A stretch of DNA of 64,000 nucleotides from Olsenella uli DSM 7084 (lineage in GTDB: Bacteria; Actinomycetota; Coriobacteriia; Coriobacteriales; Atopobiaceae). This document shows, piece after piece, positions 1-64,000 of the stretch. The first letter of the stretch is position 1. Each line of letters starts with the position of its first letter. A program made the translations under genes and the position numbers. The stretch spans positions 977,186 to 1,041,185 of the forward strand of contig NC_014363.1 in the NCBI RefSeq assembly GCF_000143845.1, written 5' to 3'. The notes below the pieces were generated by a model. It was not told the DNA's origin. It saw only the letters and a list, made by a program, of their open reading frames with translations, and did not search any database.

Positions 1-1
1 C

Positions 2-295
2 GGCGACGTGGCGTCGCTGCTGGCCGACTCCGTCTCCGCAGACGACCGCTCGGCGATCGAGTCGCTGCTCCCCACCAGCACGACAAGCGTCTCCATCGAT
101 GGCGTCGACCGCTCCATGACCAGCTCGACCGTCCTTGCCACGGCTACGCTCCCGTCAGGCGGAAAGCAGGCCTACCAGATCGAACTCGTGCGGGACGGAA
201 TCGGCTGGAAGGTCAGCTCCGTCAGCGCCCAGTTCGCGTCCTCCGACGCCTCGGGCTCGAACGGTTCCACCACTGGCACCATTTCCGGCAACTAG
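2..295 (+). CDS. 3' end of a putative secreted or lipoprotein-type hypothetical protein
   Basis: The frame is open from the left edge of the window, so only the C-terminal 97 or so residues are seen and the true start lies upstream. The visible part has alternating polar and hydrophobic strands ending in a Trp-Lys-Val segment (DGIGWKVSSV), followed by a Ser/Gly/Thr-rich disordered tail. That pattern resembles the last strands of small NTF2-like extracytoplasmic domains such as DUF4878, but this is only a resemblance. It lies 50 nt upstream of mreB on the same strand. Function is not recognised. Confidence 0.55.
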   Translation, partial: GDVASLLADSVSADDRSAIESLLPTSTTSVSIDGVDRSMTSSTVLATATLPSGGKQAYQIELVRDGIGWKVSSVSAQFASSDASGSNGSTTGTISGN

Positions 296-345
296 CACGC
301 GCCCGCCCTTCCGTGCGGCCAGGCCACTGATTGGGATAGGAAGAT

Positions 346-1392
346 ATGTCGATCCTCGACTCGCTCTTCGGAGAATATGACGGCGACCTCGCCATCGACC
401 TTGGCACGGCCAACACCCTCGTGGCCGCCCGGGGCCAGGGCATCATCCTGAACGAACCCTCCGTCGTCGCCATCGACAAGAGCGAGGACCGCGTCCTTGC
501 CGTCGGTGCAGACGCAAAGAGGATGATCGGACGCACGCCCGGCTCCATCATCGCGGAGCGCCCCCTCAAGGACGGCGTCATCGCCGACTTCGACGTCACC
601 GAGGTCATGCTGCGCTACTTCATCGAGAAGGCGCGAGGCACGAGGCGTTACCCCTGGAGCCCACGCCCCCGCGTCGTCGTGTGCGTCCCCTCCGGGGTCA
701 CTTCCGTCGAGAAGCGTGCCGTCTTCGAGGCAACCATCGCTGCCGGCGCTCGCCAGGCCTTCCTGATCGAGGAGCCCATGGCCGCCGCCATTGGTGCCGA
801 CCTGCCCATCGAGGACCCCACTGGTTCCATGGTCGTCGACATCGGGGGCGGCACCACCGAAGTCGCCGTTATTGCCATGGGTGGCATCGTCGTCTCCCAG
901 TCGATTCGCACGGCAGGCGACGAGTTTGACCAGACCATCCTCGAGCATGTTCGCGATGCCTACAGCCTCTCCATTGGCGAGCGCACGGCTGAGGACATCA
1001 AGATCAAGGTCGGCTCCGCGGCGCCCCTTGCCGAGGAGCTTGACGTCGAGGTGAATGGCCGTGACGTGATGAGCGGCCTGCCCAAGACGGTCCGCATCGA
1101 GAGCGAGGAGATTCGCCGGGCCCTCGACAAGCCGCTCGACGAGGTCACCAAGACGGTCAAGGACGCCCTAGACGTCACGCCACCCGACCTTGCCAGCGAC
1201 CTCATGTACTACGGCATCCTCCTTACGGGGGGTGGCGGGCTTCTGCGTGGGCTCGACCAGCGCCTGCGCGAGGAGACGGGCGTGCCCGTGAACGTGAGCC
1301 CCACGGCCCTCGAGAACGTGGTGAACGGCTGCGCGCGCGTCCTCGAGGCCAATGCCCTCTCCGGCGGCTTCGTCCAACAGAGCGCGAGCTAG
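346..1392 (+). CDS. mreB: Rod shape-determining protein MreB
   Basis: Bacterial actin homologue that polymerises with ATP under the membrane and positions the elongasome (RodA, PBP2, MreC, MreD). The 348-residue length fits the family. The phosphate-1 motif DLGTANTLV begins at residue 18, the phosphate-2 motif DIGGGTTEVAV at residue 165, and the adenosine motif GILLTGGGGLLRG is near residue 287. Start ATG has a weak purine-rich SD (ataggaag). It heads the cluster mreB-mreC-mreD-PBP2-rodA, which implies a rod-shaped or elongating cell. Identification is by family motifs and gene order. Confidence 0.97.
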   Translation: MSILDSLFGEYDGDLAIDLGTANTLVAARGQGIILNEPSVVAIDKSEDRVLAVGADAKRMIGRTPGSIIAERPLKDGVIADFDVTEVMLRYFIEKARGTRRYPWSPRPRVVVCVPSGVTSVEKRAVFEATIAAGARQAFLIEEPMAAAIGADLPIEDPTGSMVVDIGGGTTEVAVIAMGGIVVSQSIRTAGDEFDQTILEHVRDAYSLSIGERTAEDIKIKVGSAAPLAEELDVEVNGRDVMSGLPKTVRIESEEIRRALDKPLDEVTKTVKDALDVTPPDLASDLMYYGILLTGGGGLLRGLDQRLREETGVPVNVSPTALENVVNGCARVLEANALSGGFVQQSAS

Positions 1393-1395
1393 GCC

Positions 1396-2403
1396 GTGCC
1401 CCCCATGCCTTCGCTCCGTGGCGGCACGTCGCGCGCCAGCATCAGGAAAAGCGACTCGGACTCGGGCGTGCGCCTGCTGGTGGCCTGTGTCGCCCTCTCG
1501 CTCGTCATGTTCACCCTGAGTGCGCGGGAGAGTGGCTCGGGCTTCTTCACGAGCATGCGCGGCGCGTTCTCTACGGTCACCATGCCCGTGCGCTACGTGG
1601 GCGCCGCCGCCTCCGTGCCCTTTCAGGGCCTTGGCAACGTCTTCGCCAACCTCACCGCCGACCAGCAGACGCTCTCGGAGCTCAGGCAGGAGAATGAGCG
1701 CCTGACGGCACGCAACACGGAGCTCGAGGAGGCCGAGCAGACCGCCGCGAGGCTACAGGACCTCCTCGCCTTGCAGAGCACCTACAGCCTCCAGTCCACG
1801 GCGGCGCGCATCATCTCGGGCTCCAGCGACTCGTGGACCGATACGGTCACCCTTGACAAGGGCTCGAGCGCGGGGCTCTCCGTCGGCATGCCCGTAACGG
1901 ACTCAAGCGGTGCCATCGGCCAGATCATCGAATGCGGGACGACCTCCTCCGTCGTGCGCCTCATCACGGACGAGAACTCCGGCGTCTCGGCCATGGTGCA
2001 GTCAAGCAGGGCGCAGGGCGTCCTCAAGGGTTCCGCCGATGGCACGCTGCACCTAACGCTCATCGGCACCGACCAGACGGTAGACGTGGGAGACACCGTC
2101 GTCACCAGCGGCCTCGGCGGCATCTTCCCGAAGGGGCTGCCGCTCGGTAAGGTCATCAGTGTCAACAAGGCTGCCGGCGCGCTGTACTATGACATCGACG
2201 TGAGCCCCCTATCGAGCACGGAGGGCTTCGAGGAGGTGCTCGTCATCACTTCGCTGACGGAGGGGCAGGAGGCGACCTCCGACGACATCGCTGCGGCGGA
2301 CGCGCAGGAGACCTCCTCCATCGTCGGTGGTTCCGCCCCTTCGTCGTCCGATGCGACCCCGTCGGAGGAGTCCTCCGAGGGCGACGCAGGCACAAGCGAG
2401 TAG
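1396..2403 (+). CDS. mreC: Rod shape-determining protein MreC
   Basis: Extracytoplasmic scaffold protein that links MreB to PBP2. One N-terminal membrane segment lies at about residues 26-42, followed by a coiled coil at about 83-125 rich in Glu/Leu/Gln, then the two beta-barrel MreC domains to about residue 290. The C-terminal 45 residues are Ser/Asp/Glu-rich and probably disordered; they are absent from many homologues. The GTG start is 3 nt after the mreB stop; an in-frame ATG at 1405 is an alternative. Length 335 residues. Confidence 0.93.
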   Translation: MPPMPSLRGGTSRASIRKSDSDSGVRLLVACVALSLVMFTLSARESGSGFFTSMRGAFSTVTMPVRYVGAAASVPFQGLGNVFANLTADQQTLSELRQENERLTARNTELEEAEQTAARLQDLLALQSTYSLQSTAARIISGSSDSWTDTVTLDKGSSAGLSVGMPVTDSSGAIGQIIECGTTSSVVRLITDENSGVSAMVQSSRAQGVLKGSADGTLHLTLIGTDQTVDVGDTVVTSGLGGIFPKGLPLGKVISVNKAAGALYYDIDVSPLSSTEGFEEVLVITSLTEGQEATSDDIAAADAQETSSIVGGSAPSSSDATPSEESSEGDAGTSE

Positions 2404-2414
2404 GGGAGGCGTGC

Positions 2415-2987
2415 ATGCGAGTCAATGATTCGGGCAAGAACCGCAGGGACATAGGCTGGATGGGGCTTGCATGCCTTGTCCTGCAACTCGCCCTTGCCCC
2501 CAACATCGCCGTTGCCAACGGTCACATCAACTTCGCCATCGTGTTCGCAGGCATCGTGGCACTCAGCTACGGTGGGCCCACGGGCGTCCTTTGCGGCTTT
2601 CTTTCTGGCCTGGTCTTTGACCTCTGCTCGACGGGCCCGATTGGCCTCATGGCACTTCTCCTCACCATCTCCTCCTTCGTGCTCGGCATCGAGAATAGGA
2701 ACCGCCTCTCGGACGACTCGTCGGGGGCGCTTGTGGTCTATCTCATCTCCACGTTTGCCACAATCCTCGTCTATCACCTGGTGATGCTCCTCTTTGGGCA
2801 GGCCGGCTCGCTTGTGGATGCCTTCGTGCTGCGGGCTCTCCCGACCTTCGCCCTCACGGCCGCCGCCTACCTCCCCGCCGCCTACCTCCTTTCGCACTCG
2901 CATGGGTCTGGACTGCAGCTTGGCGGCGGAGCCACCTCGCTCCGCTCGAGGCATGGTGGCGGCAGGTACAGCTTGGGCAAACGCTAG
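2415..2987 (+). CDS. mreD: Rod shape-determining membrane protein MreD
   Basis: Small polytopic membrane protein of the elongasome. The 190-residue product is strongly hydrophobic, with about five membrane segments (for example residues 17-33, 35-50, 55-75, 95-120, 130-160) and a basic C-terminus. ATG 2415 is preceded by a ggggaggc SD. MreD is poorly conserved in sequence, so the call rests on hydrophobicity, size and position between mreC and the PBP2 gene. Confidence 0.85.
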   Translation: MRVNDSGKNRRDIGWMGLACLVLQLALAPNIAVANGHINFAIVFAGIVALSYGGPTGVLCGFLSGLVFDLCSTGPIGLMALLLTISSFVLGIENRNRLSDDSSGALVVYLISTFATILVYHLVMLLFGQAGSLVDAFVLRALPTFALTAAAYLPAAYLLSHSHGSGLQLGGGATSLRSRHGGGRYSLGKR

Positions 2988-2995
2988 GGGGTTCC

Positions 2996-5029
2996 GTGAA
3001 TCCCATAGTCGTGGTCATAATCGTGCTGGCGGTGATACTCGTCGCCCTCGTCGCCGTCTTCTTCCTCGTCGGCCGTGGCGAGGCGCGCTTCACCTTCGAC
3101 ATCGGTGGCGCCGTGCCGCGTGCCGCGGGCGGATCGGACACCTCCAGCGAGAGCGGCTTCAAGTCACGACTCAATGGGCTGGGAGTCTTCTCCGGGTCGA
3201 TCATCGCCACCCTTCTCGTCAAGCTCTGGACGATGCAGCTGGTCTCCTCTGACTCCTACAGCGCGCAGGCGGAGTCCAACCGCACCCGCACCATCTCCCT
3301 CGCGGCACCGCGCGGACGCATACTCGACCGCAACGGTGTCGAGCTCGTGGGCAACCGTGCGAGCCTCTCGGTCATGGCGGAGGCCAGCGTCGCTGACAAC
3401 GAGATCGAATGCAAGCTGCTGGGAAACCTCATCGGAATGCCGGAGATGGCGGTCAGGCGCAAGATCGAGGACGCCTCCGAGGGGGCGCAGAGCCTCAGGA
3501 CCGTCGCCGTGGACGTGTCCCGTCGGGTCGTGGCCTATATCAACGAGCGCTCCTACCTCTTTGCGGGCGTCTCGGTGGCCGAGAAGGCCCAACGTCATTA
3601 TCCGCTGGGCAACGTCGCGGCACACGTCCTGGGCTATACGGGCACGGTCTCCTCGGACCAGCTCGGCTCGACGGGCGGCTCGGACGTCGAGGGCGCCATC
3701 CGCTACGAGTCGGGTGACATAGTCGGCCAGGCGGGCGTCGAGTACCAGTACGAGAGCGTCCTGCAGGGCATCAAGGGCGAGCAGACCGTCTATGTCGACG
3801 CAGACGGAAACGTTTTGAGCCACACGGGCAGCGTCGATGCCCAGAGTGGCTCGGACATAGTCCTGACGCTCGATGCCAACATCCAGAAGGCGGCGGAGGA
3901 GTCGCTCCAGGGCAGGATCAAGACCCTCTACGGTGCCGGCAAGACGGAGTGCAAGGGTGGCTGTGCGATCGCGATGGACGTCACCAACGGGGAGATCCTG
4001 GCGATGGCAAGCGCGCCGACCTTCTATCCCAACGTGTTCGTGGGGGGCATCTCGACAGACGACTGGGACGAGCTCTCGTCCGAGGAGGGCGCGAACCCCC
4101 TCATGAACCGCGCCGTTGCTGGGCAGTACCCATCCGCATCGACCATCAAGCCCCTTTCCACCCTGGCCGCCCTCGACTACGGCATCGCCGGTGCGGATTC
4201 AGGCTACGACTGCACGGGCTACTGGACGGGCTTCGGCAAGGACTATGGGCAATACTGCTGGAACCATAGCGGCCACGGCTGGATGACGCTCCAGACGGGC
4301 ATCACCTACTCATGTGACGTGGTCTTCTACGAGGTCGGCAAGGGCTTCTACTACTCCGATAGCAAGGAGGGCCTCCAGGAGACCTACCGCGCCTGGGGTC
4401 TGGGCAGCGCCGAGGGGGTCGACCTGCCCTCCGAGTCCGTCGGGCGCGTTCCCGACGCGGAATGGAAGTGGAACTACTACACCTCCTCCGATGACTCCGC
4501 ACGCTCGTGGCAGGGTGGTGACAGCACCAACCTCGCCATCGGCCAGGGAGACCTCCTCGTGACCCCGCTCCAGATGCTCTGTGCCTATGCGGGTCTGGCG
4601 ACCGGAGGGACCACCTGGCGCCCGCACGTCCTCAAGTCCGTCAAGTCCAACGTCGGCGGCGGCTCGGTCATAGACTACAAGTGCGAGGTCCTCCGTCAGA
4701 TTGACATCGAGCCAAGCCATCTGGACCTCGTCCATGCGGGTCTCACAGGTGTCATCTACGAGGAGTCCGAGGCCCAGGCATCCCACTTCACGAACCTGTC
4801 GGTGAGGGTTGCCGGCAAGACGGGCACGGCCGAGACCCCAAAGAAGGACCCTACGGGCTGGTTCATCGCCTACGCCCCGTCAGACGATCCCAAGTATGTC
4901 GTCGCCTCCGTCATCGAGAACGGCGGCTATGGCTCCGAAGGCGCCATGTATGTGGTGCGCGACATCCTTGGCGCCATCTACAACGAACCGGATGACTCGA
5001 CCGCCGTCGACACATCCGGCGTGCAATAG
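2996..5029 (+). CDS. mrdA: Penicillin-binding protein 2 (class B transpeptidase, elongasome)
   Basis: D,D-transpeptidase that cross-links peptidoglycan during cell elongation with RodA. The PBP dimerisation domain follows APRGRILDRNG near residue 103. The transpeptidase domain shows STIK with catalytic Ser382, an SCD triad at Ser439 (typical of PBP2) and KTG at Lys608. Length is 677 residues. The GTG start has an aggggg SD about 5 nt upstream. Unusually there are two hydrophobic segments before the dimerisation domain, residues 3-25 and about 60-78, where a class B PBP normally has one. Confidence 0.95.
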   Translation: MNPIVVVIIVLAVILVALVAVFFLVGRGEARFTFDIGGAVPRAAGGSDTSSESGFKSRLNGLGVFSGSIIATLLVKLWTMQLVSSDSYSAQAESNRTRTISLAAPRGRILDRNGVELVGNRASLSVMAEASVADNEIECKLLGNLIGMPEMAVRRKIEDASEGAQSLRTVAVDVSRRVVAYINERSYLFAGVSVAEKAQRHYPLGNVAAHVLGYTGTVSSDQLGSTGGSDVEGAIRYESGDIVGQAGVEYQYESVLQGIKGEQTVYVDADGNVLSHTGSVDAQSGSDIVLTLDANIQKAAEESLQGRIKTLYGAGKTECKGGCAIAMDVTNGEILAMASAPTFYPNVFVGGISTDDWDELSSEEGANPLMNRAVAGQYPSASTIKPLSTLAALDYGIAGADSGYDCTGYWTGFGKDYGQYCWNHSGHGWMTLQTGITYSCDVVFYEVGKGFYYSDSKEGLQETYRAWGLGSAEGVDLPSESVGRVPDAEWKWNYYTSSDDSARSWQGGDSTNLAIGQGDLLVTPLQMLCAYAGLATGGTTWRPHVLKSVKSNVGGGSVIDYKCEVLRQIDIEPSHLDLVHAGLTGVIYEESEAQASHFTNLSVRVAGKTGTAETPKKDPTGWFIAYAPSDDPKYVVASVIENGGYGSEGAMYVVRDILGAIYNEPDDSTAVDTSGVQ

Positions 5030-5043
5030 GGGAGGGGGAGGCT

Positions 5044-6276
5044 ATGCCACAACGGGTTGCGGCACCCCAGGGGGCCCAAGGTGTCATCGGTACGCTGCGT
5101 GGGGCCATCGGCAGCTTCGGCAAGCGAGTCTCGGGCGACCGTGCCACGCGCAGCAGATCGCGACTGAACGGCCCCTTCTACCTCCCCCAGCTACTTGCCG
5201 CGCTGCTCATAGTCGCCTTCGGTGCCGTCGTCATATACACCGCGTCGCTCACGATCGCCGAGGCGTCGTTCGTGCGTCAGCTCGCGGGCATTGCGATCGG
5301 CCTCGTCTGTGCCTGGGGCATGTATCGCTATGACTACCGCGCCCTCGCAAACATGTCGACGGCCCTGCTCGTCGCTGATGTCGTGCTTATGCTGCTTCCC
5401 AGCGTCCCGGGGTTCGGCGTCTCGGCCATGGGTATGACCGGTTGGGTCAAGATTCCCCTCGTCGGCCTGCGCTTCCAGCCCTCGGAGCTCGCCAAGCTCG
5501 TGACCATCTTCCTCATGGCCTCGCTCGGCGCTGAGTACAACGGGCGCATCGACTCCCTGCGCGACTACCTCAAGCTCTGCGGAATCCTCGTCGTACCCTT
5601 CGTGCTCATCCTCACCCAACCCGACCTTGGCACCGGCCTCATCGTGCTCGTGACGGGAGCCTCCATCATCATCTGCTCGGGCGCCAAGCGCACCTGGGTC
5701 ATCGCGACCATCGCCGGCATCGTCGCGCTCGCAGCCATCGTCGTCGCCACCTCCATGACGGAGGGCCTTCCCCATCTGCTCAAGACCTACCAGCTCAATC
5801 GCCTCATTGTCTTTGTGGACCCCTCCGTCGACCCTTCGGGCGACGGCTACAACCTCCAGCAGGCGAAGATCGCCGTTGGCTCGGGTGGCCTGCTTGGCAA
5901 GGGTTTTGGCAACGCCACGCAGGCAGCGGGCGGCTTTCTTCCCGAGGCACATACGGACTTCGTCTTTGCCCTGCTCGCCGAGGAGTTCGGCTTCGTCGGG
6001 TCCGTCGTGCTGCTGGGACTCTTCGCCACGATGATCCTCTCGACCATACTTTTGGCCCAGCGCGTTGAGTCCCCCTTTGGGAAGCTGGTCCTCGCCGGCT
6101 GCGCCACCATGTGGTCCTTCCAGCTGCTCCAGAATGTGGGCATGTGCATTGGCATCATGCCGATCACGGGCATCCCGCTGCCCTTTGTGAGCTTCGGTTC
6201 CTCCTCGATGGTCACGCAGCTGACTTCGGTGGGCATGGTCCAGTCCGTGTGGCATCACATCGTGAAGGCAGGCTGA
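5044..6276 (+). CDS. rodA: Peptidoglycan glycosyltransferase RodA
   Basis: SEDS-family polymerase that builds glycan strands from lipid II and works with the PBP2 encoded just upstream. The 410-residue protein has about ten membrane segments after a 40-residue basic N-terminus. SEDS signatures are present: QPDLGTG near residue 195, PEAHTDFVFALLAEEFG near residue 300 and PITGIPLPFVSFGSSS near residue 378. An SD of ggggaggggg precedes ATG 5044. RodA rather than FtsW is chosen because of the mre/PBP2 context. Confidence 0.95.
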   Translation: MPQRVAAPQGAQGVIGTLRGAIGSFGKRVSGDRATRSRSRLNGPFYLPQLLAALLIVAFGAVVIYTASLTIAEASFVRQLAGIAIGLVCAWGMYRYDYRALANMSTALLVADVVLMLLPSVPGFGVSAMGMTGWVKIPLVGLRFQPSELAKLVTIFLMASLGAEYNGRIDSLRDYLKLCGILVVPFVLILTQPDLGTGLIVLVTGASIIICSGAKRTWVIATIAGIVALAAIVVATSMTEGLPHLLKTYQLNRLIVFVDPSVDPSGDGYNLQQAKIAVGSGGLLGKGFGNATQAAGGFLPEAHTDFVFALLAEEFGFVGSVVLLGLFATMILSTILLAQRVESPFGKLVLAGCATMWSFQLLQNVGMCIGIMPITGIPLPFVSFGSSSMVTQLTSVGMVQSVWHHIVKAG

Positions 6277-6334
6277 CAGGCATCCGGGCGCGGGGTAGGA
6301 TGATGTCGGTGAACCTTCCGATGGGGGAGTGCTG

Positions 6335-7348
6335 ATGGCTCGAAGGACCAAGGTCTCCGTTGGGGACGTCGCAGACATGCTGAGCGCCGGCCGCGAGGCC
6401 GAGCGCAGACGTTCGGCCGAGATCAGGGTACTGGTGCTGGTCGCCCCCGATGCCGTGCGTTCGCACGCGCTTGCGGTGAGGGACGCCTTCACGCCCGAGC
6501 TCGCGAGTTCCGTCGTCTGCGTTCGTGCCCTGGGCTCCTTCCCGGATGCCGGCTCCGCGTGGGATGTGGCCGTGATCGTAGCGGCCGCCGACGCCGCAGG
6601 GGCAACGGAGGAGGCCGTGCGTGTCGCACGATGCGGCGTTCCCGTGTCGATCGTGGCGGAGTCTGCCCTGGACGTGCGCGACGAGTCGATCCCCTCGGCC
6701 GTCTCGGCGCTGGTGTCCGTGATTGCCGCCACGAGCAGACAGGCCCTCATGGACAAGCTGGGGTCTTGGGTTGTGGGCGCGGTGGGTGAGAAGGGCCTCG
6801 CCTTCGCCGCCAACTTCCCCTTCTGCCGGAAAGCGAAGGTGGGCGAGCTCGTACACTCCTGTGCCGCACAGAACGCCGCAGTTGGCGCCATAACTCTCAT
6901 CCCCGGGGCCGACCTGCCCATCATGTGCGCGAACCAGACAAGGCTTGCGTTGGACATGGCCGCGGCGTTTGGAAGGCCCCTCTGCGTCGAGCGCCTTGCG
7001 GAACTTGGGGCCGTGCTGGGAGCGGGCTTCGTGTACCGTCAGCTCGCCCGCACGCTAGTGGGGTTGGCGCCGGCCCTGGGTTGGGCGATCAAGGGCGGCA
7101 TCGGCTACTTTGGTACGGTGACAACCGGCGGGGCGCTCGCCGCCCGTCTCGACCCCGACTCCCCGGACCCGGTGGCCTCTCTGCGTCAATGGCTGCCCAA
7201 AGGCCGCGTGCGCGGGCAGGGGACCCCCTCCCCCCGTACGACCACCACGCCCCAAGCGCTCCTGCCCCATCTTGGCACGAGCGCCCGGCGCAACGCCCAC
7301 GGGGATGCCCCGGCGTACATAGACCTGGGGAAGGACGGGGGCAGATGA
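6335..7348 (+). CDS. DUF697-like (YcjF-type) membrane-associated protein
   Basis: A 337-residue protein of uncertain function. Residues about 170-275 resemble the DUF697 domain found in YcjF and at the C-terminus of some bacterial GTPases, with IPGADLPIMCANQTRLALDM at residue 189 and Gly/Ala-rich amphipathic helices after it. The N-terminal half looks like a Rossmann-like alpha/beta domain (RVLVLVAPDAV, WDVAVIVAAAD) but has no visible P-loop, so it is not itself a GTPase. The C-terminal 65 residues are Pro/Arg-rich. ATG 6335 is chosen over GTG 6329 because gggggag sits 6 nt before it. It trails rodA, suggesting co-transcription with the elongasome genes. Confidence 0.72.
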   Translation: MARRTKVSVGDVADMLSAGREAERRRSAEIRVLVLVAPDAVRSHALAVRDAFTPELASSVVCVRALGSFPDAGSAWDVAVIVAAADAAGATEEAVRVARCGVPVSIVAESALDVRDESIPSAVSALVSVIAATSRQALMDKLGSWVVGAVGEKGLAFAANFPFCRKAKVGELVHSCAAQNAAVGAITLIPGADLPIMCANQTRLALDMAAAFGRPLCVERLAELGAVLGAGFVYRQLARTLVGLAPALGWAIKGGIGYFGTVTTGGALAARLDPDSPDPVASLRQWLPKGRVRGQGTPSPRTTTTPQALLPHLGTSARRNAHGDAPAYIDLGKDGGR

Positions 7349-7522
7349 GGTTGCCGCGCGAGGACCCGTGCCGCCTCATCGAGCCTCCACAGGTCCGCCG
7401 CATGAGACAGTGGCACGAGAGGGGAGATGGACATCTCGCGGATCCGCTCTCGCCGTGTGGCCGGACGGGATGCGCAGATATCCTTTGCAAGGCGTGAACT
7501 GCTTGTGGACGCGGCGTTTCTG

Positions 7523-7551
7523 TTGACGGGGAAAACGAGCGCTAGTAAGAT
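7523..7551 (+). promoter_or_regulatory. Sigma-70-type promoter of rplU-rpmA
   Basis: TTGACG at 7523-7528, a 17-nt spacer and TAAGAT at 7546-7551. This gives an untranslated leader of about 35 nt before rplU. The preceding 170 nt after the DUF697 gene hold no convincing gene. Confidence 0.7.
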
Positions 7552-7592
7552 ATCTTGCTGTTGCACTAGAACCAGTAATGAAGGGCTAACAC

Positions 7593-7952
7593 ATGTACGC
7601 AATCGTTACCACTGGTGGCAAGCAGTATAAGGTTGCCAAGGGCGACATCATTGATGTCGAGAAGCTCGACGTGCAGCCTGGCGACAAGGTCAAGCTTGAC
7701 GTTATTCTGCTGAACGACGGCAAGAAGACCGTCGTTGACGCTGACGCCCTCTCCAAGAAGAAGGTTACCTGCGAGGTCGTCGACCAGTTCAAGGGCGAGA
7801 AGGTCACCGTCTTCAAGTTCAAGAAGCGCAAGCGCTACCACCGCACGAGGGGCCATCGCCAGAACCTCACCAGGCTCCAGGTGTCCAACATGCCGACCAC
7901 CAGGTCCGCCGCTGCCAAGACGGCTTCCACCGAGGATGCCCCTGCGGAATAG
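7593..7952 (+). CDS. rplU: 50S ribosomal protein bL21
   Basis: Binds 23S rRNA in the large subunit. It starts with the typical MYAIVTTGGKQYKV and carries the conserved basic segment KKRKRYHRTRGHRQ near residue 76. At 119 residues it is slightly longer than the usual 103, through an Ala/Thr/Glu-rich tail (SAAAKTASTEDAPAE) that is probably disordered. It is the first gene of the rplU-rpmA unit. Confidence 0.97.
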   Translation: MYAIVTTGGKQYKVAKGDIIDVEKLDVQPGDKVKLDVILLNDGKKTVVDADALSKKKVTCEVVDQFKGEKVTVFKFKKRKRYHRTRGHRQNLTRLQVSNMPTTRSAAAKTASTEDAPAE

Positions 7953-7989
7953 CCTGAGTTTTCAATCTGAGTAGATAGGCAGGTAAGAA

Positions 7990-8238
7990 ATGGCTCACAA
8001 GAAAGGCCTCGGCTCCTCTCGCAATGGCCGCGACTCCAACGCACAACGCCTTGGCACCAAGATCTTTGGTGGCCAGGCGGTGAGGGCAGGCCAGATCATC
8101 GTCCGTCAGCGCGGCACGCACATCACTCCGGGCGAGAACGTCGGGCGTGGCAAGGATGACACGCTGTTTGCGCTCGCCGACGGTACTGTCGAGTTCGTGA
8201 GGGGCGCCAAGCACTACGTGCACGTGCGCACCGCGTAG
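7990..8238 (+). CDS. rpmA: 50S ribosomal protein bL27
   Basis: Large-subunit protein whose N-terminus reaches the peptidyl transferase centre. The 82-residue product begins [16 protein letters not shown], so it lacks the cleavable N-terminal extension found in many Firmicutes. [19 protein letters not shown] is the conserved core. The SD is aggtaag upstream of ATG 7990. A strong terminator follows directly. Confidence 0.97.
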
Positions 8239-8260
8239 ACAGCCCCCATCGTACGCCTGA

Positions 8261-8290
8261 GCCTCCGGACCTAGTCCGGAGGCTTCTTTG
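8261..8290 (+). terminator. Intrinsic terminator after rpmA
   Basis: Perfect 10-bp stem (gcctccggac, 8261-8270, with gtccggaggc, 8274-8283), a 3-nt loop and a U-rich tail ttctttg. Confidence 0.88.
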
Positions 8291-8364
8291 TTACGGGTTG
8301 AGGAACCGTCATGGCCCGTCTCGTACCCCCGTCGCATACGCACGGGGAAGCAAAGGAGCACATC

Positions 8365-11675
<3,311 letters not shown>

Positions 11676-11679
11676 CCCC

Positions 11680-12804
11680 ATGGGCGAGATTTTCGATGCG
11701 CCCGGCATCATCGTCGTCAAGGTCGGTTCCTCCACCCTGGTGGATGCCCAGGGCTCTCCCGACAGGGACTTCATCGCTGGCCTCTGCGCCCAGGTGGCGC
11801 AGCTGCGGGGCGAGGGGCACGGCGTCGCCGTCGTGTCGTCCGGTGCCGTCGCCGCTGGCATGGAACGTCTGGGCATGGATGTGCGGCCCCTCGACATGCC
11901 GGGGCTCCAGGCGTGCGCCTCGGCCGGGCAGGCGGCTCTCACGGAGGTCTACGCCGACATCCTGAGTGCCTACCACATCCCCTGCGGCCAGGTCCTGCTC
12001 ACCCGCAGGGACCTCGTCGATCGCAAGGGATACCTCAACGCACGCAACACTCTCGGTCGGCTGCTGAGCCTGGGTGCCGTTCCGGTCGTGAACGAGAACG
12101 ACACCGTGTCCGTCGCCGAGTTTGCCTTCGGGGATAACGACACCTTGGGTGCCATCGTGGCGACTCTCATCAACGCGGACCTCTACGTCATCCTCTCTGA
12201 CGTCGACGGGCTCTACACGGCAAACCCCCAGAGCGACCCCGAGGCGCGCCTCGTGTCGCGCGTCGAGGCCATCACGCCCGAGGTTGCGGCCATGGCGACG
12301 GGGGCGGGTTCTGCCGTTGGGACCGGCGGCATGGCCGCGAAGGTCCGTGCTGCCCGCGCGGCACTCTCCGCCGGCATACCCACCGTCATCTGTCGGGGCC
12401 GAAGGGCAGGGTCCCTGCTTGAGGCCGCACACGGTGAGGGCGTGGGAACGCGCTTCGAGCCCTCGGACGGAAGCGCGCCCGAGAGTGCCCGCAAGCTCTG
12501 GATCGGGCTTGCCGAGGTTCCGCATGGCACGATATGGCTCGATGAGGGGGCCTGCACCGCGGTGGCCTCTCGAGGGGCCTCCGTTCTGCCCGTGGGCGTC
12601 ACGCGCGTCGAGGGCGACTATGCGGCCGGTGACGTTGTGAACGTCATGGCCCCCGACGGCGTGCTGGTCGGTCGTGGGATCACGCGCTACTCAAGCGAGG
12701 AGATGGTACGGGTCCACGGCCTCAAGCTCGACGTGATAGCCCGCTTCATGCCTGAGAAGGACGGCGCCGTCGCCATCCACCGTGACGAGCTCCTCGTCTT
12801 CTAG
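11680..12804 (+). CDS. proB: Glutamate 5-kinase
   Basis: Phosphorylates glutamate in the first step of proline synthesis. The 374-residue protein has an amino-acid-kinase domain (IIVVKVGSSTLV near residue 9, VVNENDTVSVAEF, LLSDVDGLYT-type segment) and a C-terminal PUA domain from about residue 275. ATG 11680 lies 5 nt after the obgE stop, with gagggtg upstream. The usual partner proA (glutamyl phosphate reductase) is not in the neighbourhood; nadD follows instead. Confidence 0.95.
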   Translation: MGEIFDAPGIIVVKVGSSTLVDAQGSPDRDFIAGLCAQVAQLRGEGHGVAVVSSGAVAAGMERLGMDVRPLDMPGLQACASAGQAALTEVYADILSAYHIPCGQVLLTRRDLVDRKGYLNARNTLGRLLSLGAVPVVNENDTVSVAEFAFGDNDTLGAIVATLINADLYVILSDVDGLYTANPQSDPEARLVSRVEAITPEVAAMATGAGSAVGTGGMAAKVRAARAALSAGIPTVICRGRRAGSLLEAAHGEGVGTRFEPSDGSAPESARKLWIGLAEVPHGTIWLDEGACTAVASRGASVLPVGVTRVEGDYAAGDVVNVMAPDGVLVGRGITRYSSEEMVRVHGLKLDVIARFMPEKDGAVAIHRDELLVF

Positions 12805-12813
12805 GAGGTACCG

Positions 12814-13527
12814 ATGGACATCGCCGATGACGAGCCCCTCCGCACGGAGGAACCCGTGACGCCACACGACGACCTGCCCCGACTGGGGCAGGACGCCTCG
12901 CGCACGTATCGTCTGGGCATCATGGGCGGCACCTTCGACCCCATCCATAACGGCCATCTCGTCACCGCCGAGCAGGCCTTCGATGATCTGGGTCTCGATG
13001 TCGTCGTGTTCATGCCTGCGGGACGTCCGGCCTTCAAGCGAGACGTCCTCGTCACGGCAGGGGAGGATCGCTACGCGATGACGCTCCTCGCGACTGCGGA
13101 CAACCCGCACTTCGTCGCCAGCCGCTTCGAGGTCGATCGGCCGGGCATCACCTACACGGCAGACACGCTCGAGCTTCTCCGGGCGCTCTATCCCGGCAAC
13201 GTCGAGCTGTACTTCATCACCGGAGCCGACGCCATAGCCGAGATCGTCTCCTGGCGCCATGCCGAGCGGTTGGGTCGGCTCGCCACGCTCGTCGGCGCCA
13301 CGCGCCCGGGCTATGACCTCGCCCGCGCCAAGGCGGCCATCGATGCCTCGTCCTATGACTTCGACGTGGTCTACCTGGAAGTCCCCGCGCTCGCAATATC
13401 GTCGAGCTATCTCAGGGGGCGCGTGTCGCGTGGCCAGAGCCTTCGCTACCTCACGCCCGATGCGGTCACTGGCTACATCCACAAGCACAAGCTCTATGGC
13501 GTGAGGCCAAACCGATACAGCATGTGA
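12814..13527 (+). CDS. nadD: Nicotinate-nucleotide adenylyltransferase
   Basis: Transfers AMP to nicotinate mononucleotide in NAD synthesis. The nucleotidyltransferase motif GGTFDPIHNGH starts at Gly38 and the C-terminal ISSSYLRGRVSRG matches the family ISSTxIR signature. About 30 residues precede the conserved RLGIMGGTF start, a modest N-terminal extension. ATG 12814 has a strong taggaggtacc SD. It overlaps yqeK's open frame and sits in the common nadD-yqeK-rsfS order. Length 237 residues. Confidence 0.95.
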   Translation: MDIADDEPLRTEEPVTPHDDLPRLGQDASRTYRLGIMGGTFDPIHNGHLVTAEQAFDDLGLDVVVFMPAGRPAFKRDVLVTAGEDRYAMTLLATADNPHFVASRFEVDRPGITYTADTLELLRALYPGNVELYFITGADAIAEIVSWRHAERLGRLATLVGATRPGYDLARAKAAIDASSYDFDVVYLEVPALAISSSYLRGRVSRGQSLRYLTPDAVTGYIHKHKLYGVRPNRYSM

Positions 13528-13538
13528 GGGGAGCGGGC

Positions 13539-14183
13539 ATGGACCGGATGGCCGACTATACGGAGGAACAGGCCGCGACGATCGGGCGCCTGGAGCATGA
13601 TTTGGGGGAGCGCATGTCCGCCAGGCCACAGCGTCTCGCGCACTCTCTCTCGGTGGCACACACGGCCGAGGAGATGGCCCTCCTCTATGGCGTCGACGCG
13701 TTCCAGGCGCGCGTGGCTGGCATACTCCATGATTGGGACAAGGCCCTCACCACCGAGGAGCTCAAGGCGGATGCCCATGCCATGGGCATAGACCTCGGCG
13801 TCGATATGTCCCTGGTGATTCCCCTGCTCCATGGGCTCACGGCCGCCCGTCGCCTGAGGTCCTCCTATCCGGAGCTTCCAGAACCCGTGTTTGCCGCCAT
13901 CGAGAGGCATACCATGGCTGCGGTGGAGATGGCGCCCCTGGACCAGGTGCTCTTTGTCGCCGACGGCATAGAGCCGCTGCGCGGCGATGCCAAGGGCATC
14001 CGGGAAGTCCGCGAGCTGGTGGGAGTCGCCTCCCTCGGAGAGCTGTTCTGGAGATCCTTCGTGGGAGGCATCGTCTACGTGCTCGAGACGAACCGCTACC
14101 TCTATCCCGGGACGCTCGAGATCTACAACGCCCTCGCCCTCAGGAGGGCACCGGGTCCGACCGACTTGAAAGGAAACCTCTGA
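13539..14183 (+). CDS. yqeK: HD-domain hydrolase YqeK (Ap4A hydrolase family)
   Basis: Predicted metal-dependent symmetrical diadenosine tetraphosphatase. The HD signature is readable as AHSLSVAHTAEEM and GILHDWDKA near residues 34-70, with later His-bearing helices (PLLHGLTAARRL, ERHTMA). Start ATG 13539 has gaggggagc upstream; a GTG at 13524 would overlap nadD. Position between nadD and rsfS is the standard order and supports the call. About 214 residues. Confidence 0.88.
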   Translation: MDRMADYTEEQAATIGRLEHDLGERMSARPQRLAHSLSVAHTAEEMALLYGVDAFQARVAGILHDWDKALTTEELKADAHAMGIDLGVDMSLVIPLLHGLTAARRLRSSYPELPEPVFAAIERHTMAAVEMAPLDQVLFVADGIEPLRGDAKGIREVRELVGVASLGELFWRSFVGGIVYVLETNRYLYPGTLEIYNALALRRAPGPTDLKGNL

Positions 14184-14185
14184 AC

Positions 14186-14536
14186 ATGGCAGTGACCCCC
14201 TTGGAGCTCGCGAAGGCCGCGGCAGTCGCCGCAGACGACAAGAAAGCCACCGATCTCGTCCTGATTGATCTCTGCGAGGCGTCGGATGTCTGTGACTACT
14301 TTCTCATCTGCACTGCCGCAAACGCCCCTCAGATGGACGCCACCGTAGACGCCATCTGCGAGAAGGTGGGTGCCAACTGTGGGGAGAAGCCCCTCTCCAT
14401 CGAGGGGAGAGCCCAGACGGGCTGGGTCCTCATGGACTATGGAGCCGTGGTCGTGCACGTCTTTAGGCCCGAGGCGCGCGAGTACTTCCGCCTGGAGAAC
14501 CTCTGGGGCGATGCCCCGCGCGTCGACTTGTCCTAG
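14186..14536 (+). CDS. rsfS: Ribosomal silencing factor RsfS
   Basis: Binds uL14 and blocks 30S-50S joining when nutrients are short. The 116-residue product shows the family core: KKATDLVLIDL, SDVCDYFLICTA, GRAQTGWVLMDYGAVVVHVF and EAREYFRLENLWGDAP. ATG 14186 is 2 nt after the yqeK stop; aaaggaaac provides the SD. It is the last gene of the obgE-to-rsfS run and converges with the minus-strand dinB; only about 29 nt separate the two stops. Confidence 0.95.
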   Translation: MAVTPLELAKAAAVAADDKKATDLVLIDLCEASDVCDYFLICTAANAPQMDATVDAICEKVGANCGEKPLSIEGRAQTGWVLMDYGAVVVHVFRPEAREYFRLENLWGDAPRVDLS

Positions 14537-14565
14537 TCGCGTCCATCGCAGGTGGTGGTCCGAGC

Positions 14566-15861
14566 TCAGGAGTCAGGCCCGCTCATGGGCACGGTGTCCG
14601 ACTCGTCCTCGCCCAGTCGCAGGTCGCGCCCATAGCTCAGAGCCTCCTTCCCAAAGCGCTCGCGCACGGCGTCGGCTGTGACGGAGAGTTCCCTGAGCGC
14701 CGACGCGCCGCGCCGCCCAACTGGGGTGCGGCCGTCTCCCACACTCCCGACGTCCAGCGAGAGCGAGAGCTGCCGCGGACGGACCCCGCCGAAGTCGCTG
14801 ACGGCAACGCCGACAAGGCGCACTCCCGTCGCCCCGTCCCACAGCGCGTCCAGCAGCCCGACCGCCACGGCCCCAAAGACATGCTCGTCATCGCTTGCCT
14901 CGCCCAGTTGCCGCTGCATGGTGTGGGCGTGCTCGTAGTCAAACTTGAGCTTGAGCGTCACCTGAGACCCCTTGAGACCCCTGCGACGCAGACGTGCGCC
15001 CACGAGTTCGCTGACATGGCGCACCGCCGCCTCCAGCTCGTCGCGTCCCGTCAGGTCGCGGGCGAAGGTACGCTCGCTCGAGACGGATTTCACGTCATCG
15101 GGGGCGTCTGCGGGCGTCACAGCGCTTGTCTCGAGCCCCGCCGCGCGCAGGACCATGGTTGGGCCAAGGCTTCCGAATGCGCGTCTCATCATGACGGGGT
15201 CCTGGGTGGCAAGCTGGCCAAGCGTGTGTATCCCCATGGACTCGAGCTTGGAGGCGGTCGCCTTGCCGATGCCGCTCATGGACCGCGTTGGCAGGGTGGA
15301 GAGGAACTCCGCCTCCGTGCCCGGCAACACGATCGTCATGCCGCGCGGCTTCTGGCGCTCCGAGGCGATCTTCGCGACGGTCTTACTGGTCGAGAGGCCG
15401 ATGGAGCAGGTGATGCCCAGCCCGCTGACGCGTTCCTGTATGCGGCGGCATATGGCGATGGGGCTCTCGCGCGAGAAGCGCCCCGGACTCACGTCGAAGA
15501 ACGCCTCGTCGATGGAGACCCTCTGGACGAGGGGCGTCTCGTCCGTGACGAGGGACATGACCTGTTGCGAGAGCTCATGGTAGCGCCTGAAGTGGCCACG
15601 CGTCCAGATGGCATCGGGGCAGAGCCTTTGGGCCTGGTAGGAGGGCATGGCCGAATGCACGCCGTAGCGCCGCGCCTCATAGGATGCGGTCGAGACCACT
15701 CCTCGCTTGTCCGCGGAGCCACCCACGATCACGGGCCTCCCTCGCCATGCAGGGTGGTCGAGCTGCTCGACGGACGCGAAGAACGCATCGAGATCCAGCA
15801 GGGCGATCGCCCTGCCCTCCCAGGGGATCCCGTCCCCCCTCGTGTCGTGCTCCCGTCCCAT
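14566..15861 (-). CDS. dinB: DNA polymerase IV (Y-family, DinB)
   Basis: Error-prone translesion polymerase. The N-terminus has the catalytic LLDLDAFFASVEQ and later VSIDEAFFDVS with the second acidic pair; VSTASYEARRYGVHSAMP is the fingers signature. Helix-hairpin-helix motifs (MSGIGKATASKLESMGI) and the little-finger domain follow. The 431-residue length is somewhat above the 350-400 norm because of a C-terminal tail. Its ATG lies 1 nt from the stop of the sensor kinase gene, so it is probably co-translated with the two-component system. No LexA-like box was recognised. Confidence 0.94.
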   Translation of the reverse strand: MGREHDTRGDGIPWEGRAIALLDLDAFFASVEQLDHPAWRGRPVIVGGSADKRGVVSTASYEARRYGVHSAMPSYQAQRLCPDAIWTRGHFRRYHELSQQVMSLVTDETPLVQRVSIDEAFFDVSPGRFSRESPIAICRRIQERVSGLGITCSIGLSTSKTVAKIASERQKPRGMTIVLPGTEAEFLSTLPTRSMSGIGKATASKLESMGIHTLGQLATQDPVMMRRAFGSLGPTMVLRAAGLETSAVTPADAPDDVKSVSSERTFARDLTGRDELEAAVRHVSELVGARLRRRGLKGSQVTLKLKFDYEHAHTMQRQLGEASDDEHVFGAVAVGLLDALWDGATGVRLVGVAVSDFGGVRPRQLSLSLDVGSVGDGRTPVGRRGASALRELSVTADAVRERFGKEALSYGRDLRLGEDESDTVPMSGPDS

Positions 15862-15862
15862 G

Positions 15863-17107
15863 TCAGGCGATGGGGATCGTGACGGAGAAGGTCGTGCCCT
15901 CCACCTGGTCGCTCTTTACGGAGATGCCGCCGCCATGTGCCTCGACGATGCCCTTGGCGATGGCGAGCCCCAGTCCGAAGCCCGACGCCTGGCTTGTGCG
16001 TGCGCGGGCCTTGTCGCTGCGGTAGAAGCGGTCGAAGAGGTGCGGCAGGTCCTCGGGGTCAATGGGCGTCCCCATGTTCGTGACGCTGAGGTGCGCCGCC
16101 CTCCCGTGCTGGGAGAGGGCCACGAGCACGATGGTGTTCGCGCCTGCGTACTTGCAGGCGTTATCCATCAGGATGCGCACGAGCCGTTCGAGCCACTCCC
16201 GGTCCCCCGTGACGTGGACGTTCTCCTCGATGGTCGAGCTGATGGCGCAGGAGCGCTCGAAGGCGATCGCGTCGAACTCGAGGGCCGACTCGTCCACGAG
16301 GTCGGAGAGGTCCACGTCATCGTGCTGCATGGCTCCCGCCGCACCCGAGATGGTCTCGTCGGTGCGCGCCAGCTGGAGGAGGTCGTTCACGAGACCCCTC
16401 ATGTGGTCGGACTCCTCGCGCGTGCTCTCCACCCAGCGCATGCTCCGCGTGGGTATGTCCCTGTCCCTCAGGAGGATCTCCGTGTTCGCCATGATGACGG
16501 AGAGGGGCGTCTTGAGTTCGTGGGAGGCGTCGGCGACGAAGGCGCGCTGGCGGTCCCAGGCCTGAGAGACCGGCCTGAGCGCCCAGCCCGCCAAGAACCA
16601 GGAGATGGCGAGCATGGCCAGGAGGCCCAGCACGATGATCTCGGCGAAGCGCAGCACCATGTTGGAGAACGACTGGTCCGCAGCGGAGGTGTCGACGATC
16701 GCGACGCGCCACCCACCGGCGATGCGCCTGCTCATCCATGACACGTGCAGCTTGGGCATGCTGCCGCTGTCGCTCGAGCTGGTTGTGGCACTTGCGATGA
16801 CCTCGCCGAGCGTGTCAGGGTTGATGACGACCGGCGCATCGCTCGTCTCGAACACGACGCCGTCGCCGTTGACCTCCACGACGGCGGCGAGCATGTTCGC
16901 ATGCCTCTCCCCATCCTCCTGCATCTGCGTCCCGATCGTAGGCACCGAGTTGATGTCGCCCTCGATGCTGCGGCGCAGCGACTCCCGTATCAACTGCTGC
17001 TGCGTCGCGTAGGTCAGACAGAGCGACATGCCAAGGGTGCTCACGAGGACGCAGCCCACGAGAGTCATGATGATGAGGATGAACTTGCGTTTGAGCCTCC
17101 CCAGCAT
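15863..17107 (-). CDS. Membrane sensor histidine kinase
   Basis: Sensor partner of the response regulator upstream. It has an N-terminal membrane segment (about residues 8-32), an extracytoplasmic sensor region of about 120 residues, a second membrane segment (about 154-177), then HisKA with SHELKTPL (His196). The HATPase domain carries the N box ILMDNACKYAG and the G2 box GFGLGLAIAKGIVEAHGG. It starts 15 nt after the regulator stop. The sensed signal is not predictable. Length 414 residues. Confidence 0.93.
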   Translation of the reverse strand: MLGRLKRKFILIIMTLVGCVLVSTLGMSLCLTYATQQQLIRESLRRSIEGDINSVPTIGTQMQEDGERHANMLAAVVEVNGDGVVFETSDAPVVINPDTLGEVIASATTSSSDSGSMPKLHVSWMSRRIAGGWRVAIVDTSAADQSFSNMVLRFAEIIVLGLLAMLAISWFLAGWALRPVSQAWDRQRAFVADASHELKTPLSVIMANTEILLRDRDIPTRSMRWVESTREESDHMRGLVNDLLQLARTDETISGAAGAMQHDDVDLSDLVDESALEFDAIAFERSCAISSTIEENVHVTGDREWLERLVRILMDNACKYAGANTIVLVALSQHGRAAHLSVTNMGTPIDPEDLPHLFDRFYRSDKARARTSQASGFGLGLAIAKGIVEAHGGGISVKSDQVEGTTFSVTIPIA

Positions 17108-17122
17108 CGTAGGGCGCCCGCG

Positions 17123-17809
17123 CTACTTGTCATCGTTGGCGAACTGTTCCAAGCGGTAGCCAAGCATCCGTAGCGTGGTGATCTGGACCGTGGAGTGGAC
17201 GTGGCTGATCTTCTTGCGCAGGAACGAGATGTAGGCCTCGACGGAGTTTTCCGACGCCTCTCCGTCGGTACCCCATACGCGCGTGAGCAGGTCCTGCTTC
17301 GAGATGACACGGGCCGTAGAGCTCATGAGCATCCTGAGGACCTCGAACTCCTTGCCTGAGAGATGCACCGTATGCCCATCGCAGGAGAGGTCGTGCGTGG
17401 CCAGGTCGAGCGTCAGGTCAGCGAAGCTCACCTCGTCGATGACGACGTCTCCCTGGCGCCTGGTGAGCGCCCTCAGGCGAGCGAGAAGCTCGGGGGACTC
17501 GAAGGGCTTGGTCATGTAGTCGTCCGCGCCGGCATCCAGCCCCTCGACCTTGTCGCTCGTCGAGGTGCGTGCGGTGAGCATGAGAACGGGGATGGAGTTG
17601 TTCTCGCGCCGCAGCCGGCGGACGACCTCGATGCCGTCCATGCCCGGCAGCATCCCGTCCATGATAACGGCGTCGTAGAGCCCGCTCTCGCAGGCGGTGA
17701 GGCCGGACTTCCCGTCATAGACGGCCTCGGCGTTATAGTCTGCGTCGGAAAGGATGCGGACGATGGCATCGGCGAGGTTGCGCTCGTCCTCGACCACCAG
17801 GATGTTCAT
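17123..17809 (-). CDS. OmpR/PhoB-family response regulator
   Basis: Two-component DNA-binding regulator. The receiver domain has the acidic pocket (Glu7, Asp8), phospho-acceptor Asp51 in VIMDGMLPGMDG, and LTART with the later KPF Lys. A winged-helix domain follows (LSGKEFEVLRMLM, SVEAYISFLRKKI). A strong tggaggtaccc SD precedes the ATG. First gene of the minus-strand operon with the sensor kinase and dinB; divergent from rpsP. Length 228 residues. Confidence 0.94.
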   Translation of the reverse strand: MNILVVEDERNLADAIVRILSDADYNAEAVYDGKSGLTACESGLYDAVIMDGMLPGMDGIEVVRRLRRENNSIPVLMLTARTSTSDKVEGLDAGADDYMTKPFESPELLARLRALTRRQGDVVIDEVSFADLTLDLATHDLSCDGHTVHLSGKEFEVLRMLMSSTARVISKQDLLTRVWGTDGEASENSVEAYISFLRKKISHVHSTVQITTLRMLGYRLEQFANDDK

Positions 17810-17933
17810 GGGTACCTCCAGGTTGTGCCTTGGCTAACTGAACCTGAGTTTACCCCGCAGACTGAATTTGCTCTGAACGACCACCGCATCCCGGCCGAAA
17901 CGGGGAGGAAGGGTGCCTGAAGGTTCACAAAAT

Positions 17934-17968
17934 CGACACCGTGTGCCCAGGTGACGGTGTCGTATCAT
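17934..17968 (+). promoter_or_regulatory. Inverted repeat abutting a TATCAT hexamer between the response regulator gene and rpsP
   Basis: cgacaccg (17934-17941) and cggtgtcg (17955-17962) are 8-nt complementary arms separated by 13 nt. TATCAT follows at 17963-17968 and could be a -10 element for rpsP; no good -35 is seen at the right distance. It may be an operator or a hairpin; the role is inference. Confidence 0.35.
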
Positions 17969-18042
17969 AGAGAACCGCTTTATGTGGCAATGCGACGCAC
18001 CAACCCATGTCCACGGCGTCGCGCGTCTGAAGGAGTTTTACC

Positions 18043-18381
18043 TTGGCAGTTAAGATTCGTCTCGCCCGTCACGGCGCAAAGAAGCGTCCATACTACCGCG
18101 TCGTCGTCGCCGATGGCCGCATGCCGCGCGACGGTCGATACATCGAGCTCGTCGGTCGTTACAACCCGCTGACCACCCCCAAGGTCATCGACCTCGACCT
18201 CGAGAAGATCGACGAGTGGATCGCCAGGGGCGCCCAGCCCTCCAATGCCGTCGCCCACCTGATCGACGTCGCTCGCTCTGACGCGCCCGCACCCGAGAAG
18301 AAGCAGAAGCCCTCCAAGAAGGCCGCTGCCAGGGCTGCCGCCGAGGCCGAGGCGGCCGCTGGGGCAGAGGACGCGGAGTAG
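18043..18381 (+). CDS. rpsP: 30S ribosomal protein bS16
   Basis: Small-subunit assembly protein. The conserved core is [20 protein letters not shown] and [12 protein letters not shown]. The start is TTG, supported by gaaggag 7 nt upstream and by the family N-terminus. A Lys/Ala/Glu-rich tail after residue 85 extends the protein to 112 residues against the usual 80-90. It leads the operon rpsP-khpA-rimM-trmD, a widespread order. Confidence 0.96.
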
Positions 18382-18386
18382 CCGCC

Positions 18387-18686
18387 GTGTCCGGGCAGAT
18401 CACTGACGTTCCCAGCTCCCCTGGCCAGGCCTGCGAGGAGCTTGCCTCCGACAAGGTCGCCGACCTCGTGGAGTACATCGTCTGCGGCCTCGTCACGGAC
18501 GAGGACGCCGTCTCCCTCGACGTGACTGACAGCGATGGTTCCGCGCTCATCGAGGTCAGTTGCGCCGAGGAGGACGCGGGACGCGTCATCGGCAGAAGGG
18601 GCCGCACGATCAAGGCCATCCGCACGCTCGCCCGTGCCCTCGGTTCGCGCGTGGGCACCTCGGTCGAGGTCGAGGTCCTGGGATAG
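18387..18686 (+). CDS. khpA: KH-domain RNA-binding protein KhpA (YlqC)
   Basis: Small RNA-binding protein that works with KhpB/Jag in cell elongation and division control in Gram-positive bacteria. The type II KH core holds a GxxG-type loop, GRVIGRRGRTIKAIRTLARA, near residues 65-84. The GTG start is 5 nt after rpsP. At 99 residues it has about 20 extra N-terminal residues relative to the usual 75-80. Position between rpsP and rimM is typical. Confidence 0.92.
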   Translation: MSGQITDVPSSPGQACEELASDKVADLVEYIVCGLVTDEDAVSLDVTDSDGSALIEVSCAEEDAGRVIGRRGRTIKAIRTLARALGSRVGTSVEVEVLG

Positions 18687-18693
18687 GCAGCTG

Positions 18694-19221
18694 GTGCGTG
18701 CCAACTACAGAGCCATAGCCCGTGTGGTGAAGACCCACGGCAAGAGGGGGGAGGTCGTGACGGTTCCCGTTCACGGCCTTCCCCCTCTGCTGCGCCCCGC
18801 GCTCAAGGTCGCCGTCGTCCCGCCCGCCCTCAAGGGCGACCGCCTCAGGGTGGTGGCCTCCGCGAGCGGAGATGGGCGCGGCCAGCTCGTTCGCCTCTCG
18901 GGCGTCGGGGGGATGGGCGATGCGTCGCGGCTGGTGGGGAAGACCCTGCTCGCCCGTGTGGACGACCTGCCGGATGGCTTCGAGCTCCATGACGCCTGCG
19001 CCCTGCTCGGCCGCTCGGTCGCGGACGAGAGGTACGGGGACCTCGGGCGCATCGCCGAGGTCCTGGTCGGGCCGGCCAACGACGTCTGGGTCCTGGATGG
19101 TCCTTACGGCGAGGTCCTCGTCCCCGTCGTCGACTCCGTGGTCCTGGGCATGGACGGTGGCGCCCCCATTCGCACGCGCGTTCCCGACGGCCTCGTCGAG
19201 ACGACGGAGAGGTGGGCATGA
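18694..19221 (+). CDS. rimM: Ribosome maturation factor RimM
   Basis: Assists 30S head assembly around uS19. The N-terminal beta-barrel begins ARVVKTHGKRGEVVTVPV and the PRC-barrel carries YGDLGRIAEVLVGPANDVWV and VLVPVVDSVV. GTG 18694 gives a normal N-terminus at 175 residues; the SD is weak (gggatagg). The stop overlaps the trmD start as ATGA. Confidence 0.92.
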   Translation: MRANYRAIARVVKTHGKRGEVVTVPVHGLPPLLRPALKVAVVPPALKGDRLRVVASASGDGRGQLVRLSGVGGMGDASRLVGKTLLARVDDLPDGFELHDACALLGRSVADERYGDLGRIAEVLVGPANDVWVLDGPYGEVLVPVVDSVVLGMDGGAPIRTRVPDGLVETTERWA

Positions 19222-19970
19222 GGTTCGAGACGCTGTCGGTGTTTCCCCAGGTCTTTGCCCCCTACCTGGACGTCTCCATCATGGGGCGTGCGCGGGAGCG
19301 GGGCATCCTCGACTTTGAGGCCTACGACCTGAGGCAATGGACGCACGATCGCCACAACACGGTCGACGACGCCCCCTTCGGCGGCGGGCAGGGCATGCTC
19401 ATGAAGCCCGGACCCCTCTTCGAGGCCGTCGATGACATCTCGTCGCGGGGCAGGTCCCGTCCCCACGTCGTGTTCTTCTCGCCCTGCGGCGTCCCGTACC
19501 GCCAGGACATCGCCGAGCGGCTGTCCCACAGGGAGCGCGTCCTGCTCGTCTGCGGGCGCTACGAGGGAATGGACGAGCGCGTCTTCGGGCTTGCCGACGA
19601 GACCATCTCGTTGGGGGACTACGTCCTGACAGGCGGGGAGCTGGCGGCGCTCGTCGTCATCGACTCCGTGGTGCGCCTGCTGCCCGGCGCGCTGGGCGAC
19701 GACATGAGTGCCCGGGACGAGTCCTTCTCGGATGGCCTCCTGGAATACGCGCAGTACACGCGTCCGGCGCAGTATCGTGGGATGGGCGTGCCCGACGTCC
19801 TGCTCTCCGGCGACCACGCGGCCGTCGCGGCCTGGCGTCGCAAGAGCGCCGTGGAGCGCACGGCGCTCTGGAGGCCCGACCTCCTCGAGGGCGCCTCGCT
19901 CACGGAAGGGGAGCGACGCTTCACGCAGGGGCTCCGCGACATGGGGAAAGGGGCAGACGATGACGGATAG
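19218..19970 (+). CDS. trmD: tRNA (guanine-37-N1)-methyltransferase TrmD
   Basis: Makes m1G37 in tRNAs reading CNN and similar codons, which prevents +1 frameshifting. The SPOUT trefoil-knot fold is seen in VLLVCGRYEGMDERV and SLGDYVLTGGELAALVVIDS. PFGGGQGMLMKPGP is also family-typical. ATG 19218 overlaps the rimM stop as ATGA and gives the usual MRFETLS start; GTG 19212 is less likely. Length 250 residues. It overlaps lepB by 11 nt. Confidence 0.96.
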   Translation: MRFETLSVFPQVFAPYLDVSIMGRARERGILDFEAYDLRQWTHDRHNTVDDAPFGGGQGMLMKPGPLFEAVDDISSRGRSRPHVVFFSPCGVPYRQDIAERLSHRERVLLVCGRYEGMDERVFGLADETISLGDYVLTGGELAALVVIDSVVRLLPGALGDDMSARDESFSDGLLEYAQYTRPAQYRGMGVPDVLLSGDHAAVAAWRRKSAVERTALWRPDLLEGASLTEGERRFTQGLRDMGKGADDDG

Positions 19971-20526
19971 CGACGAGGCACGGGGCGTCCGGCCCGCTTG
20001 GGTCGACTGGACCCTCACGATTGCAGCGGGAGTCCTTCTTGCCCTGATGGTGCGCGCCTTCGTGGCCGAGGTCTATGTCGTTCCGTCCGCCTCGATGCTC
20101 GAGACGATCCATGAGGGGGACCGCCTGGTGGGGGAGAAGGTCTCCTACCGGCTGGGTCGGCCCTCCGTCGGTGACGTGGTGACCTTCAACGACCCCGACG
20201 GGTCGGGCTCCACCCTCATCAAGCGCGTCATCGCCATCGAGGGCCAGACCATCGACCTGCGTAACGGCACCCTCTATGTGGATGGCGTGGCACAGAGCGA
20301 GTGCTATGTGGACGGCAGGCCCAGCTACGCGCTCACCCAGCATGCGGCCAACCTCGAGCAGGACATCAGCTATCCCTATACGGTCCCGAAGGGCTGCGTC
20401 TGGGTGATGGGGGACAACCGTACCAACTCGCTCGACTCGCGCTACTTTGGCGCGGTGGGCGTCGACCAGGTCACATCGAGGGCCGCCTTCATCTTCTGGC
20501 CACCCTCCGACATGGGGCGGCTCTAG
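19960..20526 (+). CDS. lepB: Signal peptidase I
   Basis: Cleaves signal peptides of exported proteins. One N-terminal membrane anchor at about residues 17-36 precedes the Ser-Lys dyad: Ser45 in PSASMLETI and Lys88 in TLIKRVIAIEG. The C-terminal GDNRTNSLDSRYFG box is present. At 188 residues it is a single-anchor Gram-positive form. Its ATG lies inside the 3' end of trmD. Confidence 0.95.
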   Translation: MTDSDEARGVRPAWVDWTLTIAAGVLLALMVRAFVAEVYVVPSASMLETIHEGDRLVGEKVSYRLGRPSVGDVVTFNDPDGSGSTLIKRVIAIEGQTIDLRNGTLYVDGVAQSECYVDGRPSYALTQHAANLEQDISYPYTVPKGCVWVMGDNRTNSLDSRYFGAVGVDQVTSRAAFIFWPPSDMGRL

Positions 20527-20577
20527 GCCGTCACCTTGGGCATGCAGGTTCCGACGAAGAGGAGAAGATCTAAGGAA

Positions 20578-21486
20578 ATGAGCGAGACCCCCCTAACCTT
20601 CCAGGACATGATCCTGACGCTCGAGCGCTATTGGGCAGGCAGGGGCTGCACCGTCATGCAGCCCTATGACAGCGAGGTCGGCGCCGGCACCTTCCACACG
20701 GCCACGCTTCTGCGCTCGCTCGGCCCCGCCGCCTGGCGCACCTGCTACCCGCAGCCCTGCCGTCGTCCCGCCGACGGGCGCTACGGCGAGAACCCCAACC
20801 GCATGCAGCACTACTACCAGTTCCAGGTCGTCCTGAAGCCGTCGCCCGCCGACTCCCAGGACCTCTACCTGGGATCGCTTGCCGCGATCGGCCTCGACCC
20901 CCAGGAGCATGACGTGCGCTTCGTCGAGGACGACTGGGAGAGCCCCACGCTCGGTGCCTGGGGACTTGGCTGGGAGGTCTGGATGGACGGCATGGAGGTC
21001 ACCCAGTACACCTACTTCCAGCAGGTCGGCGGCATCGAGGTCGATCCCGTCCCCGTCGAGATCACCTATGGGCTCGAGCGCATCGCCATGTACGCGCAGG
21101 GGGTCGACTCGGTCTACGACATCGTGTGGAGCTATCTGCCCGACGGAACGCCCATGACCTACGGAGATGTGTTCCTCGAGAACGAGCGCGAGTTCTCCGC
21201 CTACAACTTCGAGGTCGCAAACGTGGAGCTGATGCGGGAGAAGTTCGACGAGTACGAGGCCGAGTGCCACAGCTGTCTCGAGCGCAGGCTGCCGCTACCC
21301 GCCTACGACTGCGTGATGAAGTGCTCCCACGCCTTCAACCTCCTGGACTCCCGCGGCGCCATCTCGGCCACCGAGCGCGCGAACTACATCCTGCGCGTCC
21401 GCACCGTGGCCAAGGCGTGTTGCGAGGCCTACCTCCTCGAGGTTGCCAACGGGACCGACGACGCCCGGGAAGGGGAGGTGGCCTGA
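20578..21486 (+). CDS. glyQ: Glycyl-tRNA synthetase alpha subunit
   Basis: Catalytic subunit of the two-subunit bacterial glycyl-tRNA synthetase. It starts [19 protein letters not shown] and shows class II features in [20 protein letters not shown] and [18 protein letters not shown]. The 302-residue length fits. ATG 20578 is chosen from the family N-terminus and a purine-rich leader (gaggagaag). It is followed one base later by glyS. Confidence 0.97.
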
Positions 21487-21487
21487 G

Positions 21488-23584
21488 ATGGCAGAGACCA
21501 AGGATTTCCTGCTCGAGGTCGGCTGCGAGGAGATGCCCTCGGCACCGCTCGCAAGCGCGCAGGCCCAACTTGCCCGGCTTTCCGCATCCGCGCTCACGGA
21601 TGCGGGGCTTGCCCACGGCGCCATCGAGTGCCACTCCACGCCTCGCCGTCTCTCCGTGCTCGTGCATGACGTCGCGATGGCGACCGAAGAGGTCCACGAG
21701 GTCAGGCGTGGCCCTGCCACGGGCATCGCCTTCGACGCCGAGGGCAGGCCCACCAAGGCGGCCCAGGGCTTCGCGCGGAAGATGGGCCTTGGTGCGGAGC
21801 AGCTCGTCGTGCGCGGGGACGGCGATGGCAAGGACTATGTCTTCGCCGAGACGAGCATTCCCTCGCGCCCCGCACAGCCCATCCTCAGCGCGGCGGCGAA
21901 ACGGCTCATAGCCTCGCTCGAATGGCCCAACTATCGCAGCCAGCGCTGGGGATCCGAGCACGCGACCTTCGTCCGTCCCGTTCGCTGGATCTGCGCGCTT
22001 CTGGGCGACGAGGTCATCCCCGTCTCCTTCGCGGACGTCACCAGCTCGAACGCGACGCGTGGCCACCGCGTCCTCGGCGCGGGGGAACATGCCATAGCCA
22101 ACCCCTCCGCCTATCGCGAGACGCTTCGGTCGGCAGGCGTCATGCTCGAGGACGAGCGCCGCGAGGCCATCCTCGCTGGCGTCGCGCGCATCGAGGAGGA
22201 ACGTGGGGGCGCACACGTCGACACCCCGCGTCGCGTCCTCGACGAGGTCGTGAACCTCTGCGAGTGGCCGACGCTCCTCGTGGGGAGGTTCGATGAGGAG
22301 TTCCTCGCCGTGCCGCACGAGATCATCTGCGAGTCGATGCTCTCCAACCAGCGCTACTTCCCGATCTATGACGCAAGCGGCGCCCTCACGCGGGAGTTCG
22401 TGGTCGTCTCGAACGCCGACCCTGCGGTTTCACCCACGGTGGTGGCCGGCAACGAGCGCGTCGTACGCGCCCGCCTCGACGATGCCAAGTTCTTCTATGA
22501 CGAGGACCTCAAGGTCCCCTTGGACGACTTTGTCGAGAGGCTCGACCGCGTCACCTTCCAGGAGCGTCTCGGCACGATGCGCCAGAAGGTCGAGCGTATG
22601 GAGTCGCTTTCGGCTGAGGTCGCCCGTGGGGCAGGGCAGGGCGAGGAGGTCGCTCGCCTGGCCAGGCGTGCCGCACACCTCGCCAAGGCCGATCTCGTGA
22701 GCCAGGCCGTCGTGGAGTTCACCAACCAGCAGGGCGTCATGGGCGGCTACTATGCCAAGGCCGCTGGAGAACCCGCCGAGGTCGCCAGCGCCATCCGGGA
22801 GCACTACCGTCCGCGCTTCGCCGGCGACGCGCTTCCCGAGGGCGTCGTGGGCAAGGCGGTCGCCATCGCCGACAAGCTCGACACCATCTGCGGGATGTTT
22901 GCGATAGACGAGCCCCCGACCGGTTCGTCCGACCCCTTCGCACAGCGCCGAGCCGCCATCGGCATCATCGCCATGGCGCGCGCCATGCCCACGCTGAGCC
23001 TCCGTCCCCTGATCGGGGCCGCACTGGACGCCTATGCGCGCCAGGGCCTCGCCTTCGACGCCGGAGACGTTGCCGAGAAGGTGGCCCTGTTCTTTGCGGG
23101 GCGCCTTGCGACCATCGCCAGGGACGACGGCGTCTCTCCCGATACCATCGAGGCCGTCTCCTCCGTCGGCGTCATCGACCCGGACGAGTTCCTCCACCGC
23201 GCCCACGCGCTCGACGGTGCCCGTGCCGATGCGCCCGAGGTCTTCGATGACCTCGCCACGGCATACGCACGTGCAGCCCACCTGGGCGATGCCCGCCTTG
23301 GCACGACGGTCGACGAGGCTCTCATGGGGCAGGCCGAAAGGGAGCTCCTGCATGCCTGCGAGCGGGGTGCGGGAAATGTGGAGAAGTCGTTGTCGATGAG
23401 GGACTTCGACGGCGCGTGCAGGGCCCTCGCCGAGCTGAAGGAACCAATCGACCATTTCTTTGATGACGTCCTCGTCATGGACGAGGACACTGTGCTAAGG
23501 GAGAACCGCCTGCGGCTGCTGAATAAGTTCGCTTCCGTATTCAGTGGCGTGGCAGACATCGGGGCGCTCTCCAGGAGGAAGTAG
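21488..23584 (+). CDS. glyS: Glycyl-tRNA synthetase beta subunit
   Basis: tRNA-binding subunit of glycyl-tRNA synthetase. The 698-residue protein starts DFLLEVGCEEMPSAPL and has HD-like and C-terminal DALR anticodon-binding regions (VEKSLSMRDFDGACRALAEL near residue 635). VRPVRWICALLGDEVIPV is family-typical. ATG 21488 follows the glyQ stop after one base, with ggggaggtgg as SD. Use of the alpha2beta2 enzyme is compatible with Coriobacteriia. Confidence 0.97.
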   Translation: MAETKDFLLEVGCEEMPSAPLASAQAQLARLSASALTDAGLAHGAIECHSTPRRLSVLVHDVAMATEEVHEVRRGPATGIAFDAEGRPTKAAQGFARKMGLGAEQLVVRGDGDGKDYVFAETSIPSRPAQPILSAAAKRLIASLEWPNYRSQRWGSEHATFVRPVRWICALLGDEVIPVSFADVTSSNATRGHRVLGAGEHAIANPSAYRETLRSAGVMLEDERREAILAGVARIEEERGGAHVDTPRRVLDEVVNLCEWPTLLVGRFDEEFLAVPHEIICESMLSNQRYFPIYDASGALTREFVVVSNADPAVSPTVVAGNERVVRARLDDAKFFYDEDLKVPLDDFVERLDRVTFQERLGTMRQKVERMESLSAEVARGAGQGEEVARLARRAAHLAKADLVSQAVVEFTNQQGVMGGYYAKAAGEPAEVASAIREHYRPRFAGDALPEGVVGKAVAIADKLDTICGMFAIDEPPTGSSDPFAQRRAAIGIIAMARAMPTLSLRPLIGAALDAYARQGLAFDAGDVAEKVALFFAGRLATIARDDGVSPDTIEAVSSVGVIDPDEFLHRAHALDGARADAPEVFDDLATAYARAAHLGDARLGTTVDEALMGQAERELLHACERGAGNVEKSLSMRDFDGACRALAELKEPIDHFFDDVLVMDEDTVLRENRLRLLNKFASVFSGVADIGALSRRK

Positions 23585-23590
23585 GCACGG

Positions 23591-23619
23591 GCCCCGCCCA
23601 AGGGGCCCTCGGGCGGGGC
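23591..23619 (+). terminator. GC-rich hairpin after glyS (possible terminator)
   Basis: Perfect 9-bp arms gccccgccc (23591-23599) and gggcggggc (23611-23619) with an 11-nt loop. No U-run follows, so it may pause or attenuate rather than terminate between glyS and the next gene. Confidence 0.5.
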
Positions 23620-23652
23620 TGGGTCCACGGCCCCGGTGATTTGGAGGGAACT

Positions 23653-24051
23653 ATGACGGACGTCACGACAGGAGAAGAGATTCCCGAGGTCACTCCCATA
23701 GTGTTTGTCATCTCGGACGCGCGCGGCAAGACGGCGACCGGCGTCGTCGAGGCGGCAGCCTCCCAGTTTGGCGAGGAGGCCGTCGTGATCAAGCAGCTGG
23801 GAAACGTCCACAGCGTCAGCATGGTCTGCGACTACCTTGACAAAAACGTCGACCCCGACCTGCCCCTTGCGGTCTTCCACACCATCGTCGACCGCAACCT
23901 CCGCCGCGACATCCGTCGCGAGCTCGACAAGAGGGGCATCCCCTCGATCGACCTTCTCGGGCCCTCTATCACCGTGATCTCTACCCTGACGGGCGAGGAG
24001 CCCAAGTACGAGCCAGGCCGCAGGACCGTGACCGAGGTCGAGACCCTCTAG
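23653..24051 (+). CDS. Half-length DUF299 protein: N-terminal domain of a PPDK/PEP-synthase regulatory protein
   Basis: A 132-residue protein that matches only the first half of the DUF299 bifunctional kinase/pyrophosphorylase family (about 270 residues). It opens with VFVISDARGKTATGVVEAAA, has the mid-domain LLGPSITVISTLTGEEPKYE and stops right after EPGRR. In full-length proteins that point is followed by a linker and the P-loop kinase domain (GxSRTSKTPLS). None of that follows here. An SD, ttggaggga, supports ATG 23653. It lies directly upstream of ppdK, so it probably still acts on or with PPDK, but catalysis cannot be assumed. Confidence 0.78.
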   Translation: MTDVTTGEEIPEVTPIVFVISDARGKTATGVVEAAASQFGEEAVVIKQLGNVHSVSMVCDYLDKNVDPDLPLAVFHTIVDRNLRRDIRRELDKRGIPSIDLLGPSITVISTLTGEEPKYEPGRRTVTEVETL

Positions 24052-24191
24052 ACGCTTTTTGCGCAGACTTTCCACTATAGGCCATGTTGGGGGCCCTGTT
24101 CCCGCAAACCTCCCTGACAGCTCATTTGGTGCCGTTGGGCGGAGGGCGGTCGCCGGGGGTGTGCCTCTGGATAAAATAGCTTCGTTATGAA

Positions 24192-24229
24192 GAGCGCCTG
24201 CCGTGAGCTTCATCTCACCGCAGGTGCTC
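24192..24229 (+). promoter_or_regulatory. Stem-loop in the ppdK leader
   Basis: An imperfect hairpin: gagcgcctgccgtgag pairs with ctcaccgcaggtgctc with one mismatch and one G-U pair around a 6-nt loop. It lies in the 234-nt gap between the DUF299 gene and ppdK and is not followed by a U-run. A TAAAAT hexamer at 24172-24177 could be a -10 box, without a clear -35. No degraded coding sequence for the missing DUF299 C-terminal half is visible in this gap. Confidence 0.4.
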
Positions 24230-24285
24230 TCGCGTAAGGCAAGGGGTGCTCGCGTGCCCCGTGGCAACGAGATCAGGGGTGTCAT

Positions 24286-27051
24286 ATGGCTGAGAAGCAC
24301 GTGTATCGTTTCGGCATGGACGAAGACGGTAACAACGTTACCGAGGTCGCAGGCAAGACCGTCAACGAGGCCAAGTGGATCACCGGCGGCAAGGGCGCCA
24401 ACCTCGCCGAGATGGCCAACATCGGCCTTCCCGTCCCCCCGGGATTCTCCATCACCTGCCAGACCTGCGTCGCCTATTCCAGCGCTGGTAACGTTTGGCC
24501 TGAGGGCGTCCTCGATGAGATTGACGAGTATCGTGCCGACCTTGAGAGGCGCATGGGAAAGAGGCTCGGCGACAAGGATGACCCGCTGCTCGTCTCCGTC
24601 CGCTCCGGCGCGCCCTTCTCCATGCCTGGCATGATGGACACGGTGCTCAACCTCGGCCTCAACGACGAATCCGTCCAGGGCCTCATCAAGCAGACCAACA
24701 ACGAGCGTTTCGCGTGGGACTCCTATCGCCGCTTCGTCCAGATGTTCTCCGGCGTCGTCATGGGCGTCGACGGCCAGCTCTTCGAGGACGCCATCAACAA
24801 GAAGAAGGCAGACAAGGGCGTCAAGCTCGACACCGACCTCGACGCCGCCGACCTCAGGGACCTGACCGAGACCTTCAAGGGCATATTCGCCAAAAACGTC
24901 GACTCGCAGGCCCACCCCGAGGTCGCGCCCAACGGCATCGCCACCTTCCCGCAGGATCCCTACCTGCAGCTCCGCCTTGCCGAGCAGGCCGTGTTCGGCT
25001 CCTGGAACACCGAGCGCGCCATCCTCTACCGCAAGCAGAACAAGATTGACGACTCCCTCGGTACGGCCGTCAACGTCCAGGTCATGGTCTTCGGCAACAA
25101 GGGCGAGACCTCCGCTACGGGCGTCGCGTTCACGCGCAACCCCGCCGACGGCACCAACGAGCGTTACGGCGACTTCTTGGTCAACGCCCAGGGCGAGGAC
25201 GTCGTGGCCGGCATCCGCAACACCGAGCCCATCGCAGACCTGCCCAAGATCCCTGGTCTCGAGAAGGCCGGCAAGGACCTCTACCACGTCTTCGAGATCC
25301 TCGAGGACCACTACGCGGACATGATGGACCTCGAGTTCACCATCGAGCAGGGCAAGCTCTGGATGCTCCAGACCCGTGTGGGCAAGCGCACCGCCCTCTC
25401 TGCGCTCAAGGTCGCCATGCAGATGGTCGAGGAGGGTCGCATCACCCAGGAGCAGGCCATCATGCGCGTCGCCCCGTCTCAGCTCGACCAGCTCCTGCAC
25501 CCGCAGTTCGACCCCAAGGCCAAGCTGGACGTCGTGGCCAAGGGCATGAACGCGTCACCCGGCGCGGCGGTGGGCGCCGTCGTCTTCTCCTCTGACGCCG
25601 CCGTCCACTACGCCAACATCGAGAAGCCCTGCATCCTCGTCCGCTGGGAGACCACCCCTGACGACCTCAAGGGCATGGTCGCCGCCGAGGGCATCCTCAC
25701 GTCACATGGCGGCAAGACCTCGCATGCCGCCGTCATAGCCCGCGGCATGGGCACGCCTTGCGTCTGCGGCGCCGAGGCGCTGAGGATCGATGCCAAGGCC
25801 AAGGAGTGCGTCATCTCCGGCACCAATGCCGTCCTGCACGAGGGCGACATCATCTCCATCAACGGCACGACCGGTGACATCATCCTGGGCGCCGTGCCCC
25901 TTACGCGCCCCGAGCTCACCGGTGACCTCGAGACCATCCTCGGATGGGCCGACGACGTCCGCCGCGACGCCTCCCGCGGTCGGCTGTTCGGCGTCCGCAC
26001 CAACGCGGACAACCCCGAGGACGCCCAGCTGTCCGTCGACTTCGGTGCTGAGGGCATCGGCCTCGACCGCACCGAGCACATGTTCCTGGGCGAGCGCAAG
26101 GAGATCATCCAGTCCTTCATCCTTGCTGACAACGACGGCCAGAAACAGCAGGCACTCGGACAGCTTCTCAAGGCGCAGACTGGTGACTTCGAGGGCATGT
26201 TCAAGGCGATGGACGGCAAGGCCGTCATCGTCCGCCTCCTCGACCCGCCCCTGCACGAGTTCCTCGACGACCCGCGCGAGCTTGCCGTCGAGATCGCCCA
26301 CGCCGAGGGCCGTGGCGAGACGGAGATCCAGATCAAGGCCATGCGCGACCGCCTCGCCCGCCTGGACTCCTTCCAGGAGGCCAACCCCATGCTCGGCCTG
26401 CGCGGCTGCCGTCTGGGCATCGTCTACCCCGAGCTCAACGACATGCAGGTCCGTGCCATTGCCGCCGCCGCGGCCAAGCTTAAGAAGCAGGGCCTCGATC
26501 CCAGGCCCGAGATCATGGTGCCGCTGATTTCCACCGTCGAGGAGCTCAAGCTCGTCCGCGCCCAGATCGAGGCCGGCGTCCACGCCGTCGCCGAGGCGGA
26601 GGGCGTCGAGCTCAGCATTCCCATCGGCTGCATGATTGAGCTCCCCCGTGCCGCCGTGACTGCCGACGAGATCGGCAAGTACGCCGACTTCTTCTCCTTC
26701 GGAACCAACGACCTCACCCAGACGACCTTCGGCTTCTCCCGCGATGACGTCGAGAGCGCCTTCATCCCCCAGTACCTCAACAAGAAGATCCTGAGGGCCA
26801 ACCCGTTCGAGACGCTGGATTCCGGCGTCGCGAAGCTGGTCGAGATGGGCGTCAAGGGCGGACATGCCGCCAACGACACCATCGTCTGTGGAGTCTGTGG
26901 CGAGACCGGCGGCGACCCCGACTCCATCCAGATGTACTATGACCTCGGTCTCGACTACGTCTCCTGCTCGCCCTACCGCGTGCCCATCGCACGCCTGGCG
27001 GGTGCGCAGGCCAAGATCAGCTCCAACGGCGGACCCCGAAAGCTCGCCTAG
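24286..27051 (+). CDS. ppdK: Pyruvate, phosphate dikinase
   Basis: Interconverts pyruvate, ATP and phosphate with PEP, AMP and pyrophosphate. Domains in order: ATP-grasp nucleotide-binding (ITGGKGANLAEMANIG), phosphohistidine domain with HGGKTSHAAVIARGMG (catalytic His480; Thr478 is the site used by DUF299 regulators in this family), and the PEP/pyruvate TIM barrel (GANDTI, CGVCGETGGDP near the C-terminus). Length 921 residues. The adjacent regulator gene is half-length. A strong terminator follows. Confidence 0.97.
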   Translation: MAEKHVYRFGMDEDGNNVTEVAGKTVNEAKWITGGKGANLAEMANIGLPVPPGFSITCQTCVAYSSAGNVWPEGVLDEIDEYRADLERRMGKRLGDKDDPLLVSVRSGAPFSMPGMMDTVLNLGLNDESVQGLIKQTNNERFAWDSYRRFVQMFSGVVMGVDGQLFEDAINKKKADKGVKLDTDLDAADLRDLTETFKGIFAKNVDSQAHPEVAPNGIATFPQDPYLQLRLAEQAVFGSWNTERAILYRKQNKIDDSLGTAVNVQVMVFGNKGETSATGVAFTRNPADGTNERYGDFLVNAQGEDVVAGIRNTEPIADLPKIPGLEKAGKDLYHVFEILEDHYADMMDLEFTIEQGKLWMLQTRVGKRTALSALKVAMQMVEEGRITQEQAIMRVAPSQLDQLLHPQFDPKAKLDVVAKGMNASPGAAVGAVVFSSDAAVHYANIEKPCILVRWETTPDDLKGMVAAEGILTSHGGKTSHAAVIARGMGTPCVCGAEALRIDAKAKECVISGTNAVLHEGDIISINGTTGDIILGAVPLTRPELTGDLETILGWADDVRRDASRGRLFGVRTNADNPEDAQLSVDFGAEGIGLDRTEHMFLGERKEIIQSFILADNDGQKQQALGQLLKAQTGDFEGMFKAMDGKAVIVRLLDPPLHEFLDDPRELAVEIAHAEGRGETEIQIKAMRDRLARLDSFQEANPMLGLRGCRLGIVYPELNDMQVRAIAAAAAKLKKQGLDPRPEIMVPLISTVEELKLVRAQIEAGVHAVAEAEGVELSIPIGCMIELPRAAVTADEIGKYADFFSFGTNDLTQTTFGFSRDDVESAFIPQYLNKKILRANPFETLDSGVAKLVEMGVKGGHAANDTIVCGVCGETGGDPDSIQMYYDLGLDYVSCSPYRVPIARLAGAQAKISSNGGPRKLA

Positions 27052-27078
27052 GGCTGCGTGATCTGAGCTTGTCACGAC

Positions 27079-27113
27079 GGGGGAGGGGCCTAGGGCCCCT
27101 CCCCCTTGCTTTT
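27079..27113 (+). terminator. Intrinsic terminator after ppdK
   Basis: Perfect 12-bp stem (gggggaggggcc 27079-27090; ggcccctccccc 27094-27105), 3-nt loop, then ttgctttt. Confidence 0.88.
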
Positions 27114-27126
27114 ACGGGAGGCGCAC

Positions 27127-28182
27127 ATGGACATCATCGACAGGGAGACGCTGGAGCGACGCGAGCACGAGCTGCTCAGCCCATGGGCCTGCCACTCCGA
27201 CGAGAGCTCCGGCCGCACGCGGGAAGAGGAGCCAGACCCCTTGCGGACCTGCTTCCAATGCGACCGCGACAGGATCCTGCACAGCAAGAGCTTCAGGCGG
27301 CTCGCCAACAAGACACAGGTCTTCTTGGCGCCGGAGGGAGACCACTATCGCACCCGCCTCACCCACACCCTCGAGGTCGCCCAGATCGCCTGCGCAATCG
27401 CACGTCCCCTGGGGCTTAACGTCGACCTCACCGAGGCCATAGCCCTTGGCCATGACCTGGGCCACACGCCCTTTGGGCACTGCGGCGAACGGGCACTCCA
27501 GCGCGCCATGGCACGCAGGCTGTGCTGTGACTCCGACGACCCGCGACTCTTCCGTCACAACGAGCAGAGCGCCCGCATCGTCTGCCTGCTAGAGAAGGAC
27601 GGCCTCGGTCTCAACCTCACCCGCGAGACCATAGACGGCATCGTCAACCACAACCAAGGGACGGCGGCGCACACGCTCGAAGGCCAGGTGGTCGCCCGGG
27701 CAGACCGCATGGCCTACGTGACGCATGACATGGATGACGCCAAGAGGGCCGGCATCCTGAGCGAGGAGTCGCTTCCCGCGGACCTGCGCCGCATCCTGGG
27801 ATCCAGCTCGTCGGAGCGCATAGAGACCATGGTGCACGACGCGGTCAGCGCGAGTGCCCAGTGCGGAAAGATCGCCATGTCAGACGTAGTGTGGGACGCC
27901 ATGATGGGGATGAGGCGCTTCCTGTCAGAGAACCTGTACACTCGTGGCGAGGCGAAGCGCGAGGAACCCAAGGCTGCCCATCTTGTGGAGGAGCTGTTCA
28001 CGCACTTCGTACGCCATCCGGACGAGATCCCGGCCGAGTACCGCTCTCGCAGGCAGGACTCCGTGGACGTCCAGGCGGCAGACTACGTGAGCAGCATGAC
28101 CGACCGCTATGCCATCCGACTCTACGAGGAGCTTAACGTGCCCAAGGCCTGGAGCCTGTCCGACCAGCGGGGCGACAGCTGA
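27127..28182 (+). CDS. dgt: dGTPase-like HD-domain deoxynucleoside triphosphate triphosphohydrolase
   Basis: Predicted to hydrolyse dNTPs to deoxynucleosides and triphosphate. The HD motifs are clear: RTRLTHTLEVAQIACAIA near residue 77 and ALGHDLGHTPFGHCGE near residue 111, with a later Asp-bearing helix DRMAYVTHDMDD. FQCDRDRILHSKSFRRLANKTQVF is the standard family lead-in. ATG 27127 has gggaggcgc 4-5 nt upstream and is preferred to the earlier in-frame start inside the terminator. Length 351 residues. Substrate range is inferred from family. Confidence 0.9.
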   Translation: MDIIDRETLERREHELLSPWACHSDESSGRTREEEPDPLRTCFQCDRDRILHSKSFRRLANKTQVFLAPEGDHYRTRLTHTLEVAQIACAIARPLGLNVDLTEAIALGHDLGHTPFGHCGERALQRAMARRLCCDSDDPRLFRHNEQSARIVCLLEKDGLGLNLTRETIDGIVNHNQGTAAHTLEGQVVARADRMAYVTHDMDDAKRAGILSEESLPADLRRILGSSSSERIETMVHDAVSASAQCGKIAMSDVVWDAMMGMRRFLSENLYTRGEAKREEPKAAHLVEELFTHFVRHPDEIPAEYRSRRQDSVDVQAADYVSSMTDRYAIRLYEELNVPKAWSLSDQRGDS

Positions 28183-28229
28183 GATGGGGCGCGCTACGAT
28201 GGATGCCATGAGGGACGGTCGGGGGACGC

Positions 28230-28883
28230 GTGGATGATGCCAAGATCATGGACGACTCAGGCGGCGGCACCCGCGCGGCCATACTCGCCTCCGCCCGTTC
28301 CGCCTTCCTCGTGGGCGGCTTCTCCGGCGTCTCGATGCGCGCCATCGCCACCTCGGCAGGCGTGACCACTGGTGCCATCTACGGATACTTTCCCAGCAAG
28401 GAGGCCCTCTTCGATGCCGTCGTAGGACCTGCGGGGGATGGTCTCTTCGCACTTCACCTCGCGGCCCTGCGGGAATTCTCCGCGCGCCCCGCAGGAGGGC
28501 GCTCCTTCGACGCCATGTGGGAGTTCGAGTTGGAGAAACGCTCGCAGATGATGGATTTCATCTATGACCACCTCGACGACTTCCGTATCATCTCGGAGGG
28601 CTCCACCGGCACGCGCTGGGAGCGCTACCTCGACAAGTTCGTAGAGGTCGAGGTGTCGAGCACCTTCGAGTACGAACGGGATACGCTTGAGGTCGACGGG
28701 CATCCCTCGGACGTCGAGCGCGTTCTCGTCGAGGTGCTCACAGGCCTCTTCTTCAAGGGCGTCTTCGATCTGCTGTCGCGTGACCTCAGCCGCACGGAGG
28801 CTCAGCGTTTCATCGCGAGATATGGGCGCTTCTTCCACGACGGCATGCGTATGCTCATGGAGCGGACCGCTGCCGGCACCTGA
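28230..28883 (+). CDS. TetR/AcrR-family transcriptional regulator
   Basis: The N-terminal helix-turn-helix is typical: AAILASARSAFLVGGFSGVS, then IATSAGVTTGAIYGYFPSKE at about residues 39-58. The C-terminal ligand domain is not conserved enough to assign an effector. The start is uncertain: GTG 28230 or ATG 28248, both with weak SDs. It lies 105 nt upstream of a two-gene ABC exporter, which it probably controls; a palindrome in that gap is a candidate operator. About 217 residues. Confidence 0.9.
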   Translation: MDDAKIMDDSGGGTRAAILASARSAFLVGGFSGVSMRAIATSAGVTTGAIYGYFPSKEALFDAVVGPAGDGLFALHLAALREFSARPAGGRSFDAMWEFELEKRSQMMDFIYDHLDDFRIISEGSTGTRWERYLDKFVEVEVSSTFEYERDTLEVDGHPSDVERVLVEVLTGLFFKGVFDLLSRDLSRTEAQRFIARYGRFFHDGMRMLMERTAAGT

Positions 28884-28920
28884 CATCCCCTGACGGCCTC
28901 TCTATTCCTGCGCACATACC

Positions 28921-28948
28921 TTGCCAAGTGACATAACGCTGTTATATC
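28921..28948 (+). promoter_or_regulatory. Promoter and candidate TetR operator for the ABC exporter genes
   Basis: TTGCCA (28921-28926), 16-nt spacer, TATATC (28943-28948). The spacer and -10 contain the perfect inverted repeat ATAAC-GCT-GTTAT (28933-28945), well placed for repression by the TetR protein encoded upstream. Operator function is inference. Confidence 0.5.
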
Positions 28949-28988
28949 CTACCTAAGGTAACCAAGACTAACTTTAGGAGGACATGAC

Positions 28989-30764
28989 ATGGGAAAGAGG
29001 GAAGAGAGGGAGATCGACCCTCTGTCCAGGCTGCTCGGGTGGGCAGGGCCAACCAACCGAGCGCTCTACGTGCTTTCCGTGGCACTTGCCGTCATAGGCG
29101 TGGTGGGTAACGTCCTGCCGTACTATACGGCGGGCCAGATGGTTCTGGGCGTGCTCGGGGGTAATCGCAGCCTGGGGTTCTATGGAGGCTGGTGCGCCTT
29201 CGCGGCCGTGAGCTTCGGCTGCCACATCGTCTTTCACTACGCGTCGACGTCCGTCTCGCACATAGCGACGTTCAGGACCATCTCGTCGGTGCGCCGCCGC
29301 CTTGCGTCCAAGCTCACGCGCGTCCCCATGGGCTACGTCCTCGACACGCCCTCGGGCACGCTCAAGAACATCCTCGTGGAGAAGGCCGACGGCATCGAGG
29401 TTGCCCTCGCCCATGTGGTCCCCGAGATGACCAGCGACCTGCTGGTGCCCATCGCGGTCGTAGCCTACCTGTTTTCGCTCGACTGGAGGCTGGCCCTCGT
29501 CTCACTCGCGACCATCCCCGTGGGCGCCCTGGTCTACGGCCAGATGATGCGCGACTACGAGGAGTGGTACGGCCGCACCGTGACGACGGGCAACGAGATG
29601 TCGTCCGCCGCCGTCGAGTATGTGAATGGCATCGAGGTCATCAAGGCCTTCGGCCGCTCGGCCAGCTCGTATGAGAAGTTCTCCCGTGCGGTACACGCAT
29701 ACGCCCACTCCTTCATCGACTGGATGGCACACTGTCAGATCTGGTCGGACCTGGGGCTGTCCATCATGCCCGCCACGCTGGTGGGGGTGCTCCCGGTGGG
29801 CTGCCTCCTCGTGGCATCGGGGCAGCTCGAGCCCGCGACCTTCGTGCTGGCCGCCATCCTCTCGCTGGGCATCTTCCCGCCCCTCTACGCGGCCATGAGC
29901 TTCATGGACTCCCTTGCCCAGCTGGGAACGGTCGTGGGCCAGATCGCCGATGTGCTCGGTCAGGGCGAGCAGCTCCGTGCCGACGAGCCTTCGTCCGGAC
30001 TTCGCGCGGGCGAGGTCCCGAGCATCGAGCTTACGGACGTGCGCTTCTCGTACGGCGACGCCGAGGTGCTGCATGGCGTGGACCTCTCGGTCGAGGCGGG
30101 TACGGTCTGCGCCCTCGTGGGACCCAGCGGGTCGGGCAAGTCGACCCTGGCGCGGCTCATGGCCGGCTTCTGGGACCCTGGCGAAGGCAGCGTGTGCCTG
30201 GGAGGCGTTCCCCTCACGAGCCTCTCAGCGAGTCAGCTGGCGGACGAGGTGGCATACGTCTCGCAGGACAACTACCTCTTCGACCAGTCGATCATGGAGA
30301 ACATCCGCATGGGCCGTCCCGACGCCACGGACGAGGAGGTCATGGAGGTGGCGCGCCAGAGCGGCTGCCACGACTTCATCATGGCCCTCGACCACGGCTA
30401 CCAGACCGTGGTGGGCGGCGGCGGCGGGCACCTCTCGGGCGGCGAGCGCCAGCGCGTCGCCATCGCACGGGCCATGCTGCATGACAGCCCCGTCGTGATC
30501 CTGGACGAGGCCACGGCCTACACGGACCCGGAGAGCGAAGCCCAGGTGGAGGCTGCCGTCTCTCGTCTCGTCGCGGGAAGGACCCTGGTCGTGATCGCGC
30601 ACCGGCTCTCCACCATCACCGACGCGGACAAGATCGTCGTGGTGGACGACGGACGCATCCGCGCCAGCGGCACGCACGAGGAGCTCATGGGATCCTGCGA
30701 GCTCTACCGGAAGATGTACCAGGCTCACATGGGCGCCCGCGATATGGCGTCGGAAGGGGAGTAG
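28989..30764 (+). CDS. ABC exporter half-transporter (permease-ATPase), first subunit
   Basis: Type IV ABC exporter with an N-terminal transmembrane domain of six segments (about residues 25-310) and a C-terminal ATPase. Walker A GPSGSGKST starts at residue 378, the signature is LSGGERQRVAIAR, Walker B VVILDEATAYTDPE and the switch IAHRLST. Catalytic Glu is present. ATG 28989 has a taggagga SD. It pairs with the next gene, 3 nt away, as a probable heterodimer; substrate unknown, although pairs of this layout include siderophore and peptide transporters. Length 591 residues. Confidence 0.9.
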   Translation: MGKREEREIDPLSRLLGWAGPTNRALYVLSVALAVIGVVGNVLPYYTAGQMVLGVLGGNRSLGFYGGWCAFAAVSFGCHIVFHYASTSVSHIATFRTISSVRRRLASKLTRVPMGYVLDTPSGTLKNILVEKADGIEVALAHVVPEMTSDLLVPIAVVAYLFSLDWRLALVSLATIPVGALVYGQMMRDYEEWYGRTVTTGNEMSSAAVEYVNGIEVIKAFGRSASSYEKFSRAVHAYAHSFIDWMAHCQIWSDLGLSIMPATLVGVLPVGCLLVASGQLEPATFVLAAILSLGIFPPLYAAMSFMDSLAQLGTVVGQIADVLGQGEQLRADEPSSGLRAGEVPSIELTDVRFSYGDAEVLHGVDLSVEAGTVCALVGPSGSGKSTLARLMAGFWDPGEGSVCLGGVPLTSLSASQLADEVAYVSQDNYLFDQSIMENIRMGRPDATDEEVMEVARQSGCHDFIMALDHGYQTVVGGGGGHLSGGERQRVAIARAMLHDSPVVILDEATAYTDPESEAQVEAAVSRLVAGRTLVVIAHRLSTITDADKIVVVDDGRIRASGTHEELMGSCELYRKMYQAHMGARDMASEGE

Positions 30765-30767
30765 GGC

Positions 30768-32507
30768 ATGCTGTCAACCATACGCAAGTACTTCGCCTTC
30801 GGCGGGTCGAACACGCCCAAGCTGCGTCGCGGCATGGCCTGGAGCGTGGGTAACTCCATCTTCGAGGCGCTGCAGATCCTGGCCCTGGCCATCGTGCTCT
30901 CGGCCGTCGCCACCTCGACGGTGGGGGTCCGGACGGCGGTCGCCTCACTGGCCGTCATGCTTGTCTCCATGGCAGGCTGCTCCGTTACCGCACACTTCAA
31001 GAGCCAGAACTTCTGCGACGGCAACTTCTCCATGAGCGGCGAGAAGCGTTCGCAGATCGGCGATCGCATGCGCTATCTGCCCATGGGCTACTTCAATGAC
31101 AACAGCCTGGGGGAGATCGCCAGCACCATGACCAATACCCTCGACGACGTGCAGAACGCCGGTGGCGTCGTCTACTCCAACGTCATCTCGGGCCTCGTGC
31201 TCACGGTGGTCATGGTGCTCATGCTCGCCGTGATGGACCTGCGCTGCGGCCTGCTTGCCGCCGCCACCGTCGTCTGCGTGCTGGGCATCAATGCCATCAT
31301 GCAGAACGTCTCGCGTGCCGTTTCCGACCGCCGCGTGGAGTCCCAGCGCGCCATCGTGGGCGCCGTCCTCGAGTACGTGCAGGGCATCTCCGTGGTGAGG
31401 GCCTTCTCCCTGGCCGATGGCGCGGAGAGCCGCCTGGGCGCCGCCATCGGCGACTGCGAGCACGCCAACCTCACGCTCGAACTGCGCTTCGTCTGCTTCA
31501 TGGTCCTGGAGGCGCTGGTCTGCAAGGCATCGAGCATCGCCCTCTGCCTGCTGTCGCTCTCGCTCTGGGCCTCTGGCTCGCTCGAGACAGGCACCTGCCT
31601 CACCATGGTCGTCGCATCGTTCATGGTGTTCGCCAAGCTCGAGCTGGTGGGCAGCTATGCCAGCCTGCTGCGCATGATCGACTTCAGCATGGACAAGGTG
31701 AACGCCCTCATCGCGACCCCCGCCATGGGGGAGGGCGCTGGCATCGAGTCCGGCGACCGCTTTGACATCGAGCTCGAGGACGTCTCCTTCTCCTACGGAG
31801 AGCGAGACGTGGTCGACCACGTCTCGCTCTCCATCCCCCAGGGCAGCTCCTGCGCGCTCGTGGGACCCTCCGGCAGCGGCAAGACCACGCTCGCGCACCT
31901 CATGGCGCGCTTCTGGGACGTGGATGCGGGACGCGTCACCGTGGGCGCGCACGATGTACGCGACTGGAAGGTGGACGCCCTGCTCTCCAACTTCTCCATG
32001 GTCTTCCAGGGAGTCTACCTCTTCGACGATACCATCGAGAACAACATCAAGTTCGGCCGTCCGCAGGCCACGCACGCAGAGGTCGTCGAGGCTGCGCGCC
32101 GCGCCTGCTGCGACGAGTTCATCGACAGGTTGGAGCATGGCTACGACACGCGAATAGGAGAGGGTGGGGCCTCCCTCTCGGGTGGCGAGCGCCAGCGCAT
32201 CTCCATCGCCCGCGCCATCCTCAAGGACGCTCCCATCGTCATCCTCGACGAGGCCACCGCGAACGTCGACCCCGAGAACGAACTCGAGCTCCAGCGGGCC
32301 ATCGAGGAGCTGAGGCGCGGTAAGACGGTCATCATGATCGCACACCGCCTCAAGACGGTGCGCGGGGCCGACCAGATCGTGGTGGTGGACGCAGGCCGCA
32401 TCGTGCAGCGCGGCACGCACGAGAGCCTCATGCGCGAGGAGGGGATCTACCGTGACTTCGTGGGCATGCGCGAGCGCACCATTGGCTGGAAGCTCGCCCA
32501 GGCATAG
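30768..32507 (+). CDS. ABC exporter half-transporter (permease-ATPase), second subunit
   Basis: Companion of the preceding gene, with the same architecture: six membrane segments to about residue 310, Walker A GPSGSGKTT from residue 366, signature LSGGERQRISIAR, Walker B IVILDEATANVDPE and IAHRLKT. Both subunits keep the catalytic Glu, so neither ATP site looks degenerate. ATG 30768 has ggaagggga upstream. Likely one operon controlled by the TetR protein upstream. Length 579 residues. Confidence 0.9.
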   Translation: MLSTIRKYFAFGGSNTPKLRRGMAWSVGNSIFEALQILALAIVLSAVATSTVGVRTAVASLAVMLVSMAGCSVTAHFKSQNFCDGNFSMSGEKRSQIGDRMRYLPMGYFNDNSLGEIASTMTNTLDDVQNAGGVVYSNVISGLVLTVVMVLMLAVMDLRCGLLAAATVVCVLGINAIMQNVSRAVSDRRVESQRAIVGAVLEYVQGISVVRAFSLADGAESRLGAAIGDCEHANLTLELRFVCFMVLEALVCKASSIALCLLSLSLWASGSLETGTCLTMVVASFMVFAKLELVGSYASLLRMIDFSMDKVNALIATPAMGEGAGIESGDRFDIELEDVSFSYGERDVVDHVSLSIPQGSSCALVGPSGSGKTTLAHLMARFWDVDAGRVTVGAHDVRDWKVDALLSNFSMVFQGVYLFDDTIENNIKFGRPQATHAEVVEAARRACCDEFIDRLEHGYDTRIGEGGASLSGGERQRISIARAILKDAPIVILDEATANVDPENELELQRAIEELRRGKTVIMIAHRLKTVRGADQIVVVDAGRIVQRGTHESLMREEGIYRDFVGMRERTIGWKLAQA

Positions 32508-32567
32508 CCCGCGCGCGGCCATTGTGGTCGCTTTGTGCCCAAGCTCGAGACGGAGCGCCTGGCTTCC

Positions 32568-32596
32568 TTGCCCCAACAGGACGCATGCCATATAAT
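32568..32596 (+). promoter_or_regulatory. Sigma-70-type promoter of rplS
   Basis: TTGCCC (32568-32573), a 17-nt spacer and a perfect TATAAT (32591-32596). It leaves a leader of about 60 nt before rplS. Confidence 0.8.
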
Positions 32597-32640
32597 GACT
32601 CGCCGTGTGTAAGCCTATGTGCCGCGCAGTAGACGACGGC

Positions 32641-32657
32641 ACCTCTAGAGACGAGGT
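32641..32657 (+). promoter_or_regulatory. Possible SD-masking hairpin in the rplS leader
   Basis: acctc (32641-32645) can pair with gaggt (32653-32657), which is the ribosome binding site just before ATG 32662. A second short stem (tgccg/cggca) lies immediately upstream. This could permit autoregulation, but five base pairs are weak evidence. Confidence 0.3.
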
Positions 32658-32661
32658 AACT

Positions 32662-33003
32662 ATGGACTACATTCGCGCAATCGAGCGCCAGCAGATCCGT
32701 GAGGACATCCCTCAGGTTCGCGTCGGCGACAACGTCAAGGTGCACTACCGCATCAAGGAGGGCGAGCGCGAGCGCGAGCAGGTCTTCCAGGGCGACGTCA
32801 TCCGCATGAGCGGGGGCTCCTCCCGCGAGACCTTCACCGTCCGCAAGATCTCCTTCGGCGTCGGTGTCGAGCGCACCTTCCCCCTCCACAGCCCCAAGAT
32901 CGCCCAGCTCGAGGTCGTGCGCCATGGTGACGTCCATCGTGCCAAGCTCTACTACCTTCGCGACCGCGTCGGCAAGGCGGCGCGCATCCGCGAGAAGCGC
33001 TAG
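32662..33003 (+). CDS. rplS: 50S ribosomal protein bL19
   Basis: Large-subunit protein at the 30S-50S interface. Conserved features are [31 protein letters not shown] and [17 protein letters not shown], ending in [22 protein letters not shown] 32662 matches the family N-terminus and has gaggtaact upstream; the open frame extends further 5' but without homology. Length 113 residues. It has its own promoter and a hairpin downstream. Confidence 0.96.
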
Positions 33004-33025
33004 GTCATACAGCAGAGGAACCCCA

Positions 33026-33050
33026 AGGGGCCGCCCGCGTGGCGGCCCCT
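33026..33050 (+). terminator. Hairpin after rplS
   Basis: Perfect 10-bp stem aggggccgcc (33026-33035) with ggcggcccct (33041-33050), 5-nt loop. The tail is ctcgtag, without a true U-run, so termination may be partial. Confidence 0.55.
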
Positions 33051-33090
33051 CTCGTAGACGCACAGCGTTCGGGCGGGAGAGGAGGCGCGC

Positions 33091-33870
33091 ATGGCATACG
33101 CCGCGACGGCGAGGGAGATTGCCGCACTCCTGAGTGACGCGGGACCCGAGGAGGCCCTCGCCCTTAGCGAGCGCTATGCCGAGGACCCCCGCAAGCAGGT
33201 TCGCCAGGCTGTTGGCGCGGCCTTGCGGCGCCGCGAGCGCGAACTCGAGGAGAGGGAGCGCGTCTCCCGGATGTATGCCCTTGAGCGGGAGCTGGGTGGG
33301 GAGGGTGTCATCGTGGGCGTGGACGAGGTGGGCCGCGGGGCCCTCGCCGGTCCGCTCACCGCTTGCGCGGTCGCCCTGCCGGGCGAGCCCATCATATGGG
33401 GTCTCAATGACTCCAAGCAGCTGAGTCCCGCACGGCGCGGGGCATTGGGAGCCACGATAGCCGAGCACGCCATCGCCATCGGCGTGGCCCACGTCGAACC
33501 CGCATCCATCGATGCCGTCGGCATGTCGGTGGCGCTGCGGATGGCCATGGGCCAGGCCATTGCCGATGCCGGTGTCGATGCGGACTGCGTCCTGATAGAC
33601 GGCAACCCCGTACACGTGCATCCCCAAGAGCGCGCCCTCGTCAAGGGCGACGCGCGCGTCGCGTGCATCGCGGCGGCCTCCATCGTCGCCAAGGTGACCC
33701 GAGACTCCCTCATGGTGGCCTACGACAGCGAGTATCCGGGCTATCATCTCGCCGAGTGCAAGGGATACGGCTCCCCGGCGCACATCGACGCCATCAGGCG
33801 GTTAGGGCTGACCCCCATTCATCGTGTGTCGTTCTGCGGCAACTTCCTGGAGACTCCCGCGCTGTTCTGA
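33091..33870 (+). CDS. rnhB: Ribonuclease HII
   Basis: Cuts RNA in RNA-DNA hybrids, including single ribonucleotides. The catalytic domain starts VDEVGRGALAGP with Asp78 and includes LNDSKQLSPARR, IDGNPVHV and AASIVAKVTRDSLM. The first 75 residues form a helical extension with the DPRKQVRQAV segment that is common in Gram-positive RNase HII. ATG 33091 has ggagaggagg upstream. Length 259 residues. Confidence 0.95.
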   Translation: MAYAATAREIAALLSDAGPEEALALSERYAEDPRKQVRQAVGAALRRRERELEERERVSRMYALERELGGEGVIVGVDEVGRGALAGPLTACAVALPGEPIIWGLNDSKQLSPARRGALGATIAEHAIAIGVAHVEPASIDAVGMSVALRMAMGQAIADAGVDADCVLIDGNPVHVHPQERALVKGDARVACIAAASIVAKVTRDSLMVAYDSEYPGYHLAECKGYGSPAHIDAIRRLGLTPIHRVSFCGNFLETPALF

Positions 33871-33971
33871 GAAGGACGTCCTACAGGGTGCTTGCGGTAA
33901 ACGAGCGCAGGCACCGGTGCAAGTCACCCATAGCAGAATCCTTCCCACGATATGATGCGAGGGAGGCTTCT

Positions 33972-34406
33972 ATGCAGGCGGGCGGAGAAGGGGCGCAGGA
34001 GGGCCGCACGGGTGCCGGACGGCGGACGCGCGGCATGGGCGCCCGCGAGGTCGGCGCCGAGGGAGAGCGACTGGCCACGACCTACCTCAGGCGGCGTGGG
34101 TACGAGGTCCTGGAGCGCAACTGGACGTGTACGGCCGGTGAGGTGGACATAGTCTGCGAGATCGAGGGTACCGTCGTGCTGGTCGAGGTGAAGACGCGCC
34201 TTTGGCGGGAGGTGGAGGACGGCCCTTTGCCGGAGCTTGCCGTGGACGGTAGGAAGCGGGCCCGTTACCGCAGGCTTGCGCTCGTCTATCTCTGCACCCA
34301 TCCCGAAGTCGAGGCGGTCCGCTTCGACGTGGTGGCGATAAGCATCGTGGGAAGGCGCTGTGCCCAGGTCCACCACCTCATGGGCGCCTTCGCCTGGGAT
34401 GACTGA
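33972..34406 (+). CDS. YraN/UPF0102 family nuclease-fold protein
   Basis: Small protein with a restriction-endonuclease-like core: GAEGERLATTYLRRRGYEVL followed by GEVDIVCEIEGTVVLVEVKTR, which carries the expected acidic and Lys residues. The role is not established; the family often neighbours rnhB and comM, as here. ATG 33972 has a gggaggc SD. The stop overlaps the comM start (TGATG). About 144 residues, with a 30-residue Gly/Arg-rich N-terminus. Confidence 0.88.
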   Translation: MQAGGEGAQEGRTGAGRRTRGMGAREVGAEGERLATTYLRRRGYEVLERNWTCTAGEVDIVCEIEGTVVLVEVKTRLWREVEDGPLPELAVDGRKRARYRRLALVYLCTHPEVEAVRFDVVAISIVGRRCAQVHHLMGAFAWDD

Positions 34407-35902
34407 TGGGTGCCTCCGTAGCCGTCCAGACGGCCATACTGCACGGGATGGAGGCCCTGCCCGTGAGGGTCGAGGTGTCCACTTCCGCAGGCATTCCAGG
34501 CATCACGATGGTAGGTCTGCCCGATTCCGCCGTGTTGGAGTCCCGTTCGCGCATTCGCTGCGCCATACGAAACAGCGCCCTCAGGATGCCCCGTGAGCAC
34601 ATAACCGTGAACTTCGCACCCGGAGAGTTGAGAAAGTCGGGCACGGGGCTCGACCTGCCCGTGGCGGTGTCCATCCTTTGCAGCAGCGGGCAGATGCCGC
34701 TGACTGGTCTCGATTCCTGCCTCTTCGTCGGCGAGCTGGCGCTCGAGGGCGACATACGGCCCACGCGCGGCATGCTCGCGTACCAGAGGCTCGCGGAGTC
34801 TATGGGCCTTGCGCTCGTCTGCTCTCCGGAATCGGGCTGCCTGGGATCCTACGAGCGCTGCCTGGGCGTAGCCGCGCTGGGAGAGATCGCCCGTGGCGTC
34901 CCTTGGGTCACCCGTCACTGCAGACGTCCGAGTCCCGCCGACGACCACTCGTGCGAGCATGCTCCGGCGACGCTCGACTTCGCCGACGTCGTGGACCAGG
35001 AGTCCGCGAAGCGTGCCATCGCCATTGCGGTCGCAGGTGGCCATGGCCTGCTCATGGTGGGTCCTCCCGGGTCGGGGAAGACCATGCTCGCCCGGAGGAT
35101 ACCACGCATCATGCCCCCACTTTCCCCAGCGGAGAAGGACGAGGCCCTGCTCGTTGCCTCGGTCGCCGGCCGGGACGCGACCGAGCTGCAGCTGGGCAAC
35201 AGGCCCTTTCGCAGCCCCCATCACTCCATCTCACTCGCTGGGATGATAGGTGGCGGAAGGCCCGTGCTGCCAGGTGAGGTGACCCTCGCCCACAGGGGCG
35301 TGCTGTTCCTCGATGAGCTCCCCGAGTTTGCGTGCAACGTCCTACAGTCACTGAGGCAGCCCCTCGAGGAGAGGTGCGTGAGGCTTATCAGGGCGGAGGG
35401 CGCCTTCGCCTTTCCCTGCGACTTTCTCTTCGTCGCTGCGGCAAATCCCTGCCCCTGCGGCTACCTGGGCGATCCGGTAAGGCCCTGCAGCTGCAGCGAG
35501 ACGAGGGTGGCCCAGTACCAGTCGCGCATAGGCGGCCCGCTCATGGATCGCATCGACGTGAGGGTGGACGTGGCGCGTCCCGATGCGTCGAAGGTGATAG
35601 GCGGCCGCGAGGGGCTCTCGACGGAAGACATGACGCGCATGGTGCTGCGCGCGAGGGAGCGTCAGGAAGGGAGAGGCGATGCCGGCGCACTCAACTCCCG
35701 GCTTCCCCTCTCCCAGATTTCCCTGGAGGCGGACGCGCGCTCCGTGCTCGAGCGGATGTCGGCAAGGCTTGCGCTCGGCGGTCGCTCGATCGTTCGCGTC
35801 GCACGCGTAGCCCGAACGATTGCCGACCTCGAGGGAAGTGACCGCGTCAGGCGAGGCCATGTCGTAGAGGCCTGCATGTACCGAGACCGAAGTGGGGTAT
35901 GA
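34406..35902 (+). CDS. comM: ComM/YifB family Mg-chelatase-like AAA+ ATPase
   Basis: Hexameric helicase-like ATPase implicated in branch migration during natural transformation. An N-terminal Lon/S5-like domain (LPVRVEVSTSAGIPGITMVG, GTGLDLPVAVSIL) precedes the AAA+ domain with Walker A GPPGSGKTML from residue 219 and GVLFLDELPEF as Walker B. A Cys-rich CPCGYLGDPVRPCSC segment is family-typical. Length 498 residues. It lies immediately before dprA, another competence gene. Confidence 0.94.
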   Translation: MGASVAVQTAILHGMEALPVRVEVSTSAGIPGITMVGLPDSAVLESRSRIRCAIRNSALRMPREHITVNFAPGELRKSGTGLDLPVAVSILCSSGQMPLTGLDSCLFVGELALEGDIRPTRGMLAYQRLAESMGLALVCSPESGCLGSYERCLGVAALGEIARGVPWVTRHCRRPSPADDHSCEHAPATLDFADVVDQESAKRAIAIAVAGGHGLLMVGPPGSGKTMLARRIPRIMPPLSPAEKDEALLVASVAGRDATELQLGNRPFRSPHHSISLAGMIGGGRPVLPGEVTLAHRGVLFLDELPEFACNVLQSLRQPLEERCVRLIRAEGAFAFPCDFLFVAAANPCPCGYLGDPVRPCSCSETRVAQYQSRIGGPLMDRIDVRVDVARPDASKVIGGREGLSTEDMTRMVLRARERQEGRGDAGALNSRLPLSQISLEADARSVLERMSARLALGGRSIVRVARVARTIADLEGSDRVRRGHVVEACMYRDRSGV

Positions 35903-36811
35903 CGATGGTGGCACGAGGGGGGCGCTGGGCGCTCGGGAGGAAGGACGAGGGATATCCCCCCCTCCCTCGAGCTCCTCGAGGACCCTCCAGAGGAGCTGAG
36001 GGGCATTGGCGACCCCTCGGCGCTAGGGGCGCCTTGCATATCGATCATCGGGGCCCGCAGGGCGACGCCCTATGGCATTGCCGTCGCGGAGATCGCTGGC
36101 CGCGTCGCAGCCGAATGTGGCCTGACGGTCGTGTCGGGAGGTGCCATGGGCTGCGACTGCGCCGCCCTGCGTGCCGCAGCCAGGTCCGGTGGCCGCTGCG
36201 TGATCGTGTCCGGATGCGGGGCGGACCGCGTGTACCCCGCAAGCTCGTCGGACATGTTCGAACGGGCCGCGGCAGGGGAGGGTGCGGTCATATCGCTCGA
36301 GCCTTGGGGGCAGGGACCGAGGAGGTGGGCCTTCCCCAAGAGGAACCGCATCATCGCCGCGCTCTCGAGATGCGTGCTGATCGCCGAGGCGGGGGTGAGA
36401 TCGGGAACCATGAGCACCGCAGACGCTGCGGTCGAGATGGGGAGGACGCTGTATGCCGTGCCCGGCTCGATCTTCTCGCCGCAGTCTGCCGGCGCGAACA
36501 CCCTCATCGCCAACGGGGCCGCCATCATCTCTTCCGAGGTCGACCTGGAGGTCCGGATATCGTATGACTACGGGTGCCTGCGGTTCGTGGGCGCCCAGGG
36601 ACCGACCCCATCCGGCAGGATACTGTCTGCACTGACCGCGAACCCCATGCGCCCCGACGACCTTGCCCGCGCGCTGGGGGAGGACGTGGTCCACGTCCTC
36701 AACGCGTTGAGCGACTACGAGCTCCAGGGTCTTGTGGTCCGCCTGCGCGACGGCCGCTTCTCCCCGTCAGCGCCCGCGTTCGAGGGGCAGGGTACAATCG
36801 CTACCGGGTAA
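35899..36811 (+). pseudogene. dprA: dprA (DNA processing / recombination mediator protein), frameshifted at a C7 tract
   Basis: DprA loads RecA on incoming single-stranded DNA in transformation. ATG 35899 overlaps the comM stop as ATGA and reads to DEGYPP, the usual start of the DprA Rossmann region. The homology then continues in the next frame (LELLEDPPEELRG, ISIIGARRATPYG, FPKRNRIIAALSR, AVPGSIFSPQSAGANTLIA, C-terminal winged helix). The break is at seven Cs, 35956-35962; removing one C would join a 303-residue protein. In the second frame there is no good start before GTG 36131. It could be a real mutation, a phase-variable tract, +1 frameshifting or a sequencing error. Confidence 0.8.
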
Positions 36812-36841
36812 CGGTGTCACATGCGTGCGGGGGAGTCCAAG

Positions 36842-38167
36842 GTGCCAGACGAAGTCACAGTCATCGGAGGGGGTCTCGCGGGGAGCGAGTGCGCGCTTCA
36901 GCTTGCGAGCCGGGGCGTACGGGTCACGCTCTTTGAGCAGCGCCCGTTCCATAGCTCACCCGCACACCACGGTGCGGGCTTTGCCGAACTCGTGTGCTCG
37001 AACTCCCTCAAGTCGACGCGCCACGACAGCGCGGCGGGTCTCCTCAAGGAGGAGATCACCAAGATGGGCTCCTTCCTCATCGCCCTTGCGCACAGGGCCT
37101 CCGTTCCGGCCGGGGGTGCCCTTGCGGTCGATCGTGGTGCCTTCACGGACCTTGTCACGCAGGCGATCGAGGGCGAGGGGAACATATCCGTCGTACGGGA
37201 GGAGGTCACGACGATTCCCGGGGGCATGGTCGTCGTCGCAGCCGGGCCCCTCTGCTCCGACGCCCTGTTCGGGGACCTCTCTCGAAGGCTGGGGGCCGAG
37301 TCGCTCTCCTTCTACGATGCCGCGGCGCCCATCGTCGACGCGCAGACCGTCGATCGCTCCATCGCCTTCGTGCAGTCACGCTATGCCGAGGGAGGGGGAG
37401 ACTACCTCAACTGCCCCATGGACCGAGACGAGTACGATGCGTTCTACGACGCCCTCGTCGCCGCCAAGCGCATCGTCTCCAAGGACTTCGAGCAGAAGGA
37501 CCTCTTCAATGCCTGTCAACCCGTCGAGGAGGTCGCCCGAACGGGACGCGACTCGCTGCGCTTTGGCGCCCTCAAGCCCGTCGGTCTCACGGATCCCAGA
37601 ACGGGACGGCGTCCCTGGGCTGCCGTGCAGCTGCGCGCCGAGAACGTAGGGCGTACGGCGTATAACCTCGTGGGGTTCCAGACCAATCTCAGCTGGGGCG
37701 AGCAGAAGCGCGTCTTCCGGATGATCCCGGGTCTTGAGGAGGCGGACTTCTTCCGCTATGGCGTCATGCACAGGAACAGCTTCGTCGACGCGCCCCGTGT
37801 CCTAACGGATACCTTTGCCATACCCCATACGCAGGTCAGACTTGCGGGCCAGATCACCGGTACGGAGGGCTACGTCGAGGCCATCGCCTCGGGCCTGCTC
37901 GCCGCGCTCAACACCATCTGCGACATCCGCTCTGCCGAACACGTCGACCTCCCGGCGACGACTGCCCTGGGCTCGCTCGTGAGGTACGCGACCGACCCGG
38001 CAACGTGTCCCTACCAACCCATGCATGTCAACTTCGGCATCATCGCTCCCTTGGGGAGGGGGCGTCTCGGTAAGCGGGAACGCTACGGGGCCTATGCAGA
38101 CAGGGCCGCCCGGGACATGGACACCTACCTCGCAAGTCGTCCCGACCTCTTCGGCCGGGCAAGGTGA
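36842..38167 (+). CDS. trmFO: tRNA (uracil-54-C5)-methyltransferase TrmFO (folate/FAD-dependent)
   Basis: Makes ribothymidine 54 in the tRNA T loop using methylene-tetrahydrofolate. The FAD-binding N-terminus is VIGGGLAGSECALQLASRG, followed by HHGAGFAELVCSNSLKS, both typical. NFQTN-type region FQTNLSWGEQKRVFRMIPGL and GQITGTEGYVEAIASG also fit. GTG 36842 has a strong gggggag SD 6 nt upstream and is preferred to ATG 36821. Length 441 residues. The stop overlaps the recombinase start as GTGA. Confidence 0.94.
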   Translation: MPDEVTVIGGGLAGSECALQLASRGVRVTLFEQRPFHSSPAHHGAGFAELVCSNSLKSTRHDSAAGLLKEEITKMGSFLIALAHRASVPAGGALAVDRGAFTDLVTQAIEGEGNISVVREEVTTIPGGMVVVAAGPLCSDALFGDLSRRLGAESLSFYDAAAPIVDAQTVDRSIAFVQSRYAEGGGDYLNCPMDRDEYDAFYDALVAAKRIVSKDFEQKDLFNACQPVEEVARTGRDSLRFGALKPVGLTDPRTGRRPWAAVQLRAENVGRTAYNLVGFQTNLSWGEQKRVFRMIPGLEEADFFRYGVMHRNSFVDAPRVLTDTFAIPHTQVRLAGQITGTEGYVEAIASGLLAALNTICDIRSAEHVDLPATTALGSLVRYATDPATCPYQPMHVNFGIIAPLGRGRLGKRERYGAYADRAARDMDTYLASRPDLFGRAR

Positions 38168-39105
38168 CGGTGGACGCCATGGGAGATGCGACGGCCGCTG
38201 CCACGCCGGACCTCGACGCGCTTCTCAGGCGCTTTCTCTCGGACCTCTCCGTGACGCGCAACCTTTCCGAGAACACCATCAGGGCCTATGGGACGGACCT
38301 TGCGGCGTACGCGCGTTGGACGAGGCGCCAGGGGGTGGACCCCCTCGACGTGACGCATTCTCAGCTGAGGGCATACCTGGGCGAGCTTGTGCGGGCACGC
38401 TACTCGTCGAGGACGCTCAACCGCCGTCTCTCGGCCATCAGGACGCTCTATCGCTGGCTCGTGCGGGAGGGCTATACCAACAAGGACGCCGCAGCCGCAA
38501 TAGCCAGCCCCAAGGTTGCGCGGACGCTTCCCAAGACGATGACGGACCCTGACGTCTGCCAGCTGCTTGGGGCCTGCGACGAGGACGGCGTCATCGGCCT
38601 GCGCGACCGCGCGCTCATAGAGCTGCTCTATGCCAGCGGGGCGCGCATATCGGAGATCTCCCGGCTGGACGTAGGGGACATAGACCGCGAGCGCCGCCAG
38701 GTGACGCTCCTCGGCAAGGGCGGCAAGGAGCGCATCGTTCCCCTCTACGACATGTGCATCGACGAGCTCGATGCCTATCTGCTCACCGCACGTCCCGCCC
38801 TCGTCGTGAGGGGTGAGGGGGCGTCCGAGGCGCTCTTCGTGTCCACGCGAGGCAGGCGTATGTCGGCGGCAGCCCTGAGGGAGGCGTTCGAGAGACGCGT
38901 GCGTCTCGCGGGCCTGGACGCGGACATCACGCCCCACGCCATGCGCCATACCTATGCCACGGAGTTGCTTTCAGGCGGCGCGGATCTCAGGAGCGTACAG
39001 GAGCTGCTCGGTCACTCGAGCCTCTCGACGACCCAGATATACACGCACCTCTCCGTTGACAGGCTCAAGGCAGCCGCTCGTCAGGCGCACCCGCGCGGAG
39101 AGTGA
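38164..39105 (+). CDS. xerD: XerC/XerD-type tyrosine recombinase
   Basis: Site-specific recombinase that resolves chromosome dimers at dif. The N-terminal SAM-like domain has NLSENTIRAYGTDLAAYARW. The catalytic residues are readable: Arg in YASGARISEISRL, Lys in GKGGKERIVP, HAMRH, LGHSS and nucleophile Tyr293 in TTQIYTHLS. At 313 residues it fits XerC or XerD; the paralogue cannot be fixed from this window, so the symbol is provisional. Start GTG 38164 overlaps trmFO; ATG 38179 is an alternative. Confidence 0.9.
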   Translation: MTVDAMGDATAAATPDLDALLRRFLSDLSVTRNLSENTIRAYGTDLAAYARWTRRQGVDPLDVTHSQLRAYLGELVRARYSSRTLNRRLSAIRTLYRWLVREGYTNKDAAAAIASPKVARTLPKTMTDPDVCQLLGACDEDGVIGLRDRALIELLYASGARISEISRLDVGDIDRERRQVTLLGKGGKERIVPLYDMCIDELDAYLLTARPALVVRGEGASEALFVSTRGRRMSAAALREAFERRVRLAGLDADITPHAMRHTYATELLSGGADLRSVQELLGHSSLSTTQIYTHLSVDRLKAAARQAHPRGE

Positions 39106-39141
39106 GGCGGCTTGTGGAGCGAAGGTGTTCTGCCCGCCCTG

Positions 39142-39171
39142 CTGGCATGTCTACCCCCCCCCTGATATACT
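39142..39171 (+). promoter_or_regulatory. Probable promoter and leader of rpsB-tsf
   Basis: CTGGCA (39142-39147), 18-nt spacer and TATACT (39166-39171) preceded by TGA. The leader to rpsB is about 135 nt and contains a cccgggg/cccggg stem-forming stretch (39235-39260), compatible with an S2-type autoregulatory leader, though this is not proven by sequence alone. Confidence 0.5.
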
Positions 39172-39312
39172 CAGGAGCTGCTGTGCGCATGCATGGCTAC
39201 AATTCGCACGCGTGACGACTCGTCGGCCACGGTGCCCGGGGCAACAGCCAAGTCCCGGGTGGCTCTGACGGGGTTGACATCACGCGGAGGACCAACCAAC
39301 GGAGGTATACAC

Positions 39313-40074
39313 ATGGCTGTCAAGATCAACATCCGCACCCTGCTCGAGGCCGGCTGCCACTATGGCCACCAGACGCGCCGCTGGAACCCCAAGATGAGGC
39401 CTTACATCTTCGGCGAGCGCAATGGCATCTACATTCTGGACCTCAAGCAGACCGTCGTCGAGGCCGACAAGGCATACAGCTTCCTCAAGGAGACTGCCGC
39501 CAAGGGTGGCCGCGTGCTGTTCGTGGGCACCAAGAAGCAGGCCCAGGAGCCCATCTCCGCCCAGGCGACACGTGCCGGCATGCCCTACATCAACCAGCGC
39601 TGGCTCGGTGGCATGCTGACCAACTTCGTCACCATGCGTTCCCGCATCGACCGCATGGAGGAGCTCGAGACCATGGTCGAGGACGGGAGCATGGCCGCCC
39701 GCGGCAAGAAGGAGCAGGCCGTACTCACCAAGGAGCTCGAGAAGCTCCAGCGCAACCTCGGTGGCGTCCGTGACATGCACACGCTTCCCCAGGCCCTCTT
39801 CGTCATCGACACCAAACGCGAGGAGATTGCCGTCCGCGAGGCCAATCGCCTGCACATCCCCGTCATCGGCCTGCTTGACACCAACTCGGACCCCGACGTG
39901 ATCGACTACGGCATCCCCGCGAACGACGACGCCATCCGCTCCGTCAACCTCATGTGCGAGCTTGTCGCCGACGCCGTCCTCGCTGGCTCCGGCAAGGAGC
40001 AGATCTCCGTCGAGGAGATGGAGGCTGGCGAGACCACCCCGGCCGTCGAGACCGAGGCCCCTGCGACCGAGTAG
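39313..40074 (+). CDS. rpsB: 30S ribosomal protein uS2
   Basis: Small-subunit protein recruited late and needed for uS1 binding. The core motifs are [32 protein letters not shown] and [11 protein letters not shown], ending in [23 protein letters not shown] 39313 has a perfect ggaggt SD and the family N-terminus; the frame is open upstream without homology. An acidic Thr/Glu-rich tail closes the 253-residue protein. Followed by tsf, the classic order. Confidence 0.97.
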
Positions 40075-40126
40075 CCCGCGCGTCACCCGCACCCACTAGA
40101 TTTCAACCCCAAGAAGGAGGGGCATC

Positions 40127-41002
40127 ATGGCCCAGATTACCGCCGCGCTCGTCAAGCAGCTTCGCGAGATGACCGACTCCCCGATGATGGAGTGCAAGAG
40201 GGCCCTCGTCGAGGCGGACGGTGACATCGAGGCGGCCGTCGACGTCCTACGTAGGATGGGCATCGCCAAGGCCGTCAAGCGCGCTGGTCGTGACACCAAC
40301 GAGGGCACCATCGCCGCCTACGTGTCCGAGGACGGCAAGTCAGGTGCGCTGCTCGAGCTCACCTGTGAGACCGACTTCGTCGGCACCAACCCCAAGTTCA
40401 CCAGCTTCGCAGCCGACCTCGCCAAGGTCGTCGCCGAGAGCGACCCCGCCGACGTCGAGGCACTCAAGGCCTGCGCCTTTGGCGAGACCACCGTCGAGGC
40501 CGAGCTCACCGAGATGATCCACGTCATCGGCGAGAACATGAAGGTCGCCCGCTTCCAGCGCGTCACCGCCGAGCATGGTGCCCTCGCCAGCTACATTCAC
40601 CTCGGTGGCAAGCTGGGTGACATCGTCGAGTTCTCCTTCGGCAAGGCCGAGACCGCCCGGAACGACGAGTTCAAGACCTTCGCGCATGACGTCGCGATGC
40701 AGGTCGCGGCCGTCGCCCCCGTCTCTGCCCGCCGCGAGGACGTCCCCGCAGACGTCATCGAGCACGAAAAGGGCATCTACATGGCCCAGGCCGCCGACTC
40801 CGGCAAGCCCGAGGCCATCCAGGAGAGGATCGCCCTGGGCAAGCTTGAGAAGTTCTATAAGGAGAACGTCCTCACCGAGCAGGAGTTCATCAAAGACTCC
40901 AGCGTGACCATCGCCGAGCTTGCCAAGAGGGTCGGCAAGGCTGCCGCGGACGAGGTCGCCGTGGTCGGCTTCACGCGCTTCGCCTTTGGCGACGAGAACT
41001 AG
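40127..41002 (+). CDS. tsf: Elongation factor Ts
   Basis: Nucleotide exchange factor for EF-Tu. It begins with the UBA-like domain ALVKQLREMTDSPMMECKRAL and has the EF-Tu-contact segment ETDFVGTNPKF. Length 291 residues. ATG 40127 has an aaggaggggc SD. Transcribed with rpsB and followed by a strong terminator. Confidence 0.97.
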   Translation: MAQITAALVKQLREMTDSPMMECKRALVEADGDIEAAVDVLRRMGIAKAVKRAGRDTNEGTIAAYVSEDGKSGALLELTCETDFVGTNPKFTSFAADLAKVVAESDPADVEALKACAFGETTVEAELTEMIHVIGENMKVARFQRVTAEHGALASYIHLGGKLGDIVEFSFGKAETARNDEFKTFAHDVAMQVAAVAPVSARREDVPADVIEHEKGIYMAQAADSGKPEAIQERIALGKLEKFYKENVLTEQEFIKDSSVTIAELAKRVGKAAADEVAVVGFTRFAFGDEN

Positions 41003-41025
41003 CATCCCTCGCCTTCTTGCCGTTG

Positions 41026-41058
41026 GGACCGGCCCGCAAGAAGCGGGCCGGTCCTTTC
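41026..41058 (+). terminator. Intrinsic terminator after tsf
   Basis: Perfect 12-bp stem ggaccggcccgc (41026-41037) with gcgggccggtcc (41043-41054), loop aagaa, followed by tttcg. Confidence 0.85.
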
Positions 41059-41172
41059 GTATGTCGGGGTTGTCAGCTCGCCTAATGGGCGGCGGCACAT
41101 TCGATGCGTTTGATAGAATCGTCAAAGTCGGTCCGGTTGTGACCGGGCGCCATGGCAGAGACTGGAGGCTCC

Positions 41173-41892
41173 GTGTCAGGCTACAGATACAAGCGCGTGC
41201 TGCTCAAGCTTTCCGGCGAGGCCCTCATGGGCAACAGGGACTTCGGCATCGACCCGGACGTCCCCCAGCGCATCGCGCGGGAGTTGAAGCCCGCCTACGA
41301 TGCAGGCCTCGAGGTTGCGGTCGTCGTGGGCGGTGGCAACATCTTCAGGGGCCTCTCGGGCGCTGCGGCGGGCATGGACCGTGCCCAAGGTGACAACATG
41401 GGCATGCTCGCCACGGTCATCAACTCGCTCGCCCTCCAGGACACCTTCGAGCACAGCGGCATGCAGTGTCGCGTCATGAGCGCCATCGAGATGCACCAGG
41501 TGTCCGAGACCTACATCCGCCGTCGTGCCATCCGGCACCTCGAGAAGGGACGGATCACGATCTTCGCGGCCGGCACGGGCAACCCCTACTTCACCACCGA
41601 CACCGCAGCGGCCCTGAGGGCCTGCGAGATCGGCGCCGAGGTGCTCATGAAGGCGACCAAGGTCGATGGCATCTACGATGCGGACCCAGTCGCAAACCCT
41701 GAGGCCAAGCGCTTCGACACCATCAGCTACCGTGAGGTCCTGAACCGTGACCTCCAGGTCATGGATGCCACTGCCACGGCCCTCTGCCACGACAACCACA
41801 TGCCTATCATGGTGTTCAGCCTCGACGGCGAGGGCATCTTCGACCGAGCCCTCAAGGGCGAGCCCGTCGGGACCACCGTCGTAGAAGACTAA
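41173..41892 (+). CDS. pyrH: UMP kinase
   Basis: Phosphorylates UMP to UDP; amino-acid-kinase fold. Motifs are [29 protein letters not shown] and [19 protein letters not shown] 41173 with tggagg just upstream gives the usual N-terminus and 239 residues; ATG 41152 would add seven residues and has no SD. First gene of pyrH-frr-uppS-cdsA-dxr-rseP-ispG-proS, downstream of the tsf terminator, so it likely has its own promoter; a TAGAAT at 41114-41119 is a candidate -10. Confidence 0.95.
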
Positions 41893-41904
41893 AGGAGAAA
41901 GCTC

Positions 41905-42450
41905 ATGAGCCAGTACAGCGATTCCGCCAGGAAGCACATGGACAAGTGCCTCAACGCCCTGAGGGGCAACTTCGCAAGGGTTCGTACCGGCCGCGCGAAC
42001 GCGCACGTCCTCGACGACATCAGGGTCGACTACTACGGGCAGATGACCCCGATCACCCAGCTTGCAGGCGTCAAGGTGCCCGAGGCCTCGATGCTCGTCG
42101 TCGAGCCTTGGGACAAGAGTGCCCTCAAGTCCATCGAGAAGGCCATCGAGTCCTCCGACCTGGGCATCACTCCCAGCAACGACGGCGTCTCCATCCGCCT
42201 GCCCTTCCCCAAGCCCACGGAGGAGCGCCGCAAGGAGCTCGTCAAGGAGTGCCACAAGTATGCCGAAGAGGCGAAGGTGGCCATCCGCAACGCCCGTCGC
42301 GACGCCAACGGCAAGGCCGAGCGCAGCGAGGAGCTCTCCGAGGACGAGGTCGCGCGCGAGAAGAAGGGTATCCAGAAGGTTACCGACGACTACGTCGCCA
42401 AGGTCGACCAGATGCTCAAGGCCAAGACCGCCGAGGTCATGGAGATCTAA
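41905..42450 (+). CDS. frr: Ribosome recycling factor
   Basis: Splits post-termination ribosomes together with EF-G. The 181-residue, mostly helical protein has the conserved HMDKCLNALRGNFARVRTGR start, PEASMLVVEPWDKSALKSIE and LPFPKPTEERRKELVKECHK. ATG 41905 has aaaggag upstream. The uppS start follows the stop codon with no gap. Confidence 0.97.
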   Translation: MSQYSDSARKHMDKCLNALRGNFARVRTGRANAHVLDDIRVDYYGQMTPITQLAGVKVPEASMLVVEPWDKSALKSIEKAIESSDLGITPSNDGVSIRLPFPKPTEERRKELVKECHKYAEEAKVAIRNARRDANGKAERSEELSEDEVAREKKGIQKVTDDYVAKVDQMLKAKTAEVMEI

Positions 42451-43236
42451 GTGGGGCGCGACGACCAGAAGCTCCGCGCATACTACGGCGCCGGACCCGC
42501 CGACATCTCCCTCGATGACATCGACCTCGGGGGCATCCCCCGCCATGTCTCGATCATCATGGATGGCAACGGGCGCTGGGCCAAGGCCCGTGGCCTCGAC
42601 CGCTCCGAGGGCCATGTCGCCGGTGTCGACTCGCTGCGCGAGGCCGTGACCACGAGCGTCCGCCTCGGCGTTGACGTACTGTCGGTCTATGCGTTCTCGA
42701 CCGAGAACTGGAAGCGCCCTCGCCGTGAGGTCAACCTGCTCATGCACCTGTTCGCGACCACGCTGATGCAGGAGCTCCCGCTCTTCTTCCAGGAGGACGT
42801 GCGCCTGCGCTTCCTGGGCGACCTCGAGGCGCTTCCCCGGGAGACGCGCGACGTCTTCCAGCGCGGACTCGACGAGACGGCAGGGCACACGGGCATGACC
42901 TTTGCGCTCGCCGTCAACTACGGCTCGCGTGCGGAGCTGGTCCGTGCCACCTGCCAGATCGCCCGCGAGGTCCAGGCGGGCTCTTTGGCCGTGGAGGACA
43001 TAGACGAGGAGTGCGTCTCATCTCGGCTGTACTCGTCCGGCCTGCCCGACCCGGACCTCCTCATCAGGACCTCCGGGGAGCTCAGGCTCTCCAACTACCT
43101 CCTGTGGCAGCTCGCCTACACCGAGTTCTACGTGACGGACACCTACTGGCCTGACTTCTCCCGCTGGGACTACCTGCGTGCCATACGCTCCTACCAGCGC
43201 CGCGACCGGCGCTTTGGGGGTGTCCGGCAGCCGTGA
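42451..43236 (+). CDS. uppS: Undecaprenyl diphosphate synthase (cis-prenyltransferase)
   Basis: Elongates farnesyl diphosphate with isopentenyl diphosphate to the C55 carrier used in wall synthesis. The catalytic Asp38 lies in IIMDGNGRWAK; SVYAFSTENWKRP and the C-terminal LIRTSGELRLSNYLLWQLAY and FYVTDTYWPDF are signatures. A 28-residue non-conserved N-terminus precedes the core. GTG 42451 directly follows the frr stop. The stop overlaps cdsA as GTGA. Length 261 residues. Confidence 0.95.
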   Translation: MGRDDQKLRAYYGAGPADISLDDIDLGGIPRHVSIIMDGNGRWAKARGLDRSEGHVAGVDSLREAVTTSVRLGVDVLSVYAFSTENWKRPRREVNLLMHLFATTLMQELPLFFQEDVRLRFLGDLEALPRETRDVFQRGLDETAGHTGMTFALAVNYGSRAELVRATCQIAREVQAGSLAVEDIDEECVSSRLYSSGLPDPDLLIRTSGELRLSNYLLWQLAYTEFYVTDTYWPDFSRWDYLRAIRSYQRRDRRFGGVRQP

Positions 43237-44186
43237 GCGAGAGGGGTGGCGCCAAGGCGCCGGAAAGCGAGAGGAGCCAGGGCATCGACCTTGGCATAGA
43301 GCGCCTTGAGAGCCACCGAGACTCCAAGGCAGACGACCGTCTCAACGGTAGGCTCAAAGGGCAGCGCGCACGCGGGTGGACCGAGAAGCTCGTGGCACGC
43401 ACCACCTCCGGTGCCGTCTACGCCATCACCATACTGGCCTGCCTCTTTGCGGGAAGCATTCCCACGGCGGCCATCGTCACGGCCATGGCCTGGCTCTGCT
43501 GCTCGGAGTTCTTCCACATCGCCCGCATCGGGGGCCGTATGCCCAACGAGGTCATGGGGCTGACGGCGGCCATCGCCTTCCCGCTGGTGCCCCTGCTGCA
43601 CGTGGACAGCGCCCTCCTTGTCGTCTCCTTCCTCCTTTTGGTGTCCTGCGCGTGCTGGTACGTCGCCACACCGCGCGCGAACGTGTCCGACGTGGCGATC
43701 ACGGTATTCGGGCCCGTCTACACGGCGCTCCTGTTCTCCTGCGTCGTGATGTTGCGCTGCAGCGACCCCGGCTTCGAGGGCGGCGTGCTCACCTTTGGCG
43801 TCATGGGCTCGGTCTGGGTCAACGACGCCGCGGCCTACTTCGTGGGCTCACGCTTCGGCAGACACAGGCTCGCCCCCAAGATCTCCCCGAACAAGAGCAT
43901 GGAGGGTCTCTGGGGCGGGCTTGTCGGCTGCGTCGTCATCTGGCTCGCCATAGCCGCTCTCCACGTCAGGGGAATCGGCTTCCCGCTGGCCATCCTCTGC
44001 GGCGTGCTGGTGGGGGCTTTCTCCGTCGTCGGCGACCTCTTCGAGTCGCGCCTCAAGCGTGGCGTCGGCGTCAAGGACTCGGGCAGCATCATGCCCGGGC
44101 ATGGCGGCCTGCTCGACCGCTCCGACTCCATGCTCTTTGGCTGCACGGTCGCCTACGTCCTACTTCATCTTGGAGGGATTCTTTGA
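43233..44186 (+). CDS. cdsA: Phosphatidate cytidylyltransferase
   Basis: Makes CDP-diacylglycerol from phosphatidate and CTP in the membrane. The C-terminal signature is complete: ESRLKRGVGVKDSGSIMPGH then GGLLDRSDS. About eight membrane segments follow an unusually long hydrophilic, charged N-terminus of about 55 residues. GTG 43233 overlaps the uppS stop; a later in-frame start could shorten the tail, but none has a better SD. The stop overlaps dxr. Length 317 residues. Confidence 0.93.
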   Translation: MSERGGAKAPESERSQGIDLGIERLESHRDSKADDRLNGRLKGQRARGWTEKLVARTTSGAVYAITILACLFAGSIPTAAIVTAMAWLCCSEFFHIARIGGRMPNEVMGLTAAIAFPLVPLLHVDSALLVVSFLLLVSCACWYVATPRANVSDVAITVFGPVYTALLFSCVVMLRCSDPGFEGGVLTFGVMGSVWVNDAAAYFVGSRFGRHRLAPKISPNKSMEGLWGGLVGCVVIWLAIAALHVRGIGFPLAILCGVLVGAFSVVGDLFESRLKRGVGVKDSGSIMPGHGGLLDRSDSMLFGCTVAYVLLHLGGIL

Positions 44187-45394
44187 TCGACCCTACCATC
44201 AGCGCGTCCCCCGCGTCGGTCGGCCCCGCGCCTGAGGGCCGTCGCCTTCGCGTCGCCATCCTGGGTGCCTCGGGTTCCGTGGGCACCCAGACGCTCGACG
44301 TCTGTCGTCGCCATGCGGACAAGGTACGTGTCACGGCGCTCTCCGTCCTGGGTTCGACGGAGCGCCTCGTCTCGGCGGCGCGCGAGTTCGGGGTATCAGC
44401 CGTCGCCGTCGTCGACGAGACGCATGGCAAAGACCCCATCCTGCAGGAGCTCCCCGCAGGCTGCGAGCTGGGTGTGGGCACGGACGCCGCGCTCGAACTC
44501 GTCACGCGCGATGACGTCGACTGCGTCGTGTGCGCCGTAGTCGGTGCCGCCGGCATCAGGGGAGGCTATGCCGCGCTCAAGGCCGGCAAGCGCCTGGGCT
44601 ACGCCAACAAGGAGTCCATCGTCGTCGCGGGCGACCTCCTCATGCCCCTGGTCAAGCCTGGCGCGCTCGTTCCGATCGACTCAGAGCACAGCGCCATCTT
44701 CCAGTGCCTGCGGGCGGAGCGCCCGTCCGAGCTCGAGCGCATCTGGCTCACCTGCTCGGGCGGCCCGTTCTTCGGCATGAACCGCGAGGAGCTCTCCCAC
44801 GTCACGGCCACCGACGCGCTGCGACATCCCACCTGGAGGATGGGGGCCAAGATCACCATCGACTCCGCGACCCTCATGAACAAGGGTCTCGAGGTCCTCG
44901 AGGCACGCCGCATCTTCGATGCGCCGCTTGAGCGGATCAGCGTCCTCGTCCATCGCCAAAGCAGGGTCCACTCGATGGTCGAGTTCTCCGACGGTTCGGT
45001 GAAGGCCCAGCTGGGGCCTGCCGACATGCGCATTCCCATCCAGTACGCCCTCAGCTACCCCGAACGCTGGGAGACACCCTGCGCACGCGTCGACTACGCC
45101 GCCCTGGGGGAGCTCACGTTCGAGCCTGTGGACGAGGGCGCCTTCGGCTGCCTGCGCCTCGCCCGCGAGGCGGGCCTCGCCGGAGGAACCATCCCCTGTG
45201 TCCTCAACGCCGCAAACGAGGTCGCCAACCATGCCTTCCGTAAGGGAAGCTGCGGCTTCCTCGACATAGAGCGCGTGGTGGAGCGCACGGTCGACGCCTT
45301 CACGCGCGCGGACGTCCAGAGCCTCGAACAGCTTGCCGAGGTGGACGCCCGTGCCAGGGACCATGCGCGCAACGAGCTGAGGGGACTTCTCTGA
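44183..45394 (+). CDS. dxr: 1-deoxy-D-xylulose 5-phosphate reductoisomerase
   Basis: Second enzyme of the MEP isoprenoid pathway (DXP to MEP, NADPH-dependent). NADPH-binding VAILGASGSVGTQTLDV is near residue 20; the metal/substrate regions are PIDSEHSAIFQCL, SGGPFFG, TWRMGAKITIDSATLMNKGLE split across conserved strands, and VHRQSRVHSMVEF. Start TTG 44183 is backed by ttggaggga 4 nt upstream and overlaps the cdsA stop as TTGA. The frame is open further upstream only because cdsA is GC-rich. Length 403 residues. Confidence 0.95.
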   Translation: MIDPTISASPASVGPAPEGRRLRVAILGASGSVGTQTLDVCRRHADKVRVTALSVLGSTERLVSAAREFGVSAVAVVDETHGKDPILQELPAGCELGVGTDAALELVTRDDVDCVVCAVVGAAGIRGGYAALKAGKRLGYANKESIVVAGDLLMPLVKPGALVPIDSEHSAIFQCLRAERPSELERIWLTCSGGPFFGMNREELSHVTATDALRHPTWRMGAKITIDSATLMNKGLEVLEARRIFDAPLERISVLVHRQSRVHSMVEFSDGSVKAQLGPADMRIPIQYALSYPERWETPCARVDYAALGELTFEPVDEGAFGCLRLAREAGLAGGTIPCVLNAANEVANHAFRKGSCGFLDIERVVERTVDAFTRADVQSLEQLAEVDARARDHARNELRGLL

Positions 45395-46776
45395 TGGCCG
45401 CGCTTGCGGGCTTTGTCGCCCCGCTGTTCTGGGGAGTCGTCGTCCTGTCCCTGCTCGTGTTCGTCCACGAGGCGGGGCACTTCCTGAGCGCCCGACTCTG
45501 CGGCATGCGCGTCACCGAGTTCTACCTGGGCATGCCCTGCCGTGCCAGGCTGTCCTTCCGTTCCAGGCGCTACGGCACGGAAGTGGGTGTGACGCCCATC
45601 CTCCTGGGTGGCTACACGCGGATCTGTGGCATGGAGGGCGAGGACGACGACCTTCTCGCCACCTGCCTCGCCTCGGTGCAGAGGCAGGGGCGCGTGGCCG
45701 CCACCGATGTCGCCGTCGAGCTGGGCATCGACGAGGAGCGTGCCTACGCGCTTCTCGCGACGCTTTGCGACTGGGCCTCCATCAGGCCCCTCTATGATCC
45801 GAGACGCGGCGAGCACCCCGGCCAGAAGACCTATCCCGCCCGCTTCGAGACGCTCGCGCGTGACGCGGACATGCTTACCGAGTACGACCGGGGGCACGAC
45901 TTCGCCCGGGCTGGCTCGACCACTGCGGGTCAGGCACGGCCTGTCGTGGGCGCGCCGGAGGAGCTCTTGAAGACGGAGCGGTCACGTACCTATCGTGGCA
46001 AGGGCTTCCTCGCGCGCGCCTTCGTGCTGGTTGCGGGTCCGCTCGTGAACATAGCCCTGGCCTTCGCCATCGTCGTGGGATCGCTCTGCCTGGCCGGCAT
46101 CAGCATAGCAGTCAACACCAACGTCATCGGCCACGTGGAGGAGGGCTCCTGTGCCGCGGCAGCAGGACTCGTGGACGGGGACAGCATCACGGCTGTCGAC
46201 GATGTCGCCACAAGCGACTGGAACGGACTCTGTGACGCGCTTGGCACCGCGCTTTCGGCCAGGAGGGACTTCACGGTCACCTATACGCATGGGGGGACAA
46301 GCCAGACGGTGACGGTCGACATGCCCGAAGGCGAGCAGATGACGCGCTTTGGCATAGAGGCCCAGCGATCGGTGGTGCGCCTGAATGTCATCCAGGCGTC
46401 CGCCTACGCCCTAGACTATGCGGGCCAGGTGGGCACGTTCGCCCTGCGTCTCATCATGCCCCAGCACACGGTGGAGACGCTACAGGGGACCTCGTCGGTC
46501 GTGGGCGTCTCGGCCATGGCCGCCACCGCGGCGTCCGAGGGTCCACGCGAGCTCCTGCTCTTCATCGCCATGGTCTCGATGTCGTTGGGATTCATGAACC
46601 TGCTTCCCATACCACCCCTCGACGGTGGAAAGGTCCTCATCGAGGTCATCCAGCTCATGGTCCGAAGGCCCATCCCCACCAGGGTGCAGAACGGCATCAG
46701 CTACCTGGGGCTGGCCTTCTTCCTGCTCGTGTTCTGCTTCGCGCTCAAAAACGACCTCAGCACCCTGTTCTTCTGA
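45394..46776 (+). CDS. rseP: RseP-type site-2 metalloprotease with a winged-helix-like insert
   Basis: Membrane zinc protease that cleaves substrates such as anti-sigma factors and remnant signal peptides. HEAGH is at residues 25-29, the PDZ domain at about 245-320 (GHVEEGSCAAAAGLVDGDSI) and the second metal motif NLLPIPPLDGGKVL near residue 404. Between GYTRICGME (residue 73) and the second membrane helix lies an extra stretch, about residues 84-190, including RVAATDVAVELGIDEERAYA, which looks like a winged helix. Length 460 residues. ATG 45394 overlaps the dxr stop. Confidence 0.92.
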   Translation: MAALAGFVAPLFWGVVVLSLLVFVHEAGHFLSARLCGMRVTEFYLGMPCRARLSFRSRRYGTEVGVTPILLGGYTRICGMEGEDDDLLATCLASVQRQGRVAATDVAVELGIDEERAYALLATLCDWASIRPLYDPRRGEHPGQKTYPARFETLARDADMLTEYDRGHDFARAGSTTAGQARPVVGAPEELLKTERSRTYRGKGFLARAFVLVAGPLVNIALAFAIVVGSLCLAGISIAVNTNVIGHVEEGSCAAAAGLVDGDSITAVDDVATSDWNGLCDALGTALSARRDFTVTYTHGGTSQTVTVDMPEGEQMTRFGIEAQRSVVRLNVIQASAYALDYAGQVGTFALRLIMPQHTVETLQGTSSVVGVSAMAATAASEGPRELLLFIAMVSMSLGFMNLLPIPPLDGGKVLIEVIQLMVRRPIPTRVQNGISYLGLAFFLLVFCFALKNDLSTLFF

Positions 46777-47900
46777 TGGGAGTACGGATGGGAGAAAGCG
46801 AAGGAAGGATTCGCCGACAGCTCACGCACCAGGTGCATGTCGGCTGCGTTGCGGTGGGCGGCGGTGCGCCCGTATCGGTCCAGTCGATGTGCACGACCAA
46901 GACCGACGACGCCCCCGCGACCCTCGCACAGATTCGCGCGCTCGCGGACGCGGGCTGCGAGATCATCCGCGTCGCGGTTCCCGACGCGCGCTGCCTCGAC
47001 GGGTTTCAGGCGATCTGCGAGCAGAGCCCGCTGCCCGTCGTCGCCGACATTCACTTCGACCACCGCCTTGCCATAGCGGCAGCCCGTCGGGGAGCGGCTG
47101 CCCTGCGCATCAACCCCGGCAACATCGGTTCCCTCGAGCGCGTCGACGCCGTGATCGACGAGGCGGGGGAGAGGGACATCCCCATCCGCATCGGCGTCAA
47201 CGCCGGATCCCTCGACCGTCGCTTCGACGACCGCGATGACCTCACCCTACCCGAGAAGCTCGTGGCCTCCGCCTCTGGCTACGTCGAGCACTTCGAGGGG
47301 CGCGGCTTCACGGATGTCGTGCTCTCGGCCAAGGCGCACTCCGTTCCCACGACGCTCGCGACCTACCGCACGCTCTCGCGCGAACTCCCACAGATACCGT
47401 TGCACGTGGGCGTGACCGAGGCCGGGACGCTCAGGCAGGGGACGGTAAAGAACAGTGTTGGCGTGGGCATCCTCCTGGAGCAGGGCATCGGCGACACCAT
47501 GCGGCTCTCCCTCACGGCCGATCCCGTGGAGGAGGTCCACGTCGCCTGGGAGCTCCTGAGCGCCCTGGGCATGCGACGCCTCCACCCCGAGCTGGTGAGC
47601 TGCCCCACCTGCGGGCGCTGCCAGGTGAGGCTCATCGACATGGCCGAGGAGGTCTCGTCGCGCCTGGCGTCCGTCAAGGCGCCCATCTCCGTTGCGGTCA
47701 TGGGCTGCGTCGTGAACGGCCCTGGCGAGGCGCGCGACGCCGACCTGGGGGTGGCCTGCGGGAGGGGCCAGGGCGTGCTCTTCGAGAACGGCAGGAAGAT
47801 TCGCAGCGTCCCCGAGGAGCGCATCGTCGACGAGCTGTTTGGGGAGATCGCGGCGCGTCACGGCGACGGACGGGAGGGTACGTCCGTCTCGGACGGCTAG
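46776..47900 (+). CDS. ispG: 4-hydroxy-3-methylbut-2-en-1-yl diphosphate synthase
   Basis: Iron-sulfur enzyme of the MEP pathway forming HMBPP. The TIM barrel shows VSVQSMCTTKTDD, LPVVADIHFDHRLA and LRINPGNIGS. Cluster cysteines are in SCPTCGRCQV and MGCVVNGPGEARDADLG. ATG 46776 overlaps the rseP stop; ATG 46788 is possible. Length 374 residues, ending in a short disordered tail. The rseP-dxr-ispG grouping is common. Confidence 0.95.
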   Translation: MGVRMGESEGRIRRQLTHQVHVGCVAVGGGAPVSVQSMCTTKTDDAPATLAQIRALADAGCEIIRVAVPDARCLDGFQAICEQSPLPVVADIHFDHRLAIAAARRGAAALRINPGNIGSLERVDAVIDEAGERDIPIRIGVNAGSLDRRFDDRDDLTLPEKLVASASGYVEHFEGRGFTDVVLSAKAHSVPTTLATYRTLSRELPQIPLHVGVTEAGTLRQGTVKNSVGVGILLEQGIGDTMRLSLTADPVEEVHVAWELLSALGMRRLHPELVSCPTCGRCQVRLIDMAEEVSSRLASVKAPISVAVMGCVVNGPGEARDADLGVACGRGQGVLFENGRKIRSVPEERIVDELFGEIAARHGDGREGTSVSDG

Positions 47901-47975
47901 GTCACCAACGCCGCAATGCCCCACCCAGACGCGCCCGCTGCAGCGCGGGTCCAAGAACCCATGGAAGGAAGCACG

Positions 47976-49691
47976 TTGAGAAGCTACGAGAAGATGTCCA
48001 GGCTCTACGCACCCACCCTCAAGGAGGACCCCACCGACGCCGAGCTGGCAAGCCACCGGCTGTTGCTGCGGGCGGGCATGATCCGCAAGGGGGCGGCCGG
48101 CCTCTACAGCTACCTGCCCCTGGCCTGGCGCTCCATCCGGAAGATCGAGGCCATCATCCGCGACGAGATGGAGACCATCGGCGCCCAGGAGATGCAGGTC
48201 CCCATCCTGACCGACGCGGACCTCTGGCACCAGAGCGGTCGCTGGGAGGTCTACGGACCCGAGCTCATGCGCATAGACGACCGCCATGGCCACTCGTACG
48301 CCCTAGGCCCCACGCACGAGGAGTCCTTCACTGACCTGGTCCACAACGAGCTCAAGAGCTACAAGCAGCTGCCTGTGACGCTCTACCAGGTCCAGGACAA
48401 GTTCCGTGACGAGAGGCGCCCACGCTTCGGCCTCATGCGCGGCCGCGAGTTCATCATGAAGGACGCCTATTCCTTCTCGGCCACCCAGGAGTCCCTGCGG
48501 CAGTGCTATGAGGAGGAGAAGGCCGCCTACGCCCGGATCGCCGAGCGCTGCGGCCTGAGGGCCCTGCCCGTCGTCGCGGACTCGGGCCAGATTGGCGGCG
48601 ACAGCTCCGTCGAGTTCATGGCCCTGGCGGATGCCGGCGAGGCCGAGCTGGTCTACTGTGACGGCTGCGGATTTGCCGCCGATGCCGAGGCCGCGACGGC
48701 CAAGGTCATTCTGCCTGAGGGGGAGGAAGGCCCGCTCGCGCGCGTCCGCACGCCTGGCGTCAGCACCATCACCGACCTGGCGACGCTGCTGGGGGTCCCT
48801 GAGAGCGCCACACGCAAGGCCCTGGCGCTCGTCGATGGCGACGGAGCGCCCGTGGTGTGCCTCGTCCCCGGAGACCACGAGATGAACGACTGTAAGGCCG
48901 AACATGCCTTCGGCGCCTACCATCTGATGAGCGACGAGGAGATTGCCCACTTTGGCCTCGTGAGGGGCTTCATGGGGCCCATCGGCCTGCCCGAGGGCAT
49001 ACGCGTCTGTGCCGACATCTCGCTCCGGGAGTCCCCGTGGTGGATCGTGGGTGCCAACGAGGCCGACTACCACTTCGTTCGCGCCAAGCTTGGTCGCGAC
49101 TTCGAGATCGGCTCCTGGGTCGACGTCATCGGCGCCCGCGAGGGAGACGTGTGCCCCAGTTGTGGCGCCGCCCTCAAGGGGGCGCGCGGCATCGAGATCT
49201 CCCAGGTATTCCAGCTGGGCACCAAGTACTCGGAGGCCATGGGGGCCACCTTCACGGACGAGGACGGGCGCGAGAAGCCCTTCCTCATGGGCTGCTACGG
49301 CATCGGCGTCTCGCGCACGCTGGCGGCCGTCGTCGAGCAGCACCACGATGAGCATGGCATCTCCTGGCCCGTCTCCGTCGCCCCGTACGAGGTGGAGGTC
49401 ATTCCCCTGGACGTCCGCGACGACCTGGTCTGGCCCGTCGCCGAGCGCCTGGCCACGGGGCTCGTGGACGCAGGGGTGGAGGTCGTGGTGGACGACCGCA
49501 AGGAGCGCCCTGGCGTCAAGTTCAACGACGCGGACCTCATGGGCTTCCCGTTCCAGGTCGTCTGCGGCAAGAAGGCCATCAGGGACGGTAACGTCGAGCT
49601 CAAGCTACGGGCCACGGGCGAGCGTCTCGAACTCCCCATCGCCGAGGCCGTGCGCGCCGTGGCCGAAAGGGTGCTCGCGCAGCGCAGGTAA
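47976..49691 (+). CDS. proS: Prolyl-tRNA synthetase (bacterial type)
   Basis: Charges tRNA-Pro. The class II core (MQVPILTDADLWHQSGRW, GPTHEESFTDLV, LYQVQDKFRDERRPRFGLMR) is followed by the editing INS domain (about residues 225-380) and the anticodon-binding domain (VVVDDRKERPGVKFNDADL). TTG 47976 is chosen because ggaaggaag lies 5-6 nt upstream and the protein then starts RSYEKMSRLYAPTLKEDP; ATG 47961 lacks an SD. Length 571 residues. Confidence 0.95.
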   Translation: MRSYEKMSRLYAPTLKEDPTDAELASHRLLLRAGMIRKGAAGLYSYLPLAWRSIRKIEAIIRDEMETIGAQEMQVPILTDADLWHQSGRWEVYGPELMRIDDRHGHSYALGPTHEESFTDLVHNELKSYKQLPVTLYQVQDKFRDERRPRFGLMRGREFIMKDAYSFSATQESLRQCYEEEKAAYARIAERCGLRALPVVADSGQIGGDSSVEFMALADAGEAELVYCDGCGFAADAEAATAKVILPEGEEGPLARVRTPGVSTITDLATLLGVPESATRKALALVDGDGAPVVCLVPGDHEMNDCKAEHAFGAYHLMSDEEIAHFGLVRGFMGPIGLPEGIRVCADISLRESPWWIVGANEADYHFVRAKLGRDFEIGSWVDVIGAREGDVCPSCGAALKGARGIEISQVFQLGTKYSEAMGATFTDEDGREKPFLMGCYGIGVSRTLAAVVEQHHDEHGISWPVSVAPYEVEVIPLDVRDDLVWPVAERLATGLVDAGVEVVVDDRKERPGVKFNDADLMGFPFQVVCGKKAIRDGNVELKLRATGERLELPIAEAVRAVAERVLAQRR

Positions 49692-49790
49692 GTACGTGTT
49701 CGGACACGGTTGCGAGATGCATGATGTGGGACGGCCTCTCGCAAAACGGGCCTGGTATGGGGCAGGGCCCAGAGTTCTTCTCTAAGGAAG

Positions 49791-49829
49791 AAGGCCGGAG
49801 ACCTAAGGTCTCCGGCCTTATGACGTTTT
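49791..49829 (+). terminator. Terminator between proS and the convergent tRNA genes
   Basis: Perfect 13-bp stem aaggccggagacc (49791-49803) with ggtctccggcctt (49807-49819), 3-nt loop, then atgacgtttt. On the minus strand the stem is followed by cttcctt, so it may also end transcription of the tRNA genes. Confidence 0.8.
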
Positions 49830-49904
49830 GGTGGGCCCAGCAGGATTCGAACCTGCAACCCAGGGATTATGAGTCCCCTGCGCTAACCGTTGCGCCATAG
49901 GCCC
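49829..49904 (-). tRNA. tRNA with CAT anticodon (tRNA-Ile2 or elongator tRNA-Met)
   Basis: A 76-nt cloverleaf including an encoded CCA. Anticodon loop CTCATAA; T-arm GTTCGAATC. Acceptor pairs C4-G69 and C5-G68 are those favoured by TilS in E. coli, which hints at the lysidine-modified isoleucine tRNA, but the elongator methionine tRNA cannot be excluded by sequence alone. Confidence 0.9.
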
Positions 49905-49909
49905 GTACG

Positions 49910-49933
49910 AAAAAGGCGGCGACCGAAGCCGCC
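49910..49933 (-). terminator. Terminator-like hairpin between the two minus-strand tRNAs
   Basis: On the minus strand, ggcggc-TTCGGTC-gccgcc is followed by TTTTT, ending 5 nt before the 5' end of the CAT tRNA. A 6-bp GC stem with a U-run is a plausible terminator after tRNA-Ala. Confidence 0.5.
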
Positions 49934-49946
49934 GCCGCAGGTACCG

Positions 49947-50022
49947 TGGTGGAGAATAGGGGGTTCGAACCCCTGACCTCGTGACTGCCAGTCACGCGCT
50001 CTCCCAACTGAGCTAATTCCCC
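49947..50022 (-). tRNA. tRNA-Ala (GGC anticodon)
   Basis: A 76-nt cloverleaf with encoded CCA. The anticodon loop is CTGGCAG. The acceptor stem has the G3-U70 wobble pair that defines alanine identity. Confidence 0.95.
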
Positions 50023-50265
50023 GTGCGTTGCCGCGAGGGATATGATGCCAAAACGACGGCAGGCGGTCAAGTGGGAATCCGAGGCAAAGCGAAATCGGCT
50101 TATCGAGATGCGGAAAAGGGCGGCAACCTGGATTGCCATCGGGAGAGGGGGAGGACAATCTCCTCCCAAGGCGCTACACTCAGGCACGTACGAATTTGAG
50201 CCATACGTGCCTTCGGGCCAATGACCTCACATTTGTCTCAAAGCTCTGGGAAAAGGAGTCCGTCC

Positions 50266-50643
50266 GTGAACGCTCAAGCCAGGAATGTGAAGATGGCGTG
50301 CATAGCCACGCTCGTCTTTGGTGTCATTGCACTCGCCGTGTCCATCCTCTTCATCACGCAGTTTCCCACCAATGTGAGGTCCTACGTCAGCACGGTCGAC
50401 TCCGTCGCCATGATCTACCTTGGTTTCCAGGGAGCACGCATGATCAACGTTCCCTCGAACGCCGCCAAGATCATGCAGAGCAGCTCTGTCATCGTGCTGC
50501 TCTCCTTCGTCTGCGGGGCCTTCCTCATGATCTCTCCAGACAAGATCATCTTGCAGCTGATCATCGGTGGCCTCGGCCTGGTCCTGCCCCTCCTCGTCTT
50601 CGTCCTCTCTCGCAAGATGGTCGTCGCCCAGAACAAGGCGTAG
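50266..50643 (+). CDS. Small four-helix membrane protein of unknown function
   Basis: A 125-residue hydrophobic protein with four predicted membrane segments (about residues 12-32, 42-58, 72-90, 95-115) and short loops. The family is not recognised. GTG 50266 is selected because aaaaggag lies 7 nt upstream; the open frame extends to 50221. A possible promoter is AGGACA (50152-50157), 17 nt, TACACT (50175-50180). It sits alone between tRNA genes, so context gives no functional hint. Confidence 0.68.
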   Translation: MNAQARNVKMACIATLVFGVIALAVSILFITQFPTNVRSYVSTVDSVAMIYLGFQGARMINVPSNAAKIMQSSSVIVLLSFVCGAFLMISPDKIILQLIIGGLGLVLPLLVFVLSRKMVVAQNKA

Positions 50644-50719
50644 TGACCTCGGGGAAGTTCGGGGAGGTATGGGCCCCGCGTGCCGCGCGGGCATTTTGCG
50701 GGCATCTGGGATTCGAACC

Positions 50720-50747
50720 TAGACAAGCGATGGCCATCTGATAAGAT
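50720..50747 (+). promoter_or_regulatory. Promoter of tRNA-Val
   Basis: TAGACA (50720-50725), 16-nt spacer and TAAGAT (50742-50747) with an extended TG just upstream. The tRNA begins 13 nt after the -10 box. Confidence 0.7.
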
Positions 50748-50759
50748 GCTTTCTCGCAA

Positions 50760-50834
50760 GGGCGATTGGCTCAGGGGTAGAGCACTTCCTTCACACGGAA
50801 GGGGTCGCTGGTTCGAATCCAGCATCGCCCACCA
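50760..50834 (+). tRNA. tRNA-Val (CAC anticodon)
   Basis: A 75-nt cloverleaf with encoded CCA. Anticodon stem CTTCC/GGAAG encloses loop TTCACAC; T-arm GGTTCGAATCC; acceptor GGGCGAT pairs with ATCGCCC. Confidence 0.95.
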
Positions 50835-50844
50835 TAAATTTGCA

Positions 50845-50879
50845 GGCGGGAAGGGGCGCATCCTCTTCCCGCCTTTTTT
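50845..50879 (+). terminator. Intrinsic terminator after tRNA-Val
   Basis: Perfect 9-bp stem ggcgggaag (50845-50853) with cttcccgcc (50865-50873) and a TTTTTT tail. Confidence 0.9.
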
Positions 50880-50895
50880 GCCTCATGCGCCGACG

Positions 50896-51951
50896 CTACT
50901 CCAGCATCGTGATGTAGTAGAGCGCAGGGACCTCCACGTCAGCGGTGCCTGATTCGGAGGCGGCACTCTGATATGCCTCGTCGCGTCGTGCGGTATAGCT
51001 GCGGTAGCGGTCCTCGAAGTCGGGGACGGGGGCCATGGCGTAGGCGTGCTCCTGGGCCGACCCGTCGCGCATGATCGCGGTGATGCGCAGTGTCGACTGG
51101 GAGAGCATGTTGGCGAACTCCATGACGCTGGCCACCTCGAGGTCATCCCAGCCCTTGTCGGCCTCCTCACCGCCCATCATCTTGTCCAGCTCGTCGCTCA
51201 CGGCCGCGATCTCTTCGGTTTCAGGGAAGATGGCCTGCACCTTGCGCGTCATCACCCTGGGCTCCTGGTCGTTTCCCTGCTCGTCGTAGCTCACGGAGAA
51301 GCTCGTATTGCGCTCGTAGGGAACGCGCTCGCCCTCCTTGACGTCCTGGTTGCTCTCCTGGACGAAGTACAGCTGCCTGTCGTCTTCCAGACCGGCCTCA
51401 GCATATCCCCCCTCAAGCGCGAAGGCGAGGGAGGCGATGTTCGCTCCCGTGCAGCCGAGGTCGAGATCGCAGCTTACCATCCATCTGTCATCGTCGCCTC
51501 CGCTGATGGAGCCGGCGCCCCCGAAGCGGGAGAGCACCCGTGTGGTCCCATCGTCCTGGGGCGTCCCCTCTGCGTAGGCCCTGAGGGCGAAGCCGTCCTT
51601 CGCGGCATCGGCCACGTCCCCCTCGTGGCGGATGACGGAGCCTGCCATGAACACTGCGCCGGCCCCGGCGGCGACGGCCGCGAGTCGCAGAAAGCCCCCT
51701 CGCGTGAGCAGGGCCGTACCCGCAGGCCCATGGGCGCGAGATCTCGAGGCACCCTTGCTCGGTACCCTCTTGGGCTGGTCTTCGCCCCTCCTGCATGCCG
51801 ACCTGAGCTCTCTTGATGCCTCGAGCACCTTCGCGCGCGTCTTTTCGGGGAGCGTGAGCGCACGCCCGAGCCTCACCAGCTCCTGCACCCGGTCGCTTCC
51901 GCACGGGTCCGCATCCTCATTCCAGGGACTCTCACTCATATTGGTAGCCAT
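50896..51951 (-). CDS. Putative membrane-bound anti-sigma factor
   Basis: A 351-residue protein encoded immediately after, and overlapping, the ECF sigma gene. The N-terminal 85 residues are cytoplasmic and helical (VQELVRLGRALTLPEKTRAK), one membrane segment lies at about residues 84-105 (FLRLAAVAAGAGAVFMAGSV), and about 245 extracytoplasmic residues follow with no recognised domain. The usual zinc-binding HxxxCxxC anti-sigma motif is not visible. The start at 51951 has cgggaggg 8 nt upstream; 51972 and 51939 are alternatives. The anti-sigma role is inferred from position and topology only. Confidence 0.65.
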   Translation of the reverse strand: MATNMSESPWNEDADPCGSDRVQELVRLGRALTLPEKTRAKVLEASRELRSACRRGEDQPKRVPSKGASRSRAHGPAGTALLTRGGFLRLAAVAAGAGAVFMAGSVIRHEGDVADAAKDGFALRAYAEGTPQDDGTTRVLSRFGGAGSISGGDDDRWMVSCDLDLGCTGANIASLAFALEGGYAEAGLEDDRQLYFVQESNQDVKEGERVPYERNTSFSVSYDEQGNDQEPRVMTRKVQAIFPETEEIAAVSDELDKMMGGEEADKGWDDLEVASVMEFANMLSQSTLRITAIMRDGSAQEHAYAMAPVPDFEDRYRSYTARRDEAYQSAASESGTADVEVPALYYITMLE

Positions 51952-52579
51952 TTTCGTATCCCTCCCGTTCAAGCATCCTGCGCACGCGCTGTCTCGCCCG
52001 ATGCAGCTTTGTCCGCACCGTAGGGGGCTTCAGACCGACGATGCGGGCTATCTCCTCCGTGCTGCATTCCTCGATGTAGAAGAGGACGAGGACCGCCCTC
52101 TGGTCAGCGGGGAGCTTTCGGATTTCCCGCCAGAGCGGGTTGCCCTCGATCCGGTGTACGACGGCCTCGGCGGGGTCGTCTGTGGCGACCTTCCCCTGCG
52201 CTCCCGCGAACGTCTGACGGTCAAGTTCGCGCTCGTCACCCACGGTGCTGACCCTGCCCCTCCAAAATCCCCGGTAGACCTCGTGGCATCGGTTGATGGT
52301 CACCCTGAGCAGCCAGGCCTTGAGGTGCTCGTCGCTGGTGAAGTCCGTATTGGCGGTAAGCAGCTTGACGAAGACGTCCTGGGCGACGTCCTGGGCATCC
52401 TGCTCGGAGTGCATCTGGCTGAGGGCTACCAGATAGACGGACCCTCCGAAGCGGTCCATGGCGTGGCCTAGGAACTCCTCTGAGCGCAGCGTCGGCTGCG
52501 GGGCCCCATCCCCCGATCCGTCCCTCTCGGCGCTGTGATCCCCTGCGGACGCCGACGTAGTGTGCTGACCCTGCTTCAT
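51932..52579 (-). CDS. ECF-type RNA polymerase sigma factor
   Basis: Alternative sigma-70 family factor with region 2 (EQDAQDVAQDVFVKLLTAN, KAWLLRVTINRCHE) and region 4 (LPADQRAVLVLFYIEECSTE followed by EIARIVGLKPPTVRTKLHRA). A 30-residue polar N-terminus precedes region 2. The SD is cgggaggt before the ATG. The stop lies inside the next gene, so the two are translationally coupled. Signal and regulon are unknown; it may be autoregulated (see the GGGAAC element upstream). Length 215 residues. Confidence 0.93.
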   Translation of the reverse strand: MKQGQHTTSASAGDHSAERDGSGDGAPQPTLRSEEFLGHAMDRFGGSVYLVALSQMHSEQDAQDVAQDVFVKLLTANTDFTSDEHLKAWLLRVTINRCHEVYRGFWRGRVSTVGDERELDRQTFAGAQGKVATDDPAEAVVHRIEGNPLWREIRKLPADQRAVLVLFYIEECSTEEIARIVGLKPPTVRTKLHRARQRVRRMLEREGYENGYQYE

Positions 52580-52614
52580 GCTTCGCCAACCTCCCGTCCT
52601 CTCATCCTCTGCCT

Positions 52615-52644
52615 ATAACATGCAGCGGGGCTCGACTTGTTCCC
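52615..52644 (-). promoter_or_regulatory. Possible promoter of the ECF sigma operon
   Basis: On the minus strand GGGAAC (52644-52639) is followed after 18 nt by TGTTAT (52620-52615). The GGAAC core is the classic ECF -35 motif, which would fit autoregulation; the -10 could also serve the housekeeping sigma. Confidence 0.35.
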
Positions 52645-52734
52645 GTCTTTTTGCAAGGGACAGGTCGAATGATGGCCGCCGTGCCTTCGCCCTAAGTCTT
52701 CTCAAAGAGTCACGCTTCTCGCGCAGACCGCTTC

Positions 52735-52947
52735 TTGCTTGCATACCCCGTGGTGCTGCCGCTTGTCGCACTGTCCAGGTCCTTTGGAGGCTTGGACTGG
52801 GCTACCTGGTATGCCCTGTCATGCGCGGCAGGGGGGACCTGTGCAGCCATAACGCCAGCGCTCCTGCTTTCCGAGAAGAGGCGCGTTTCCGCCGTCGCGT
52901 TCCTTGCTTTGGCCGTTTTCTTTGGCGCGCTGGCCGTGAATGCCTAG
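52735..52947 (+). CDS. Doubtful small membrane protein (or remnant)
   Basis: A 70-residue hydrophobic frame with two or three helical segments (VVLPLVALSRSF, ATWYALSCAAGGTCAAITPA, VSAVAFLALAVFFGALAVNA). The start would be TTG 52735 or GTG 52750, neither with a convincing SD. The rest of the 515-nt gap 52580-53094 contains only the sigma operon promoter region and the VOC gene leader. It could be a real two-helix protein or the end of a decayed gene. Confidence 0.35.
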   Translation: MLAYPVVLPLVALSRSFGGLDWATWYALSCAAGGTCAAITPALLLSEKRRVSAVAFLALAVFFGALAVNA

Positions 52948-53094
52948 CGCCCTGCCGCGAGTAGGCGAGTAGGCGGGGCAGGTAGGCTGGCAAGCATGTG
53001 ACCCATTCCCATTGCCATGCTACCCTTGGCGCAGGCGGCCGGCAGGTCGCCAGCATTTTTCACGCGTTCGTTTCACGGTAGGGAAGGGGACAGC

Positions 53095-53496
53095 ATGGTA
53101 GGCTCAAGGACCGCGATCGCAAGCTCAGAGAACCCCGTGGGGCTCTTCGACATGCATATCGCCCACGTGGGCATCAATGCCGAGACCGAGGAGGAAGCCG
53201 AGAGGGTCGTGGGCCAGTTCCAGACGCTGATGGGGCTCAGCCGCAACGTCGTGGCACCCATCTCGCTCTTTGCGGGGAGCCTTGTGGAGGTCATGCGTCC
53301 GGGCTCGGGCCGGGGCACCAAGGGCCACATCGGCTTTCACGTCAACGACATCGATGCAGCGGAGAGGTGGTTTGCCGCACGTGGCTTCGAGGTCAACGAG
53401 GATGCACGAGCCCTCAACCCGGACGGCTCGACCTACCTCGTCTACTTCAGGGACGAGATCGCCGGCTTCGCCATCCACCTCACCATAGCCGAATAA
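53095..53496 (+). CDS. VOC (glyoxalase/dioxygenase fold) family protein
   Basis: A 133-residue single-domain protein with the paired beta-alpha-beta modules of the VOC fold: DMHIAHVGINAETEEEAERV, LFAGSLVEVM, KGHIGFHVNDIDAAERWFAA and YFRDEIAGFAIHLT. From memory of the family it resembles the VOC domain fused to the C-terminus of KDPG/KHG aldolases in some Firmicutes, here free-standing and without an aldolase nearby. ATG 53095 has gggaagggga upstream. The substrate is unknown. Confidence 0.75.
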   Translation: MVGSRTAIASSENPVGLFDMHIAHVGINAETEEEAERVVGQFQTLMGLSRNVVAPISLFAGSLVEVMRPGSGRGTKGHIGFHVNDIDAAERWFAARGFEVNEDARALNPDGSTYLVYFRDEIAGFAIHLTIAE

Positions 53497-53646
53497 CGCC
53501 TCTACAACCCGCGCCACGCCAGCACCTGCTCGCTTCGTACCCGGCGTGGTGCTTCTCTAGAGCCACGCGTCCTGCCGTGTCGCCTCGCCGCGCGCTCCCG
53601 TATACTGGACGGAGTCAAGAAGGGGCGCCCTGAAGAGGAGAGGCGT

Positions 53647-55662
53647 TTGATCGCACTCGCAGACAAGATAGCCAAGTCCTTCGGCGGCCGGGTCCTGTAC
53701 TCGGCCGCTACGCTGCAGCTCAATGCCGGCGAGCGCTGGGGGCTCGTCGGCCCCAACGGCGCGGGCAAGACCACCCTGCTCAAGATCCTCATGGGGCTGG
53801 AGTCCGCCGACGAGGGCACGGTGAGCTTCGCGCGCGACACCTCGGTGGGCTACCTTGAGCAGGAGACGAGGCTCGCGGGCACGAAGAGCGCGCTCGACGA
53901 GGTGATAGACTCCGCCCACGAGATACGGCAGCTCGAGGGCCGCATCAAGGAGATGGAGCAGCGGATCTCCCGGATGCCAGAAGGAGACGAGCAGTACGCC
54001 CTGCTCGAGCGCTATGGTGTGGCCCAGGACCGCTTCGAGCGCCTGGGCGGCTACGAGCTGCCCGCCCGCGCCAAGCAGATCCTGGGTGGGCTGGGCTTTC
54101 CCCTCGAGGACTTCGACAAGCCCGCAAGGGAGTTCTCCGGTGGCTGGCAGATGCGCATCGCCCTTTCCAAGCTGCTGCTGCGCCATCCCGACCTGCTCCT
54201 GCTCGACGAGCCCACCAACCACTTGGACCTCGAGAGCGTCAAGTGGCTGGAGGGCTTCCTCTCGGGCTATGACGGGGCCGTCCTCCTCGTCAGCCATGAC
54301 CGCGCGTTCATGGACGCCTGCGTGAGCCATGTGGCCGCGCTCGAGAACAAGCGCCTCGTGACCTACACGGGCAACTACTCGAGCTACCTGCACCAGCGTG
54401 AGGACAACCTGGAGCAGCTGCGGGCCAAGCGCGCCGCACAGGAGCGCGACATCCAGCACATGGAGGTCTTCATCGAGCGCTTCCGCTACAAGCCGACCAA
54501 GGCGCGCCAGGTACAGGAGCGCATCAAGAAGCTCGAGAAGGTCAAAGGGGAGCTCGTCGTCCTGCCCGAGTCCTCCAAGAAGGTGCACTTCAGCTTCCCT
54601 GACCCCCCACGCACTGGCGACATGGTCGTGAGCCTCGAGGGCGTTGCCAAACGCTACGGGGACAACGACGTCTATGACGGGGTGAGCCTCTCGCTCTATC
54701 GTGGCGATCACGTGGCGCTGGTCGGCCCCAACGGCGCGGGCAAGACCACGCTCATGAAGCTCATCAGCGGTCACGAGGCGCCCAGCGCCGGCAGCGTCTC
54801 GCTGGGACAGAACGTGACCATCTCGTACTACGCGCAGCACCAGCTCGAGACCCTGAATGAGGCCAACACCGTCCTAGGCGAGATGGACAGGGTCGCACCG
54901 GGCTGGACCACCTCCGACGAGCGCAGGCTCCTAGGGGCCTTCCTCTTCCACGGAGACGACGTGGAGAAGAGAGTCGGCGTGCTCTCGGGTGGCGAGCGGG
55001 CGCGCCTCGCCCTCGCGAAGATGTTGGTGGCGCCCGACCCGCTGCTGTGTCTGGACGAGCCTACCAACCACCTGGACATCGACTCGGTGGACGTCCTGGA
55101 GAGCGCCCTTGTTGACTTCCCCGGCACCATCGTGCTCATCAGCCACGACGAGCATCTGGTCCGCTCCGTCGCCAACAAGGTCGTCGACGTGCGGGACCAC
55201 AGGGTCAGCGTCTATGACGGAGACTACGGGTACTACCAGTTCAAGCGTGCGGAGCTCGAAGGGGAGCCATCGCCTGCGACGAAGTCGGCGCCAAAGCGCA
55301 TCTCGGACGACACCTCGCTGACCGCCAAGGGCGCGGTCGCAGCCCCAGAAGACGCCAAGGGCGCGGGGCGCAACGTCAAGACGAGGGAGCAGCGCCGCGC
55401 CGAGGCCGAAGCCCGCAATGCCGCCAACAGGGCCGTGCGCGAGGAGAGGCGCCGCCTCAGGCAGGTAGAGTCAGCCCTCGAGCCCGCGCAGACGCGTTAC
55501 CAGGAACTCATGGAGCTCATGGCCTCCGAGGAACTCTATGCGGACGCAGCACGCTTCGATCAGTGCATGGGGGAGTACAACGCGCTCTCCAAGAAGATCG
55601 CGTCCCTCGAGGAGGAGTGGGTCGAGCTCACGGAGAGGATCGAGGGCGGTGTCGATGCCTAG
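53647..55662 (+). CDS. ABC-F family ATPase (translation factor type)
   Basis: Soluble protein with two ABC ATPase domains and no membrane segments; ABC-F members act on the ribosomal E site. Domain 1 has [21 protein letters not shown] and [15 protein letters not shown]. The linker (residues about 245-310) is helical and basic. Domain 2 has [26 protein letters not shown] and [17 protein letters not shown]-terminal coiled coil with an Arg/Glu-rich stretch follows, as in Uup/YdiF-like members. TTG 53647 has gaggag upstream; TATACT at 53601-53606 is a candidate -10. Length 671 residues. Confidence 0.92.
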
Positions 55663-56170
55663 CCAGACCAGGCCGCAGCCCGAGCGCCACCAGACGCAGC
55701 TGTCGTATGTGCAGCCAGGTCGCCCGGAGCAGACCGAGCTCCTCAGGCGGCCGTACCCACGCGGGCATCACCGCATCGAGGCCGTTCCCAGCCCCCAGCA
55801 GCAGCCTTATGCGGCATCGTCTGCGGTCCGCCGTGGCGCCCATGGCCCCGGGATGACGAGCGCAGGGGGAATGGGACGCGTGCTCCTATCGGCCGTACTC
55901 CGGCTCGCGTCCTGGGTGGCCCGCGTCGGCGCCTGGGGCTTCGCGGCCCTCACCGTCGCCTGCGCGGTGCTGGCCGGACCGATGCGGGTATACCTGCTTC
56001 AGGCAACCTCGCTCGTCGGCATGTGGATGCCCACCGCGCTCTCGGGCGTCCTGGTGTTCGAGACGCCATTCGGCGGCGCCCTGCGCGGGGACTTCGTCAT
56101 CGCGTCGGTCGTCCTGTTCATCATCGATTGGGCGTGCCTGCGCAAGGCCCGCTCGTTGTGCAGACGCTAG
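55655..56170 (+). CDS. Hypothetical membrane protein with a disordered N-terminus
   Basis: A 171-residue protein with about 75 Pro/Gln/Arg-rich, probably disordered residues followed by three hydrophobic segments (about 86-108, 112-135, 143-161) and a short basic end. The family is not recognised. The ATG overlaps the ABC-F gene by 8 nt and the stop lies 8 nt before the M50 protease gene, so it belongs to that operon. Confidence 0.7.
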
Positions 56171-56178
56171 GAGCATCC

Positions 56179-56841
56179 GTGACAGGAAACCGCATCCTCA
56201 TGGCCGCCGTGTCGGTCATCATCGTAATCTTCTCGGCCATCCTGCATGAGGTGGCACACGGATACGCCGCCCTCAGGTTGGGGGACCCCACCGCCCAACG
56301 TGCCGGCCGCCTCACGCTCGACCCCCGCGCGCACCTGGACCCCTTCGGTTCGGTGGCGCTGCCGCTCATCATGGCGATGGCGGGCGGTCCCATGTTCGCG
56401 TTCGCGAAGCCCGTGCCCTACAATCCCAACAACCTCAAAAATCCCCGCCGTGACGAGGTGCTGGTGGCCCTTGCCGGCCCCTTCTGCAACCTCTTGCAGG
56501 CGATCGTGGGGGCCGCCCTGTTCCGGGTGCTCTACGTCTCGTGGGACGGCGGGGCGGACGCGGCGTACTGGACGCTCACCATCCTGACGACCTACGTCTA
56601 CGTGAACCTCACGCTCATGTTCTTCAACCTGATCCCGCTCCCGCCACTCGACGGGTCCTCCATCATCTCACCCCTCCTCGCGGGCGCCGCGCGCCAGAGG
56701 TACTACGAGGTGCAGCGCTATGCCATGCCCATCCTGCTCGTCCTGCTGTACGTGCTTCCGGGCGTCCTGGGCTTCGACCCGCTCGGGCTCTACCTCGATG
56801 CCACGGCTGGCGGGCTCTACGGCGCGCTCCTGGGGGTCTAG
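56179..56841 (+). CDS. Site-2 protease family (M50B) membrane metalloprotease
   Basis: Small polytopic zinc protease of the SpoIVFB/YwhC-like group. HEVAHG near residue 26 gives the first zinc ligands and FNLIPLPPLDGSSI near residue 153 the third. It has six or so membrane segments and no PDZ domain, unlike the RseP homologue elsewhere in the window. GTG 56179 has taggag upstream. The scpA start follows the stop codon with no gap. Length 220 residues; substrates unknown. Confidence 0.9.
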   Translation: MTGNRILMAAVSVIIVIFSAILHEVAHGYAALRLGDPTAQRAGRLTLDPRAHLDPFGSVALPLIMAMAGGPMFAFAKPVPYNPNNLKNPRRDEVLVALAGPFCNLLQAIVGAALFRVLYVSWDGGADAAYWTLTILTTYVYVNLTLMFFNLIPLPPLDGSSIISPLLAGAARQRYYEVQRYAMPILLVLLYVLPGVLGFDPLGLYLDATAGGLYGALLGV

Positions 56842-57651
56842 GTGTCGTACAGCGTCAGGACACAGGCCTACTCGGGACCGTTCGACCTGCTCCTGCAGTT
56901 GGTGAGCCGCCAGAAGGTGGCCATCGGCTCCATCTCCATATCCGAGGTTGCCGACCAGTACCTGGGGGAGGTCGAAGCCATGGGCGAGCTCGACCTCGAG
57001 GTCGCCTCGGACTTTGTCCTGGTGGCATCGACCCTGCTCGACATCAAGGCGTCCTCGCTGGTGCCAGACCACGTCGTCCGCCAGCCTGCGGATGGGGACG
57101 AGGAGGACGAGCTCTCGGAGCTGTCGCCCGAGGAGGCCCGCGAGGTGCTCATCGCGCGCCTGATAGCCTACAAGCAGTTCAGGAATGCCGCCGCAGCCCT
57201 GGGAAGCCGCATGGAGGCCGAGGGCCGCATGGAGCCGCGTACGGTAGGCGCCGACCCCGAGTTCCTGGATCTCATGCCCGACTACCTCGAGGGCATCTCG
57301 CTGCGCTCGCTTGCGGTCATCTGCGCGGATCTGGACAGCCGCCACCAGAGCTTCTTGCTCGAGGCGGAGCACGTCGCGCCCAAGCGTGTGCCCATAGCCT
57401 TGACCGTCGCCACCGTCGACCGTCTGACCAGGGCGCATCCCCTTATCTCGTTCACGGACCTCCTGGGAGGGGACGAGAGGCGCGAGACCGTGGTCTCGAC
57501 CTTCCTCGCCGTTCTCGAGCTCGCCAAGCGCGGTGCGGTCACGCTCGGCCAGGCGGAGACCTTCGGCGAGATCGACGTGGCCCGTGTCGAGGGTGCGCCC
57601 GCCTTCGAGCTCGACGAGTCGGCGCTCACCAGCATCGAGGAGGATCTCTGA
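56842..57651 (+). CDS. scpA: Segregation and condensation protein ScpA
   Basis: Kleisin subunit that bridges SMC heads with ScpB in chromosome condensation. It opens with the typical YSGPFDLLLQLVSRQKVAIG and has EVASDFVLVASTLLDIKASS and a C-terminal winged helix (FLAVLELAKRGAVTLGQAE). Length 269 residues. The GTG start abuts the M50 gene; the stop overlaps scpB (TGATG). Confidence 0.95.
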   Translation: MSYSVRTQAYSGPFDLLLQLVSRQKVAIGSISISEVADQYLGEVEAMGELDLEVASDFVLVASTLLDIKASSLVPDHVVRQPADGDEEDELSELSPEEAREVLIARLIAYKQFRNAAAALGSRMEAEGRMEPRTVGADPEFLDLMPDYLEGISLRSLAVICADLDSRHQSFLLEAEHVAPKRVPIALTVATVDRLTRAHPLISFTDLLGGDERRETVVSTFLAVLELAKRGAVTLGQAETFGEIDVARVEGAPAFELDESALTSIEEDL

Positions 57652-58373
57652 TGACCGACCTGCAACGTCTGGACCCAGCCTCGCTCAAGGGCGTCCTGGA
57701 GTCACTGCTCTTGGTGTCGTCTGATGCCGTCTCCGCATCCGAGTTCGCTCGCATCTTGGACGTGGGTCCCGGCGAGGTCTCCTCGGCACTGGCGGACCTC
57801 GCCGCCGAGTACGCTGATGCCGATCGCGGCTTCCAGCTACGCGAGGTCGCGGGAGGCTGGAGGCTCTACACCCATCCCGCACACCATGAGACGGTGGAGC
57901 GCTACGTGCTCTCTTGGGACACCCGCAAGCTCTCCCAAGCCGCTCTCGAGACGCTTGCGGTCATCGCCTACCACCAGCCCGTCACGCGAGAGGGTGTCAA
58001 GGCCATCCGTGGCGTCAGCTCAGATGGCGTCATCTCGTCCCTGCGCGACAAGGGCCTCGTCCGCGAGACGGGCCATGAGGCAAACCGAGGACAGGCGACG
58101 CTCTGGGGCACCACTGCGCGCTTCCTGGAGCGGTTTGGACTGCGGTCGCTACGCGAGCTCCCCCCTCTGGAGGACTTCGCGCCTGACGAGGAGTCGAAGC
58201 GCTTCATCCGAGAGCGTCTCTCGGGACGTGCCATCTCGTCCACCCTCGAGGAGGCCTCGGCCGACATCGACGACGAGCGCGCCCTCTTGGGGGACGACTA
58301 CGACGGCGACGCAGGTGACGAGTCGGCGGATGTCGTCGCAAAAGACGCGGAAGGGGCGGCTGGCGATGAGTGA
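57651..58373 (+). CDS. scpB: Segregation and condensation protein ScpB
   Basis: Partner of ScpA in the SMC complex. Two winged-helix domains are readable: LKGVLESLLLVSSDAVSASE and LSQAALETLAVIAYHQPVTR with VSSDGVISSLRDKGLV. The C-terminal 70 residues are acidic and probably disordered. ATG 57651 follows a gaggagga SD. The stop overlaps the rluB start by 8 nt. Length 240 residues. The frame is open far upstream through scpA only as a high-GC artefact. Confidence 0.94.
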   Translation: MTDLQRLDPASLKGVLESLLLVSSDAVSASEFARILDVGPGEVSSALADLAAEYADADRGFQLREVAGGWRLYTHPAHHETVERYVLSWDTRKLSQAALETLAVIAYHQPVTREGVKAIRGVSSDGVISSLRDKGLVRETGHEANRGQATLWGTTARFLERFGLRSLRELPPLEDFAPDEESKRFIRERLSGRAISSTLEEASADIDDERALLGDDYDGDAGDESADVVAKDAEGAAGDE

Positions 58374-59169
58374 GTCTCGCGGGAACGTCCGGCTCACCAT
58401 GCGCCTGCAGCGCTTCCTGGCGCGCGCGGGCGTGGCGAGCCGCCGTGGCTCGGAGAACCTCATGAGCGCCGGTCGCGTGCGCGTGAACGGAAGGGTGGTG
58501 AGCGAACTGGGCAGCAAGGTCACACCAGGCATCGACGTGGTGACGGTCGACGGCGTGGAGTGCCGTCTGTCGGACGAGCATGCCTACCTCATGCTCAACA
58601 AGCCCGCAGGCTACCTCACCACCATGAGCGACCCCCAGGGCAGGCCCTGCGTCGCCGAGCTCGTGCCCACGGCGCGCTACCCGGGACTCTTTCCCGTGGG
58701 GAGGCTTGATGCCGACACCACGGGGCTTCTGCTCTTCTCCACCGATGGGGAGGTGGCAAACGCCCTTTTGCACCCCTCGCGTCACGTGTGGAAGCGCTAT
58801 GTCGCCCTCGTGAGGGGCACGCCCACCACGCGTCAGCTTGCCATGCTACGCGCGGGTGTCCCCCTAGACGACGGAGTGGCCCGACCCGCAGACGCACATC
58901 TCCTTGGCGCAGACGACCCCCTGTCTGCATCCGTTGTCACGGGCGGCGCGGACCCGGGCTGCGCGGTCGTGAGCATCCGCATCCACGAAGGCAAGAAGCA
59001 TCAGGTCAAACGTATGCTCAAGGCCGTCGGCCATGAGGTCGTGCATCTGCATCGCAGCGAGTTTGGGCCGCTCGTGCTGACCGCCGAGCTCAAGGCTGGC
59101 CGTTGGCGCCCCCTCACGGGCGACGAGCGCGCGGCGCTCGAGCAGGCCGCCGCAGGAAGGGAGGGCTGA
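58366..59169 (+). CDS. rluB: RluB/RsuA-type rRNA pseudouridine synthase
   Basis: Isomerises a uridine in 23S rRNA (RluB) or related sites. An S4 domain (MRLQRFLARAGVASRRGSEN) precedes the catalytic domain with GRLDADTTGLLLFSTDGEVA (catalytic Asp) and the IHEGKKHQVKRMLKAVGHEV motif. Length 267 residues. ATG 58366 overlaps scpB. The scpA-scpB-rluB order is widespread in Gram-positive bacteria and favours RluB. Confidence 0.92.
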   Translation: MSESRGNVRLTMRLQRFLARAGVASRRGSENLMSAGRVRVNGRVVSELGSKVTPGIDVVTVDGVECRLSDEHAYLMLNKPAGYLTTMSDPQGRPCVAELVPTARYPGLFPVGRLDADTTGLLLFSTDGEVANALLHPSRHVWKRYVALVRGTPTTRQLAMLRAGVPLDDGVARPADAHLLGADDPLSASVVTGGADPGCAVVSIRIHEGKKHQVKRMLKAVGHEVVHLHRSEFGPLVLTAELKAGRWRPLTGDERAALEQAAAGREG

Positions 59170-59852
59170 TGGGCATCACCCGGCAGCGAATCCTCGTCAT
59201 GCGCCATCCCGAGACCGTCGCGAACGTGCGCCACTTCCTGAGCGGCCGCGTGGACGTGGACCTGACGCCGAGGGGGGAGCGGCAGATGTGGCGCGCCATC
59301 GACGCGCTCGTGGCCTGGACGCCCACGCGCATCTGGTCGTCCCCCCTCAAGCGCTGCCAGGCCATCGCGCGCGAGGCGGCCGACAGGCTGGACGTCCCCG
59401 TCGAGGTCCGCGAGGACCTTGCGGAGATAGAGTTCGGATCCGTCCAAGGCATGACCGCACCCGAGTACGAGGCGCTGGGCTACCGCTTCCCCTGGGAGTT
59501 GGGCGCAGACGGGCGCTCCGTCTGCGCACCCGGCGCGGAGAGCTTCGAGGCGCTCTACGAGCGTGCCCGCAGGCTCCTTTGCGAGCTGCGCCCACTCACG
59601 GGCAGGACCGCCTGCGTCTGCCACGGCGGCTTCACCCGCGCCATACTGGGGGCCATCTTCGACACGCCGCTCGACACCTTCTGGAACGTCGAGATCCCCA
59701 ACGTGAGCTCTCAGCTCATCAGCTGCGACGGGCGCGGCTTCACGTTGGATGCCCTGGCACTTGCGCCCGAGGAGGTCGCCCTGCGCGCAAGGAGCCCCGA
59801 GCTGTTGACCCATGACGCATCAAGAGACCTTTCCGGGAGTGATGATCAGTGA
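59169..59852 (+). CDS. Histidine phosphatase (phosphoglycerate mutase-like) family protein
   Basis: Predicted phosphatase of the branch that uses a phospho-His intermediate. The active site region is MRHPETVANV with His13; most members read RHGE(T), so Gly is replaced by Pro. The second His lies in ACVCHGGFTRA and the acidic pair region in DLAEIEFGSVQGM. Length 227 residues. ATG 59169 overlaps rluB and the stop overlaps the next gene as GTGA. The substrate is not predictable; cofactor-dependent glycolytic mutase is unlikely from the sequence. Confidence 0.85.
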   Translation: MGITRQRILVMRHPETVANVRHFLSGRVDVDLTPRGERQMWRAIDALVAWTPTRIWSSPLKRCQAIAREAADRLDVPVEVREDLAEIEFGSVQGMTAPEYEALGYRFPWELGADGRSVCAPGAESFEALYERARRLLCELRPLTGRTACVCHGGFTRAILGAIFDTPLDTFWNVEIPNVSSQLISCDGRGFTLDALALAPEEVALRARSPELLTHDASRDLSGSDDQ

Positions 59853-61324
59853 GAGTCGCAATCGACGGGCCTGCGGGCTCCGGCAAGTCGACCGTCGCGC
59901 GCGCCGTGGCCAAGCGCTGCGGCCTGACCTACCTTGACACGGGGGCGATGTACCGCTCCGTCACCTACCTCTGCCTCTCACGGGGCGTCGACGTGTCGGA
60001 CGCAGAGGCCGTCTCCGCCATCGCACGCACGGTCCGAATCGACTTCGCCGAGGGGCAGGGCACGCAGCGCGTCATCGCTGACGGGAAGGACGTCACGACC
60101 CAGATCCGCACGCCCGAGGTCGACAAGAGCGTCTCCCGCGTGTCGGCCGTCCCCGCCGTGCGCGAGGCCATGGTCGCCCGCCAGCGTGAGCTCGGCCTTG
60201 CGGGAGACGTCGTGGCCGAGGGTCGCGACATCGGCACCGTCGTGTTCCCCGACGCCGAGGTCAAGGTCTTCCTGACCGCAGACCCCGCAGCGCGCGCCCA
60301 CCGGCGTGCCGTCCAGCGCGAAGGCGGCAATGCGGCGACCAGTGACGACGCCAATGCGGACGCCGCGACCGAGCGCGAGATCCTAAGGGACCTCGTCCGT
60401 CGCGACAGGCTCGACTCCACGCGCAGCGAGTCGCCGCTCAGACCGGCCGATGACGCCCACCACATCGACAGCTCGTCCAAGTCCGTCGACCAGGTGGTCG
60501 ACGAGGTCGTGGCGCTCATGGCCACAGCGATACCCGTGCATCCCGCCGCGCCAGCAGGAGAGGGGGACACGACCGCAGGGGCCACCCAGACGACGGGACG
60601 CCTGCGGGCGTTTCGCAAGAACAGCTACGACGACTACTACGACCACGCCCTACGAGACTTCCCGCTGCCCGGGCGCGTGCTTCTCGGCGTCGCCATAGTG
60701 CTGGTAGGCGCCATCACCAAGCTGCTGTGGCCCTGGAAGATAGAGGACGCGGAGAAACTCTGGGAGGACGTGCAGGGACGTGTCATCGTGATGAACCACG
60801 TCTCCATGCTCGACCCCGTCATAATAGCGGTGTCACTGTGGTTCCATGGCGTGGGACTGCGCATCGTCTACAAGAGCGAGTTCGACAAACTGGGCATCGT
60901 CACCTGGTTCTTCTCGCGCGCGGGCGGCATCCCCGTGGTGCGCGGGACCGCCGACCTCAAGGCCGTACGCCGTGCCGAGCGGGCGCTCAGGAGAGGTGAG
61001 TGCGTGCTCATCTACCCCGAGGGCACGCGCGTCAAGAGCGATGACGAGCCCGTCGAGATCCACGGGGGATTCGCACTGATGGCACAGCTCGCCAAGGCCC
61101 CGGTCCAACCCGTCGCCATCGTGGGCGCGCGCGACATCACGCCTGCAGGCAAGCACCTCAAGCGCCTGGGGCGCGTATGGTGCAAGGCGGGCGACTGCAT
61201 CGGATTCGACGAGGTTGAGGCCAAGGGGCGCAAGGCCAGGGCCGTCGCGATGGAGAAGCTGGCCATGGAGAGGGTGTATGCGCTGCGCGACGAGCTCAGG
61301 CGCGAGCACCCGGGAAAGATGTAG
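59849..61324 (+). CDS. cmk: Fusion of CMP kinase and 1-acylglycerol-3-phosphate acyltransferase
   Basis: A 491-residue two-domain protein. Residues 1-225 are cytidylate kinase: P-loop DGPAGSGKSTVARAVA, LDTGAMYRSVTYL, VAEGRDIGTVVFP and RRDRLDSTRS. After a linker of about 40 residues and a membrane-like segment (about 270-290), residues 305-480 are a PlsC-type acyltransferase with the HX4D motif NHVSMLDP (His317, Asp322) and YPEGTRVKSDDEP. It joins pyrimidine nucleotide and phospholipid synthesis on one chain. GTG 59849 overlaps the upstream stop. Confidence 0.92.
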   Translation: MRVAIDGPAGSGKSTVARAVAKRCGLTYLDTGAMYRSVTYLCLSRGVDVSDAEAVSAIARTVRIDFAEGQGTQRVIADGKDVTTQIRTPEVDKSVSRVSAVPAVREAMVARQRELGLAGDVVAEGRDIGTVVFPDAEVKVFLTADPAARAHRRAVQREGGNAATSDDANADAATEREILRDLVRRDRLDSTRSESPLRPADDAHHIDSSSKSVDQVVDEVVALMATAIPVHPAAPAGEGDTTAGATQTTGRLRAFRKNSYDDYYDHALRDFPLPGRVLLGVAIVLVGAITKLLWPWKIEDAEKLWEDVQGRVIVMNHVSMLDPVIIAVSLWFHGVGLRIVYKSEFDKLGIVTWFFSRAGGIPVVRGTADLKAVRRAERALRRGECVLIYPEGTRVKSDDEPVEIHGGFALMAQLAKAPVQPVAIVGARDITPAGKHLKRLGRVWCKAGDCIGFDEVEAKGRKARAVAMEKLAMERVYALRDELRREHPGKM

Positions 61325-61332
61325 GGGGCCGC

Positions 61333-62169
61333 ATGCGCATCGTTGTCGCCGACGAGGCCGGGGCCTGCTACGGGGTGAACCGGGCCCTCGACATGGTCCG
61401 TGACGCCACGCGCACGGCCAGGGGCCCCATCCACACGCTGGGCCCCCTCATCCACAACCCCACAGTCGTCGCCGAGCTCGAGCGCGAGGGCGTCGGCGTG
61501 GTCGAGGAGGCGGACGACGAGCCGGGTGGCACGCTGCTGCTCAGGACCCATGGCGTCACCCCCGACGAGGAAGCGGCGGCCCGCAGGAGCCACGACAGCG
61601 TGCTGGACGCAACCTGCCCCTTCGTCGTACGCGCCCATAACGCCGCAGAGCGGCTTGTGGCCGAGGGCTATCAGGTCATCGTCTTCGGCGAGGCCGGGCA
61701 TCCCGAGGTCGAGGGCACTCTGGGGCACGCGCCTGGTGCCGTCACGGTCGAGTCCGCCGCCGACGTCGAGGGGCTTGCGCTCAACCGCAAGGTGGGCGTC
61801 GTGGTGCAGACCACACAGTCCCGTGCCCAGCTGAGAGAGGTCGTCGCAGCACTCGTCGGCAGGACGGAGGAGCTCAGGGTCTTCGACACCATCTGCGAGG
61901 CCACATCCAGCCGCCAGGCGGCGGCGGCACGCCTCGCGTCATCGGTCGACGTCATGATCGTCATCGGCGGACGCATCTCGGCCAACACCACGCGCCTGGC
62001 GGAGATATGCGCGACGCGCTGCAAGGGCACCCATCACATCGAGGGCGCGGACGAGCTCGAGGCATCCTGGTTCAAAGGGGCAAAGACCTGCGGCGTCACG
62101 GCCGGCGCGTCCACCCCCCAGACGCAGATCGACGAGGTGGTCTCCGCCATCGGAAAGGTCGCAGGATAG
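61333..62169 (+). CDS. ispH: 4-hydroxy-3-methylbut-2-enyl diphosphate reductase
   Basis: Last MEP-pathway enzyme, giving IPP and DMAPP with a Fe-S cluster. The three cluster cysteines are Cys12 (GACYGVNRAL), Cys95 (DATCPFV) and Cys188 (DTICEATSSRQ). Active-site His motifs are LGPLIHNPTVV, RTHGV and GEAGHPEVEGTLGH; TAGASTPQ closes the fold. Length 278 residues. Together with dxr and ispG it puts three MEP enzymes in this window. Confidence 0.96.
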   Translation: MRIVVADEAGACYGVNRALDMVRDATRTARGPIHTLGPLIHNPTVVAELEREGVGVVEEADDEPGGTLLLRTHGVTPDEEAAARRSHDSVLDATCPFVVRAHNAAERLVAEGYQVIVFGEAGHPEVEGTLGHAPGAVTVESAADVEGLALNRKVGVVVQTTQSRAQLREVVAALVGRTEELRVFDTICEATSSRQAAAARLASSVDVMIVIGGRISANTTRLAEICATRCKGTHHIEGADELEASWFKGAKTCGVTAGASTPQTQIDEVVSAIGKVAG

Positions 62170-62323
62170 CGTGGGGGCTGCGTGTGCCAGGCGCTGGACA
62201 AGGTGATGGCCGTGCGAGGCGGTGCCGCAGTGGATGCGCAGACCTCGCCCACCAACCTCCTTGCGCCCATCGCGGCGTAGGCCACATGATAGACTCGATG
62301 GGGAACCCAGAGTCAGGAGCATC
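62170..62323 (+). other. Intergenic stretch between ispH and der
   Basis: 154 nt without a convincing gene. A GTG-led frame, 62182-62280, encodes 32 residues (ending TSPTNLLAPIAA) with no clear SD; it may be chance or a small remnant. A TGATAGACT sequence at 62286-62294 could be an extended -10 for der. Confidence 0.3.
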
Positions 62324-63643
62324 ATGTCCAAACCCATCGTGGCGGTCGTCGGCCGCCCCAATGTAGGAAAGTCAACGCTGGTAAACCGTCTGGCGGTCAA
62401 TCGAGACGCCATCGTCCATGAGTCGCGTGGCGTGACCCGCGACCGCAGCTACCACGCCTGCGACTGGAACGGCCGCGAGTTCGTCCTCATCGACACCGGT
62501 GGCATCGAGTCCGCCAGGAGCAAGGATGTCTTCGCCCCGCGCATCCGCGAGCAGGCCCTGGTCGCCTGCGACGAGGCAGACGCCATCATCTTCGTCGTAG
62601 ATGGCTCGGTGGGCGTCACGGACGAGGACGAGGAGGTCGCCCGTGTCGTGCGGCGCACAAGGAAGCCCGTCTTCCTCTGCGTCAACAAGATGGACGACCC
62701 CAGCACGGAGCTTGACGCGTGGAACTTCTACTCCCTGGGCGTCGGTGAGCCGCGTGCCCTGTCGGCCGGCCATGGCTACGGCACCGGGGACCTCCTGGAT
62801 GACGTCGTCGCCTCCCTGCCCGAGATCCGCGAGGAGCCCGCCGTGGACGACGGGACTCTGAACGTTGCCATCATCGGCCGACCCAACGTGGGGAAGTCCT
62901 CGCTCACCAATCGCCTTGCAAGGAGGGAGCGCTCCATCGTCGCCGACGTCGCCGGCACCACGCGCGACGCGGTGGACATCACCATCGCGTGGAAGGGCCA
63001 ACGCTTCTGCCTGGTGGACACCGCTGGGATGCGCAAGCGCAACCAAGTCCACGAGGACGTGGAGTACTACAGCCTCGTCCGAGGCCTTGAGGCCATGGAC
63101 AGGGCGGACGTCTGCCTGCTGGTCGTGGACTCCACCGTTGGCGTGACGGAGCAGGACCAAAAGCTAGCGGGTATGGCCATCGACCGCGGCTGTGCGGTGG
63201 TCATCGTCCTCAACAAGTGGGACCTCATCACAGGCGACCGGCAACGGGACGAGGTCATGTCCTCGCTTGACGCCCGCATGACCTTTGCCACCTGGGCACC
63301 CGCCGTCAACGTCTCGGCGCTCACGGGCCGTGCCGTCGACAGCGTCCTCGCCGCTGCGGCAAAGGCGGCCGCCAATCACAGCTCGCAGGTAAAGACCCCG
63401 CAGCTCAACAACCTCGTCACCCAGATCAGGGAGTCTGGGCACACCGTCACGCAGAAGAACCGTCGCCTCAAGATCCACTATGCCGCGCAGACGGGATCGC
63501 GCCCGCCCGTCTACACCTTCTTCTGCAACGCACCGGACCTTGTCGATGACGGCTACGAGCGCTTCCTCGAGCACCGCCTGCGCGATGCCTTCGACCTTGA
63601 GGGCACGCCCATCCGTCTCAAGTTCAGAAGGAAGGACGGCTAG
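62324..63643 (+). CDS. der: GTPase Der (EngA), ribosome assembly
   Basis: Essential double GTPase for 50S maturation. G domain 1: GRPNVGKSTLVNRL, DTGGIE, NKMD. G domain 2: GRPNVGKSSLTNRL, DTAGMRKRNQV, NKWD. The C-terminal KH-like domain carries KIHYAAQTGSRPPVYTFFCN. ATG 62324 has aggagc upstream and gives the standard MSKPIVAVVGRPNVGKS start. Length 439 residues. Followed by plsY after 2 nt. Confidence 0.97.
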   Translation: MSKPIVAVVGRPNVGKSTLVNRLAVNRDAIVHESRGVTRDRSYHACDWNGREFVLIDTGGIESARSKDVFAPRIREQALVACDEADAIIFVVDGSVGVTDEDEEVARVVRRTRKPVFLCVNKMDDPSTELDAWNFYSLGVGEPRALSAGHGYGTGDLLDDVVASLPEIREEPAVDDGTLNVAIIGRPNVGKSSLTNRLARRERSIVADVAGTTRDAVDITIAWKGQRFCLVDTAGMRKRNQVHEDVEYYSLVRGLEAMDRADVCLLVVDSTVGVTEQDQKLAGMAIDRGCAVVIVLNKWDLITGDRQRDEVMSSLDARMTFATWAPAVNVSALTGRAVDSVLAAAAKAAANHSSQVKTPQLNNLVTQIRESGHTVTQKNRRLKIHYAAQTGSRPPVYTFFCNAPDLVDDGYERFLEHRLRDAFDLEGTPIRLKFRRKDG

Positions 63644-63645
63644 CC

Positions 63646-64000
63646 ATGGCGACGCCGACGACACCCCTCGTCCTTGTGACGGTTGCCTGCATGATCACCT
63701 CGTTCCTCGTCTGCGGCATCCCCTTCGGCATGATCGTGGCCAAGAGGCTCAATCATGTCGACGTGCGCACGGTCGGCTCGGGTAACATCGGCATGACAAA
63801 CGTCGCCCGCTCGGCCGGGGGACGAGCGGCGGCGTTCACGCTCGCGCTTGACATGGGCAAGGGTACCGCCTGCATGCTCCTCTCTCGCCTCGCCATGGCC
63901 ATGGTCGCCTTTGGAGGCGACTGGTCCTCGACCCTCGCGCAGGGTCCTTTCGGTCTCTGTCCCTCCCTCGTCTTCGCCTGCTGCGTCCTGGGGCACATCT
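63646..64000 (+). CDS. plsY: Glycerol-3-phosphate acyltransferase PlsY (5' part)
   Basis: Membrane enzyme that moves acyl groups from acyl phosphate to glycerol 3-phosphate, the first step of phospholipid synthesis. Visible motifs are GSGNIGMTNVARSAGG (motif 1), DMGKG (motif 2 region) and the beginning of the third, GHI, at the window edge. Three hydrophobic segments can be seen. The gene is cut by the end of the window after about 118 codons. der-plsY is a familiar order. Confidence 0.94.
   Translation, partial: MATPTTPLVLVTVACMITSFLVCGIPFGMIVAKRLNHVDVRTVGSGNIGMTNVARSAGGRAAAFTLALDMGKGTACMLLSRLAMAMVAFGGDWSSTLAQGPFGLCPSLVFACCVLGHI

Follow-up and report, generated by a model that had tools for sequence, protein, structure and literature searches.

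The 132-residue protein encoded directly upstream of ppdK in the window (the whole 64-kb stretch analysed here, bases 977186-1041185 of the source genome G000, a single contig of 2,051,896 bases) is a genuine DUF299 N-terminal half, and its truncation is ancient, not recent. The half-length protein recurs at this locus, beside ppdK, in some 20 further genera of the Atopobiaceae, a family of gut and mouth bacteria, and hence is not a product of chance. The nearest named relatives of the source genome are the genera Olsenella, Parafannyhessea and Olegusella. In the explanation that we favour, and to which we give roughly an even chance, the half is an old and selected stand-alone domain that arose by loss of the C-terminal half in place, and that would modulate PPDK in trans as an adenylate sensor or docking subunit without enzymatic activity.

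The locus and the missing catalytic half

The gene and its neighbours are listed below in window coordinates.

21488..23584, + strand: glyS, the upstream neighbour, kept in half and full-length loci (gene neighbourhood comparison)
23640..23646, + strand: Shine-Dalgarno region TTGGAGG of the half gene (sequence)
23653..24051, + strand: stand-alone N-terminal domain of a DUF299/PDRP-type regulator, 132 aa, termed the type I half (PF03618 profile, AF2 model, structural match)
23713..23733, + strand: P-loop-like SDARGKT loop, residues 21-27 (alignment)
24052..24285, + strand: gap in place of the C-terminal half, 234 nt without remnant, with a -10-like box and a strong hairpin in the presumed ppdK leader (sequence)
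24286..27051, + strand: ppdK, 921 aa, with Thr478, Ser479 and His480 (TIGR01828, 1208 bits)
27127..28182, + strand: dgt (dGTP triphosphohydrolase-like), ppdK's downstream neighbour in most related loci (gene neighbourhood comparison)

The sequence of the half gene has a GGAGG Shine-Dalgarno site with the ATG 6 nt downstream. As the initial annotation had indicated, the DUF299 match stops midway: residues 17-125 align with positions 1-107 of the 256 of Pfam PF03618 (E 7e-17). The score of 62.4 bits, against a gathering cut-off of 23.5, places the protein in DUF299, though on N-terminal positions only. NCBIfam PRK05339.1 matches at model positions 6-114 of 270, with 59.5 bits against a curated cut-off of 225. 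The protein has the S-D-x-x-G-x-T loop and the fold that characterise the N-terminal domain of PDRP/PSRP.

The kinase half had been described as missing, without any remnant before ppdK, and this was confirmed by a six-frame motif check of the 234-nt gap and by a genome-wide profile search. We found no C-terminal motif in the gap or anywhere in the window, and the catalytic P-loop G-x-S-R-[TS]-x-K-T-P is absent from the half reading frame, the gap, the window and the genome. The half likewise lacks HDDG and the remainder of the C-terminal domain, expected for a total of about 270-300 aa, and has no C-terminal profile match. A profile built from 10 C-terminal domains gave no match in the complete source genome, where PF03618 matches one place only, the half gene. 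The same profile gave no match in the other half-only genomes tested, a single hit at E 0.16 in G016 being noise. The idea that the half pairs with a separate SRTSKTP-type kinase domain is thus unsupported, since neither the source genome nor the half-only genomes tested contain such a domain.

The ppdK gene beside the half has an intact reading frame. The order glyS-[DUF299]-ppdK-dgt is common to half and full-length genes, and because both occupy this one locus we consider that the half arose in place by C-terminal loss. Type I halves lie almost always directly 5' of ppdK. In two genomes (G014 and G018) the half still adjoins glyS while ppdK is elsewhere in the genome, so that the pairing with ppdK is not a strict operon.

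Distribution, age and selection

We searched 104 Atopobiaceae genomes, each at least 90% complete, and found PF03618 matches in 102, full-length in 11 and of N-terminal length only in 91. The latter include one fragment at a contig end (G013) and one genome with only the paralogous type II copy described below (G127). G032 and G089, which gave no match, have ppdK at a contig edge, and the upstream gene may therefore just be missing from the assembly. The half form is also present in complete genomes. In the loci read, type I halves have 125-135 aa and nearly all carry AGGAGG-type Shine-Dalgarno sites. Samples of 198 genomes from the class and 246 from the phylum revealed no N-terminal-only DUF299 outside the Atopobiaceae; there DUF299 is full-length or absent, and partial matches retain the C-terminal part.

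The phylogenies indicate that the C-terminal half was lost at least twice, in a main clade and in genus g20. This is because the tree of N-terminal domains does not place the g20 halves within the main half clade (27 rows, support 98/97), and because the PPDK sequences, in whose tree g20 is nested among full-length genomes, reject a single clade of all halves (p-AU 0.014).

We computed pairwise dN/dS by simple Nei-Gojobori counts, which are rough at high dS. Values for the halves are mostly 0.02-0.31 within genus g4, 0.11 in g20 (L031/L092), 0.06 in g16 (L028/L095) and 0.21 between the window and L039, indicating that the half is under purifying selection. Together with a length conserved in many species, this identifies a selected family and not a pseudogene. 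The initial annotation had argued against simple decay from the clean Shine-Dalgarno site and the intact frame, and the conservation of the half in about 90 species with low dN/dS bears this out. Ten residues (D22, G25, A35, F75, H76, R84, D100, G103, P104 and P117) never vary in the N-terminal domains of full-length Atopobiaceae proteins and are also unchanged, or almost unchanged, across type I halves; within the loop, S21, D22, G25 and T27 are invariant across all aligned type I halves.

A recent truncation, a frameshift or an assembly error is ruled out by the family-wide spread, the low dN/dS and a check of the window sequence. Close relatives with the normal protein and a recently truncated copy here, which would have pointed the other way, were not what we found.

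Two sets of full-length genes deserve mention. One incomplete genome (G033, locus L023) has a full-length DUF299 gene at the glyS-ppdK locus; its PPDK groups inside the half clade and its N-terminal domain does not. This gene may be a replacement or a retained ancestral form. Genus g18 (L024 in G017, L089 in G083) has full-length DUF299 proteins with the catalytic P-loop GLSGSAKT instead of GVSRTSKT, possibly a kinase-dead intermediate; in L024 the DUF299 gene adjoins dgt and ppdK is elsewhere.

Other single-domain DUF299 proteins

A second group of N-terminal-only proteins, the type II halves, forms a clade with support 99/99 in the tree of N-terminal domains and is located away from ppdK. 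The loci are:

Type II N-terminal-only DUF299: L025/L149, L035, L037, L130, L133; L042, L131, L136-L140, L142, L144; also L041, L134

Some lie between deoC and transaldolase (L025/L149 and L035) or beside deoC (L037, L130 and L133), and nine loci in genera g7, g9 and g27 have the half directly 3' of a glycyl-radical-enzyme activase. In L042 the half lies next to the gene of a PFL2-type glycyl-radical enzyme, after which comes a fructose-6-phosphate-aldolase-like gene. Since type II halves occupy these two kinds of operon, the N-terminal domain apparently serves as a free module in several contexts of central carbon metabolism. Like type I halves, they consist of the N-terminal domain only (129-146 aa), with the S-D-x-x-G-x-T loop and the FHT and D-L-L-G motifs. 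Unlike them, they form a separate clade, are not beside ppdK and, in the deoC-linked copies, have a conserved longer C-terminal tail. The two tested against PRK05339.1 (L025 and L042) match far under its cut-off. The model of one type II protein, built from five sequences, has a pLDDT of 78, and its top match is maize PDRP, a weak one (E 1.4e-3).

The mirror form occurs in two genomes of genus g93 (family f14), at about 1960-2460 on the + strand of L146 (G144) and in L150 (G277). These genes encode only the C-terminal domain (MDEAYYRRI...HDDG...SRTSKTP), with their own start and Shine-Dalgarno site directly after glyS. We found no N-terminal DUF299 half in either genome. This form resembles the type I half in being one half of DUF299 directly after glyS, but it is the complementary, catalytic half, with SRTSKTP and HDDG.

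Fold, link to PPDK and candidate roles

The AlphaFold2 model of the half (39 sequences) has a mean pLDDT of 91. Its sole strong Foldseek match in the PDB is AMP-bound maize PDRP (E 5.6e-5). VIA-align superposes the model on maize PDRP 5d0n with Z 14.0 over 119 residues (rmsd 3.3), and the next best match has Z 8.3. Structural matches other than DUF299, with Z of about 8 or less, were set aside as the usual background of Rossmann-like folds. The comparison with a full-length regulator, proposed in the initial annotation, thus predicts that the half folds like maize PDRP. Of the two domains of the maize protein, which reportedly share one fold, the C-terminal one is said to carry out catalysis, while the N-terminal one reportedly binds AMP in a P-loop-like loop and is inactive. 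We take the SDARGKT loop of the half to correspond to this AMP-binding loop.

With the known DUF299 regulators (E. coli PpsR/PSRP, maize PDRP 5d0n/5d1f and the Listeria homologue) the half shares a homologous N-terminal domain of the same fold, and with its full-length relatives it shares the gene neighbourhood and the invariant residues of that domain. It differs from PDRP/PSRP in having no C-terminal domain, catalytic P-loop or HDDG, and in its 132 residues against about 270-300. PDRP/PSRP acts both as an ADP-dependent kinase and as a Pi-dependent pyrophosphorylase (PMC2817694), and without a C-terminal domain the half is very unlikely to be such an enzyme. A PDRP homologue has been stated to be present in all bacteria with PPDK (PMC8100219). 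Judged by their sequences, the Atopobiaceae homologues, mostly half-length, cannot be assumed to be the bifunctional enzyme, and annotation based on PF03618 mislabels the halves as bifunctional kinases/pyrophosphorylases. We found no description of a stand-alone N-terminal DUF299 form in the literature searched.

All 37 Atopobiaceae genomes searched have a PPDK-family match, above the curated cut-off in 31. In the wider order, among the f10 genomes sampled, 15 of the 16 without DUF299 also lack PPDK and all eight with DUF299 have it; three genomes of the order (G253, G239 and G256) have PPDK without a DUF299 match. The conservation of Thr478 and His480 had been noted in the initial annotation. 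The residues are indeed kept, but this is uninformative on regulation, since all Atopobiaceae genomes read share one active-site loop, GGKTSHAAVIARGMG, whether their regulator is full-length or half-length. No PPDK column changes convincingly with the loss of the C-terminal half (the 11 candidate columns are mostly clade markers). The suggestion that control has been lost probably holds for the threonine switch, the ADP/Pi-dependent control of Thr478 having probably disappeared in half-only species, but it leaves the retention of the half unexplained.

A non-catalytic role, one of the possibilities raised at the outset, is the likeliest reading, because the half persists in about 90 species and its dN/dS is low. 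In the favoured explanation, the catalytic C-terminal half would have been deleted in place between glyS and ppdK in an ancestor of most Atopobiaceae. The remaining product would be a small Rossmann-like domain retaining the P-loop-like S-D-x-x-G-x-T loop. We infer that it binds PPDK as an adenylate-sensing or docking subunit and modulates it in trans; nucleotide binding, PPDK as the partner and the direction of the effect are all presumed here.

The domain may instead act on something unrelated to PPDK, since paralogous halves sit in operons without ppdK. It could be a general nucleotide or sugar-phosphate sensor with locus-specific targets, perhaps acting near ppdK on translation, transcription or GlyS. 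The well-supported type II clade in deoC/transaldolase loci and after glycyl-radical-enzyme activases fits this account, as does the type I half that remains with glyS when ppdK relocates. We nevertheless think it rather unlikely, given that loss of DUF299 goes along with loss of PPDK in the wider order and that type I halves almost always directly precede ppdK.

A continued part in reversible phosphorylation of PPDK, by the half alone through its P-loop-like loop or with an unrelated kinase/phosphatase, seems improbable. The main half clade typically has R24, and a subclade around the window K26; neither occurs at its position in full-length Atopobiaceae N-terminal domains. Such basic residues in the SDARGKT loop, acquired once the catalytic half was gone, could suit this role, and Thr478 is kept. 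However, conservation of R24 and K26 does not extend to the halves of g20 or g16. The half also lacks the family's catalytic motifs, HDDG and GVSRTSKTP, and the threonine is retained whatever the type of regulator. That the half is a neutral relic of lost control, slowly decaying or an assembly artefact, would agree with the disappearance of the known activity with the catalytic half, but is very hard to credit given the low dN/dS, the invariant core, a start and length that are clean in some 20 genera, the occurrence of this form in complete genomes as well, and its persistence after separation from ppdK. For the Atopobiaceae as a whole the data refute it, and decay is arguable only for an individual strain.

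Returning to the non-enzymatic subunit, a broader scenario is conceivable but somewhat doubtful: the Atopobiaceae would have made the inert N-terminal domain a free regulatory subunit, parted with the catalytic half on at least two occasions, and then spread the module to deoC/transaldolase and glycyl-radical operons, yielding a family of small nucleotide-sensing adaptors undescribed in the literature searched. Evolution has in any case split the DUF299 domains, with the N-terminal one alone in about 90 species and the C-terminal one alone in one other genus (two genomes), and the division of labour between the domains of PDRP is therefore directly testable. In these anaerobes PPDK is probably not under a threonine-phosphorylation switch, a difference that changes how their glycolysis is to be modelled (PEP + AMP + PPi to pyruvate + ATP + Pi).

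The presumed ppdK leader has features of its own. A -10-like GATAAAATAG at 24170-24179 is followed by a strong hairpin at 24186-24236, about 100 nt 5' of the ppdK start. An Rfam scan of 23500-24400 gave nothing credible, the best two matches (E 0.74 and 0.99) being far under gathering scores. Six other loci (L039, L090, L040, L048, L094 and L028) have hairpins at similar positions with different sequences, and the element is possibly a conserved 5' stem-loop of the ppdK mRNA. In L040 (G008), ppdK is in two overlapping reading frames, probably through a frameshift or an assembly error.

Follow-up and report, generated by a model that had tools for sequence, protein, structure and literature searches.

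A seven-cytosine tract at the break in the dprA reading frame of Olsenella uli DSM 7084

Strain-level frameshifts in competence genes and sequencing errors in reference genomes both have precedent. In Haemophilus influenzae, comM was reported to be frameshifted in strain R2866 and pilD in strain 22.1-21, and by the same account the competence-gene frameshifts did not explain the transformation phenotypes (PMC2689351). For the Deinococcus radiodurans reference, many discrepancies are described as having later been put down to sequencing error (PMC11219805). A third relevant system concerns translation, as the sequence CCC-C is described as slippery in Escherichia coli, with +1 shifting of up to 1% when it lies beside the start codon (PMC4519876).

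Here we describe dprA of Olsenella uli DSM 7084, an oral bacterium; the gene lies in a 64,000-nucleotide stretch of contig NC_014363.1 (positions 977,186 to 1,041,185; hereafter the window, whose own numbering is used throughout). In other species DprA loads RecA on incoming DNA. Literature searches pairing Olsenella with dprA found nothing, and those pairing Olsenella with natural transformation returned no paper with Olsenella in its title.

The dprA reading frame and the C7 tract

The features of the locus, all on the forward strand, are these.

34406..35902, +, comM, a YifB family Mg-chelatase-like AAA ATPase, intact (TIGR00368, 446 bits; cut-off 362)
35899..35955, +, 5' end of dprA, 19 frame-1 codons counted from the ATG, encoding a homologue of the relatives' N-terminus (RWEL...DEGFP)
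35956..35962, +, C7 tract, site of the frame change in dprA
35957..36811, +, remainder of dprA in the other frame, 284 codons plus stop
35899..36567, +, frame open from the ATG, 222 codons, about 200 of them out of frame, without a family match
36131..36811, +, first ATG, GTG or TTG of the dprA frame (a GTG) to the stop
36821..38167, +, an open frame which we take to be trmFO, starting 9 bases past dprA

The ATG of dprA at 35899 overlaps the TGA stop of comM at 35900-35902 (ATGA) and, as an earlier note on this DNA had described, the coupled frame reads MTMVARGG...DEGYPP up to the run of seven cytosines at 35956-35962, where the DprA reading moves to the next frame. There is consequently no single open frame from the start codon, the tract displacing the start by one base relative to the frame of the remaining gene, which extends to 36811. 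Beyond the tract frame 1 continues as an arginine-rich, unrelated product to a stop at 36567, and this 222-codon product had no match in Pfam or NCBIfam at E ≤ 0.001; the frame from 35957 stays open over 284 DprA residues. Skipping one C yields 303 residues, as had been calculated: removal of one base from the 913 leaves 304 codons, the last being the stop. The dprA frame contains no ATG, GTG or TTG upstream of 36131, and a restart at the GTG there would remove the 58 residues that follow the tract, the IIGARRATPYG motif among them.

A run of six guanines at 35917-35922, 33 bases before the C7 tract, is a second slippage-prone tract within the N-terminal codons of dprA. It was considered as the site of the break and rejected, as RWAL...DEGYPP downstream of it remains in frame 1. 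The relatives read in a single frame through (R)WEL...(D)E(G)(F/Y)P...LYG, which places the break at the C run itself rather than the G run.

Preservation of dprA and comparison with relatives

The stretch from 35957 matches solved DprA structures (e.g., 3maj and 3uqz). Its Rossmann-like core was recognized by PF02481 (DNA_processg_A, 180 bits, cut-off 29.6, E 4.5e-53) and its C-terminal winged helix by PF17782 (DprA_WH, 34 bits, cut-off 22.9), and the 284-residue part after the tract (P0001) scored 166 bits against TIGR00732, below the cut-off of 191. The codon score is +0.18 per codon for the dprA frame after the tract vs. -0.18 for frame 1, and based on these scores and the PF02481 E-value the pattern is not due to chance.

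An alignment with 20 of the 24 relatives' loci (L044, L049, L054, and L055 being omitted) has 87 columns in which at least 90% of the relatives agree; DprA of O. uli differs at 6 of them, and the other sequences at 0-12. Its identity to L037 is 63.7%, compared to 62.0% for the sister clade, and its identity to the outgroups is not below that of the sister clade, L045 excepted (53.7 vs. 58.2). Both codon score and GC3 are similar to those of comM. The Y15R substitution in the LYG motif was considered as a second lesion and rejected, as LRGIG also occurs in L009 and L018. The search for further inactivating changes, which the earlier note had named as the sign of an ordinary pseudogene, revealed none, and its view that dprA has no other defect holds: both Pfam domains were recognized, conserved positions have been retained as often as expected, and codon usage is unremarkable. 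The gene thus has one lesion, no further decay and intact relatives, as in a recent frameshift pseudogene; since the decay of an old pseudogene is absent, a sequence error would look no different.

All 52 relatives' dprA loci examined (sets of 22 and 30, not counting L054 and L055, which stop short of the site, and with some species present twice, L023/L037 and L020/L045 having identical residues) encode an aromatic residue and a proline within a single frame at the tract site, where C runs reach at most five bases in every one of the 52. The tract is therefore lineage-specific, and conserved programmed frameshifting or family-wide recoding is unlikely. An in-frame upstream ATG is present in all 22 of the relatives' loci read for this feature, and PF02481 was found in 58 of the 60 relatives, including all 45 with genomes of good quality. 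A search of viral contigs for the flanks of the tract, separated by five to eight bases, gave no match.

Sequence quality, homopolymer runs and other competence genes

Seven-base C or G runs occupy 142 overlapping positions in the genome. Among 75 C/G runs of at least seven bases that we examined (drawn from 100 listed of these positions, nine listed tracts being left out), 55 lie inside genes and all are read straight through, 20 lie between coding segments, and a frame break was found only at the dprA run. Eleven of these 20 runs (ten plus L065) were read in six frames and all proved to be gene boundaries, overlaps or gene starts; seven (L092, L098, L100, L112, L115, L116, and L117) were judged by codon-usage map alone, by which L112 has a coding segment on neither side; and two, the dprA tract and a C9 run before rpsB, lie within the window.

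In a survey of 234,177 bases and 238 coding segments, dprA was the only clear broken start. Eight segments were flagged, six of which merely extend beyond the codon-usage segment and two of which appeared to have no start; one of these is dprA, and the other (53647) was rejected as a broken start, having a TTG just beyond the threshold. Generally poor sequence is accordingly unsupported, as the 55 in-gene runs are in frame and a single start is broken in 234 kb. The genome report describes a 454-based draft, coverage of 90.5x by 454 and 211.8x by Illumina, polishing, a stated error rate of less than 1 in 100,000 and 56 pseudogenes (PMC3035265). That rate would allow up to ~20 errors in 2.05 Mb and so leaves room for a residual error, although the survey and the polished assembly favor a real mutation.

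The C9 run (39154-39162) is situated between the genes xerC and rpsB, where it forms part of the 18-base spacer within a promoter-like pair (CTGGCA at 39142, TATACT at 39166-39171). Of the 12 relatives' loci listed, 11 carry a -10-like hexamer (TATACT or TATAAT) upstream of rpsB and the other has TACTAT, but C or G runs of at least six are absent there from all 12. Changes in the length of the C9 run would alter the spacer of this predicted ribosomal-protein promoter.

The other competence genes examined are open. The earlier note was right that comM is intact, and PF01078, PF13541, and PF13335 all score above cut-off in its product. comEC (798 codons) adjoins comEA (229 codons), and both are open; ComEC scores 177 bits against TIGR00361, slightly below the cut-off of 190, and above cut-off for PF03772, and ComEA is above cut-off for TIGR00426 and below it for TIGR01259. 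The Tad-type ATPase gene is also open in a Tad-like cluster (PF00437 above cut-off, TIGR03819 below). As comM, comEC, comEA, and the Tad ATPase gene are open, the break in dprA is that of a single gene rather than part of a wholesale loss of competence genes.

Two further observations concern these genes. The Tad/Flp-type pilus-like cluster, with its open TadA-like ATPase gene, lies in the same genome (L122, 3403-12324) and possibly provides an uptake pilus that substitutes for a ComG-type pilus. ComM of O. uli is more diverged than the proteins of neighbors: 19 of 171 conserved columns are changed, the most among 21 sequences and mostly conservatively, and its identity to L037 is 55.2% vs. 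63.4% for the sister clade, being lower also against L042 and L045.

Origin of the break and comparison with known systems

We think that the dprA frame was probably broken recently by slippage of one base in the sequenced strain, an ordinary loss of frame. Slippage at a run of six cytosines, probably at replication, would have produced the C7 tract at codons 20-21 and separated the ATGA-coupled start from the remainder of the gene; with the start cut off, ribosomes would make the unrelated 222-residue product and hardly any DprA. We infer that replication added one base, that the change is real in the strain, and that DprA-dependent loading of RecA on incoming DNA would be lost or strongly reduced. 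The earlier note had called the transformation functions "switchable or recently lost"; recent loss fits the lack of decay, and the switch found no positive support. Overall, a recent slip looks likelier than a residual sequencing error, and a conserved genetic switch looks unsupported.

That the assembly retains a homopolymer error and the dprA of the strain is intact is a less likely explanation, though the main rival. The gene shows no decay elsewhere, the draft was based on 454, a platform weak at homopolymers, and the D. radiodurans reference provides a precedent; conversely, Illumina polishing at 211.8x, the in-frame reading of 55 of 55 in-gene tracts examined and the finding of no further clear broken start within 234 kb speak against it. 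It is improbable that the run is a contingency (phase-variable) tract whose length differs from cell to cell and switches DprA and transformation on and off, even though a homopolymer early in an otherwise kept gene is suggestive. Seven is short for such a tract, no C run longer than five occurs at the site in the relatives examined, and C/G runs of seven or more are common in the genome, with those in genes otherwise in frame; a literature search combining dprA, phase variation, and homopolymeric tracts found nothing. Also improbable is a deliberate off-by-one arrangement in O. uli, in which DprA would come only from ribosomes or cells slipping at CCC-CCC-C, thereby limiting transformation with the uptake genes intact.

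The proposal of the earlier note that ribosomes shift +1 at the tract also fared poorly. It is very unlikely that the break is tolerated through low-level slippage, programmed or leaky, of tRNA-Pro on CCC-CCC-C that yields some DprA. The slipperiness of CCC-C in E. coli favors this idea, as does GAGGGATAT before the C run, an arrangement that we take to resemble the prfB layout loosely. However, the run is at codons 20-21 rather than codon 2, the slip site is not conserved, and the GAGGG is plain Asp-Glu-Gly coding sequence as in the relatives. Moreover, the 0-frame codon after the tract, CTC, is common (47 per 1000, the commonest of four leucine codons checked), and thus neither a hungry nor a stop codon occupies the 0-frame A site after the slip. 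Position, codon, and lack of conservation speak against a programmed +1 shift, although a leaky one is chemically possible. Least credible of all is initiation of DprA in its own frame at a rare codon such as ATC 35954 to give a slightly shortened protein: the purine-rich GGGAGGAAGG lies ~10 bases upstream of this codon, but the dprA frame lacks ATG, GTG or TTG before 36131 and all 22 relatives read have an in-frame ATG upstream.

A real slippage mutation would make the type strain of the type species naturally deficient in dprA while its uptake genes are intact, a point of interest for studies of gene exchange in the Olsenella group; an error would call for correction of the reference record. 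In either event dprA cautions against inferring a switch from one homopolymer.

Compared with the systems described above, as far as the accounts cited describe them, the O. uli locus resembles the H. influenzae frameshifts in that one transformation gene is broken in one strain and the rest of the pathway is kept (PMC2689351), but differs from comM and pilD in being another gene, in another phylum, known from one strain. As in the D. radiodurans BAA-816 reference, an otherwise intact gene appears broken (PMC11219805); unlike that reference, the O. uli sequence had undergone Illumina polishing. With +1 frameshifting by tRNA-Pro at CCC-C in E. coli it shares a slippery proline run and the needed +1 direction (PMC4519876), whereas the O. 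uli run lies away from the start codon, is not followed by a slow or stop codon and is not conserved.
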